NCBI GenBank assembly: GCA_944358415.1
Contig: CALVRA010000013.1
Location: 1 to 33,490 of the forward strand
DNA length: 33,490 bases
Reading direction: 5' to 3'
Source of the DNA: an uncultured Bacilli bacterium
Lineage (GTDB): Bacteria > Bacillota_I > Bacilli_A > RF39 > UBA660
The translations under genes were made by a program, and so were the position numbers. Shown piece after piece: positions 1 through 33,490 of this stretch (its first letter is position 1; every line of letters starts with the position of its first letter). The notes beneath the pieces are model-generated. The model was given only the letters and a program-made list of their open reading frames with translations, had not been told where the DNA came from and ran no database searches.

Positions 1-182
1 GTTTCTGATTGTTCATTTCTAGCTGCATCGTATTCGGCATTTTCGCTTAGATCGCCTAAGGCCCTGGCTTCTTTTAAAGCTTCAATAACTGCCGGTCTTT
101 TTTCCATTTTAAGATATTCTAATTCTTTTTTCATGTCAGCTAAACCTTGTTCAGTTACGTAAACTTCATCGGTATTTGTCAT
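1..182 (-). CDS. greA: Transcription elongation factor GreA, N-terminal part (runs off the window)
   Basis: GreA rescues backtracked RNA polymerase by stimulating cleavage of the nascent RNA 3' end. Sixty residues are visible, from the ATG at 182 to the window edge. They include the coiled-coil tip region of the family, with the GDLSENAEYDAARNEQ motif whose acidic residues (D, E) coordinate the catalytic magnesium. An AGGTGA ribosome site lies 6 nt before the start. In B. subtilis greA also lies downstream of yrrO (trhP2), with udk between them; udk is absent here. The C-terminal domain is outside the window. Confidence 0.95.
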   Translation of the reverse strand, partial: MTNTDEVYVTEQGLADMKKELEYLKMEKRPAVIEALKEARALGDLSENAEYDAARNEQSE

Positions 183-215
183 TTTTTCACCTCAGCTCTC
201 TATTTACTCCATAAA

Positions 216-244
216 ATATTACTACATATTTTATGCTTTGTCAA
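216..244 (-). promoter_or_regulatory. Sigma-A promoter of greA
   Basis: On the minus strand TTGACA (239-244) and TAATAT (216-221) are separated by exactly 17 bp. The -35 box overlaps the TGA stop codon of trhP2 (241-243), so greA has its own near-consensus promoter and need not depend on read-through. Confidence 0.85.
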
Positions 245-1422
245 CTAATTTTCATCATGTCATTGACAGATACTTTTTGGTTTATTTTAAGATAGACTAT
301 TTGCTTAGGATGTCTAACTATCTCTATAGGATTTTTATCTTCATCATATATTTCATTTATGGTAAATTCAAAAGATTTATCTGGTCCAAATATTTCGACC
401 TTATCACCTTTTTTAAAGTAGTTCCTTTGCTGTAATTTAGCTAGTTTAGTGTTTTCATCGTAATCTAATATTAATCCAAGAAAGTCTTGATTGGTTATTT
501 CCTGTCTACCATTATAGTACTGGACATCTTTACCATAGTTTCCGTCAAAGAATTGAGCGACTGAGTCACGATTAGCAACTCTTCTTAATATGTCCTCATA
601 TTTTAAATTATATTCATAATTTTTAGGATTGTGACAATAATTATCAATAAGTATTCTATAAACTTTGACAACGGTGGCGATATAATAAATTGAACGCATA
701 CGCCCTTCTATTTTTAAACTATCGATACCTAGGTCTATAAGGTTTGGAATATATTTGGCCATCGATAGGTCTTTGGTACAAAAAGTAAATGGTTTTTCAC
801 CTTTGATATGATTATTTTCGTTATATAAATCAAAATCCCATCTACAAATTTGACTACATCCTCCCCTATTTGAGTCTCTATTTGTTAAATAGTTAGATAG
901 AACACATCTGCCACTATATGAAGCACACATAGCGCCGTGAATAAATGTTTCTAGTTCGATATCGACGTTTTTTTTGATGTCTTCTATATCTTCTTTTGTA
1001 CATTCTCTAGCTAAAACTATTCTAGTTACGCCTTCTTTTTTCCAAAATTCGGTAGCCTCTTTATTTAAGGTTGAGGCTTGGGTTGAAAGGTGGATTTGAA
1101 GATTTGTACTTTTAGCTAGTTTGATAATAGCTGGGTCAGATACGATAATGGCATCGACGTTTATTTTATCTAACTGTTTTAAATAATTTTCTATTTTTTC
1201 GTATTCTTTATTATGCATAGCTATATTTACGGTGACATAGACTTTTTTATTTAAACTATGAGCATATTCGACGCCCTTTTCTATTTCTTCTAATTTGAAA
1301 TTATCGGCGTTGGCTCTTAAGTTAAAAGCACCACCAATATATACAGCGTCCGCACCATAAATAAAAGCTATTTTTAATCTTTCTAAGTCGCCAGCTGGGG
1401 CGAGGAGTTCTGGTTTTTTCAT
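241..1422 (-). CDS. trhP2: tRNA wobble-uridine hydroxylation protein TrhP2 (peptidase U32 family, YrrO)
   Basis: 393 aa. It carries the U32-family signature at about residues 158-180 (ETFIHGAMCASYSGRC) and four clustered cysteines, C166, C173, C189 and C193, which fit iron-sulfur cluster ligands. The family was named as a collagenase-like protease, but in B. subtilis YrrN and YrrO act with prephenate to hydroxylate U34 of tRNA to ho5U, which TrmR then methylates. The N-terminal TIM-barrel-like half (ELLAPAGDLERLKIAF) and the EGRMRS motif near residue 240 are typical. The start is 1 nt from the trhP1 stop, with AAGGTGA inside the end of trhP1, so the pair is translationally coupled. It ends in TGA. 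Confidence 0.88.
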   Translation of the reverse strand: MKKPELLAPAGDLERLKIAFIYGADAVYIGGAFNLRANADNFKLEEIEKGVEYAHSLNKKVYVTVNIAMHNKEYEKIENYLKQLDKINVDAIIVSDPAIIKLAKSTNLQIHLSTQASTLNKEATEFWKKEGVTRIVLARECTKEDIEDIKKNVDIELETFIHGAMCASYSGRCVLSNYLTNRDSNRGGCSQICRWDFDLYNENNHIKGEKPFTFCTKDLSMAKYIPNLIDLGIDSLKIEGRMRSIYYIATVVKVYRILIDNYCHNPKNYEYNLKYEDILRRVANRDSVAQFFDGNYGKDVQYYNGRQEITNQDFLGLILDYDENTKLAKLQQRNYFKKGDKVEIFGPDKSFEFTINEIYDEDKNPIEIVRHPKQIVYLKINQKVSVNDMMKIS

Positions 1423-1423
1423 T

Positions 1424-2224
1424 TTACTTCACCTTGTATATTGTTTCTTTATAAAGAAAACCTGTTTCTTTTGGAAAGTTGTTTTTTTCTTTATTATAAT
1501 TTATTAAGACTTCTTTAAAGTCTTTATTATCTATAAAATTACTATTAAAAACTAGATAATCGGCAGTTAAGTCTTTTTCTTTTGGATTTAAGATATAGTT
1601 TGAATAGACAGTTGTGCCTTCTTTTGTGTCATTTATTATATAGTTTTTACCTTCTTTAATGATTTTATTATTATTATTTTTAGTTTTTAGGTTAAAAGTA
1701 TCTAAATAGTTTTGAACTAGGTGTCTTTTTGAGGTAAACATAGGAATATAGCCAAAGACATTTATGAATATTTTTGCTTTTGTATGTTTTTTTATTTCAT
1801 CAATTTCTCTTTTGGTTAGTTCAGATGAAAGATAAGCTGATGTAATACCTTTTTCATACCAATAATTTACTGTTCCATAGTTAGTGGTTAGGTGTTCTTG
1901 GTGCCAGACTAATGGTGTTTTTAAGTTTAGTTTTTGTTTTAAGTTTACTATGGCAATATCATAGAAGATAATGCCGTTTATGTTCAATTTTTCTATTTTG
2001 TTTAAAGTTTCTTTTAATTTTTCTAATTCATTATTGTGGATATTTTTATTTAATATGATGAATATTTCTTTATTTATTTTTTTTAGTTTTTTTATTTCTT
2101 CTAAAGTAAAAGTGTTTGGATAGTTTATGCTTAAATCTTTAATAGGTAAAAAAAAGGCATCTGTATAATCTTTTATTTCTAAAGCACTTTCGATATTATT
2201 TATTATAACAGCTATTTTATTCAT
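1424..2224 (-). CDS. trhP1: TrhP1-like U32-family partner protein (YrrN)
   Basis: 266 aa, somewhat shorter than the roughly 310 aa of B. subtilis YrrN. It has no cysteine, so it cannot bind the cluster that TrhP2 appears to carry. The segment around residues 150-170 (VFGYIPMFTSKRHLVQNYL) matches the corresponding region of the family. It most likely acts with TrhP2 in tRNA U34 hydroxylation. Its N-terminal third is lysine- and asparagine-rich and poorly conserved. A GGAGGG ribosome site lies just before the ATG. Confidence 0.72.
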   Translation of the reverse strand: MNKIAVIINNIESALEIKDYTDAFFLPIKDLSINYPNTFTLEEIKKLKKINKEIFIILNKNIHNNELEKLKETLNKIEKLNINGIIFYDIAIVNLKQKLNLKTPLVWHQEHLTTNYGTVNYWYEKGITSAYLSSELTKREIDEIKKHTKAKIFINVFGYIPMFTSKRHLVQNYLDTFNLKTKNNNNKIIKEGKNYIINDTKEGTTVYSNYILNPKEKDLTADYLVFNSNFIDNKDFKEVLINYNKEKNNFPKETGFLYKETIYKVK

Positions 2225-2244
2225 ATTTTCCCTCCGATTGAATA

Positions 2245-2253
2245 ATTATACCA
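2245..2253 (-). promoter_or_regulatory. Extended -10 promoter for trhP1-trhP2
   Basis: Read on the minus strand, TGGTATAAT forms a TG-extended -10 box directly after the T-run of the preceding terminator. No good -35 box is visible. It would start the trhP1-trhP2 transcript about 15 nt before the start codon. Confidence 0.55.
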
Positions 2254-2284
2254 AAAAAAGTGATATTTTTCTACCACTTTTTTA
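2251..2284 (-). terminator. Intrinsic terminator after the DUF975 gene
   Basis: On the minus strand a hairpin of about 11 bp (arms AAAAAGTGGTA / TATCACTTTTT) ends in seven T. It overlaps the stop codon of the DUF975 gene. Confidence 0.7.
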
Positions 2285-3007
2285 AGCTTCTATTTTGACG
2301 TCTTTTTTTATTTTATCATAGAAATTAACCATAGTAACATTCATGTATGGGATTATCCATAACCAAATGATACCTAATGTAAATATACCTAATAAAAACC
2401 AAAGAAAGAATGTGATACAAAGTAAGATATAATCTAGTTTATGACCATCCATCATATCCATGCTTTGTCTAAAAATATCACCTAATGGCATGTCTTCATT
2501 GTCATATAAAATTAGATAACTTTGGGATAAGCAAAGGATTAGGGTTATCCAGAAAATAGCTATAACAATACTTAAAACAAGTCCAACAACAATCATAAAT
2601 GACGATAAAGCAATATTTAAATCGGCTTGGTATGTGATAAATACAAATAGTGAATTGATAGCGGTATATTCTAGTATGGCAAACAAGGTATTGATGGCTA
2701 GTAAGATGATGGTTATAGCGGCACATCTAAAAAATGTGTCTGTTCTTTGAAATAATTCATCAAAATTTGCTTTTTTTCCCCTAGCTATTTTAATCATTAT
2801 TTGCAGAAATCCCATATAAAATAGGCTTGTGACAATTAGACTTAAGAATATCGCCATTGGTGGCTCTTTTATTAATGTAGCAATTATATAACAGATGATT
2901 TGCAGGATTAAATAAAATAAGGTGGCAAGGACAGGTGTTTTATACTTGCCATTTAAGTTTTTACGTGCTTTGGCTTTTATTTTGGTTAAATCGACACTTT
3001 CATTCAT
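2282..3007 (-). CDS. DUF975 family integral membrane protein
   Basis: 241 aa. After a short basic, cytoplasmic start (LTKIKAKARKNLNGKYKTPV) come about five or six hydrophobic segments, at roughly residues 26-46, 50-72, 92-128, 133-165 and 192-222. The start pattern and layout are those of the DUF975 family of Firmicutes membrane proteins, whose function is unknown. The gene sits between trmR and trhP1, where B. subtilis has none, with its own promoter upstream and its own terminator downstream, so it is probably an insertion with independent expression. Start is the ATG at 3007, preceded by AAGGGG. Confidence 0.75.
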   Translation of the reverse strand: MNESVDLTKIKAKARKNLNGKYKTPVLATLFYLILQIICYIIATLIKEPPMAIFLSLIVTSLFYMGFLQIMIKIARGKKANFDELFQRTDTFFRCAAITIILLAINTLFAILEYTAINSLFVFITYQADLNIALSSFMIVVGLVLSIVIAIFWITLILCLSQSYLILYDNEDMPLGDIFRQSMDMMDGHKLDYILLCITFFLWFLLGIFTLGIIWLWIIPYMNVTMVNFYDKIKKDVKIEA

Positions 3008-3033
3008 TTTTTTACCCCTTTTCTACTATTACA

Positions 3034-3063
3034 ATTATATCATAGGATGTGTAATTTAGACAA
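3034..3063 (-). promoter_or_regulatory. Sigma-A promoter of the DUF975 gene
   Basis: Minus strand TTGTCT (3058-3063), 18 bp, TATAAT (3034-3039). It begins immediately after the T-rich tail of the trmR terminator. Confidence 0.7.
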
Positions 3064-3074
3064 ATTTTTTTAAA

Positions 3075-3102
3075 GAAAAAATGGAGGGTTAGTCCATTTT
3101 AC
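3075..3102 (-). terminator. Intrinsic terminator after trmR
   Basis: Minus strand arms AAAATGGA / TCCATTTT with a 7-nt loop, followed by a T-rich run. The stop codon of trmR lies in the loop. It closes the ruvX-yrzB-mltG-trmR unit. Confidence 0.75.
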
Positions 3103-3667
3103 TTACTGATATACCATCGCCTACTTGATAGAATGTTGTTTTAAATTCTTTATTTGTTTGTAGAAATTCTTTATAATTATTAATTTTTTTAACTAAAGCT
3201 CTTAAATTTTTACTTTGAATTTCCTCAGGGTGTTTTGTTAGACCGTGGAAGTTTAGATTATCGGTAATGATGACACCATTTTTTGTTAGGTTATGTTTAT
3301 ATTTTTCAAAGAATTTTATATATTGAGCTTTAGCGGCATCAATGAAAATTAGATCATATTTGCCAGTGACATTTACATTTAAAGCATCATTTAATACTAA
3401 AGTTATTTGTTTATTTAGACCGAATTTGTTAATATTTTTTCTAGCAATAGAATACATATTTTCATTTCTTTCAATGGTTGTGACTTTGATGTTTTTATCT
3501 ATTTGAGCCATGTTTATGGCAGAGTATCCTATGGCCGTTCCAATTTCTAAGATAGTCTTTACTTTATTTTCTTTGATGTAACCAATTAGGAAGTCTAAGC
3601 CCTCTTTTTGGATAATCGGAACGTTATTTTCTTTTGCATACTTTTCTAATGATTCTAAGCTGCCCAT
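3089..3667 (-). CDS. trmR: tRNA 5-hydroxyuridine methyltransferase TrmR (YrrM, O-methyltransferase family 3)
   Basis: 192 aa, class I SAM-dependent methyltransferase. The glycine-rich SAM loop is ILEIGTAIGYSAINMA (about 40-55), an acidic residue ends the next strand (TTIERN), and YDLIFIDAAKAQY (about 104-116) carries the metal- and catalysis-related aspartate of the COMT-like family. In B. subtilis YrrM methylates ho5U34 to mo5U34 in tRNA. Here it completes the pathway begun by trhP1/trhP2 just downstream. Its start overlaps the end of mltG by 13 nt, so it is co-translated with the upstream genes. Confidence 0.85.
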   Translation of the reverse strand: MGSLESLEKYAKENNVPIIQKEGLDFLIGYIKENKVKTILEIGTAIGYSAINMAQIDKNIKVTTIERNENMYSIARKNINKFGLNKQITLVLNDALNVNVTGKYDLIFIDAAKAQYIKFFEKYKHNLTKNGVIITDNLNFHGLTKHPEEIQSKNLRALVKKINNYKEFLQTNKEFKTTFYQVGDGISVSKMD

Positions 3668-4737
3668 ACGCCTTCATCTTTTAGTTTAGAGATTATTCGG
3701 TCATGTTCTTTGGCATTTTTAGTAAAATATACTTTTTTATTAGTGTCAGCGACAAAATAATAGTAGTCATTTTCTATTGGGTTAATTGTGGCTTCTATTG
3801 AGCTTAAACTTGGATTATCAATAGGTCCGACAGGCAAGCCTATCATAGATGTGCATCTTGTGTTATAACCATTACAAGCGGTTAAGTCACTTTGAGTAAG
3901 TTTTTCGGTCATAGATTTTTTAGCTGCATAATAGGTTGTGGCATCACAGCCTAATGACCAGTTATCTTTTAATCTATTATATAATACGCCAGCAACTGTA
4001 GCTCTATCTGTTTCAGTAACGGCTTCTAATTCGACAATTGAAGCTAGGGTTAAGATTTGATGAACATTATAGGTTCCATTTTCTAATGTATCTTTATAAG
4101 GGTCTAGTTTTGTTTTTGTATTATCAAGTATTCTTCTTACGATTGTGTCTATGTTTAATTCGCTTGGCTCAAAGTGATAGGTATCTGGGAATAAGTATCC
4201 TTCTAATGGATAATATATTTGGCTATTAAATATATCGTCTTTTAAAAACCAATAATCTTTTTGCAGTTTTTTTAGATAGTTTTGGTCTGATATTTGATTT
4301 ATGAAATCATCTTGTTTAATATCTGTTTTTTCTTCGACAATTTTTGCCATTTGAGTAATGTTTAATCCTTCTCTAAAGGTTAATTTGATGGTATTGTCTT
4401 GCTGGTTTTTTTCATTACTTAATACTTTAATAATTTCAGGTACACTCATGGCTTCATTTAGGGCATAATCGCCATTTAATAGTGATGTTGGTCTGGCAAA
4501 TTTTAAATAAACTTTATAGAAAAATTCTGATTTAATTAAATTTTTATCTTTTAATTTACTAGCAATCGTGTAATAGTTATCTCCTTCATCAATGGTTATT
4601 ATTTTAGGGTCTGTACTTTTACTTACAGGTCCTGTTTGATATTTATATATTCCAATAATTATAAGGAAAATAATAATGATGAGGAGCAATAAAAAGAGTA
4701 AGAATTTACCCACTTTAAATTTACGAACTTTTTTCAA
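3655..4737 (-). CDS. mltG: Endolytic murein transglycosylase MltG (YceG-like)
   Basis: 360 aa. One N-terminal membrane helix (about 11-31) follows a basic start, then a LysM-like region and the YceG/MltG catalytic domain. The motifs PLEGYLFPDTY (about 177-187) and LASIVELEA (about 231-239) are present; the glutamate E236 is the expected catalytic residue. MltG cuts nascent glycan strands at the outer face of the membrane and ends their synthesis. Position between yrzB and trmR matches B. subtilis yrrL. Confidence 0.93.
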   Translation of the reverse strand: MKKVRKFKVGKFLLFLLLLIIIIFLIIIGIYKYQTGPVSKSTDPKIITIDEGDNYYTIASKLKDKNLIKSEFFYKVYLKFARPTSLLNGDYALNEAMSVPEIIKVLSNEKNQQDNTIKLTFREGLNITQMAKIVEEKTDIKQDDFINQISDQNYLKKLQKDYWFLKDDIFNSQIYYPLEGYLFPDTYHFEPSELNIDTIVRRILDNTKTKLDPYKDTLENGTYNVHQILTLASIVELEAVTETDRATVAGVLYNRLKDNWSLGCDATTYYAAKKSMTEKLTQSDLTACNGYNTRCTSMIGLPVGPIDNPSLSSIEATINPIENDYYYFVADTNKKVYFTKNAKEHDRIISKLKDEGVWAA

Positions 4738-4753
4738 GGTAAAGCCCTACTCT

Positions 4754-5077
4754 TTATGCGTTTGGTGTGTTGCTAGCAGATTCTATTTGTGATTGCATTT
4801 CGTTTAAAATTGTTTCGATGATTTTCCATTCTTTTTCAGTTTCAATTGGTTTTAAAGGTAAAGCCGCGAATTCATTATTTTCATCTGATTTTAAATCTTT
4901 TGGATCATAGATTGAAGCGTATACTTTAGTATTTCCTTCATCGTCGATTGAGTGATCGGTATAAACGATATAATTCTTTTTTGTTTCTGGTGATTCAAAT
5001 AAGAATAAAGCTTCACAATCTAATTGTCTACCTTCTTCATCAATTGCTTTGAATTTAATTTCTCTTGTTTCTTGCAT
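4754..5077 (-). CDS. yrzB: DUF1292 family protein (YrzB-like)
   Basis: 107 aa, acidic and soluble. The core follows the DUF1292 pattern: residues 10-35 (DEEGRQLDCEALFLFE) and 36-55 (KNYIVYTDHSIDDEGN), then a C-terminal EWKIIETILNEM helix. The function is unknown; the gene is nearly always linked to ruvX and mltG, as here, where it sits 6 nt after ruvX. Confidence 0.85.
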   Translation of the reverse strand: MQETREIKFKAIDEEGRQLDCEALFLFESPETKKNYIVYTDHSIDDEGNTKVYASIYDPKDLKSDENNEFAALPLKPIETEKEWKIIETILNEMQSQIESASNTPNA

Positions 5078-5083
5078 ATTTTT

Positions 5084-5503
5084 TCAATCCTTTCTTTTGT
5101 CTAAATATGTTTGTAAAATGATATTAGCTGCGAGTGAGTCTATTTTTTGTTTTCTTTTTTTTCTCGACATGTTAGCTTTTATCATATAACCACTGGCTTC
5201 TTTGGTTGATAACCTTTCGTCCTGCATTTCAACAGGTATTTTAAAGGTATCTTCTAAGTTTTTTTTAAACTGTAAGGTTGTTAAAGCCCTTGGACCTACT
5301 GTGCCATTCATGTTTTTAGGGAGTCCTAAGATGAATTTTTCAATAGGTTCTTTTTCCACAATAGTTGATAGTTTACTTATGGCTTCATCATAGTTTTCTT
5401 CTTCGAAATGAATTGTGCCATAAGTGGTTGCGATTGTTTTTGTGATATCTGATATAGAAACGCCTAAGGTTTTGGTTCCTAAATCGAGACCTAAGTATTT
5501 CAA
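5084..5503 (-). CDS. ruvX: Putative pre-16S rRNA nuclease / YqgF-RuvX family
   Basis: 139 aa, close to the 138 aa of B. subtilis YrrK. RNase H-like fold: GLDLGTKTLGVSISD at the N-terminus with the first catalytic Asp, a second acidic site near FILGLPKNMNG, and QDERLSTKEA toward the C-terminus. YqgF proteins are linked to maturation of the 16S rRNA 5' end and, historically, to Holliday junctions. The best start is the TTG at 5503, about 5 nt after GAGGGTGG, giving a start that aligns with the family. A GTG at 5512 lies inside that ribosome site and is unlikely. Confidence 0.9.
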   Translation of the reverse strand: MKYLGLDLGTKTLGVSISDITKTIATTYGTIHFEEENYDEAISKLSTIVEKEPIEKFILGLPKNMNGTVGPRALTTLQFKKNLEDTFKIPVEMQDERLSTKEASGYMIKANMSRKKRKQKIDSLAANIILQTYLDKRKD

Positions 5504-5533
5504 TATAACCACCCTCTATTTATGTACAGTTTA

Positions 5534-5542
5534 ATTGTACCA
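5534..5542 (-). promoter_or_regulatory. Extended -10 promoter for the ruvX operon
   Basis: Minus strand TGGTACAAT is a TG-extended -10 box 30 nt before the ruvX TTG; no clear -35 box is seen. A short inverted repeat (GTACA / TGTAC) overlaps it. Confidence 0.45.
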
Positions 5543-5582
5543 TTTATTTTTTATTTTGTATAGACATAACGTGAAAAAAAAG

Positions 5583-5603
5583 AGTGTGTAAATAGTGTGT
5601 AAA
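5583..5603. repeat. Two direct repeats AGTGTGTAAA with an 11-bp period
   Basis: AGTGTGTAAA occurs at 5583-5592 and 5594-5603, one helical turn apart, and TGTGTAAAG recurs at 5716-5724. They lie in the 290-bp gap between divergent ruvX and vanY. The spacing is what a dimeric response-regulator site would show, but no regulator can be named. The rest of the gap is AT-rich without other clear structure. Confidence 0.4.
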
Positions 5604-5769
5604 GTTTACGTTTTTGATTTATTTTGAATTTTGTTTTGTTATCTTATCTTACTTAAATATTACTTTTATATATTATGATAGGTTACATTCTCCAAAGATT
5701 TTCAAATTATGACAATGTGTAAAGGGGAAAATTAAGATTTTATTAATAGTATATTTTAAATAAAAATGA

Positions 5770-5775
5770 TATAAT
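5770..5775 (+). promoter_or_regulatory. -10 box of the vanY pair
   Basis: A perfect TATAAT ends 18 nt before the ATG at 5794. The -35 region is weak. Transcription would start about 12 nt before the ATG, so the upstream in-frame GTG at 5776 would not be in the mRNA. Confidence 0.55.
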
Positions 5776-5793
5776 GTGGATAAAGGTGATGAT

Positions 5794-6741
5794 ATGTATT
5801 ATAAAAGAAGAGTTAAAAAAGGACCAATAATTTTTGCCATTATACTTATTTTGATTATTATTTTAGTTATTTGTGGCATAAATTTATATAAATACTATAC
5901 TAGTGATGAGTATTTACTTGGTAAGGCTGGATATAGTGAAAGTGAAATTAAGGATATTTTAAAGTTTGATGAAAAATATATTACTTATGCGAAAGAAAAT
6001 GAGTATGAGGATGATTTTATTCCACTTATTAAGGAAAAATATTTTCTTTGGAAGAATTATGATAAGTATATAGAGTATATTGATGATGTATATGAAGATA
6101 AAAAGGTTGATTATTCTAAAGTTATTTCTTTAGTTAATGTTGGAGCAAATTATGAACCATATACACATACTAAGAAAGCTGATATGGATAAGGGTTATGC
6201 GATTTTAGTTAATAAGTATACTTCTTTACCTGAGAAGTATGCACCAGATGATGTAGTGGGGATGAGTAATTGGTATTCTTATCCTGGAAACAGTATTAGA
6301 AAAGATGTATATGATGCTTTTAAAGAAATGTTTAATGCAGCTAAGGAAGAAGGTTTAACTTTGATTGTCAATTCATCTTACAGAACTTATGAGGTTCAAA
6401 AGGAAATTTATGACGATTATGATGATAATAGAGGCCGTGAATATGCGGATAAGTATGCGGCGAGGCCTGATTTTTCTGAACATCAAACTGGACTTTCTAT
6501 AGATATATTTTCACCTGGGTCTAACATGGAGACTTTTGAGGGTACTGATGAGTTTAAATGGCTTAGTGAAAATAGTTACAAATATGGATTTATTTTGAGA
6601 TATCCTAAGAATAAGGAAGATATTACTGGATATAGTTATGAAGCTTGGCACTATAGATATGTTGGCAAAGATTTAGCTAAAAAGGTTTATGATAGTGGTT
6701 TAACTTATGATGAGTATTATGCATATTATTTAGATAATTAA
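5794..6741 (+). CDS. Membrane-anchored D-Ala-D-Ala carboxypeptidase, VanY family (first of a pair)
   Basis: 315 aa. It has a basic start, one N-terminal membrane helix (about 9-30), a helical stalk, and a C-terminal VanY/peptidase M15B domain. Zinc-site motifs are visible: SSYRTYEVQ, SEHQTGLSIDI (His and Asp ligands) and EAWHYRYVG (catalytic Glu and His ligand). Such enzymes trim the terminal D-Ala of peptidoglycan stem peptides outside the membrane. There is no VanS/VanR or ligase nearby, so this is housekeeping or spore-wall trimming rather than vancomycin resistance. ATG 5794 is chosen because AAAGGTGAT stands 3 nt before it. The second copy follows 10 nt later. Confidence 0.9.
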   Translation: MYYKRRVKKGPIIFAIILILIIILVICGINLYKYYTSDEYLLGKAGYSESEIKDILKFDEKYITYAKENEYEDDFIPLIKEKYFLWKNYDKYIEYIDDVYEDKKVDYSKVISLVNVGANYEPYTHTKKADMDKGYAILVNKYTSLPEKYAPDDVVGMSNWYSYPGNSIRKDVYDAFKEMFNAAKEEGLTLIVNSSYRTYEVQKEIYDDYDDNRGREYADKYAARPDFSEHQTGLSIDIFSPGSNMETFEGTDEFKWLSENSYKYGFILRYPKNKEDITGYSYEAWHYRYVGKDLAKKVYDSGLTYDEYYAYYLDN

Positions 6742-6751
6742 GGGTGAGGTT

Positions 6752-7834
6752 ATGAAGAGAAATGTATTAATAATGGTTATAGTTTTGTTAATTGTCTCTT
6801 TAGGTCTTGCCTTTTTCTTTTTTAGAAATAGTGACAAGACTGAGGTTAGTATTAATGACAAACTTAAAGAAATTGGATATTCTGATAAAGATGTTTCTTT
6901 AATATTAGATAAGGTTTCTAGTGATGGTGTAGATGAGATTTTAAACATTGGATATGACGAAAGTTTAATAGATATTTTGAGTTCAAGTAATTATGATGAA
7001 AATAAGTTTTCTGATTACATAGAATACTATATGAAAAATAAAGGTGCGAATATAAAGGATATTATTGACATTGTAAATTCTGGTTTTGATTTATTTAATT
7101 ATCCAGCTTCTAGTTTACTTGCGAGTTTGGTTAAAGAAAAATATTATATTAACGACAATGTGGCGAGATATTTGGATTATGGTAATAACCATGATATGAA
7201 TCCAAAAGAGATAGTGGGATTTGTTAATTCTAAAGCTGATTTAGGGTTTTATAGTGAAAGTTATGATAGTAATTTAGATGATGGTAATTTAGTTTTAGTA
7301 AATAAATTTTACCATTTAAAAGAAGACTATACGCCATCTGATTTAATTAGTTTAGGTGGTCAATATAATAAAGGTGCGAATAATAAGATGCGAAAAGAGG
7401 CGGCAGAGGCTTTGATGAAGATGATTGATGCGGCTAGACTTGATAATATTATTCTTTATAATATGTCAGCTTTTAGAAGCTACGATTATCAAGTTAATTT
7501 ATATAACAGATATATTAAAAGAGATGGTAAAGAAGCAGCAGATAAGTATTCAGCTAGACCTGGTTATTCTGAGCATCAAAGTGGACTATGTAGTGATTTA
7601 AATGAAGTAAGCGATGCTTTTGAGGGTACTGATGAGGCTATTTGGCTTAAAGATAATGCTTATAAATATGGATTTATTTTAAGATTTCCAAAGGGTAAAG
7701 AAAATATTACAGGATATAAATATGAACCATGGCATTATAGATACGTAGGTATAGAGGCAGCTAAAGTTATTTATGAGGATGATATTACTTTAGAGGAGTA
7801 TTATGCTTATTATATAGAAAAAAACTCAGATTGA
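6752..7834 (+). CDS. Membrane-anchored D-Ala-D-Ala carboxypeptidase, VanY family (second of a pair)
   Basis: 360 aa, paralogous to the gene just upstream. N-terminal membrane helix (about 5-24), a longer helical stalk with two GYSDKDV/GYDESLI-type segments, then the VanY domain with SAFRSYDYQ, SEHQSGLCSDL and EPWHYRYVG, so the expected zinc and catalytic residues are present. The stalk is about 45 residues longer than in the first copy, so the active site may stand further from the membrane. It shares a transcript with the upstream gene and is followed by a terminator. Confidence 0.9.
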   Translation: MKRNVLIMVIVLLIVSLGLAFFFFRNSDKTEVSINDKLKEIGYSDKDVSLILDKVSSDGVDEILNIGYDESLIDILSSSNYDENKFSDYIEYYMKNKGANIKDIIDIVNSGFDLFNYPASSLLASLVKEKYYINDNVARYLDYGNNHDMNPKEIVGFVNSKADLGFYSESYDSNLDDGNLVLVNKFYHLKEDYTPSDLISLGGQYNKGANNKMRKEAAEALMKMIDAARLDNIILYNMSAFRSYDYQVNLYNRYIKRDGKEAADKYSARPGYSEHQSGLCSDLNEVSDAFEGTDEAIWLKDNAYKYGFILRFPKGKENITGYKYEPWHYRYVGIEAAKVIYEDDITLEEYYAYYIEKNSD

Positions 7835-7847
7835 TTTCTGGGTTTTT
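7820..7847 (+). terminator. Terminator of the vanY pair
   Basis: Arms AACTCAGA / TCTGGGTT with one G-T pair, then a run of T. The left arm lies in the last codons of the second vanY gene. Confidence 0.65.
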
Positions 7848-8001
7848 AGTTTATACTGAGCGATATTTTTAATGTGTTTGTTATTCATGGGTATGAGTGC
7901 TCATTACTCTTGTAAATACTTTATACTATTTTGTTTAACAATTGTAAATAGTGGTTAACTAATTTTAAAGTTAATTGAATATTTTAATTTCTTAAAGTTT
8001 T

Positions 8002-8580
8002 TTAACCGACTGCAATACCCACAGTAAAGGCGCTATTAGAAATACTACCAAAAGAGCTAAAATTTTCTCCTGCCGATTCATAAACACGTCCTTGCTGATC
8101 TACTACATATATATTATTGCCAGATGCAGCTATACCTGCAGCAGGAGCAACAAGAGAAGCACCACCAAAAAAACTAAAATTTCCTCCTGCCGATTCATAA
8201 ACACGTCCTTGCTGATCTACTACATATATATTATTGCCAGATGCAGCTATACCTGCAGCAGGAGCAACAAGAGAAGCACCACCAAAAAAACTAAAATTTC
8301 CTCCTGCCGATTCATAAACGTCTCCACGCTGATCTACTACATATATATTGCCACTACCACTTGAACCACCAGCTGATGAGCATACCTTACATTTCCCATA
8401 TAGTTCATCTATTGCTCCTTGAACATCGGTTGCATTTAACTTACTTGATGAATTATCATAAGTAACTTGATTAGATGGAAAATATGTTACAGCATATACA
8501 CATGTCGTACCACCTATAAATATACCTAATATTAATAGAAAAATCTTATTTTGAAAGATTTCTTTAATTTTATTTTTCAT
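8002..8580 (-). CDS. Secreted protein with 39-residue tandem repeats (cassette 1)
   Basis: 192 aa. A basic start and hydrophobic segment (about 12-30) form a signal peptide or anchor. A segment YFPSNQVTYDNSSSKLNATDVQ... ending GAIDELYGKC (33-64) follows, nearly the same as in the interrupted gene at 14937-15845. After a GS-rich linker come two repeats of 39 residues (78-116, 117-155) beginning NIYVVDQ.G.VYESAG and a third, diverged copy to the end. The repeats (short strands, NIYVVD and GIAASG) resemble beta-propeller blades, but three are too few for a ring. The function is unknown; an exported or surface role is inferred. It is divergent from an XRE regulator 120 bp away. Start: ATG 8580 after GGAGG. 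Confidence 0.8.
   Translation of the reverse strand: MKNKIKEIFQNKIFLLILGIFIGGTTCVYAVTYFPSNQVTYDNSSSKLNATDVQGAIDELYGKCKVCSSAGGSSGSGNIYVVDQRGDVYESAGGNFSFFGGASLVAPAAGIAASGNNIYVVDQQGRVYESAGGNFSFFGGASLVAPAAGIAASGNNIYVVDQQGRVYESAGENFSSFGSISNSAFTVGIAVG
8071..8319. repeat. Perfect 117-bp tandem repeat within the secreted-protein gene
   Basis: 8071-8187 and 8188-8304 are identical over all 117 bases. The identity runs a further 15 bases into a third partial copy, which then differs (CGTCTCCACG against CACGTCCTTG) and stops at about 8350. The unit is 39 codons, so gain or loss of copies keeps the frame. Confidence 0.93.
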
Positions 8581-8607
8581 TGTTATTTCCTCCTATTTTC
8601 TAATAAG

Positions 8608-8636
8608 AGAATAACATATTTATTTTATTTTGTCAA
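8608..8636 (-). promoter_or_regulatory. Promoter of the cassette 1 secreted protein
   Basis: Minus strand TTGACA (8631-8636), 17 bp, TATTCT (8608-8613), with a TG-extended -10. The ATGTTATwCT stretch and the following GAAAATAGGAGGAAAT leader are shared with cassette 2. Confidence 0.75.
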
Positions 8637-8679
8637 TTTCAAACATCACACTGATAATGTAATATCTTTTGGGGAGTGT

Positions 8680-8685
8680 TACTAT
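8680..8685 (+). promoter_or_regulatory. -10 box of the cassette 1 regulator gene
   Basis: TGTTACTAT is a TG-extended -10 box whose end is 15 nt before the ATG at 8701, giving a leader of about 8-9 nt. The -35 region is weak. Confidence 0.45.
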
Positions 8686-8700
8686 TTTATTGGTGATTTT

Positions 8701-8979
8701 ATGATAGCAAACAGAATAAAAATGCTTAGAGAAAATAAAGGATTATCACAAAAAGCTTTAGCTGATAAACTTGGAATAACAAGGTCTAGTGTTAATGCAT
8801 GGGAACAAGGCATTTCTGTCCCTTCTACACAATATATTGTAGAACTAGCTACAATGTTTGAGGTATCTACTGATTATTTACTTAATTTTAAAAACAGTAA
8901 TTCAATTAGTATTGAGGGATTAAATGATAAAGAAGTTAAAATCGTTTTAGAGTTAATTGAGTATTTTAGGCAAAAATAA
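8701..8979 (+). CDS. XRE-family HTH transcriptional regulator (cassette 1)
   Basis: 92 aa. A complete Cro/cI-type helix-turn-helix fills residues 3-60 (RIKMLRENKGLSQKALADKL, then GITRSSVNAWEQGISVPS). A short C-terminal helix (LNDKEVKIVLELIEYF) may dimerise. It is divergent from the repeat protein and probably represses it, itself, or both; this is inferred from position only. A longer upstream reading frame exists from 8551, but GGTGAT before the ATG at 8701 and the match to the domain start decide for 8701. Confidence 0.9.
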   Translation: MIANRIKMLRENKGLSQKALADKLGITRSSVNAWEQGISVPSTQYIVELATMFEVSTDYLLNFKNSNSISIEGLNDKEVKIVLELIEYFRQK

Positions 8980-9005
8980 AACTCCGCTATTTTGGAGTTT
9001 TTTTG
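8979..9005. terminator. Shared bidirectional terminator
   Basis: AACTCC / GGAGTT stem with T-runs on both sides. It serves the XRE gene (plus) and the convergent CmpB-family gene (minus), whose stop codon lies in the loop. Confidence 0.75.
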
Positions 9006-9637
9006 TTATTTATAAATTTTAAATGTGGAAAAGCGTTTAGAAGTCTACGATTAAATATAGATTTGTTTTTAAGGATTTGTTTGACTGTTTCGGTATATTG
9101 ATCGGTAATATCTTTGAGGTTTGTATCTTTGGTGATTTTTATATTAGAAATTATTTTATATGAAACAATAATGTCTGTTAAGAAAATTATTAATATAATT
9201 ATCATAATTATACTAAATATAATTGATGATATGTTTTTAATTATTCTTAAGAAAAAGGGATTAAGAATATAGACTAAAATTAAACCAAGTAATCCAAATC
9301 CTAAAGAAGTGGTTAGGCTTACTCTTCCATTGATATGAAATTTATGGTCACTATAGTCCCACCATCTAGCATGGAAAAGTTTTTCCATTAAATAGCTAGT
9401 TATATATTCTAAAATAGTGCCCATTAGAAATGACATAATGAAAAGAACAATTGGGTCATCATAGTATTTTTTTAATAATAAGGTTATGAATAAAGCACCA
9501 AAGCCATATATTGGACACCATGGACCTATTAAAAAACCTCTTGCAGTTATTTTTCTTTTTTTAGATGATACAATTATTACTTCCATAAGCCAACCTAGAA
9601 TAGAATAAAGAATGAAGATATAGAAAATTTTAAGCAT
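8987..9637 (-). CDS. CmpB-family membrane protein (putative ABC-transporter type IV, PF06541-like)
   Basis: 216 aa with about five hydrophobic segments. The N-terminal half carries the family pattern FYIFILYSILGWLMEV, RGFLIGPWCPIYGFGAL, and the loop with RWWDYS and GRVSLTTSLGFG. The name comes from domain databases; transport has not been shown and there is no ATPase gene beside it. The C-terminal 60 residues are basic and cytoplasmic. It is monocistronic. Confidence 0.8.
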   Translation of the reverse strand: MLKIFYIFILYSILGWLMEVIIVSSKKRKITARGFLIGPWCPIYGFGALFITLLLKKYYDDPIVLFIMSFLMGTILEYITSYLMEKLFHARWWDYSDHKFHINGRVSLTTSLGFGLLGLILVYILNPFFLRIIKNISSIIFSIIMIIILIIFLTDIIVSYKIISNIKITKDTNLKDITDQYTETVKQILKNKSIFNRRLLNAFPHLKFINNKKTPK

Positions 9638-9694
9638 AATACTACCTACCTTTTTGAGTAATTTTACACTATTATTTTCTATTTGACAATAATT

Positions 9695-9796
9695 TTATTT
9701 ATTTCTGTGATTCACAATTACTGATGATTTTAATTTAAAATATTTTACATCATCTTTTATTTCATCAAAAATTCTATTTATCTTATCTATATCCAT
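9695..9796 (-). CDS. Possible 33-residue small protein or gene remnant
   Basis: ATG 9796 follows GGTGA by 6 nt and reads 33 codons (MDIDKINRIFDEIKDDVKYF and 13 more) to TAA at 9695. Upstream on the same strand TTGTCG, 16 bp, TAATAT could be a promoter. The amphipathic, acidic start looks like the beginning of a longer protein. It lies in the 301-bp gap between the CmpB-family gene and recU, which otherwise holds only the recU promoter. I do not recognise it. Confidence 0.3.
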   Translation of the reverse strand: MDIDKINRIFDEIKDDVKYFKLKSSVIVNHRNK

Positions 9797-9894
9797 ATTA
9801 TTCACCGGCTTTATGATAACACTCTATATTATTTTTTTCTATGCTTTCGACAATAGTAGCTATATTTAGTGTTTCTTAATTTTTTGTCAAGAAG

Positions 9895-9923
9895 TTGGCA
9901 AATTTTTGTAAATATAGTATAAT
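9895..9923 (+). promoter_or_regulatory. Sigma-A promoter of recU-ponA
   Basis: TTGGCA (9895-9900), 17 bp, TATAAT (9918-9923). The box ends 15 nt before the recU ATG, so the leader is about 8-9 nt and the GAGGTGGTG ribosome site begins almost at the -10 box. Confidence 0.8.
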
Positions 9924-9938
9924 TGAGGTGGTGTTAAT

Positions 9939-10505
9939 ATGACAAAAAATATGGGGGCAAATTTTAGAAATATAAATACTTACGCTAACAGGGGTATGAC
10001 ATTAGAGGCTGATATAAAAGCTAGTAATGATTATTATCTTATTAATGATAAAGCGGTTATATATAAAAAGCCTACGCCTATTACTATTTCGAAGGTTAAT
10101 TATCCTTCAAGGCGTGAGGCTGTTATTAAAGAAGGTTATTTTAGGACCCCATCAACGACTGATTATAATGGTATATATAAAGGAAAATACATTGATTTTG
10201 ATGCGAAAGAAACTAAACTTAAAACGGCTTTCCCTTTAAGTAATATCCATCCACACCAAATTAAACATTTAAATCAAATATATAAGCATGGTGGAATTGG
10301 ATTTTTAATTGTAAGATTTACAGTTCTTAATAAAACTTTTTTATTAACTATCGAAGATTTGATAAAATTCTTAGATGAGTATGACAGAAAATCTATTCCC
10401 CTATCATATTTTGAGGAAAATGGATATATAATTAAAGATAAATACAACCCTAGAGTTGACTATTTAGAGATTTTGGATAAGTTATATTTTGGAGGTAATG
10501 TATGA
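9939..10505 (+). CDS. recU: Holliday junction resolvase RecU
   Basis: 188 aa, normal for RecU. RecU cuts Holliday junctions during recombination and chromosome segregation in Firmicutes. Visible motifs: NRGMTLEADIKASNDYYL (glycine/Glu start of the nuclease domain), AVIYKKPTPI, TPSTTDYNGIYKGKYIDFDA continuing into KET (metal-binding Asp and Glu of the PD-(D/E)XK-like site), and FPLSNIHPHQIKHL. It overlaps ponA by 4 nt (ATGA), the same linkage as in Bacillus, where RecU was first called PBP-related factor A. Confidence 0.95.
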   Translation: MTKNMGANFRNINTYANRGMTLEADIKASNDYYLINDKAVIYKKPTPITISKVNYPSRREAVIKEGYFRTPSTTDYNGIYKGKYIDFDAKETKLKTAFPLSNIHPHQIKHLNQIYKHGGIGFLIVRFTVLNKTFLLTIEDLIKFLDEYDRKSIPLSYFEENGYIIKDKYNPRVDYLEILDKLYFGGNV

Positions 10506-13500
10506 AAGACTTGGTGGCTTTTTTTAAAAAAGATAAATTTAATTTACTAGTGCTTATTTTATCTGTTGCTATTTTTATTTTAGGAATTATTGCGGTTAAT
10601 TTTTGGATTTCTTTAATTGTATTTATTATTATTAATTTATTTTGGATTATTCCTTTTATTAAATGGAAACAAAAATTAGATAAAAGAAAAAAAGTTAAGA
10701 AGAAAAACAAGGAAGAAATTTTAGATGAAGAAGCTGATAAAATAAGTATGGCTTTGGAAGAAAGAAGTGAAAATGTGGCAAAAAAAGGTGGAAAGAAAAA
10801 GAAAACTAAAACTAAGTTAAGTAAGAAAATTTTATTAGGATTTTTAATTTTCTTCTTGATTTGCATTATTTTAGGAATTGTTTTCTTTATATTTATTGCG
10901 GTGACTGCTGGAAAGTTTGAACCTGATAAGTTATATTCTAAGGAAGCTAGTACTTTACTTGATAGTGATGGAAATGTGTATGCGAAACTTGGTACACAGA
11001 TGAGGCAAAAAATAGATTATGAGGATATGAGTGAAGAACTTGTTAATGCAATTGTGGCAACTGAGGATTCACGTTTCTTTGAACACAATGGTTTTGATTT
11101 ACCTCGTTTTATGAAAGCTTCATTTGGACAGTTATTAGGCCAGAATGCAGGTGGAGCATCTACGCTTACAATGCAGGTTTCTAAAAACCAATATACTTCT
11201 GATGTGGCCACTGGATTTGCAGGTATTAAACGTAAGTTTACGGATATATATATTTCAATGTTCCAAATAGAACCTAATTATTCTAAGGAAGAGATTTTAG
11301 AGTTTTATGCGAATTCATATTATTTAGGTAGTGGAGCTTATGGTGTTGAACAAGCGGCTGAGACATATTTTAATAAGGAAGCTAAGGATTTAAATGTGTC
11401 TGAAGCAGCGATGATTGCAGGACTTTTCCAATCACCAGTTTCTTATGATCCTAATATTAATCCTGAAAAAACAGAAAACAGAAGATTAGTTGTTTTAAGT
11501 TTAATGAAGAGACACGGTTATATTACTGATGAAGAATATAATATTGCGAAAAAAATGACTGTCGATAAAATTGTTATTAAAGGAAGAAGTGCGAATACTA
11601 GTAATGCAAAATATCAATCATTTATCGATAGAGTTGCGGAGGAAGTAAGTAGTAAAACTGGTTATGATCCTTATTCTTATTCAATGAAAATTTATACGAC
11701 AATGGATAGAGAACAGCAAGATAAGATTACAGCGATTATGGATGGAAGCAATTACAAATGGGAAAATGATAAGGTTCAAGCAGGTGTGATTGCGATGGAG
11801 ACTAAGACCGGAGCGATTGTGGCTATTGGTGGTGGCCGTAATAAAACTGGTGCAAGATCACTTAGTAATGCGACTGGTATATATAGACAGATTGGTTCAA
11901 CGGCTAAACCATTATTTGATTATGGTCCAGCTATTGAGTATTTAAATTGGAATACTGACCATCCAATTATCGATGATAAGACGACTTATAGTGATGGAAC
12001 TGAGATTAACAACTGGGATGGTAGATATAAAGGTATTATTACGATTAGACAAGCTTTAGTTGAGTCTCGTAATATTCCGGCTTTGAAAACGTTTAAGAGT
12101 GTTAAAAATTCTGATATTAAAGAGTTTGTTACTAATTTAGGTTTATCACCTGAGATTGCAAGTAATGATATGCTTCATGAGGCGCACTCTATTGGTGGTT
12201 ATGGTAATAGTAAAGATAAAACTGGTGAATCTCCAATGACTCTAGCAGCTGCTTATGCAGCCTTTGGTAACAATGGTGTTTACAATGAGCCTCATACATT
12301 TACTAAGGTTGTGTTTGACGAAAGTGGCGAGACTTACGAAAATGATTATGAACAGACTAAAGCAATGAGTCCTGAGACGGCTTATATGGTTACTGATATG
12401 CTTGTTGATACTGGTCAAAATGCTTTAGGAAGATATAATAATATTAATGGTTCTGAGTTTGCAGCTAAGACTGGTACGACTAACTTTGATGAGAAAACAA
12501 TGGAAGCGGCTAATTTACCAAGTAATGCGGTTAATGATTTATGGGTAGCTGGTTATAATGCAGACTATTCTATTGCGGTATGGTATGGATACGAGAACAG
12601 AAATGATGGTTATAACAGATTTGGTTCTAGCCAAAATTCTAGATTATTCCAAACTGTGGCTAAGAATTTCTTTGATAAGGATACAAAGTTTGAAAAACCA
12701 GATGGTGTGGTTGAGGTTACAGTTGAGAGAAATACTGGTTATTCAATGCTTCCAAGCGAAAATACACCTAGTGATATGAAAACGACTGAATTATTTAAAG
12801 AAAATAGCAAGCCAACTGAGGTTTCAGCTAGATTTAATACTTTATCAAATGTTACTGGTTTAAAGGCTAGTGTGAATGGTAATAAAGCAACTTTGAGATG
12901 GAAAGCTATTGGTACTCCTGATGCTTTAAATAGAAGTTATTGGAGTCCACTTGTAGAAAAGGCTTTTGCTTTATCTAAGGACCAAAGTACTTATTTATCT
13001 TATATTATGTCATTTAATAATGGTAGACTTGGTAATGTAGTTTATAATGTATATAGTAAAGAAGCTAGTGGTCTTAGATTACTTACAACAGTAAGTGGTA
13101 CCTCAGCTACAGTGAAACTTCCTAACGCTTCATCCCCTACTTTAGTTGTTAAGGCTAGTTATTCTAACTTTAAAGGGGCAGAAAGCTCTGGAGTTGAAGT
13201 TAAAGTTGATTATGAAGGTGTATCAGTTAGTGATGTGACTGCTATATTAACTGCTGATTCTACAGTTGAATTAAAAGTTCCATCTATATATAAAGAGCCA
13301 ACAAATCCAGTTAAGGTAACTTTAGATGGAGAAGATATTACTGATGATAGTGATGTTGATATTGAGTTAACTGTTACTGATGCGACAGGAACACCTATTG
13401 ATAATTATAGTTCTGTGGTTGGTAAAACAGCTGGAACTTATACATTTACTTATACAGTTACTTATCAAGGTGAGACAGTTACTACTTTGACAAGGACAGT

Positions 13501-13519
13501 TATTGTTAGTGAGGAATAG
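10502..13519 (+). CDS. ponA: Bifunctional class A penicillin-binding protein (PBP1A-like)
   Basis: 1005 aa. Unusually, two extra membrane helices (about 13-52) and a lysine-rich linker (53-108) precede the usual anchor helix (109-134). The glycosyltransferase-51 domain has ATEDSRFFEHNGFD (catalytic E188) and GGASTLTMQVSKN. The transpeptidase domain has STAK (catalytic S466), SRN (522-524) and KTGT (656-659), so both activities look intact. A fibronectin-III-like domain (about 780-905) and an Ig-like domain (about 910-1005) follow at the C-terminus. It polymerises and cross-links peptidoglycan outside the membrane. The start overlaps the recU stop. Family members with fewer extensions are about 900 aa or shorter. 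Confidence 0.95.
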   Translation: MKDLVAFFKKDKFNLLVLILSVAIFILGIIAVNFWISLIVFIIINLFWIIPFIKWKQKLDKRKKVKKKNKEEILDEEADKISMALEERSENVAKKGGKKKKTKTKLSKKILLGFLIFFLICIILGIVFFIFIAVTAGKFEPDKLYSKEASTLLDSDGNVYAKLGTQMRQKIDYEDMSEELVNAIVATEDSRFFEHNGFDLPRFMKASFGQLLGQNAGGASTLTMQVSKNQYTSDVATGFAGIKRKFTDIYISMFQIEPNYSKEEILEFYANSYYLGSGAYGVEQAAETYFNKEAKDLNVSEAAMIAGLFQSPVSYDPNINPEKTENRRLVVLSLMKRHGYITDEEYNIAKKMTVDKIVIKGRSANTSNAKYQSFIDRVAEEVSSKTGYDPYSYSMKIYTTMDREQQDKITAIMDGSNYKWENDKVQAGVIAMETKTGAIVAIGGGRNKTGARSLSNATGIYRQIGSTAKPLFDYGPAIEYLNWNTDHPIIDDKTTYSDGTEINNWDGRYKGIITIRQALVESRNIPALKTFKSVKNSDIKEFVTNLGLSPEIASNDMLHEAHSIGGYGNSKDKTGESPMTLAAAYAAFGNNGVYNEPHTFTKVVFDESGETYENDYEQTKAMSPETAYMVTDMLVDTGQNALGRYNNINGSEFAAKTGTTNFDEKTMEAANLPSNAVNDLWVAGYNADYSIAVWYGYENRNDGYNRFGSSQNSRLFQTVAKNFFDKDTKFEKPDGVVEVTVERNTGYSMLPSENTPSDMKTTELFKENSKPTEVSARFNTLSNVTGLKASVNGNKATLRWKAIGTPDALNRSYWSPLVEKAFALSKDQSTYLSYIMSFNNGRLGNVVYNVYSKEASGLRLLTTVSGTSATVKLPNASSPTLVVKASYSNFKGAESSGVEVKVDYEGVSVSDVTAILTADSTVELKVPSIYKEPTNPVKVTLDGEDITDDSDVDIELTVTDATGTPIDNYSSVVGKTAGTYTFTYTVTYQGETVTTLTRTVIVSEE

Positions 13520-13539
13520 TTTATACTATTCCTTTTTTG
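13512..13539 (+). terminator. Terminator of recU-ponA
   Basis: GGAATAG / CTATTCC stem with a short loop and six T; the left arm overlaps the last ponA codons. Confidence 0.8.
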
Positions 13540-13544
13540 TATTT

Positions 13545-13576
13545 AAAAAAACATCTATTTATTTAGATGTTTATAA
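13545..13576 (-). terminator. Terminator of dnaD-nth
   Basis: Minus strand arms AAACATCTA / TAGATGTTT followed by further T. The stem is built from the last nth codons and its stop. Confidence 0.75.
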
Positions 13577-14178
13577 TATTTACATATTTCTTTTAGTTTA
13601 CAATTTTCGCATTTAGGATTTCTAGCTAAGCAATAGTATCTACCAAATAATACTAATTGATGATGTCTTTTACACAAATCTTCTTTTTTGAATTTTTTAG
13701 TTAGTTTTTCTTCTATTTTTAATGGATCATCGTTCTCTTTAGCTAAGTTTAATCTTTTACTAACTCTTGAGACATGGGTATCGACGGCTATACATGGGAC
13801 ATTAAAAATATTACTTAAAACGACGTTGGCGGTTTTCCTACCTACTCCTGGAAGTGATTCTAAATAATTTCTATTATTTGGGAGTCTACCATTATAGTCT
13901 TTATCTAATCTTTTGGCTATTTCTATTAAGTTTTCGGATTTTTTATGGTAGGTTCCAATTGGTCTAATGATATTTTGAATATCTATGATGTTTGCTTTGG
14001 ATAAATCTTTTACTGTGGGATATTTTTTAAAAAGGATTTTAGTTACTTCATTTACTCTTTTATCAGTTGTTTGAGCACTTAACATAGTGGCTAAAAGTAA
14101 TTCATAGTCTTTGGTGTAATTTAGTTCACACCTTGGGTTTGGGAATAGTTCATCTAAGTAATTTTCAATCGTTATCAT
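13555..14178 (-). CDS. nth: Endonuclease III (DNA glycosylase/AP lyase)
   Basis: 207 aa. Removes oxidised pyrimidines and cuts at abasic sites. The helix-hairpin-helix is LESLPGVGRKTANVVLSN with the catalytic Lys, and AVDTHVSRVSKRL carries the catalytic Asp. The C-terminal cluster loop C-x6-C-x2-C-x5-C (CLARNPKCENCKLKEIC) binds a [4Fe-4S]. The ATG at 14178 overlaps the end of dnaD by 14 nt and starts where the family does; an alternative ATG at 14190 is possible. The longer frame upstream is dnaD read in another frame. Confidence 0.93.
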   Translation of the reverse strand: MITIENYLDELFPNPRCELNYTKDYELLLATMLSAQTTDKRVNEVTKILFKKYPTVKDLSKANIIDIQNIIRPIGTYHKKSENLIEIAKRLDKDYNGRLPNNRNYLESLPGVGRKTANVVLSNIFNVPCIAVDTHVSRVSKRLNLAKENDDPLKIEEKLTKKFKKEDLCKRHHQLVLFGRYYCLARNPKCENCKLKEICKYYKHLNK

Positions 14179-14794
14179 TGAGCCAGTCATATTCAAACAC
14201 TTCTTTCTTTGGTTTTTGTTTACTTCTTTTTTCTCTTTCTGTCTTAATATCATTTTCTGTTTTGATGCCTTTCTTTTTCCATTCAGATAATATTTTATCA
14301 ATATATCTTAGGTTAGTTACGCCATTATATATAGCTTCTTTTAAGGCAAGTTCAATGGTTTGTTCTTCATAATTATTATCAAGCCAAGCGCCTATAATTT
14401 CATATTCCATTGGGCTTAGGGTTCTTCCAAATTCTTTTTCAAACCTATCATATATGGTGGTTTTGGGTGCTTCTTTTTTATCGTTCATCATGGTTAAAAC
14501 AAGTTTTTTATACATTTCATCTAGGTCAATATATTCTTCACATACTTTACCTGATTTTACAGATATTTTAAGGACATCTTTACTGATTAGATTATCTATT
14601 AGTTTTAATGTATCAGGAAGTTTAATATTTAAATCTTTTGATATTTTTTCTGGATCAAATTCGTTTGATCCTAAAAGATAAATTAAAACAATTAATTCTT
14701 TATCGGTTAATTTTAGTTTTTTATAGTTTTGAAGTAGGGCCATTGGAACCATGATATGTCCATTTTTTAAAAGTTCTAATATTTTTCCTGTCAT
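14165..14794 (-). CDS. dnaD: DnaD-family primosomal protein
   Basis: 209 aa. The N-terminal winged-helix part (about 1-95, LTDKELIVLIYLLGSNEFDP) and the C-terminal DnaB/DnaD-like helical domain (about 115-190, FEKEFGRTLSPMEYEIIGAW, then YNGVTNLRYIDKILSEWKKKG) are both present. DnaD remodels DNA with DnaA and DnaB at the start of replication. The dnaD-nth order is the Bacillus order. AAGGTGAT directly before ATG 14794 supports this start over the GTG at 14803, which lies in the ribosome site. Confidence 0.88.
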   Translation of the reverse strand: MTGKILELLKNGHIMVPMALLQNYKKLKLTDKELIVLIYLLGSNEFDPEKISKDLNIKLPDTLKLIDNLISKDVLKISVKSGKVCEEYIDLDEMYKKLVLTMMNDKKEAPKTTIYDRFEKEFGRTLSPMEYEIIGAWLDNNYEEQTIELALKEAIYNGVTNLRYIDKILSEWKKKGIKTENDIKTEREKRSKQKPKKEVFEYDWLNDND

Positions 14795-14936
14795 ATTAAT
14801 CACCTTGTTATTTATTATAACTTAAATGGAGGTTTATTTACAATAATATAAAAGAAAAAGTCTAAAAATAGACTTCAAAAGTATTAAAAAAGCTTAAAAA
14901 TTGATGTGAATTCAATGTAGAAAATATTATTTTTCC

Positions 14937-15845
14937 CTATTTTATTGTGTATGGATTTGATTGACTACCATTTCCTCCTGTGATTTGGACTGATGAGGAA
15001 AGATAAAGAGTAGTAAAAACATTTCCAGCAAGATGATTGACATTACCATATCTATCAATATCTCCTGTAGATGAGATACGATAAACATAATCAGATGTTT
15101 CTGAAACAGGAGACAAAGTCCACAAATAATTATATCCTGATAAACTTATCCATGTTGATGGCTTACAATTAATTACATTATTATTATAAGAGTTCATAAT
15201 ATGACAACTACTTTTATTACTATTCGTTCTTAGATATTCAGATAAAGTAATAAATCCAATTTTTCCATTCCATTTGTTTGAATTTTCATTACTTACTTGT
15301 GTACTTATACTATTGTTATTCCATGTTACAGCGCCAATACTAAAGTCATGTGATACTATTTGGTTTTTGGCAGTAGAAGCCAATTGATTCAAATATGTAC
15401 CATTTAAATATGTGTTTAGTGTGGCGGGCCTTGCCCAATTATTTGAGCCTGATGTATCCCAGTAATCATTGGTTATACTACTTGCTTTCATTATTTTTAT
15501 TGTTCCATCACATTCGACTGAGACTATACGCCATGTTTCGTTATTAAAAGTTATGTAATTGTTGGGGGTTGCTCCTGTAAAGAAATATCAGCATTCGTAT
15601 GGGTCTTTTTCTAAATCAGTATTTTCTAATATTTGATCTCCTAATGTAGGGGGAAAACAAGTATTATAAAGTTCATCGATTGCTCCTTGGACATTTGTCG
15701 CATTAAGTCCACTTACACTATTATCATACGTTGTTTGATTTGATGGAAAATATGTCGCCGCACACACTACTACTATTCCTGATGTTATTAGACCTAAAGT
15801 AAATCCTATTAAATATTTCTTTGAAAATTCTTTTATTTTCTTCAT
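14937..15845 (-). pseudogene. Secreted DUF6273-like protein interrupted by an in-frame TGA (cassette 2)
   Basis: Read through, this is one 302-codon frame with a single stop, TGA at 15588-15590 (codon 86). Residues 1-31 form a signal peptide or anchor. YFPSNQTTYDN... to GAIDELYNTC matches the cassette 1 protein. After the stop the frame continues YFFTGATPNNYITFNNETWR, WARPATLNTYLNGTYLNQLA and GFITLSEYL, the look of DUF6273-type domains found in secreted proteins of gut Firmicutes. The rest of the frame is clean, so this is a fresh nonsense change, a recoded stop, or a sequencing error. Without read-through an 85-aa exported stub is made; an ATG at 15491 could restart but has no good ribosome site. 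The AGGAGGAAAT ribosome site of ATG 15845 is intact. A plain intergenic stretch of about 140 bp follows to dnaD. Confidence 0.75.
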
Positions 15846-15873
15846 ATAGATTTCCTCCTATTTTCCTATTTAT

Positions 15874-15882
15874 AGTATAACA
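15874..15882 (-). promoter_or_regulatory. Promoter of the cassette 2 secreted protein
   Basis: Minus strand TGTTATACT is a TG-extended -10 box; the -35 region is poor. The stretch AAATATGTTATwCT and the leader GAAAATAGGAGGAAAT recur upstream of cassette 1. Confidence 0.6.
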
Positions 15883-15932
15883 TATTTTTGTCGTATAGAA
15901 TAGCATTTTTATATAAAATTATATTTTATAGT

Positions 15933-15938
15933 TACAAT
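15933..15938 (+). promoter_or_regulatory. -10 box of the cassette 2 regulator gene
   Basis: TACAAT ends 17 nt before the ATG at 15956; no good -35 is visible. The leader would be about 10 nt. Confidence 0.35.
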
Positions 15939-15955
15939 TTTTATGGTGATATAAT

Positions 15956-16390
15956 ATGGAATTTAAAAGAATTAAGGCTATTCGTGAAGATAATGATTTG
16001 ACGCAGGCTGACATAGCACGTTTACTTGGTGTGAATAGGAGCGCTTATTCTTTATGGGAACTTGGAATTAATACAATTCCATTTAGTAATTTAGTAAATT
16101 TTTGTAATCATTTTAATTTAAGTTTGGATTATGTTTTAGGAATTAGTAGTGTTAAAAAATATACTTTAGTTAACGAGAATATTGATATAAAAATTTTGGG
16201 AGAGCGTTTAAAGTTTATAAGAAAAAAAGAAAGAAAAACACAGGAGGATATTGCAAGACTTTTAAATACTACACATTCTACTTGGAGTGCCTATGAAAAC
16301 AGTAAGGTTTTAATTCCAACTATATTTATTTGGAAATTTGCGGTGGAATATAAGTGTTCTATCGATTGGCTTTGTGGAAGGATAAATTAA
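15956..16390 (+). CDS. Regulator with two XRE-type HTH domains (cassette 2)
   Basis: 144 aa. Two Cro/cI-type helix-turn-helix domains lie head to tail: residues 4-62 (RIKAIREDNDLTQADIARLL, then GVNRSAYSLWELG) and 79-140 (RLKFIRKKERKTQEDIARLL, then NTTHSTWSAYEN). The two copies are clearly related, so the gene arose by internal duplication and one chain could mimic a dimer. It is divergent from the interrupted secreted-protein gene 110 bp away and probably regulates it; that is inferred from position. GGTGAT precedes the ATG. Confidence 0.88.
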   Translation: MEFKRIKAIREDNDLTQADIARLLGVNRSAYSLWELGINTIPFSNLVNFCNHFNLSLDYVLGISSVKKYTLVNENIDIKILGERLKFIRKKERKTQEDIARLLNTTHSTWSAYENSKVLIPTIFIWKFAVEYKCSIDWLCGRIN

Positions 16391-16414
16391 AAAGACCTAA
16401 TTTTGGTCTTTATA
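16388..16414. terminator. Shared bidirectional terminator
   Basis: AAAGACC / GGTCTTT stem between the XRE gene and the convergent cca, with A/T runs on both sides; it includes the last cca codons. Confidence 0.7.
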
Positions 16415-17497
16415 TTCATCTATAATATAATCAGTTATGGAATCTTTATCATTGTGAAGGTGTCCATCTAATATTTTATCTTCGATGTCTTTTAAAAGTG
16501 GTTTTAAAAAGGAACCAGCTTTTTTATTTAATATTTCACATATTTCAATTGGTGAGATGGCTATATCTAGTCTACTTTTTATTGGAAGGCTGGCATATTT
16601 TTCATTTAATAATTTTTTATCAACGTCTTTTAGTTCAGCAGCCATGGTACAAATATATAATCCATAATTATATAGAGTGTGATTATCTAAGAGATCTTTA
16701 TCTTTTACTTCATTAATTTTTCTGATACTTTCTTTTTCAATGGTGTTGAAGTTATATTTATCTAAAGCATCTAGTTCAGCCCATGTAACAATCATTGATG
16801 GGGTTATTTTAGCTTTTTTTAAATTAGGTATTTCTAGATGGTCAGTTAGTTTTAAATCTATTAAAAGCTGTATGCCATAGGCTTTATTTGGACTTGAAAA
16901 AATTAAATCTAATTCATCTTTTTTTCTATCTTTAGATATTCTTTTTAAAAGATGACCGTATTTTTTGATATAGGTTTTTAGTTTAGGATCTAAGGTGAAG
17001 TTTAATGTGGTGGCAAATCTAATAGCTCTTAAAATACGTAAAGCATCTTCTTTAAGGCTTATTTTAGGATTATTTACAGTTCTAATAATTTTATTATCCA
17101 TATCTTGTCTTGCACCAATCAAGTCTATTTGTTTTCCCTCTTTATCAATACATAAAGTGTTTATGGTAAAGTCTCTTCTTTTAATATCTTCTTCTAGGGT
17201 ATCAACATATTCTATTTTTTCTGGTCTTCTATGGTCTTTATATTTGATTTCTTTTCTAAATGTGGTTATTTCAAATTTTACTTTTTCAAAAACAATTGTT
17301 ACTGAACCATATTCAGAATTAGTGGTTACAACTTCGGAAAAGATTTGATGAAGTTCTGCGGGAGTGGCATCAGTACATATATCTATATCAGTATATGTTC
17401 TTTTTAGGTATAAATCTCTTGGGTAACCTCCTACCATGTATGCGATATATCCATAATTACTTATTTTTTCTAATAATTTTATTGCAGTTTCGTACAT
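16397..17497 (-). CDS. cca: CCA tRNA nucleotidyltransferase (class II)
   Basis: 366 aa. Adds or repairs the 3' CCA of tRNA. The nucleotidyltransferase core has MVGGYPRDLYL (G-loop), TDIDICTDATP (catalytic aspartates) and RRDFTINTL, followed by DLIGARQDM and the RNA-binding segment DALRILRAIRFATTLNF. The C-terminal part is helical. All 14 tRNA genes here already encode CCA, so the enzyme would serve mainly in repair. It follows hup with its own ATG 17497. Confidence 0.93.
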   Translation of the reverse strand: MYETAIKLLEKISNYGYIAYMVGGYPRDLYLKRTYTDIDICTDATPAELHQIFSEVVTTNSEYGSVTIVFEKVKFEITTFRKEIKYKDHRRPEKIEYVDTLEEDIKRRDFTINTLCIDKEGKQIDLIGARQDMDNKIIRTVNNPKISLKEDALRILRAIRFATTLNFTLDPKLKTYIKKYGHLLKRISKDRKKDELDLIFSSPNKAYGIQLLIDLKLTDHLEIPNLKKAKITPSMIVTWAELDALDKYNFNTIEKESIRKINEVKDKDLLDNHTLYNYGLYICTMAAELKDVDKKLLNEKYASLPIKSRLDIAISPIEICEILNKKAGSFLKPLLKDIEDKILDGHLHNDKDSITDYIIDEYKDQN

Positions 17498-17518
17498 CTA
17501 TTTCTCCATTTTCTTTAT

Positions 17519-17542
17519 TAAAAAAAGGCTTCAAAGCCTTAG
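17519..17542 (-). terminator. Terminator of hup
   Basis: Minus strand AAGGCTT / AAGCCTT stem with a short loop and six or more T, just after the hup stop. Confidence 0.8.
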
Positions 17543-17811
17543 TTTAATGCATCTTTTAATTTTGCGCCAGCTTTGATAGAAACAGCTGTTCTGGCAGGAA
17601 TAGTTACAGCCTCACCAGTTCTTGGGTTACGACCTTGTCTAGCGTCTTTGTGTTGAGTAGCAAATGTGCAGAAACCAGTTAAAGTAACTTTTCCTTCACT
17701 TTTTAAACCTTCAACAATTCCGTTTAATACAGCATCTAATGCTCTAGTAGCATCTGCTTTAGTCATTCCTGTTTCTTCAGCAATATAATTTACTAAATTT
17801 TGTTTTGTCAT
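17539..17811 (-). CDS. hup: DNA-binding protein HU
   Basis: 90 aa, the standard HU length. Nucleoid protein that bends DNA as a dimer. Family features: MTKQNLVNYIAEETGMTKAD start, GKVTLTGFCTFATQ, the arm RQGRNPRTGEAVTIPA, and KAGAKLKDALN at the end. Its place beside spoIVA matches hbs of B. subtilis. It has its own promoter with a palindrome over the -10 box, and its own terminator. Confidence 0.97.
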   Translation of the reverse strand: MTKQNLVNYIAEETGMTKADATRALDAVLNGIVEGLKSEGKVTLTGFCTFATQHKDARQGRNPRTGEAVTIPARTAVSIKAGAKLKDALN

Positions 17812-17857
17812 TATAAATTTACCTCCCTTATATTGTTAAGCTATCTTGCTTACATTT

Positions 17858-17888
17858 ACATGGTACCATGTTTGGTTAGAAAAATCAA
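17858..17888 (-). promoter_or_regulatory. hup promoter with a 14-bp palindrome over the -10 box
   Basis: Minus strand TTGATT (17883-17888), 17 bp, TACCAT (17860-17865). The perfect palindrome ACATGGTACCATGT covers 17858-17871 and includes the whole -10 box, so a dimeric protein bound there would block the promoter. Confidence 0.6.
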
Positions 17889-17994
17889 CACATTTTGACT
17901 TTTTTTTACGGTTTATTCTTTTATTTTTTTAGTTTGATAACTTATTTTTTAAGGAATTTAGTTTATTTTATATAAATGGTAATATTTTTGAATA

Positions 17995-19470
17995 TTAAAT
18001 AACGATAGCAAAGAGATTACCTGAGCCTTTATTGACAAGTTTTGATAACGTTTGTCTTAGTTTAAATCTTACAGCTTCAGGCATTAGAGAAAGTTTAGCT
18101 TGTATTCCTTCTTGAACAATAACATCTAGGCTCCTACCAAATATTTCACTTTTCCAGATATTTTCACTGCCAGAATCTTTATCCTTCATAAGGTAATTAA
18201 TTAATTCTTTACTTTGAATTTCGGATCCAATAATAGGTTCAAATGTACTTTCAACATCTACTCTAATCATGTGAATAGATGGCGCGACTGCTTTTAATTT
18301 AATACCATATCTACTACCTTGTTTAATTATTTCTGGAGTATCTAATGTCATATCAGCTAAGGTTGGAGAGGCAACTCCATAACCAGTTTGTTTGACCATT
18401 TTTAAAGCGTCTTTTACTTGGTCATATTCTCTTTTGGCTTCTCCTAAGTCTTGGAAAAGGCTCAATAATTGTGAACGACTTGTTATATCGACACCAATTA
18501 TTTCTTTTAATACTTCGTTATATAAATTAGCTGGCGTTTTGAGAGTTACTCTGACGTTACCAGTGGCGGTATCAACTTCTGAAAGATAAGCTTTTTCAAT
18601 ATATTCACATTCTTGTAATTTATCTGTAATTTGTTCAATGTCTCTTAGTTTATCAATTTCATGAACACTATTTCTAATGGTTTCGATATATGATTTTTTT
18701 AACCAATTATTTGGTTCTAGACAGGCTACCCAATCAGCCATTTCAACATCAATACAAACTACTGGGAATTCATATAATGCTTCTCTTAAAATGTTATAAG
18801 CATCTCTTTCACTCATGTTATCAATGTTCATTGGTATTACTGGTGCATTATATTTTTCTTTTAACTCTTCGGCTAAATTTTCAGTTTCTGGAAGCATTGG
18901 ATGAGTTGAATTTACAATTACTATGAATGGTTTGCCTATTTCTTTTAATTCTTCGGCAATGCGGTTTTCTGCTTCAATATAGTCACTTCTATCAAATTCT
19001 CCTATTGAACCATCAGTTGTGACTAAAATACCGATGCTTGAGTGATCTTTGATAACTTTTTCGGTGCCTATTTCAGCAGCTTCGACGAAAGGTATGGATT
19101 CTTCATACCAAGGTGTGTGAACCATTCTAGGACCATTTTCATCTTCATAACCTTTAGCTCCATTTATTACATAACCTACACAATCGACTAATCTGACACT
19201 TGCTTCAAAGTCATCTATTTTTATGGTGGCGGCATTACTTGGTACGAATTTTGGTTCAGTTGTCATGATAGTTTTGCCTTGTGCAGATTGTGGTATTTCA
19301 TCTAAGGTTCTTTTTCTTTCATATTCGTCTTCAATGTTTGGAACAACGAGGTTTTCAATAAATCTTTTAATAAAAGTTGATTTTCCTGTTCTGACTGCCC
19401 CTACTACGCCTAAATAAATATCTCCACCTGTTCGTTCGGTGATATTTTTGATAATGTCTATTTTTTCCAT
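17995..19470 (-). CDS. spoIVA: Stage IV sporulation protein A (spore coat ATPase)
   Basis: 491 aa, against 492 in B. subtilis. SpoIVA is made in the mother cell, hydrolyses ATP and polymerises on the forespore as the base layer of the coat. The Walker A motif is GAVRTGKS (24-31); DFEASVRLVDCVGYVINGAK holds the Walker B-like region. The C-terminus, ending FAIVI, is the membrane-targeting part that binds SpoVM. The start at 19470 follows TAGGGA and gives the family start MEKIDIIKNITERTGGDIYL; a longer frame upstream covers the promoter. Its presence marks the organism as spore-forming or recently so. Confidence 0.97.
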   Translation of the reverse strand: MEKIDIIKNITERTGGDIYLGVVGAVRTGKSTFIKRFIENLVVPNIEDEYERKRTLDEIPQSAQGKTIMTTEPKFVPSNAATIKIDDFEASVRLVDCVGYVINGAKGYEDENGPRMVHTPWYEESIPFVEAAEIGTEKVIKDHSSIGILVTTDGSIGEFDRSDYIEAENRIAEELKEIGKPFIVIVNSTHPMLPETENLAEELKEKYNAPVIPMNIDNMSERDAYNILREALYEFPVVCIDVEMADWVACLEPNNWLKKSYIETIRNSVHEIDKLRDIEQITDKLQECEYIEKAYLSEVDTATGNVRVTLKTPANLYNEVLKEIIGVDITSRSQLLSLFQDLGEAKREYDQVKDALKMVKQTGYGVASPTLADMTLDTPEIIKQGSRYGIKLKAVAPSIHMIRVDVESTFEPIIGSEIQSKELINYLMKDKDSGSENIWKSEIFGRSLDVIVQEGIQAKLSLMPEAVRFKLRQTLSKLVNKGSGNLFAIVI

Positions 19471-19493
19471 ATTATCCCTACTTTCTTCATTTA

Positions 19494-19521
19494 AATATAT
19501 GAATAAAATTATTAAATATTC
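19494..19521 (-). promoter_or_regulatory. SigmaE-like promoter of spoIVA
   Basis: Minus strand GAATATT (19515-19521), 13 bp, CATATATT (19494-19501). Both boxes resemble the mother-cell sigmaE consensus (about GNATATT and CATACANT, 14 bp apart); the spacing is one base short. spoIVA is sigmaE-dependent in B. subtilis. Confidence 0.6.
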
Positions 19522-19536
19522 ATAAAAAAACATTGA

Positions 19537-19779
19537 TTAAATCATTTTATCAATGTCTTTCGGTATGTTATCATTTACGACCGCATCGATGATTTTCTTT
19601 TGATTTTCTTCAGAGACAGGTCTACCGGTCATCTGGCTTAGTTCACTAATGACCTCTCTTAGGGTTCCTTCATCTTTTAAATTACCTTCCCCTAGTTTTT
19701 TAGCTAGATCAAGAATGGTTTGTTTATTAACGTTTGTCTTTTGTTCTACACGTTTGAAAAAGCTATCAGAAAATGCCAT
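19537..19779 (-). CDS. spoVIF: Stage VI sporulation protein F (coat assembly)
   Basis: 80 aa, soluble. It matches the SpoVIF family: FFKRVEQKTNVNKQTILDLA at the start, LREVISELSQMTGRPVSEEN, and IDAVVNDNIPKDIDKMI at the end. In B. subtilis SpoVIF (YjcC) is a mother-cell protein needed for late coat assembly. It lies between der and spoIVA, 66 nt before the latter. A GGAGG ribosome site stands before the ATG but lies in a possible hairpin. Confidence 0.85.
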   Translation of the reverse strand: MAFSDSFFKRVEQKTNVNKQTILDLAKKLGEGNLKDEGTLREVISELSQMTGRPVSEENQKKIIDAVVNDNIPKDIDKMI

Positions 19780-19782
19780 TTT

Positions 19783-19816
19783 AAAACCTCCTACATTAAT
19801 ATATGCATGAGGTTTT
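19783..19816 (-). promoter_or_regulatory. Hairpin that can pair with the spoVIF ribosome site, with a sporulation-type -10 in its loop
   Basis: Minus strand arms AAAACCTC (19809-19816) and GAGGTTTT (19783-19790) pair over 8 bp, taking in GAGG of the spoVIF ribosome site. The 18-nt loop contains CATATATTA, which fits the sigmaK -10 form CATAnnnTA; no convincing -35 is seen. RNA read through from der would carry both arms, while RNA begun from this -10 would lack the first. Confidence 0.4.
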
Positions 19817-19822
19817 TTAAGG

Positions 19823-21136
19823 CTACTGCTCTCCTTTATTTTTAAAGTTTAATTTGATTGGAGTTCCGGTGAAGTCAAAGTTTTCTCTTATTTTATTTTC
19901 TAAGTATCTTTGGTATGAAAAATGAATTAATCCTTTACTATTAACACTAATATTGAATGTTGGTGGACAAATATTACTTTGGTGTGAAAAATATATTTTT
20001 AACCTTTTTCCTTTATATGAAGGTGGTAAGTTTAAAGCATAGGCATCGGTTATGACATTATTTAAACTACTAGTTGAGATTTGTCTATGAGCATTTTCGT
20101 TTGCTTGAATGATTTCTGGCATTAATGTATGAATGCGTTTTTTAGTCAAAGCTGATAGAAATACTACTTTGGCATAAGGAATAAAACTGAATTGGTATTT
20201 CATTTCTTCTTTCCAATGTTTCATGGATTTATCTTTATCTTGAATAGTATCCCATTTATTTATGGCAATAACAATGGCTTTGCCGGCTTCTATGGCATAA
20301 CCAGCAATATGTTTATCGTGTTCGATGATTCCTTCTTCAGCATTTATTACTAAGACGCAAACGTCTGACCTATCAATAGCTTTTAATGAACGAAGTAAGC
20401 TATATTTTTCAGTGTTTTCATATATTTTTCCGCGTTTTCGCATACCAGCTGTGTCAATTACAACAAAGTCTTTATTTTGATATTTGAATGGTGTATCGAT
20501 GGCATCTCTAGTGGTTCCGGCTATAGGACTTACTATAACTCTTTGTTCGTTTAAAATGGCATTAACTAAGCTACTTTTGCCAACATTTGGACGTCCTATA
20601 ACTGAGAACTTTATGGTGTCTTCATCATATTCCTCTTTTATTTCCTGAAAATTTTTGGTTATTTCTTCTAAAAGAGCAGCAACACCATTATTGTGTTCAG
20701 CGGATAACTCAATATATGTGTCAAAGGCTAAGTCATAAAAGTCATATTGATGTTCTTGATATGATTTAGCGTCAGTTTTATTTATAGCAACGATTACTGG
20801 TTTTCCACTTTTCTTTAATATATCTTTAACTACATAATCATTGGTAGTTAATCCTTCTTTTCCATCAACTACGAATACAATGATATCAGCTTCGTCGATA
20901 GCTAATTCGGCTTGGCCTTTTATTTCAGCATTAAAACTAGCTTCAGTTATGTCGATACCACCTGTATCTATTAAATGGAAGCTATAGTCTAAGTAATTAA
21001 CTGTGCCATAAAGTCTATCCCTAGTTACTCCTGGAGTATCGTTTGTGATTGCTATTTTACTACCAACTAAACGATTGAATATTGTGGATTTTCCGACGTT
21101 TGGTCTTCCGACTAATGCGACTATTTGTTTACGCAT
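19823..21136 (-). CDS. der: Ribosome biogenesis GTPase Der (EngA)
   Basis: 437 aa. Two tandem GTPase domains and a C-terminal KH-like domain. First domain: GRPNVGKST near residue 8, DTPGVTRDR, DTGG, NKTD. Second: GRPNVGKSS near 180, GTTRDAID, DTAGMRKRGK, NKWD. It is needed for assembly of the 50S subunit. The start at 21136 (MRKQIVALVG) has TAGGTGAT before it; a GTG at 21145 lies in that site. The order der-(spoVIF)-spoIVA-hup resembles Bacillus, but gpsA is missing here. Confidence 0.97.
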   Translation of the reverse strand: MRKQIVALVGRPNVGKSTIFNRLVGSKIAITNDTPGVTRDRLYGTVNYLDYSFHLIDTGGIDITEASFNAEIKGQAELAIDEADIIVFVVDGKEGLTTNDYVVKDILKKSGKPVIVAINKTDAKSYQEHQYDFYDLAFDTYIELSAEHNNGVAALLEEITKNFQEIKEEYDEDTIKFSVIGRPNVGKSSLVNAILNEQRVIVSPIAGTTRDAIDTPFKYQNKDFVVIDTAGMRKRGKIYENTEKYSLLRSLKAIDRSDVCVLVINAEEGIIEHDKHIAGYAIEAGKAIVIAINKWDTIQDKDKSMKHWKEEMKYQFSFIPYAKVVFLSALTKKRIHTLMPEIIQANENAHRQISTSSLNNVITDAYALNLPPSYKGKRLKIYFSHQSNICPPTFNISVNSKGLIHFSYQRYLENKIRENFDFTGTPIKLNFKNKGEQ

Positions 21137-21145
21137 AATTATCAC

Positions 21146-21610
21146 CTACTTTATTATTTTACTTTCTTTTTTTATTTTTTTTGCTTTTTTTCCATATATG
21201 ATAGTACTATTTTCTAAGATTTGTCCTAATTCAATAGTATTTAGGCTTGTTTTGGCTTCGAGATAAAGATGAAAACCTTTTTTATAGATTATAAAATTAT
21301 TTAAAGTTTTTTTATTTAATGTAAATATATCTTCTATTTCATACAAAAAAGAATCTTTAATGATTTCAATATTGAGTTCTATTTGGTCATTAAAGTAATC
21401 TAAGTATTCAAGGTTTTCTTTTTGCATATCAATAATTATTCCATAGTTTATATCTTGGTATATAAAAACATTATAATATCCATTTAAGTTTATGGAATAT
21501 TTATTTAGAAGTTGGATTAAATTTTTTTCTATTTGATTATAGTCTTTTAAATCACAGTTTTTGAGATAAAAGTGGCCTATAATATTATTATCTATGATAA
21601 GTTTCATCAT
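21146..21610 (-). CDS. Unrecognised 154-aa protein between engB and der
   Basis: A soluble, lysine- and isoleucine-rich protein with no membrane segment. It alternates predicted strands and helices (KLIIDNNIIGHFYLKNCDLK; YNVFIYQDINYGIIIDMQ; NFIIYKKGFHLYLEAKT) and ends in a basic tail (KKAKKIKKESK). I do not recognise a family. It lies in one run with engB and der (44 nt after engB, 9 nt before der), so a link to ribosome assembly or growth is possible but unsupported. Two adjacent ATG codons follow TAGGTGAT; the first, 21610, is used here. Confidence 0.7.
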   Translation of the reverse strand: MMKLIIDNNIIGHFYLKNCDLKDYNQIEKNLIQLLNKYSINLNGYYNVFIYQDINYGIIIDMQKENLEYLDYFNDQIELNIEIIKDSFLYEIEDIFTLNKKTLNNFIIYKKGFHLYLEAKTSLNTIELGQILENSTIIYGKKAKKIKKESKIIK

Positions 21611-21653
21611 ATCACCTAACAATAGTGTATGAAACTTAAAGATATATGTTATT

Positions 21654-22235
21654 CTACATAGTTCTTTCTATTTTTTTATGAATTTCTTCTTTGCCATCTT
21701 TAGTGATGCTGGAGAATGTGACAAATTCATCACCTACTACAAGATCTAAATCTTTTAAAATCATGTTCCTTTGTTTTTGTCTAGCAGTAATACCTATTTT
21801 ATCTACTTTAGTGGCAACGATAGTAACTGGTATTTTATAATATTTTAAGAAATTATACATTAGTATATCATCGTTAGTTGGGCGGTGACGAAAATCGATT
21901 AATAGAAAGACACATTTTAGATTTTTTCTATTGATTAGATAATCTTCTATCATTAAGCCGAATTTTTTTCTTTTTGTTTTGTTTACTTTAGCATATCCAT
22001 ATCCTGGTGCATCTACTAGATAAAATTCATCATTAACATTATAAAAATTAATTGTTTGTGTTTTACCAGGTCTACTTGATGTTCTAGCAAAGTTTTTTCT
22101 ATTGATTATAGTATTTATGAAACTACTTTTACCAACATTAGATCTTCCGACAAGCATATATTCTGGTTTATTATCTGTTGGATATTGACTTCGGCGAATA
22201 GCCAATACTGATAAATCAACTGATTTAATCTTCAT
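21654..22235 (-). CDS. engB: Ribosome biogenesis GTP-binding protein EngB (YsxC/YihA)
   Basis: 193 aa, the normal length. Single GTPase domain: GRSNVGKSSFINT (G1), SRPGKTQTINFY (G2), DAPGYGYAK (G3), TKVDK (G4). It takes part in late assembly of the large ribosomal subunit. The start at 22235 follows AAAGGTGAT; an in-frame GTG lies within that site and the longer frame is not supported. It opens an engB-(unknown)-der-spoVIF-spoIVA series. Confidence 0.95.
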   Translation of the reverse strand: MKIKSVDLSVLAIRRSQYPTDNKPEYMLVGRSNVGKSSFINTIINRKNFARTSSRPGKTQTINFYNVNDEFYLVDAPGYGYAKVNKTKRKKFGLMIEDYLINRKNLKCVFLLIDFRHRPTNDDILMYNFLKYYKIPVTIVATKVDKIGITARQKQRNMILKDLDLVVGDEFVTFSSITKDGKEEIHKKIERTM

Positions 22236-22258
22236 TTTGATCACCTTTATTCCTATAA

Positions 22259-22287
22259 AGTATAACAAATTTGGCATGAAAAGTAAA
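22259..22287 (-). promoter_or_regulatory. Sigma-A promoter of engB
   Basis: Minus strand TTTACT (22282-22287), 17 bp, TATACT (22259-22264), with a TG-extended -10. Confidence 0.7.
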
Positions 22288-22403
22288 GATATGGTTATTT
22301 TTGAAAACTTTTTTGTGATTTTTTTAAGAAATTTTGATTTTTTAAAGGAAATTAAGGATTTACGTCGTATGTTTATATATGAAGGGGCTTAGAAAGGAGA
22401 TAT

Positions 22404-23558
22404 ATGAAAAAAGTTTTATTAATTGTATTTATGTTTGTTTTAACTATTCCGGTTTATGGACTTGAGAACGTAAAATACAAATATTATCGTCTTAACAGAG
22501 TAAATGGCCCTTTGGTATTTAAAAATGAGGTTAATGAGGAGTTTCCACTTATCGATGAAGAAAATCCTATTAAGGGTGAGTTAAGTAAACTTTCTTTAGA
22601 AAAGCCTGAGTTAAAAGATGGAAGAGAAATTTATGAATATGATGGATATCATTATTTACAAATACCGCTTATTGATGAAATAGAAATACGAACTGATAGC
22701 TTATCTAGTATTTCTCAAATTAGGATTTCTTTATTCAATGGTGAAGTTAACTATGAAACTGAAAGTGATGGTAATTTAGGTCACGACGAAAAGGCAAATT
22801 TTGTTTTGAGCAGACCAGTAACTCTTAATAATTTAATGATTAAGTACAGAACTGGTGTCGGTGATAACTTTCATTGGATAGTTATTGACTTCAAAAGTGA
22901 AGGTATTATTGCAAGTTCGTGTTATATTTCAGCAGCGGCTGATTCAAATCATAGTTTAACTGGAAATCGAAGTGTTTTAAATGATTCTGCTCTAAAAAAT
23001 GTTTATTTGCCAGAAAAATCTGAAAATACTAATTTGAAATATGTTGGTGAAACCAAATTATATCAATATTTTGATTATCAATATCAATCATATAAAATTG
23101 AAAAGGAATATTATCCTGATTATTTAAATGAACCTATTGGCAACTATATTTACAAGGATAGTGATGATTATATTATTGTCAATGATGAATTAGATAATGA
23201 GAATTCTAATGAAGAAAGTTCTAATGTGGTGTTAGAGGAAAGTAAATCATTTGAAAAAAATGATAAAAATTATTTAGATACTATTGACAATGCTTTAGTT
23301 AATGATGTAAAGGAAATTCCCAAAAAAATAGAAAATAAAAAATTAAATGAATCTAACACTAAAGACAAAATTGATTCCCCTGATACTAGTGTTTTGAGCC
23401 CAAAACAATACCAAAGTGTTTTAAAAGTAGACGATAAAAAAACGAGTTCTAATGGTGTGAATACAAAAGTTTATTATTATTTTGTATTGGTGTTATTAGT
23501 TATATTATTATTAATCATGTTAAAAATTAGAAATCGTTTTAGGCAAAGTTATAGATGA
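22404..23558 (+). CDS. Putative surface protein with signal peptide and C-terminal membrane anchor
   Basis: 384 aa, unrecognised. It has a signal peptide (about 1-20, ending VYG), then a beta-rich region (about 60-175, with LSSISQIRISLFNGEV and RPVTLNNLMIKYRTGVG) that looks like a jelly-roll or discoidin-type fold. A tyrosine-rich segment (about 210-255) and a long acidic, Asn/Ser-rich linker (260-345) follow, then a single C-terminal membrane helix (about 354-374) and a basic tail RNRFRQSYR. This is a type I membrane layout without LPXTG. It is exported and anchored; ligand unknown. AAAGGAG precedes the ATG and it is monocistronic with a terminator. Confidence 0.75.
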   Translation: MKKVLLIVFMFVLTIPVYGLENVKYKYYRLNRVNGPLVFKNEVNEEFPLIDEENPIKGELSKLSLEKPELKDGREIYEYDGYHYLQIPLIDEIEIRTDSLSSISQIRISLFNGEVNYETESDGNLGHDEKANFVLSRPVTLNNLMIKYRTGVGDNFHWIVIDFKSEGIIASSCYISAAADSNHSLTGNRSVLNDSALKNVYLPEKSENTNLKYVGETKLYQYFDYQYQSYKIEKEYYPDYLNEPIGNYIYKDSDDYIIVNDELDNENSNEESSNVVLEESKSFEKNDKNYLDTIDNALVNDVKEIPKKIENKKLNESNTKDKIDSPDTSVLSPKQYQSVLKVDDKKTSSNGVNTKVYYYFVLVLLVILLLIMLKIRNRFRQSYR

Positions 23559-23581
23559 TATTTAAAATCATCTATTTTTTT
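23553..23581 (+). terminator. Terminator of the surface-protein gene
   Basis: AGATGAT / ATCATCT stem with a 7-nt loop and seven T; the stop codon lies in the left arm. Confidence 0.8.
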
Positions 23582-23601
23582 GGGAAAAATGGATAAAAAT
23601 A

Positions 23602-23631
23602 TTGACTTTATATATATTTTAATGATATACT
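23602..23631 (+). promoter_or_regulatory. Promoter of tRNA-Ala
   Basis: TTGACT (23602-23607), 18 bp, TATACT (23626-23631), 18 nt before the mature 5' end. Confidence 0.75.
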
Positions 23632-23649
23632 TTATAAGTAAATTGCTTT

Positions 23650-23726
23650 GGGGAATTAGCTCAGTTGGCTAGAGCACCTGCTTTGCACGCAGGGGGTCAA
23701 GGGTTCGAGTCCCTTATTCTCCACCA
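23650..23726 (+). tRNA. tRNA-Ala (UGC)
   Basis: Full cloverleaf with acceptor GGGGAAT/ATTCTCC, anticodon loop CTTTGCAC giving TGC, GGTTCGAGTCC T-arm and encoded CCA. It stands alone with its own promoter and terminator. It is a likely substrate of the trhP/trmR U34 pathway. Confidence 0.97.
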
Positions 23727-23740
23727 AAATGATAGTTTAG

Positions 23741-23767
23741 CCCTTATTTTATAAGGGTTTTTATTTT
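23741..23767 (+). terminator. Terminator of tRNA-Ala
   Basis: CCCTTAT / ATAAGGG stem with a short loop and five T. Confidence 0.8.
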
Positions 23768-24011
23768 GGAATATCACAGTTATATCATTATTTTCTCCAC
23801 AAAATTTAAAGAAGCTGTTGCTGTATCTACTATTGATAAAATATTAGTAATTGATGTATTTAATTATCAAGTATCAAAAGAAAATAAAGAAAAAGTAAAA
23901 AGTTTAGTTTATGAAAAGCTAGAAAAGTATTTCAATATATTACTAATAGAAATAGATGTGCATAATTATGATGATAGTGAATTTATAAATGCTTATTTAA
24001 AAAAATCATAA
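23766..24011 (+). other. Doubtful 81-codon frame just after tRNA-Ala
   Basis: A frame from TTG 23766 reads 81 codons to a stop at 24011. Its translation is protein-like (KILVIDVFNYQVSKENKEKV; helix then strand LLIEIDVH), yet it starts inside the tail of the tRNA terminator and has no ATG near its start. It may be the 3' end of a gene whose front was lost when the region was rearranged, or a chance frame. I recognise no family. Confidence 0.3.
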
Positions 24012-24268
24012 ACTTATTATAATTAGATTATAGTTGATATAAATATTTTAAATCATTATACTTTCTCCTTTACTTTTTTATTACTATATTAAAAATGTTA
24101 AAGGCTCATTGAATTTTATAACAAAAAGTGTTAATATAGTTTATAAATTATTAGGAAGCAGAAAGTTTGCTACTAAAACAATTTATTTACTTACATTTTT
24201 ATTTCATTTTGGTGGCAAATTACATATTTTTGTCACCTTTTAATTTATAAGTGAGAAAGGAGAAAAAT
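24012..24268 (+). other. Gene-poor AT-rich stretch before the CFI-box operon
   Basis: No convincing gene. A 44-codon frame from TTG 24111 (preceded by AAAGG) would encode a hydrophobic peptide (SVNIVYKLLGSRKFATKTIY, then LLTFLFHFGG) and could be a remnant. Together with the preceding doubtful frame this makes about 500 bp that looks like decayed or foreign DNA. Confidence 0.4.
24209..24243 (+). terminator. Terminator-like hairpin upstream of the two-gene operon
   Basis: GGTGGCAAA / TTTGTCACC stem (one G-T pair), loop of about 9, then four T. It lies only about 25 nt before the first gene of the operon, so it ends an upstream transcript or attenuates the operon. Confidence 0.5.
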
Positions 24269-24637
24269 ATGAATAATAATCAATATACTTTTACTTATGA
24301 AAATGAACCGAATGATAAGAATATTTATTATATGTTTCAACGTTTAATATTACCGACTATTATTTCTTCACAATATAAGCCTTATAAAAAGTATTGGGAA
24401 GATTATAAACGTTTATTATCAATTTTTACAAAATGGATAGGTATCTATTATAATAATGGTAATAGCTTAAAACTTATAAATGAAGATGATTTTAAGGAAA
24501 CTGATTCTTTAATAACTGATCTTAAATTCAATTGTTTAGAAATAGAGACAGAATACATTGAAGAAATAGATATTTGGTATAATGAGTTTTTAGAATTATG
24601 GAAAAAATCAGATTTGATTAAAGGGAGGGAAAATTAA
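24269..24637 (+). CDS. Unrecognised 122-aa protein, first gene of the CFI-box operon
   Basis: Acidic, helical and aromatic-rich soluble protein with no signal peptide (MNNNQYTFTYENEPNDKNIY; YKPYKKYWEDYKRLLSIFTK; LEIETEYIEEIDIWYNEFLE). Tyr and Trp are spaced along predicted helices. I know no family for it. It is followed 1 nt later by the CFI-box-like gene, so the products probably work together. ATG 24269 follows AAAGGAG; a GTG 18 nt upstream lies before the ribosome site and is not used. Confidence 0.7.
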   Translation: MNNNQYTFTYENEPNDKNIYYMFQRLILPTIISSQYKPYKKYWEDYKRLLSIFTKWIGIYYNNGNSLKLINEDDFKETDSLITDLKFNCLEIETEYIEEIDIWYNEFLELWKKSDLIKGREN

Positions 24638-24638
24638 T

Positions 24639-25235
24639 ATGTCAAAAGAAAGCAAAATAACATTAAAAGACGGAACTACAATTAAAGTTACTGGAGGAGG
24701 AAAAAAAGATAATGCTTCAGTGTCTATTTATCAAGGAGATTATAGAGATAAAGATAATCATTCTGCAACTCATATAAATATTAATGGAAAAACTGGAAAA
24801 GGAAGTATTGTGGAACACGGAACTAATCATTCAAATCAGCAAAAAACTGATACGCAATGTTATTTAACATCTGCTTGTATGAAACATTTTCAAAATGAAT
24901 TTGATGATAACTGCTATGAATTAACTGTTTTAAGATGGTTTAGAGATAATTTTGTTTCAAAAGAGGACATTGAGCTATATTATAAAGTTGCTCCTACAAT
25001 AGTCCAAAATATTGATGAATTAGATGACAATGAACAAATATATAATTATATATATAGCCATATTGTAGAAGCTTGCGTTAAAGCTATTGAAAATGGTGAC
25101 TATGATTTTGCATATAGTAGATATAAAAGTAGTGTTTTAGCTTTAAATGAACAATTTGGTAAAAAAGAAAAAGATCAAGAAACCGGTTTTGTAAAGAAAC
25201 TTGGTGCTTTACATAGTATACCTACTTTAGCATAA
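24639..25235 (+). CDS. Protein with a CFI-box-like C-terminal domain
   Basis: 198 aa. The N-terminal part (about 1-70) is polar and strand-rich, with Gly/Asn/His turns (KITLKDGTTIKVTGGGKKDN, HININGKTGKGSIVEHG). The C-terminal part matches the motif order of the 'CFI-box' domain seen at the ends of varied bacterial proteins: C-Y-L-T-S-A-C (about 73-79), DDNCYELTVLRWFRDNFV, then YYKVAPTIVQNID and a final helix. The function of that domain is not known to me. No signal peptide or membrane helix. The gene lies in a two-gene operon after a gene-poor stretch behind tRNA-Ala, which suggests accessory DNA. Confidence 0.7.
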   Translation: MSKESKITLKDGTTIKVTGGGKKDNASVSIYQGDYRDKDNHSATHININGKTGKGSIVEHGTNHSNQQKTDTQCYLTSACMKHFQNEFDDNCYELTVLRWFRDNFVSKEDIELYYKVAPTIVQNIDELDDNEQIYNYIYSHIVEACVKAIENGDYDFAYSRYKSSVLALNEQFGKKEKDQETGFVKKLGALHSIPTLA

Positions 25236-25293
25236 TATCATTTTTTTATTTTTATAAAATTGATCTTAATACTATGATTAAAAAAGTATATAC

Positions 25294-25330
25294 AAAAAGT
25301 CTATCATGAAAATTCATGGTAGACCTTTTT
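25294..25330. terminator. Bidirectional terminator between the CFI-box operon and tyrS
   Basis: AGTCTATCATGAA / TTCATGGTAGACCT stem flanked by A5 and T5, so it can end both convergent transcripts. Confidence 0.85.
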
Positions 25331-26519
25331 ATTTCAAAATAATTTTAAGAAATTGTTTTTTACCTTTTTGAATAACTAATTCATTATTGATGAAATCTTG
25401 TTCATTCATAATGTGTTTAGTATCATTCATTTTTTCGCTATTAAATTTAATACCGTTTTGTTCAACCATTCTTCTAGCTTCTGATTTCGATGGAAGGAGT
25501 TTTATATTTACTAAAAAGCTTAATACATCTAAGTTTTCATTTAGAATATTTTTATCTAAAGTTATAGTTTCAATATTAGTTGGTATTCCGCCTTTGGCAA
25601 CGGTGTTATACCTTTGTTCAGCTTGTTTTATATACTTTTCACCATGGTACATTTTGATGATTTCTTTAGCATATATTTTATGTGCTTCAACAATGTCACC
25701 ATTCATAATTTCATCTATTTCATCTTTAGATAAATCTGTTGTTAATTTAAAATAATCTATTAAAACGTTGTCAGGTATTTGCATTGATTTTTCATACATA
25801 ACTTCAGGTGAATCAGTTAAGCCGATATAGTTATCTAAAGATTTACTCATTTTATTTTTACCATCTAAACCTACTAAAAGTGGGAATGTTAAAACATCTT
25901 GAGGTTCTTGTCCATAATCTTTTTGCAATTCTCTACCAACTAACAGATTAAATACTTGGTCAGTTCCACCAATTTCTACATCGGCATGAAGTGCGACTGA
26001 GTCATAACCTTGCATTAGTGGATATAAAAACTCATGGATGCCAATTGGAGTATTATTTTTAAATCTTTTATTAAAGTCGTCTCTTTCTAAGATTCTGGCG
26101 ACAGTATATTTGCTAGTAAGGCTTAGTATATCACTGAAGTTCATTTCACCAAGCCATTTTGAGTTATAGACAACTTTTGTTTTTTCTGGGTCTAATATTT
26201 TAGTTACTTGTTTAAAATAAGACTCACCACTTTTTCTTGTTTCTTCAAAAGTTAAGGCTGGTCTAGTTTTAGATTTACCGCTTGGATCACCAATCATAGC
26301 AGTGAAATCTCCAATTACGAAGATTACTTCATGACCCATATCTTGAAAGTATTTTAAGGCTCTTAATACAACTGTATGTCCTAGATGTAAATCTGGTCTT
26401 GATGGGTCAGCTCCTAATTTGATTTTTAATTTTCTTCCACTTTTTATTTTTTCTTTTAATGTTTCTTCACTATAAATATTTTCAGCTTTTGCTAAAATTA
26501 ATTCTAATTCTTTTTGCAT
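25329..26519 (-). CDS. tyrS: Tyrosyl-tRNA synthetase (TyrZ-like type)
   Basis: 396 aa. Class I synthetase that charges tRNA-Tyr, whose gene is also in this window. HLGH (45-48) is the HIGH motif, NKMSKSLDN the KMSKS motif, and GYDSVALHADVEIGGTDQ continuing into VFNLLVGR is the tyrosine pocket. The C-terminus has an S4-like RNA-binding domain (LLPSKSEARRMVEQNGIKFN). GDFTAMIGDPSGKSKTRP fits the TyrZ-like subgroup. Expression is controlled by the T-box leader upstream. Confidence 0.96.
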   Translation of the reverse strand: MQKELELILAKAENIYSEETLKEKIKSGRKLKIKLGADPSRPDLHLGHTVVLRALKYFQDMGHEVIFVIGDFTAMIGDPSGKSKTRPALTFEETRKSGESYFKQVTKILDPEKTKVVYNSKWLGEMNFSDILSLTSKYTVARILERDDFNKRFKNNTPIGIHEFLYPLMQGYDSVALHADVEIGGTDQVFNLLVGRELQKDYGQEPQDVLTFPLLVGLDGKNKMSKSLDNYIGLTDSPEVMYEKSMQIPDNVLIDYFKLTTDLSKDEIDEIMNGDIVEAHKIYAKEIIKMYHGEKYIKQAEQRYNTVAKGGIPTNIETITLDKNILNENLDVLSFLVNIKLLPSKSEARRMVEQNGIKFNSEKMNDTKHIMNEQDFINNELVIQKGKKQFLKIILK

Positions 26520-26535
26520 GTTTTCATTTCCTTTC

Positions 26536-26749
26536 TAAAAAAGCACATTTCACTATAATATAGAGACGAATTATCGCGGTACCACTCTATTTCACAGTTA
26601 AATGTGCACTTATTTATCAGTAACGGAATAACCCGATTAAACTCATAATAGTGTAATTCAGATATTCATAATTGCTTATTTACACCAACCATAAGCTCTC
26701 TATATTTAATTATAAAATCCTACTAAATATTAATCACTGTTTAATTTAT
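26536..26749 (-). promoter_or_regulatory. T-box riboswitch leader of tyrS
   Basis: Minus strand. The conserved T-box sequence GAGTGGTACCGCG lies at 26575-26587. The terminator pairs GCACATTT (26600-26607 read on minus) with AAATGTGC (26543-26550), then TTTTTT. Stem I begins near 26700 with AGAGAGC and GGTTGGTG. Both tyrosine codons occur nearby (GAATATC and GAATTACAC), so the exact specifier cannot be fixed by eye. Uncharged tRNA-Tyr would pair with the specifier and T-box and allow read-through. Confidence 0.93.
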
Positions 26750-26755
26750 GTAATA

Positions 26756-26784
26756 ATTTTATCATATTTTAATTTTCTTGACAA
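26756..26784 (-). promoter_or_regulatory. Sigma-A promoter of tyrS
   Basis: Minus strand TTGTCA (26779-26784), 17 bp, TAAAAT (26756-26761). Confidence 0.75.
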
Positions 26785-26797
26785 CAATTAATGTAAT

Positions 26798-28237
26798 TTA
26801 TTTACTAAACTGTTTAATTAATTGTTTAGCTTTTAGGGTTTTGGCTTTATCTTGCCATTCAATGTGAGGAGCAGATACTGGATCTGTAAGGATTTTAATA
26901 CGGTCTTTATTTTGTAAGATATAATCAACACTTTCTTTTTCATCATTAACAATAACGCCTATCATAGTGTTTCCGATATTAGGATTTAATTTGTAAGCAA
27001 AATCTATAGCTGTGCTTCCTTTTGGAAGTTCTATGATATCACCTTTTGGGGTATAGACATAAATAGTAGTACTTAATAGTTCTCTTTTTACTCTATTGAC
27101 AAATTCGGCATTATCAGAAATTATAGAGTTTAATTCAGTGATTGATTTAAAAAATTGATATTTGTTTTTCAAATCTTTTTGCATAGTATCTTCAGCATCA
27201 TTTTTATGTAGTTCCCAATAAGCCGGAAGACCATAAGTATCAATTTTATCCATATCATGAGTTCTTATTTGAATTTGGACTAGTCTATCACTTGGTCCAA
27301 AGACGGTTGTATGAAGTGATTGATACATATTTGTTTTAGGATTAAAGATGTAATCTTTAAATTTACTATTAATTGGTGGATAAACACTATGGACGTACCC
27401 TAGAGTTCTAAAGCAGTCATTTATATCACTTACCATTATTTTAATAGCAATTAAGTCATGAACATCAATAACTTTTTTCCCTTTAATTAATTGTTTATAT
27501 AAACCATATATGCTTTTAATTCTTTGTTTATGCTTAAACGGAATGTTATTGTCAGCTAGGGTGTTACCTATTTGTTCTAATGTTTCATACATGACACTAT
27601 CTAAGTTATCTTTAAGTTGTGATAATTGATTAGAAATATAGTTATAATAGTCTTTTCTTAAATAGTATAATGATAAGTCTTCAAGTTCTGATTTTATTTG
27701 ATATGCTCCTAAATAGTAGGCTAGTGGTGAAAATATTTCCATGGTCTCTAAGGCATTTTCTTTTTGTTTAAATTCACTTTTGTATTCTAAGGTACGCATG
27801 TTATGGAGTCTATCAGCTAGTTTAATTATGATAATTCTAACATCTTTTTCTAAGCTTGTTATTATTTTTCTAGTATTTGTAGCAACTTGTTGCTGTTTTG
27901 ATGAAAAATTCATTTTACTTATTTTAGTAACGCCATCAACTAGGTTAGCAATTGTTTGGTTAAATTCATTAGCGATTTTTTCTTTATTCATACTTGTATC
28001 TTCAATGGTGTCATGAAGTAATGCTGCACAAATGGTATCTGAATCGGCTTTCATTTGTGATAATATAAAAGCGACAGATAATGGATGGACAATATAATCT
28101 TCACCACTCTGACGCTTTTGTCCTTCATGCATTTTATTTGCACACCAAAAGGCTTTAGAAATCATATCTAAAGATTTCTCATTTTCTATGTAATTTCTTA
28201 CATTATTCATTAAATCGTTATAACTCACTTCCCTCAT
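26798..28237 (-). CDS. Short RelA/SpoT homologue: (p)ppGpp hydrolase with degenerate synthetase, no C-terminal half
   Basis: 479 aa, against about 730 for long RSH proteins. HD hydrolase domain: RQSGEDYIVHP (42-52), HDTIED (75-80), LVDGVTK (99-105) and LADRLHNMRTL (140-150), all intact. Synthetase domain: IKSIYGLYKQL (240-250), FKDYIFNPKTNMYQSLHT (293-310). The catalytic glutamate of the EVQIRT motif is glutamine here (Q321, QIQIRT), the Arg of the family's AVRI motif is Lys (AIKI), and the usual GVAAHW reads GLPAYW. A TGS domain (about 392-455) ends the protein; the helical, zinc-finger and ACT domains that sense the ribosome are absent. It is probably a (p)ppGpp hydrolase; a synthetase should exist elsewhere. 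Start ATG 28237 after GGGGTG. Confidence 0.88.
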   Translation of the reverse strand: MREVSYNDLMNNVRNYIENEKSLDMISKAFWCANKMHEGQKRQSGEDYIVHPLSVAFILSQMKADSDTICAALLHDTIEDTSMNKEKIANEFNQTIANLVDGVTKISKMNFSSKQQQVATNTRKIITSLEKDVRIIIIKLADRLHNMRTLEYKSEFKQKENALETMEIFSPLAYYLGAYQIKSELEDLSLYYLRKDYYNYISNQLSQLKDNLDSVMYETLEQIGNTLADNNIPFKHKQRIKSIYGLYKQLIKGKKVIDVHDLIAIKIMVSDINDCFRTLGYVHSVYPPINSKFKDYIFNPKTNMYQSLHTTVFGPSDRLVQIQIRTHDMDKIDTYGLPAYWELHKNDAEDTMQKDLKNKYQFFKSITELNSIISDNAEFVNRVKRELLSTTIYVYTPKGDIIELPKGSTAIDFAYKLNPNIGNTMIGVIVNDEKESVDYILQNKDRIKILTDPVSAPHIEWQDKAKTLKAKQLIKQFSK

Positions 28238-28330
28238 ATTTTACACCCCACTACATATAATTTATTGTTAATAATACTACTATTTTAAGAGAAATGCAAG
28301 AAGATTTTTAGTTTTTTAATTTTTTTGATA

Positions 28331-28359
28331 TTGAATTATGTTTAAATTACAGATATACT
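28331..28359 (+). promoter_or_regulatory. Sigma-A promoter of the lipoprotein gene
   Basis: TTGAAT (28331-28336), 17 bp, TATACT (28354-28359), ending 15 nt before the ATG. Confidence 0.75.
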
Positions 28360-28374
28360 AATATTGGTGGTATT

Positions 28375-28785
28375 ATGAAAATAATAATTATTGTATTAAG
28401 CTGTTTAATTTTAAGTGGGTGTGCGAATCATAATGTTATATGTGTACGTGAGAATGATATAGATGAGGGACAAATGAAAGAAGTACAAAAAATATCATTT
28501 ATTAACAATAAAATAGATGAATATAGTATTGATATTCAATTTAAGGTTAACAATGATGCTTTAGAGTATAGGAAAGTAATTTTTGAAAGTTTGAAAAATT
28601 CCTTTGATAGATATGATGGAAAAGATGGGATAAAATATACTGTTCAAGAAAAGGATAAGCGTATAGAAATTAATATTAAAGGTGATTATGATAAAATGAG
28701 CGATGATTTAGGATTTGATAAAGATGCGAGTTTAAATGAAGTTATAGAATTTTTAGAAAATGATGGATATACTTGTAAGTACTGA
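28375..28785 (+). CDS. Small lipoprotein of unknown function
   Basis: 136 aa. A signal peptide with lipobox LSGC (C16) is plain: MKIIIIVLSCLILSGC. The mature part is charged and repeats strand-helix patterns (EVQKISFINNKIDEYSIDIQ; ALEYRKVIFESLKNSF; IEINIKGDYDKMSDDLG), as in small lipoproteins of the YehR/DUF1307 kind, but I cannot assign it firmly. It would be anchored on the outer face of the membrane. It has its own promoter and is convergent with the thioredoxin-like gene. Confidence 0.75.
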   Translation: MKIIIIVLSCLILSGCANHNVICVRENDIDEGQMKEVQKISFINNKIDEYSIDIQFKVNNDALEYRKVIFESLKNSFDRYDGKDGIKYTVQEKDKRIEINIKGDYDKMSDDLGFDKDASLNEVIEFLENDGYTCKY

Positions 28786-28802
28786 TAAAGTGCTTTTTAT
28801 TT

Positions 28803-28836
28803 AAAAATAATGGGTTTTTGTTAACCCATTATTTTA
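28803..28836. terminator. Bidirectional terminator
   Basis: AATAATGGG / CCCATTATT stem with T-rich flanks on both strands, shared by the lipoprotein gene and the convergent thioredoxin-like gene. Confidence 0.8.
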
Positions 28837-29683
28837 ATCCTATTTCTTCAAAAATGCTATTTAAATCTTCTTCTTTGTTTGTATAACCGCTAATATCTTT
28901 AACAACTTTTTTATCTTGAATGGCAAGGGTAAGTGGAGTTCCCCAACTTGAGTTATCATCAAAGTAATCTAGTGATGATATAATGTTTTGGACATCCTCA
29001 CTATCCATTGTATCAATTTCTAAAATATAAGCTGGCAAATCATTTTCACCGGCATACTCATTTAAATATGGTAAGTATTGTTCACAATAACTACATGTTG
29101 ATTGAGTAATGGCCATAATGAATGGAGTATCACTATTATATAAGCAATCATATTGGTCAGCTGTTAGTCTAGCTAAGTTTGTGTATTCTTCATCTGTTTG
29201 AACCCCACAAGTAAATTTAACAAAATTAGAATCTTTTAAAAATTTATTGATTGCATCAGTTTTGTTTATATTTTTATCTAATCCGTTAGTAACTTTACCA
29301 TTTTCAACAATGACTAAAGCTGTGTCATCGTAAGATGCCTTATCGGTTTTTAAATCATTTTTGATATTTTTTAAATCTGAATTTGATAATTCATCACTAA
29401 GATAATAAATCCCGCGTCCAATTTCTTTGGCTGCTTCATTTAAGGCTTTTTTTTCATTATTATTTAAGCCATCAGATATAGCTAAAGCAAATTTACTATC
29501 TTGTTTAGATAAGCATTCATATTGTTTATAGTTAATACTTCCTAAGTTACTATAATCAGAGTCAGCTTTAACACTACAGGTAAATGTTTTATCTGGTTCT
29601 GGCCAAAAAGCAATAGCAAGTATAACTGCGACAATTAAAATTATTGAAATAAAAAATATTAGCATTCTTTTGTTCTCATTCAT
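28829..29683 (-). CDS. Membrane-anchored protein with two thioredoxin-like halves, one inactive
   Basis: 284 aa. An N-terminal membrane helix (about 7-27) is followed by two related halves. Each starts FTC.V, then YTNL/YSNL, then QY.CL (C36 and C57; C159 and C180). In the second half this leads into PFIMAITQSTCSYCEQYLPY with a CxxC pair (C197-C200) and later WGTPLTLAI, the expected cis-proline. In the first half the CxxC position reads DGLNNNEKKAL and has no cysteine. It is probably an extracytoplasmic thiol-disulfide protein with a structural first half. The extra cysteine pair in each half is unusual. Start 29683 after AGAGGT. Confidence 0.78.
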   Translation of the reverse strand: MNENKRMLIFFISIILIVAVILAIAFWPEPDKTFTCSVKADSDYSNLGSINYKQYECLSKQDSKFALAISDGLNNNEKKALNEAAKEIGRGIYYLSDELSNSDLKNIKNDLKTDKASYDDTALVIVENGKVTNGLDKNINKTDAINKFLKDSNFVKFTCGVQTDEEYTNLARLTADQYDCLYNSDTPFIMAITQSTCSYCEQYLPYLNEYAGENDLPAYILEIDTMDSEDVQNIISSLDYFDDNSSWGTPLTLAIQDKKVVKDISGYTNKEEDLNSIFEEIGLK

Positions 29684-29981
29684 ATTGTACCTCTTCTTTC
29701 CTTTTATATAATAACACATTTAACGTTTTTATATCAATATTTTGATATGAAATTTTAATGAAAATGGTTATTTTTTAATGAGTTTTTTAGGAATTTAATT
29801 TAGAGTGTTAATGCTTTTTTAAGAAACAATTTTTACCTTTGAGAGAAATTTCGGATACACATTAATATTTAGTTTTAATATATAGTCGCTTTAAAATATT
29901 TGAGTAAATTTGTTTTATTACTTCTATTTTATGAAATACATTTAATGGTATATTATTATTTTTTTATTTATATATTTTAAT

Positions 29982-30803
29982 ATGAAATATTTAATGCTTT
30001 TATTTAAAGGTTTTATTATTGGAACTGCAAAGATTATTCCTGGAGTAAGTGGGGCGATTATTGCAATGAGTTTTGGGGTTTACGAAAGGCTTGTAAATAT
30101 TATGTCAAAGCCAACAAAAATAAGGGCTAATGATGTAAAGTTTATGCTTTTTTTAGGAATTGGAGGAGCTATTGGGGTTGGTTTTTTTAGTAAATTTGTG
30201 ATTTGGTGTCTTGAAACGATATATTTTCCTATTATGTTACTTTTTATAGGCTTAATTATTGGTGGCTTGACTGATGTTTTACACGAAATAAAAAAAGACG
30301 GAAATAATTTGTCCAAAGGGTTAATTTTTGTTATTTGTTTTAGCCTAGTATATTATTTAATTAATATTAAGAAGATGAATGTTAGTTTAAATAATTCTTT
30401 AGTTTATGTTTTTATGGGAATAACAGAGTCTTTGACTACAGTAATACCTGGTATTAGTGGAACAGCAATATTTATGGCTTTGGGATGGTATGAAAAATTG
30501 TTAGAAGTTTTTGAGCATATGGTTGGTTTAAATATTAATATGGAAATTATTTTATTTTTTATAAGTTTTATTATTAGTACTATAATGGTTTCTAAGTTAA
30601 TTACTTTTCTTTTTAAAAAATATAAGTCTTTGGCTTATACTGGGGTTTTAGCTTTTATGATAGCATCGCTTGAAATTATGATGGAAAAAGCTTTATTTAG
30701 TGAATTTTCTTTTTTGGAATTTATTTTGGGAATAATATTTTTTATTATTGGAGTTTTAGGTACTAGGAAAATTAATAATCTTTTTAGCAAGTTTTCTAGG
30801 TAA
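29982..30803 (+). CDS. popT: Polyprenyl-phosphate transporter, DUF368/PopT family
   Basis: 273 aa, about eight membrane segments. Two related signature loops mark the inverted-repeat fold: KGFIIGTAKIIPGVSGAIIA (about 9-28) and ESLTTVIPGISGTAIFMALG (about 149-168). DUF368 proteins return undecaprenyl phosphate across the membrane for reuse in wall synthesis. That fits a window with ponA, mltG and vanY genes. The ATG lacks a recognisable ribosome site; weak TATATT boxes lie 5 and 27 nt before it. The 262-bp gap upstream shows nothing else I can name. Confidence 0.88.
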   Translation: MKYLMLLFKGFIIGTAKIIPGVSGAIIAMSFGVYERLVNIMSKPTKIRANDVKFMLFLGIGGAIGVGFFSKFVIWCLETIYFPIMLLFIGLIIGGLTDVLHEIKKDGNNLSKGLIFVICFSLVYYLINIKKMNVSLNNSLVYVFMGITESLTTVIPGISGTAIFMALGWYEKLLEVFEHMVGLNINMEIILFFISFIISTIMVSKLITFLFKKYKSLAYTGVLAFMIASLEIMMEKALFSEFSFLEFILGIIFFIIGVLGTRKINNLFSKFSR

Positions 30804-30831
30804 TATCATATTATTATTTAGGAGTGATTTT

Positions 30832-31146
30832 ATGGATAAGAAAATACCAAAAGTATATGCGAATAAGATAGAAGGAAAAGCTGGAAACAATAAGGATGTT
30901 TATTATTCACATTTAGAAGATGAGATTACTAATGAACGTAGTCCAAAAGTATTAGAAAAAAATGTAAATCAAAAGATTAATGATATATTTAATTCTACTA
31001 ACTATATTTATAAAGCTGATGTTAGACTTACTTTAAAAAGTGGAACAGTGGCTAAAAGGATTGTGGGACGTAATTCTACGCATTTAATTACAATAGATAA
31101 TGAGCTGATTCCTTTAACTGATATTTTGGATATTGAAAAAAGCTAA
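30832..31146 (+). CDS. Unrecognised 104-aa protein downstream of popT
   Basis: Soluble, charged. The first half is lysine- and asparagine-rich and probably flexible. The second half (about 60-104, KADVRLTLKSGTVAKRIVGR, then HLITIDNELIPLTDILDIE) reads as five short strands with a turn, like a small SH3- or Sm-like barrel. I do not recognise a family. It has a good ribosome site (TTTAGGAG), follows popT by 28 nt and shares its terminator, so they form one operon. Confidence 0.65.
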   Translation: MDKKIPKVYANKIEGKAGNNKDVYYSHLEDEITNERSPKVLEKNVNQKINDIFNSTNYIYKADVRLTLKSGTVAKRIVGRNSTHLITIDNELIPLTDILDIEKS

Positions 31147-31163
31147 TGGTGGTTAGCTTTTTC
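31136..31163 (+). terminator. Terminator of popT and the 104-aa gene
   Basis: AAAAAGCTAA / TTAGCTTTTT stem with a 6-nt loop; near-symmetric, so it may work both ways for the convergent HExxH gene. Confidence 0.8.
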
Positions 31164-31192
31164 AATTATAGAAAGATAAATTTTTATAATTA

Positions 31193-32122
31193 CTATAGTC
31201 TTTTTATATATTTTTTTAATTCTGTAACAGAATTAAACGCATTAATATTACTATTTTGAACTTCTAAAAACAAGTCTTTATCTATAGGCATTCCATAAGA
31301 TAATAAAGTATAATTATCTAAGATTGCAAGATTTTTCTTGATAAATTTTTGATATTTTATAATTTCTGCATTAGTAAATGGTTTTAAAGTTTCTAATAAT
31401 TTATCATAAGGTGAAATTAGTTTATTGTCATTTATTTCATATTCATTTAATAGTGTATTTAATAATAAGCTGACGGTGTCAACACTCTCAAGCTGATTAG
31501 GGAAATGTCTTTCAAATAGCTTAATGGTTTTGTAAACACCTTCAGTTTCTGCTTGATGTTCATCACTTACCAATTCGTGTTGCATAAGATATAAGTCATC
31601 ATCAACATTGCCAATGAAATAATATGAAATGATATTTATTGATATTTCAATAAGTTGTTTCAATCTTTTGTTACCATATTTTTTTGCTTCATCATTATAT
31701 TTACTAATTGGTACAGCCCACTGATAAAATTTAGCAAATTGATTAGCGTGTTCTAATTCATGAAATAATAAATGAAATATTTTAAAGTAATTATTGGCAG
31801 AATAATTATAACGTAAGCTTAATCTTGGGAAAGTAATATTATTAATATTTTCTTGACCAGTACCAAAAACAGACATAAATGTTGGAATATCGGCTACAAT
31901 CATAGTTATATTTTCAGTTTTAGGTTCTGCATAAGCAATAGAATTATTAGGTGAAGTTTCTTTATAATCAGGTTGAGTTGTATAATTTTTATTCAATTTA
32001 TATTTTATTTTACTCTTATGATTAAAATCTCTTTTTATTATTTTTTTTAAAATTTCTTCAACTACATTAATATCATATTCATTAGTCTGAACTTTTTTAA
32101 TAGTTTTGTCAGTAAATTTCAT
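31193..32122 (-). CDS. Putative zinc metallopeptidase (HExxH) of unknown family
   Basis: 309 aa, no signal peptide. FHELEHANQF contains H121-E122-x-x-H125, followed about 65 residues later by DEHQAE (187-192), where E188 or E192 could be the third zinc ligand, as in gluzincins. The N-terminal 60 residues are basic. SIAYAEPKTENITMIVADIP suggests a strand before the site. The C-terminal third is helical. No close family comes to mind; similar proteins occur on plasmids and in phage-rich regions, but that is loose. Start ATG 32122 follows AAAGGTGAT; a GTG at 32131 lies in that site. Confidence 0.65.
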   Translation of the reverse strand: MKFTDKTIKKVQTNEYDINVVEEILKKIIKRDFNHKSKIKYKLNKNYTTQPDYKETSPNNSIAYAEPKTENITMIVADIPTFMSVFGTGQENINNITFPRLSLRYNYSANNYFKIFHLLFHELEHANQFAKFYQWAVPISKYNDEAKKYGNKRLKQLIEISINIISYYFIGNVDDDLYLMQHELVSDEHQAETEGVYKTIKLFERHFPNQLESVDTVSLLLNTLLNEYEINDNKLISPYDKLLETLKPFTNAEIIKYQKFIKKNLAILDNYTLLSYGMPIDKDLFLEVQNSNINAFNSVTELKKYIKRL

Positions 32123-32140
32123 TTCTATCACCTTTATTAA

Positions 32141-32168
32141 ATAGTAAAAAAAGTTACAAAAATTGTAA
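32141..32168 (-). promoter_or_regulatory. Promoter of the HExxH gene, overlapping a terminator
   Basis: Minus strand TTACAA (32163-32168), 16 bp, TACTAT (32141-32146). The -35 box is the 5' arm of the tRNA terminator hairpin. Confidence 0.5.
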
Positions 32169-32173
32169 CCTTT
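32146..32173 (-). terminator. Terminator of the tRNA-Arg/tRNA-Pro unit
   Basis: Minus strand GTTACAA / TTGTAAC stem followed by seven T, just beyond the CCA of tRNA-Pro. Confidence 0.8.
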
Positions 32174-32184
32174 TAGTTCCTAAA

Positions 32185-32262
32185 TGGTCGGGAAAACAGG
32201 ATTTGAACCTGCAACCCCCTGGTCCCAAACCAGGTGCTCTACCAAGTTGAACTATTTCCCGA
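32185..32262 (-). tRNA. tRNA-Pro (UGG)
   Basis: Acceptor TCGGGAA/TTCCCGA, anticodon loop TTTGGGA giving TGG, encoded CCA. Last gene of the cluster. UNN anticodon of the mo5U34 group. Confidence 0.95.
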
Positions 32263-32267
32263 TATAA

Positions 32268-32344
32268 TGGCGCGCCCAATAGGAGTCGAACCCATAACCT
32301 TTTGATCCGTAGTCAAACGCTCTATCCAATTGAGCTATGGGCGC
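32268..32344 (-). tRNA. tRNA-Arg (ACG)
   Basis: Acceptor GCGCCCA/TGGGCGC, loop CTACGGA giving ACG (A34 expected to become inosine), encoded CCA. Confidence 0.95.
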
Positions 32345-32371
32345 ACATTATAATCCTTGTGACACATATAA

Positions 32372-32400
32372 ATATTATCACAAACAGGTATTATAGTCAA
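32372..32400 (-). promoter_or_regulatory. Promoter of tRNA-Arg and tRNA-Pro
   Basis: Minus strand TTGACT (32395-32400), 17 bp, TAATAT (32372-32377). It makes the last two tRNAs a separate unit from the eleven upstream. Confidence 0.8.
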
Positions 32401-32473
32401 GCTCAATTGCTTTATTTAATATTATGTAATAATATTAAATAATATGTAATTAGAATTTTCATATTGTTTTTTA

Positions 32474-32504
32474 AAACCGTTGATTTTCCAACGGTGTTTT
32501 TTTA
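32474..32504 (-). terminator. Terminator-like hairpin after tRNA-Phe
   Basis: ACCGTTG / CAACGGT stem with a 6-nt loop. On the minus strand only four T follow; on the plus strand seven T follow. It most likely ends the eleven-tRNA transcript. Confidence 0.65.
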
Positions 32505-32506
32505 AA

Positions 32507-32582
<76 letters not shown>

Positions 32583-32587
32583 ATAAA

Positions 32588-32663
32588 TGGCGGTTCCGAC
32601 GGGAATTGAACCCGCGATCTTCTGCGTGACAGGCAGACGTGATAACCGCTACACTACGGAACC
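32588..32663 (-). tRNA. tRNA-Asp (GUC)
   Basis: Acceptor GGTTCCG/CGGAACC, loop CTGTCAC giving GTC, encoded CCA. Confidence 0.97.
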
Positions 32664-32664
32664 A

Positions 32665-32741
<77 letters not shown>

Positions 32742-32753
32742 ATATAAATTAAA

Positions 32754-32844
32754 TGGCGGAGAAAGAGGGATTCGAACCCCCGCGCCGTTTCCGACCTCCC
32801 GGTTTTCAAGACCGGTCCCTTCAACCAGACTTGGGTATTTCTCC
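32754..32844 (-). tRNA. tRNA-Ser (UGA)
   Basis: 91 nt with a long variable arm, loop CTTGAAA giving TGA, encoded CCA. UNN anticodon of the mo5U34 group. Confidence 0.95.
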
Positions 32845-32847
32845 ATG

Positions 32848-32936
32848 TGGTGCCTGAGGCCGGACTTGAACCGGCACGGGATTTGACTCCCGCAGGATTT
32901 TAAGTCCTGTGCGTCTACCTATTTCGCCACTCAGGC
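32848..32936 (-). tRNA. tRNA-Leu (UAA)
   Basis: 89 nt with a long variable arm, loop CTTAAAA giving TAA, acceptor GCCTGAG/CTCAGGC, encoded CCA. Confidence 0.95.
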
Positions 32937-32968
32937 GCTTTAAAAGTCATAAGACTTAATAACTAAAA

Positions 32969-33044
32969 TGGTGGCCTGTCCGGGATTCGAACCCGGGACC
33001 CTTTGATTAAAAGTCAAATGCTCTACCGACTGAGCTAACAGACC
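32969..33044 (-). tRNA. tRNA-Lys (UUU)
   Basis: Acceptor GGTCTGT/ACAGGCC, loop CTTTTAA giving TTT, encoded CCA. Confidence 0.97.
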
Positions 33045-33048
33045 ATAA

Positions 33049-33123
33049 TGGTTGCCTCGGCTAGATTCGAACTAGCGCATGCCACAGTCAAAGTGTGGTG
33101 CCTTACCGCTTGGCTACGAGGCA
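33049..33123 (-). tRNA. tRNA-Gln (UUG)
   Basis: Acceptor TGCCTCG/CGAGGCA, loop CTTTGAC giving TTG, fully paired T-stem GCTAG/CTAGC, encoded CCA. Confidence 0.97.
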
Positions 33124-33128
33124 ATAAG

Positions 33129-33212
33129 TGGTGGAGAGAGATGGATTCGAACCATCGAACCCGAAGGAACAGATTTACAGTCTGCCGCGTTTAGCCACTT
33201 CGCTACCTCTCC
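33129..33212 (-). tRNA. tRNA-Tyr (GUA)
   Basis: 84 nt with a long variable arm, loop CTGTAAA giving GTA, encoded CCA. Substrate of the TyrS encoded in this window and effector of its T-box. Confidence 0.96.
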
Positions 33213-33247
33213 AAGTAATAATTAATCGAGGTCTCATTATTTTTAGT

Positions 33248-33322
33248 TGGTTGCCTCGGCTGGATTCGAACTAGCGCATGTCGCATTCAGAGTGCGATGC
33301 CTTACCACTTGGCTACGAGGCA
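33248..33322 (-). tRNA. tRNA-Gln (CUG)
   Basis: Nearly the same as the tRNA-Gln (UUG) 125 bp away; loop CTCTGAA gives CTG. The T-stem is GCTAG/CCAGC with one A-C mismatch. Encoded CCA. Confidence 0.93.
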
Positions 33323-33330
33323 ATATAAAA

Positions 33331-33406
<76 letters not shown>

Positions 33407-33413
33407 AAAAAAA

Positions 33414-33490
33414 TGGTGGGCGCTATAGGACTCGAACCTATGACCCCCTGCTTGTAAGGCAGGTGCTCTAACCAACTGAGCTAAGCGCCC
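33414..33490 (-). tRNA. tRNA-Val (UAC)
   Basis: Acceptor GGGCGCT/AGCGCCC, loop CTTACAA giving TAC, encoded CCA. The 5' end is the last base of the window. UNN anticodon of the mo5U34 group. Confidence 0.96.

Follow-up and report, generated by a model that had tools for sequence, protein, structure and literature searches.

Two module-regulator loci of an uncultured Bacilli bacterium, likely part of a scattered repertoire of exported binding proteins

Mycoplasmas and the Neisseria pilin system have families of variable surface proteins that undergo gene conversion, and polymorphic toxins have exchangeable C-terminal ends. The diversity-generating retroelement (DGR) of Treponema denticola serves 7 targets in one isolate and 8 in another, which are exported proteins or lipoproteins (PMC4891356). 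The DUF6273 targets of phage DGRs, as in Faecalibacterium phages (PMC11792537) and phages bearing tentaclins (PMC10743442), are structural proteins, few in number and without signal peptide. Taken singly, the DGR, the DUF6273 domain and the small XRE regulator are known. Searches of an open-access library gave no description of a chromosomal module family that unites private regulators with exchangeable ends and with tips rewritten by a DGR.

The window, i.e. the whole stretch of 33,490 nt analysed here, contains two loci of the same layout. As described in the first-pass annotation, a module gene on the minus strand lies divergent from an XRE-type regulator on the plus strand. The features are as follows.

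8002..8580, minus strand: module gene A, 192 aa, exported-type protein with constant N-terminal module and 39-aa-repeat end, no DUF6273
8389..8580, minus strand: constant N-terminal module of gene A, signal peptide and YFPSNQ..VQGAIDELY..C
8047..8349, minus strand: 117-bp (39-aa) tandem repeats in gene A, 2.6 copies, 95% matches
8581..8700, no strand: putative control region A, 84% with the orthologous site in L204, flanking bases included in the comparison
8701..8979, plus strand: XRE-type regulator A, ATG at 8701, stop at 8979, one HTH_3 (62.4 bits)
14937..15587, minus strand: DUF6273-like part of gene B, continuing in frame past the stop
15588..15845, minus strand: module gene B, ended by an in-frame TGA (15588-15590)
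15657..15845, minus strand: constant N-terminal module of gene B (module match)
15846..15955, no strand: putative control region B, 84% with L145 and 90% with L211 at the orthologous sites
15956..16390, plus strand: XRE-type regulator B, two HTH_3 (46.7 and 29.0 bits)

The starts of regulator and module gene are 120 bp apart at locus A, and the corresponding distance at locus B is 110 bp. Both genes share the near-identical segment YFPSNQ[VT]TYDNS.S.LNAT[DN]VQGAIDELY..C behind the signal peptide, as noticed before. The regulators indeed differ, with one HTH_3 in A versus two in B, and both score over the HTH_3 cut-off. Regulator A groups with the L204 regulator in regulator cluster 13, and regulator B shares cluster 5 with L145 and L211. 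The contrast of 39-aa repeats and a DUF6273-like domain as ends holds for the repeats of A, for which the top Pfam match is Tectonin with 21.9 bits, under the cut-off of 30. The DUF6273-like part of B, however, continues only past the in-frame TGA; its ORF 14937-15491 matches PF19789 (DUF6273) with E 0.0066 and 16.8 bits, under the Pfam cut-off of 23.5. Gene B hence reads as a broken DUF6273 copy. An alternative genetic code was not adopted because gene B uses TGG for its tryptophans and the position of its stop is not a tryptophan in the paralogues.

The N-terminal module is present in 32 copies in 27 units across the 1.2-Mb genome, and seven genomes contain 24-51 modules each. Of the 27 own units, 25 have a DNA-binding gene in divergent orientation no more than 350 bp away (23 HTH, 2 ribbon-helix-helix), compared to 6 of 398 other genes of the same genome. 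Four of those six are module genes or pieces missed by the pattern, resulting in a control rate of 2/394 after taking out module genes. A chance pairing of module and regulator was rejected by this comparison. In six other MAGs 43 of 58 module units have a divergent regulator and 15 do not (loci among the best 80 of 281, 78 of them named, with 20 of the 78 set aside for having less than 350 bp of upstream sequence). Considering only genes of at least 150 aa, the numbers are 18/21 for own and, again among the best 80 of 281, 34/47 for related modules. The earlier proposal that the pairing is more than a coincidence of two loci thus withstood the genome-wide check. The HTH and ribbon-helix-helix labels derive from profiles built on these same proteins; Pfam, as an independent check, gives an HTH_3 match at E 0.01 in 56 of the 83 divergent ORFs. 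Palindromes are in mild excess in the control regions (17/61 at p ≤ 0.05).

Where chromosomal sites are orthologous, as is the case for both window loci, the likeness covers the regulator, the intergenic DNA and the gene over its initial ~180 bp. After this conserved start the end can be another fold, and homology returns downstream. The swappable ends suggested from the window are therefore seen directly. Replaced ends at fixed sites occur in window A/L204, window B/L211, C4:32742/L196 and L191/L193, with the break point about 170-190 bp into the gene, and among the matches listed 6 of the 20 multi-member regulator clusters have ends of different type. For the same matches listed, same-site DNA identity amounts to 79-92% for the regulator (median 85, 43 pairs), 73-97% for the intergenic region (median 88.5, 40 pairs) and 67-84% for the N-terminal module (median 76, 43 pairs), whereby the intergenic region exceeds the module in 37 of 40 pairs. 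The module is nearer to a same-genome paralogue than to the orthologue in 42/44 units. The C-terminal part is nearer to a same-genome paralogue in 35/44 and nearer to the orthologue in 3/44.

Taken together, regulator and control DNA usually stay with their chromosomal site, whereas the pattern of the coding parts is one of replacement or homogenisation from site to site. Recombination at the module common to all of them would account for this exchange. The notion of an own regulator with swappable ends holds because regulator and intergenic DNA are kept at a site while the ends differ. For the regulator this applies with a restriction: the 25 own regulators fall into 23 clusters at 55% identity and are usually site-bound, but in 4 of the 29 two-sided same-site pairs among the matches listed they come from different clusters, and regulators are therefore also replaceable. 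Dispersed paralogues, recombination and a constant N-terminal part with exchangeable end are shared with the mycoplasma and Neisseria pilin families and with polymorphic toxins; unlike those, the present family has a regulator at nearly every site and, in addition, a DGR.

The nameable ends are DUF6273, which is the commonest, and DUF5050-like; the others are other repeat ends. A constant export part with exchangeable ends acting on competitors or hosts, i.e. a toxin-like or defence system, would recall the polymorphic toxins in its architecture, but no toxin domain is among the nameable ends. Moreover, DGR targets elsewhere are mainly binding proteins (PMC8144416), and we consider such a function extremely improbable. 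Against PF19789, C1:54184 scores 45.6 bits (cut-off 23.5) and L172 just misses the cut-off with 23.1 bits. L204 shows no match at E 0.01, and its identity with L206 is 64% in alignment A3. The predicted structure of L206 resembles the DUF6273-bearing IgA protease 9qa6 with Z 16.6, and C-type-lectin-like chains with Z 4-6 only.

The mature module resembles a segment of phage tail fibres. Matches of the module to PHROG are two weak ones, and a search for PDB relatives gave none convincing (best E 0.89). A Faecalibacterium phage joins this segment to DUF6273 in a DGR target. In gp68 of FP_Taranis a YDN..SG..A.NVQ.AID segment, also seen here, accompanies a DUF6273 end, with an Arc-like repressor and a reverse transcriptase (RT) nearby. 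As in the Faecalibacterium phage targets (PMC11792537), the variable part lies on the C-terminal side of the DUF6273 end. The module loci could hence be remains of many prophages or phage satellites, with tail-fibre-like genes beside phage-type repressors; phages often carry XRE and Arc-like repressors and DGRs, and FP_Taranis has the same trio. However, the module genes have a signal-peptide-like N-terminus which two phage target proteins lack, many units lie between the same genes in several species, and no further phage structural gene was found beside the two window loci. Unlike the phage DUF6273 targets, the genes described here are chromosomal, of exported type, in many copies and divergent from regulators. 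A prophage origin of this kind is thus very improbable.

Part of the repertoire is served by a DGR. Template, MutS-I protein, accessory protein Avd and RT are located on contig C2, and template copies also adjoin two target genes. The DGR is invisible from the window because these components lie on another contig. The RT comprises 386 aa without stop (RVT_1 66.4 bits, cut-off 29.6) and contains LPIGNMTSQ, which we take to be a DGR-type motif. Avd matches bAvd with 45.4 bits (cut-off 40) and the PHROG 'Avd protein of DGR' with 1.4e-15, and stays under the cut-off of 80 of the NCBIfam Avd model with 50.1 bits. MutS_I scores 33.1 bits (cut-off 20.6).

A comparison of four module genes with the template shows changes at 73 of 144 adenines and 2 of 264 other bases (p 2.9e-37), which per gene is 17, 18, 20 and 18 of 36 adenines and 0, 0, 1 and 1 of 66 other bases. 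The DGR has thus rewritten adenine-encoded residues in trans, and it may still be active. Adenines account for more than 75% of these template/variable-repeat mismatches, the share given as criterion in PMC8144416. A hairpin with an 8-bp stem and GATA loop follows about 30 bp behind C1:54184 and C4:32742, and C15:13788 has one with a 7-bp A+T-rich stem; the remaining 29 rows, among them C20 and C39, showed no hairpin with a 4-nt GRNA loop. RT, accessory protein, adenine-directed variation and core-distant targets are likewise features of the DGRs of T. denticola, whose targets are exported proteins or lipoproteins, and of Thiohalocapsa PB-PSB1 (PMC4891356, PMC10907252). Unlike in these two, the family here comprises 24-51 modules per genome, mostly with own regulators and with ends exchanged at fixed sites.

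Only 8 distinct own genes have the base composition that marks a variable region as fresh. In that scan C3:7083/6839, C36:427/673 and C30:1172/929 are one gene each, listed twice, and some anchors are out of frame (e.g. C4:71380, C13:8389, C1:89285). Of 110 module sequences (the related ones from the best 80 of 281), no more than 11 suit the same-length template test, and L159 and L168, two of these 11, show no adenine bias. A BLAST-based scan found no template for gene A or B in the stretches fetched. The window genes are not current DGR targets, because A is without DUF6273 and B is interrupted and without matching template. Stops are present in the RT orthologues of G003, G026 and G019. At L142, Pfam confirms Avd only; no convincing match was obtained for the ORFs positioned like MSL, transposase and RT, the last of which is truncated where the contig ends. 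In two other MAGs a second template was found, with all 8 rows leading to one template pair among the 78 loci (from the best 80 of 281). This search, with sequences picked by length, discarded every window in which adenines made up less than 80% of the mismatches; the adenine ratios are therefore selected and the informative part is the single template pair.

The limited reach of the DGR suits a plainer account, by which ordinary exported paralogues with small local regulators are homogenised by gene conversion and the DGR touches a few, with no integrated variation system and no switching. Only 4 of the 32 copies match the template within the genome, and many DUF6273 ends are without the base-composition mark. 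Against this, different end types are found at one site, which means replacement and not homogenisation, each site has private conserved control DNA, and a second template system exists in other MAGs. We regard this account as unlikely.

We rather consider it likely that loci A and B belong to a repertoire of exported binding proteins spread over the genome, with private regulators and exchangeable ends, partly rewritten by the DGR. A typical site would consist of a small DNA-binding regulator, a short control region of its own and a divergent gene; most of the regulators are XRE/Cro-like, and some are of the ribbon-helix-helix type. This gene would join the constant module, i.e. signal peptide and phage-tail-fibre-like segment, to an exchangeable end. 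Regulator and control DNA usually keep to the site, with coding parts swapped or homogenised, presumably via the shared module, and in the DUF6273 branch the DGR has rewritten adenine-encoded residues near the C-terminal end of the domain in trans. Sites are probably turned on or off one by one by their private regulators, such that a cell may show one or few variants. Extracellular binding of changing ligands, such as glycans, neighbouring cells or phages, seems the likely job. In essence, the reading of the first-pass annotation stands as to own regulator and swappable ends; it had overlooked that gene B contains a stop, that a retroelement is involved and that the module is tail-fibre-like.

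The chances appear about even that a phage receptor-binding protein together with its DGR became a receptor repertoire able to evolve through three layers of variation: about 25 fixed expression sites under private control, end exchange at a tail-fibre-derived module and adenine-directed tip rewriting. If true, this would show how a tail fibre of phages can turn into an exported receptor of cells, and the way in which so small a genome maintains and uses many binding proteins would become open to direct tests.

Both cassettes are present where the first-pass annotation had placed them. The product of gene A is an exported protein of 192 aa, encoded with 117-bp tandem repeats, and the gene for its XRE regulator begins on the opposite strand, 120 bp from it. 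Gene B carries the same N-terminal module (signal peptide and YFPSNQ..VQGAIDELY..C segment) and is divergent from a regulator with two HTH domains at a distance of 110 bp. The claimed DUF6273-like end of gene B was found, but the gene is not intact, its frame being cut by an in-frame TGA at 15588-15590.

The module genes form a repertoire, paired with regulators and with conserved, private control DNA. In the genome of the window (1,199,080 bp, 40 contigs, 76% complete) the 63-aa module matches 32 places, corresponding to 27 units after subtraction of 5 second genes of tandem pairs. Module copies were checked for divergent HTH genes, as the first-pass annotation had proposed. Based on profiles made for this analysis, 25/27 units show a divergent regulator starting ≤350 bp away (23 HTH, 2 ribbon-helix-helix, RHH), one of them with a broken frame (C1:83053, contig:position); HTH_3 matches upstream on the opposite strand are found for 20/27. 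Of the two units without divergent regulator, C6:11872 is directly preceded by an HTH-looking gene of the same strand, and a gene for a 523-aa exported protein lies ahead of C39:14627. Of 398 further genes (≥150 aa) on the same stretches, 6 have a divergent regulator, four of these being module genes or pieces thereof. Modules account for 25 of the 46 HTH_3 matches in this genome. In four tandem pairs (C36:427/673, C3:7083/6839, C30:1172/929, C4:10230/10018) a 66-74-aa ORF, barely more than the module, precedes a second module gene carrying an end. The exported proteins of two genes adjoining modules, the 523-aa gene (L035), which itself has a divergent regulator, and a 106-aa gene (L194), finish in the segment variants AQCALDELKK and AQCVIDEITK.

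Among 99 genomes, comprising this one and relatives, the module is found at E 1e-5 in 13, namely seven of the same genus including this one (24-51 copies each) and six further ones (1-5 copies each), and in 0/39 genomes outside the family. When named genomes were scanned, 78 loci (from the best 80 of 281) were retained, all in six 'uncultured Bacilli bacterium' MAGs, and 58 of them had enough upstream sequence for the regulator test. The pairing holds here as well, with a divergent regulator in 43 of these 58 units from the best 80 of 281 (37 HTH, 6 RHH). In each of the 15 remaining units an ORF on the same strand terminates 34-332 bp upstream.

The 68 regulators (related ones from the best 80 of 281) fall into 36 clusters at 55% identity. 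Flanking genes are shared in 43/49 within-cluster pairs, on both sides in 25 of the 43, hence a cluster mostly represents one site followed through species. Identity of regulator DNA is 79-92% (median 85, 43 pairs), of intergenic DNA 73-97% (median 88.5, 40 pairs) and of N-module DNA 67-84% (median 76, 43 pairs), and the intergenic value exceeds the N-module value in 37/40 pairs. Control DNA is unlike between different clusters: 38/44 within-cluster similarity scores lie above the highest of 1786 between-cluster scores; shared descent accounts for part of this difference. That each locus has its own regulator agrees with the 23 clusters formed by 25 regulators of this genome, but not as a strict site rule, since regulators belong to different clusters in 4/29 two-sided same-site pairs having regulators in both.

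Ends are exchanged at fixed sites, as the earlier idea of swappable ends had it, both window loci included. Homology between window locus A and the orthologous locus L204 begins 1.2 kb upstream and extends ~180 bp into the gene; a repeat end then stands opposite a DUF6273-type end, after which homology resumes. Similarly, for window locus B and L211 the homology starts 545 bp upstream and reaches 190 bp into the gene, the end then differs, and homology returns. The same pattern is seen for C4:32742 and L196 as well as for L191 and L193. Mixed end types occur within 6/20 multi-member regulator clusters (2, 3, 5, 9, 13 and 19; flanking genes of cluster 19 matched on one side only). Among fetched loci the N-module is closer to a same-genome paralogue than to the orthologous-site gene in 42/44 units, and the C-terminal part in 35/44 (closer to the orthologue in 3, no match in 6). 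Gene B and C7:13662 share 87% identity over a stretch that begins 12 bp ahead of the start and reaches ~740 bp into the gene but no further, and their regulators belong to different clusters. Hence regulator and control DNA mostly stay with the site while coding parts move between sites, in the simplest mechanism by recombination, which would run through the shared module.

The common end is DUF6273 by score (C1:54184, 9.1e-12); others include DUF5050 (1.5e-9 and 2.9e-7, over cut-off). Built from 48 relatives, a model of L206 (mean pLDDT 87) has its nearest structural match in 9qa6, an IgA protease that bears DUF6273 (Z 16.6, 2.9 A, 192 residues). Lectin-like folds rank after it with Z 4-6, not convincing alone. 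According to passages of PMC10743442, modelled DUF6273 domains of phages are similar to C-type lectins.

Four paralogues, alike elsewhere, diverge at codon positions 1 and 2 over ~100 bp before AVRP. A query with the variable bases set to A yields three 99% matches (C2:80169-80270, C1:53178-53308, C4:31727-31857), and divergence from these templates is directed to adenines.

Changes in target genes relative to the template
C20:15591, 17/36 adenines and 0/66 other bases changed
C39:14627, 18/36 adenines and 0/66 other bases changed
C1:54184, 20/36 adenines and 1/66 other bases changed
C4:32742, 18/36 adenines and 1/66 other bases changed

Combined over the four genes, which are related to each other, the adenine bias has p 2.9e-37. 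After the C2 template come a MutS-I protein (MSL, in passages of PMC10053308 an accessory protein with PF01624), the accessory protein Avd and a reverse transcriptase (RT, 386 aa, no stop) of a diversity-generating retroelement (DGR). The target gene on C1 is followed by the template and an ORF of 136 aa that is MSL-like by eye, the one on C4 by the template only. Both targets, C1:54184 and C4:32742, have an 8-bp stem with GATA loop ~30 bp behind the stop, matching the hairpin described for DGR targets in parts of PMC3240598. The C4:10018/10230 modules adjoin a second RT and a protein similar to Avd (bAvd 45.2 bits, cut-off 40); no template was found for these modules. The template scan of fetched stretches likewise gave no match for window gene A or B. 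Third-position GC is raised in 8 distinct genes of this genome (among 23 anchored rows) and in 24/60 rows from relatives; judged from composition, module genes lacking this look old or never DGR-made. At L056:3639-4301 on C2, a truncated ORF resembling TnpB (IS200_TnpB 1.8e-43 over residues 5-172) has the core template at its 3' end. A third RT gene on C9 (L055:4927-5886, RVT_1 83.1 bits), retron-like by eye, lies outside the DGR.

Among relatives, genome G019 has its own target and template side by side. In two other MAGs with another template mismatches fall on adenines in 15/15, 14/15, 13/15 and 16/19 cases within selected windows. In L142 this other template sits after a target gene and before Avd. 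RT orthologues in G003, G026 and G019 contain stops. In five loci (L115, L117, L128, L129, L130, belonging to G003, G026, G019, G011 and G006) the DGR template is interrupted at one shared position (AACGTGTT) by a mobile element that contains tyrosine-recombinase ORFs and whose end sequence is repeated at every junction; the element may target the conserved template core. In L122 (G011 C31) the sequence at the template position (~1051-1155) matches the template at its start while the later part looks rewritten, as would result from mutated copy DNA overwriting a template.

V-x-A is invariant before YFPSNQ (20/20 rows). Under the usual -3/-1 rule for signal peptides, this suggests cleavage of the N-module. 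The mature segment resembles phage proteins, both in the best 80 of 224 viral loci and in 11 records of phages (E 0.02-0.9), of which five carry tail or virion protein annotations; DUF6273 marks were found by pattern in 0 of the 80 viral loci. In Faecalibacterium phage FP_Taranis, however, a protein whose record notes it as a DGR target has segment ISYDNSKSGISAANVQEAIDAL starting after 21 residues and a C-terminal DUF6273 (54.3 bits), and an Arc-like repressor and RT come after the gene. Hence a phage origin seems likely from these similarities.

DUF6273 ends as phage DGR targets (passages of PMC11792537) and DGRs with remote targets (passages of PMC4891356 and PMC10907252) were known before; for the union of module family, regulators, exchangeable ends and DGR no paper was found in searches of an open-access library. 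In the proposed system the regulators would autoregulate and switch units, the DGR would be active at present, and the module proteins would be displayed on the surface, where their ends would bind ligands.
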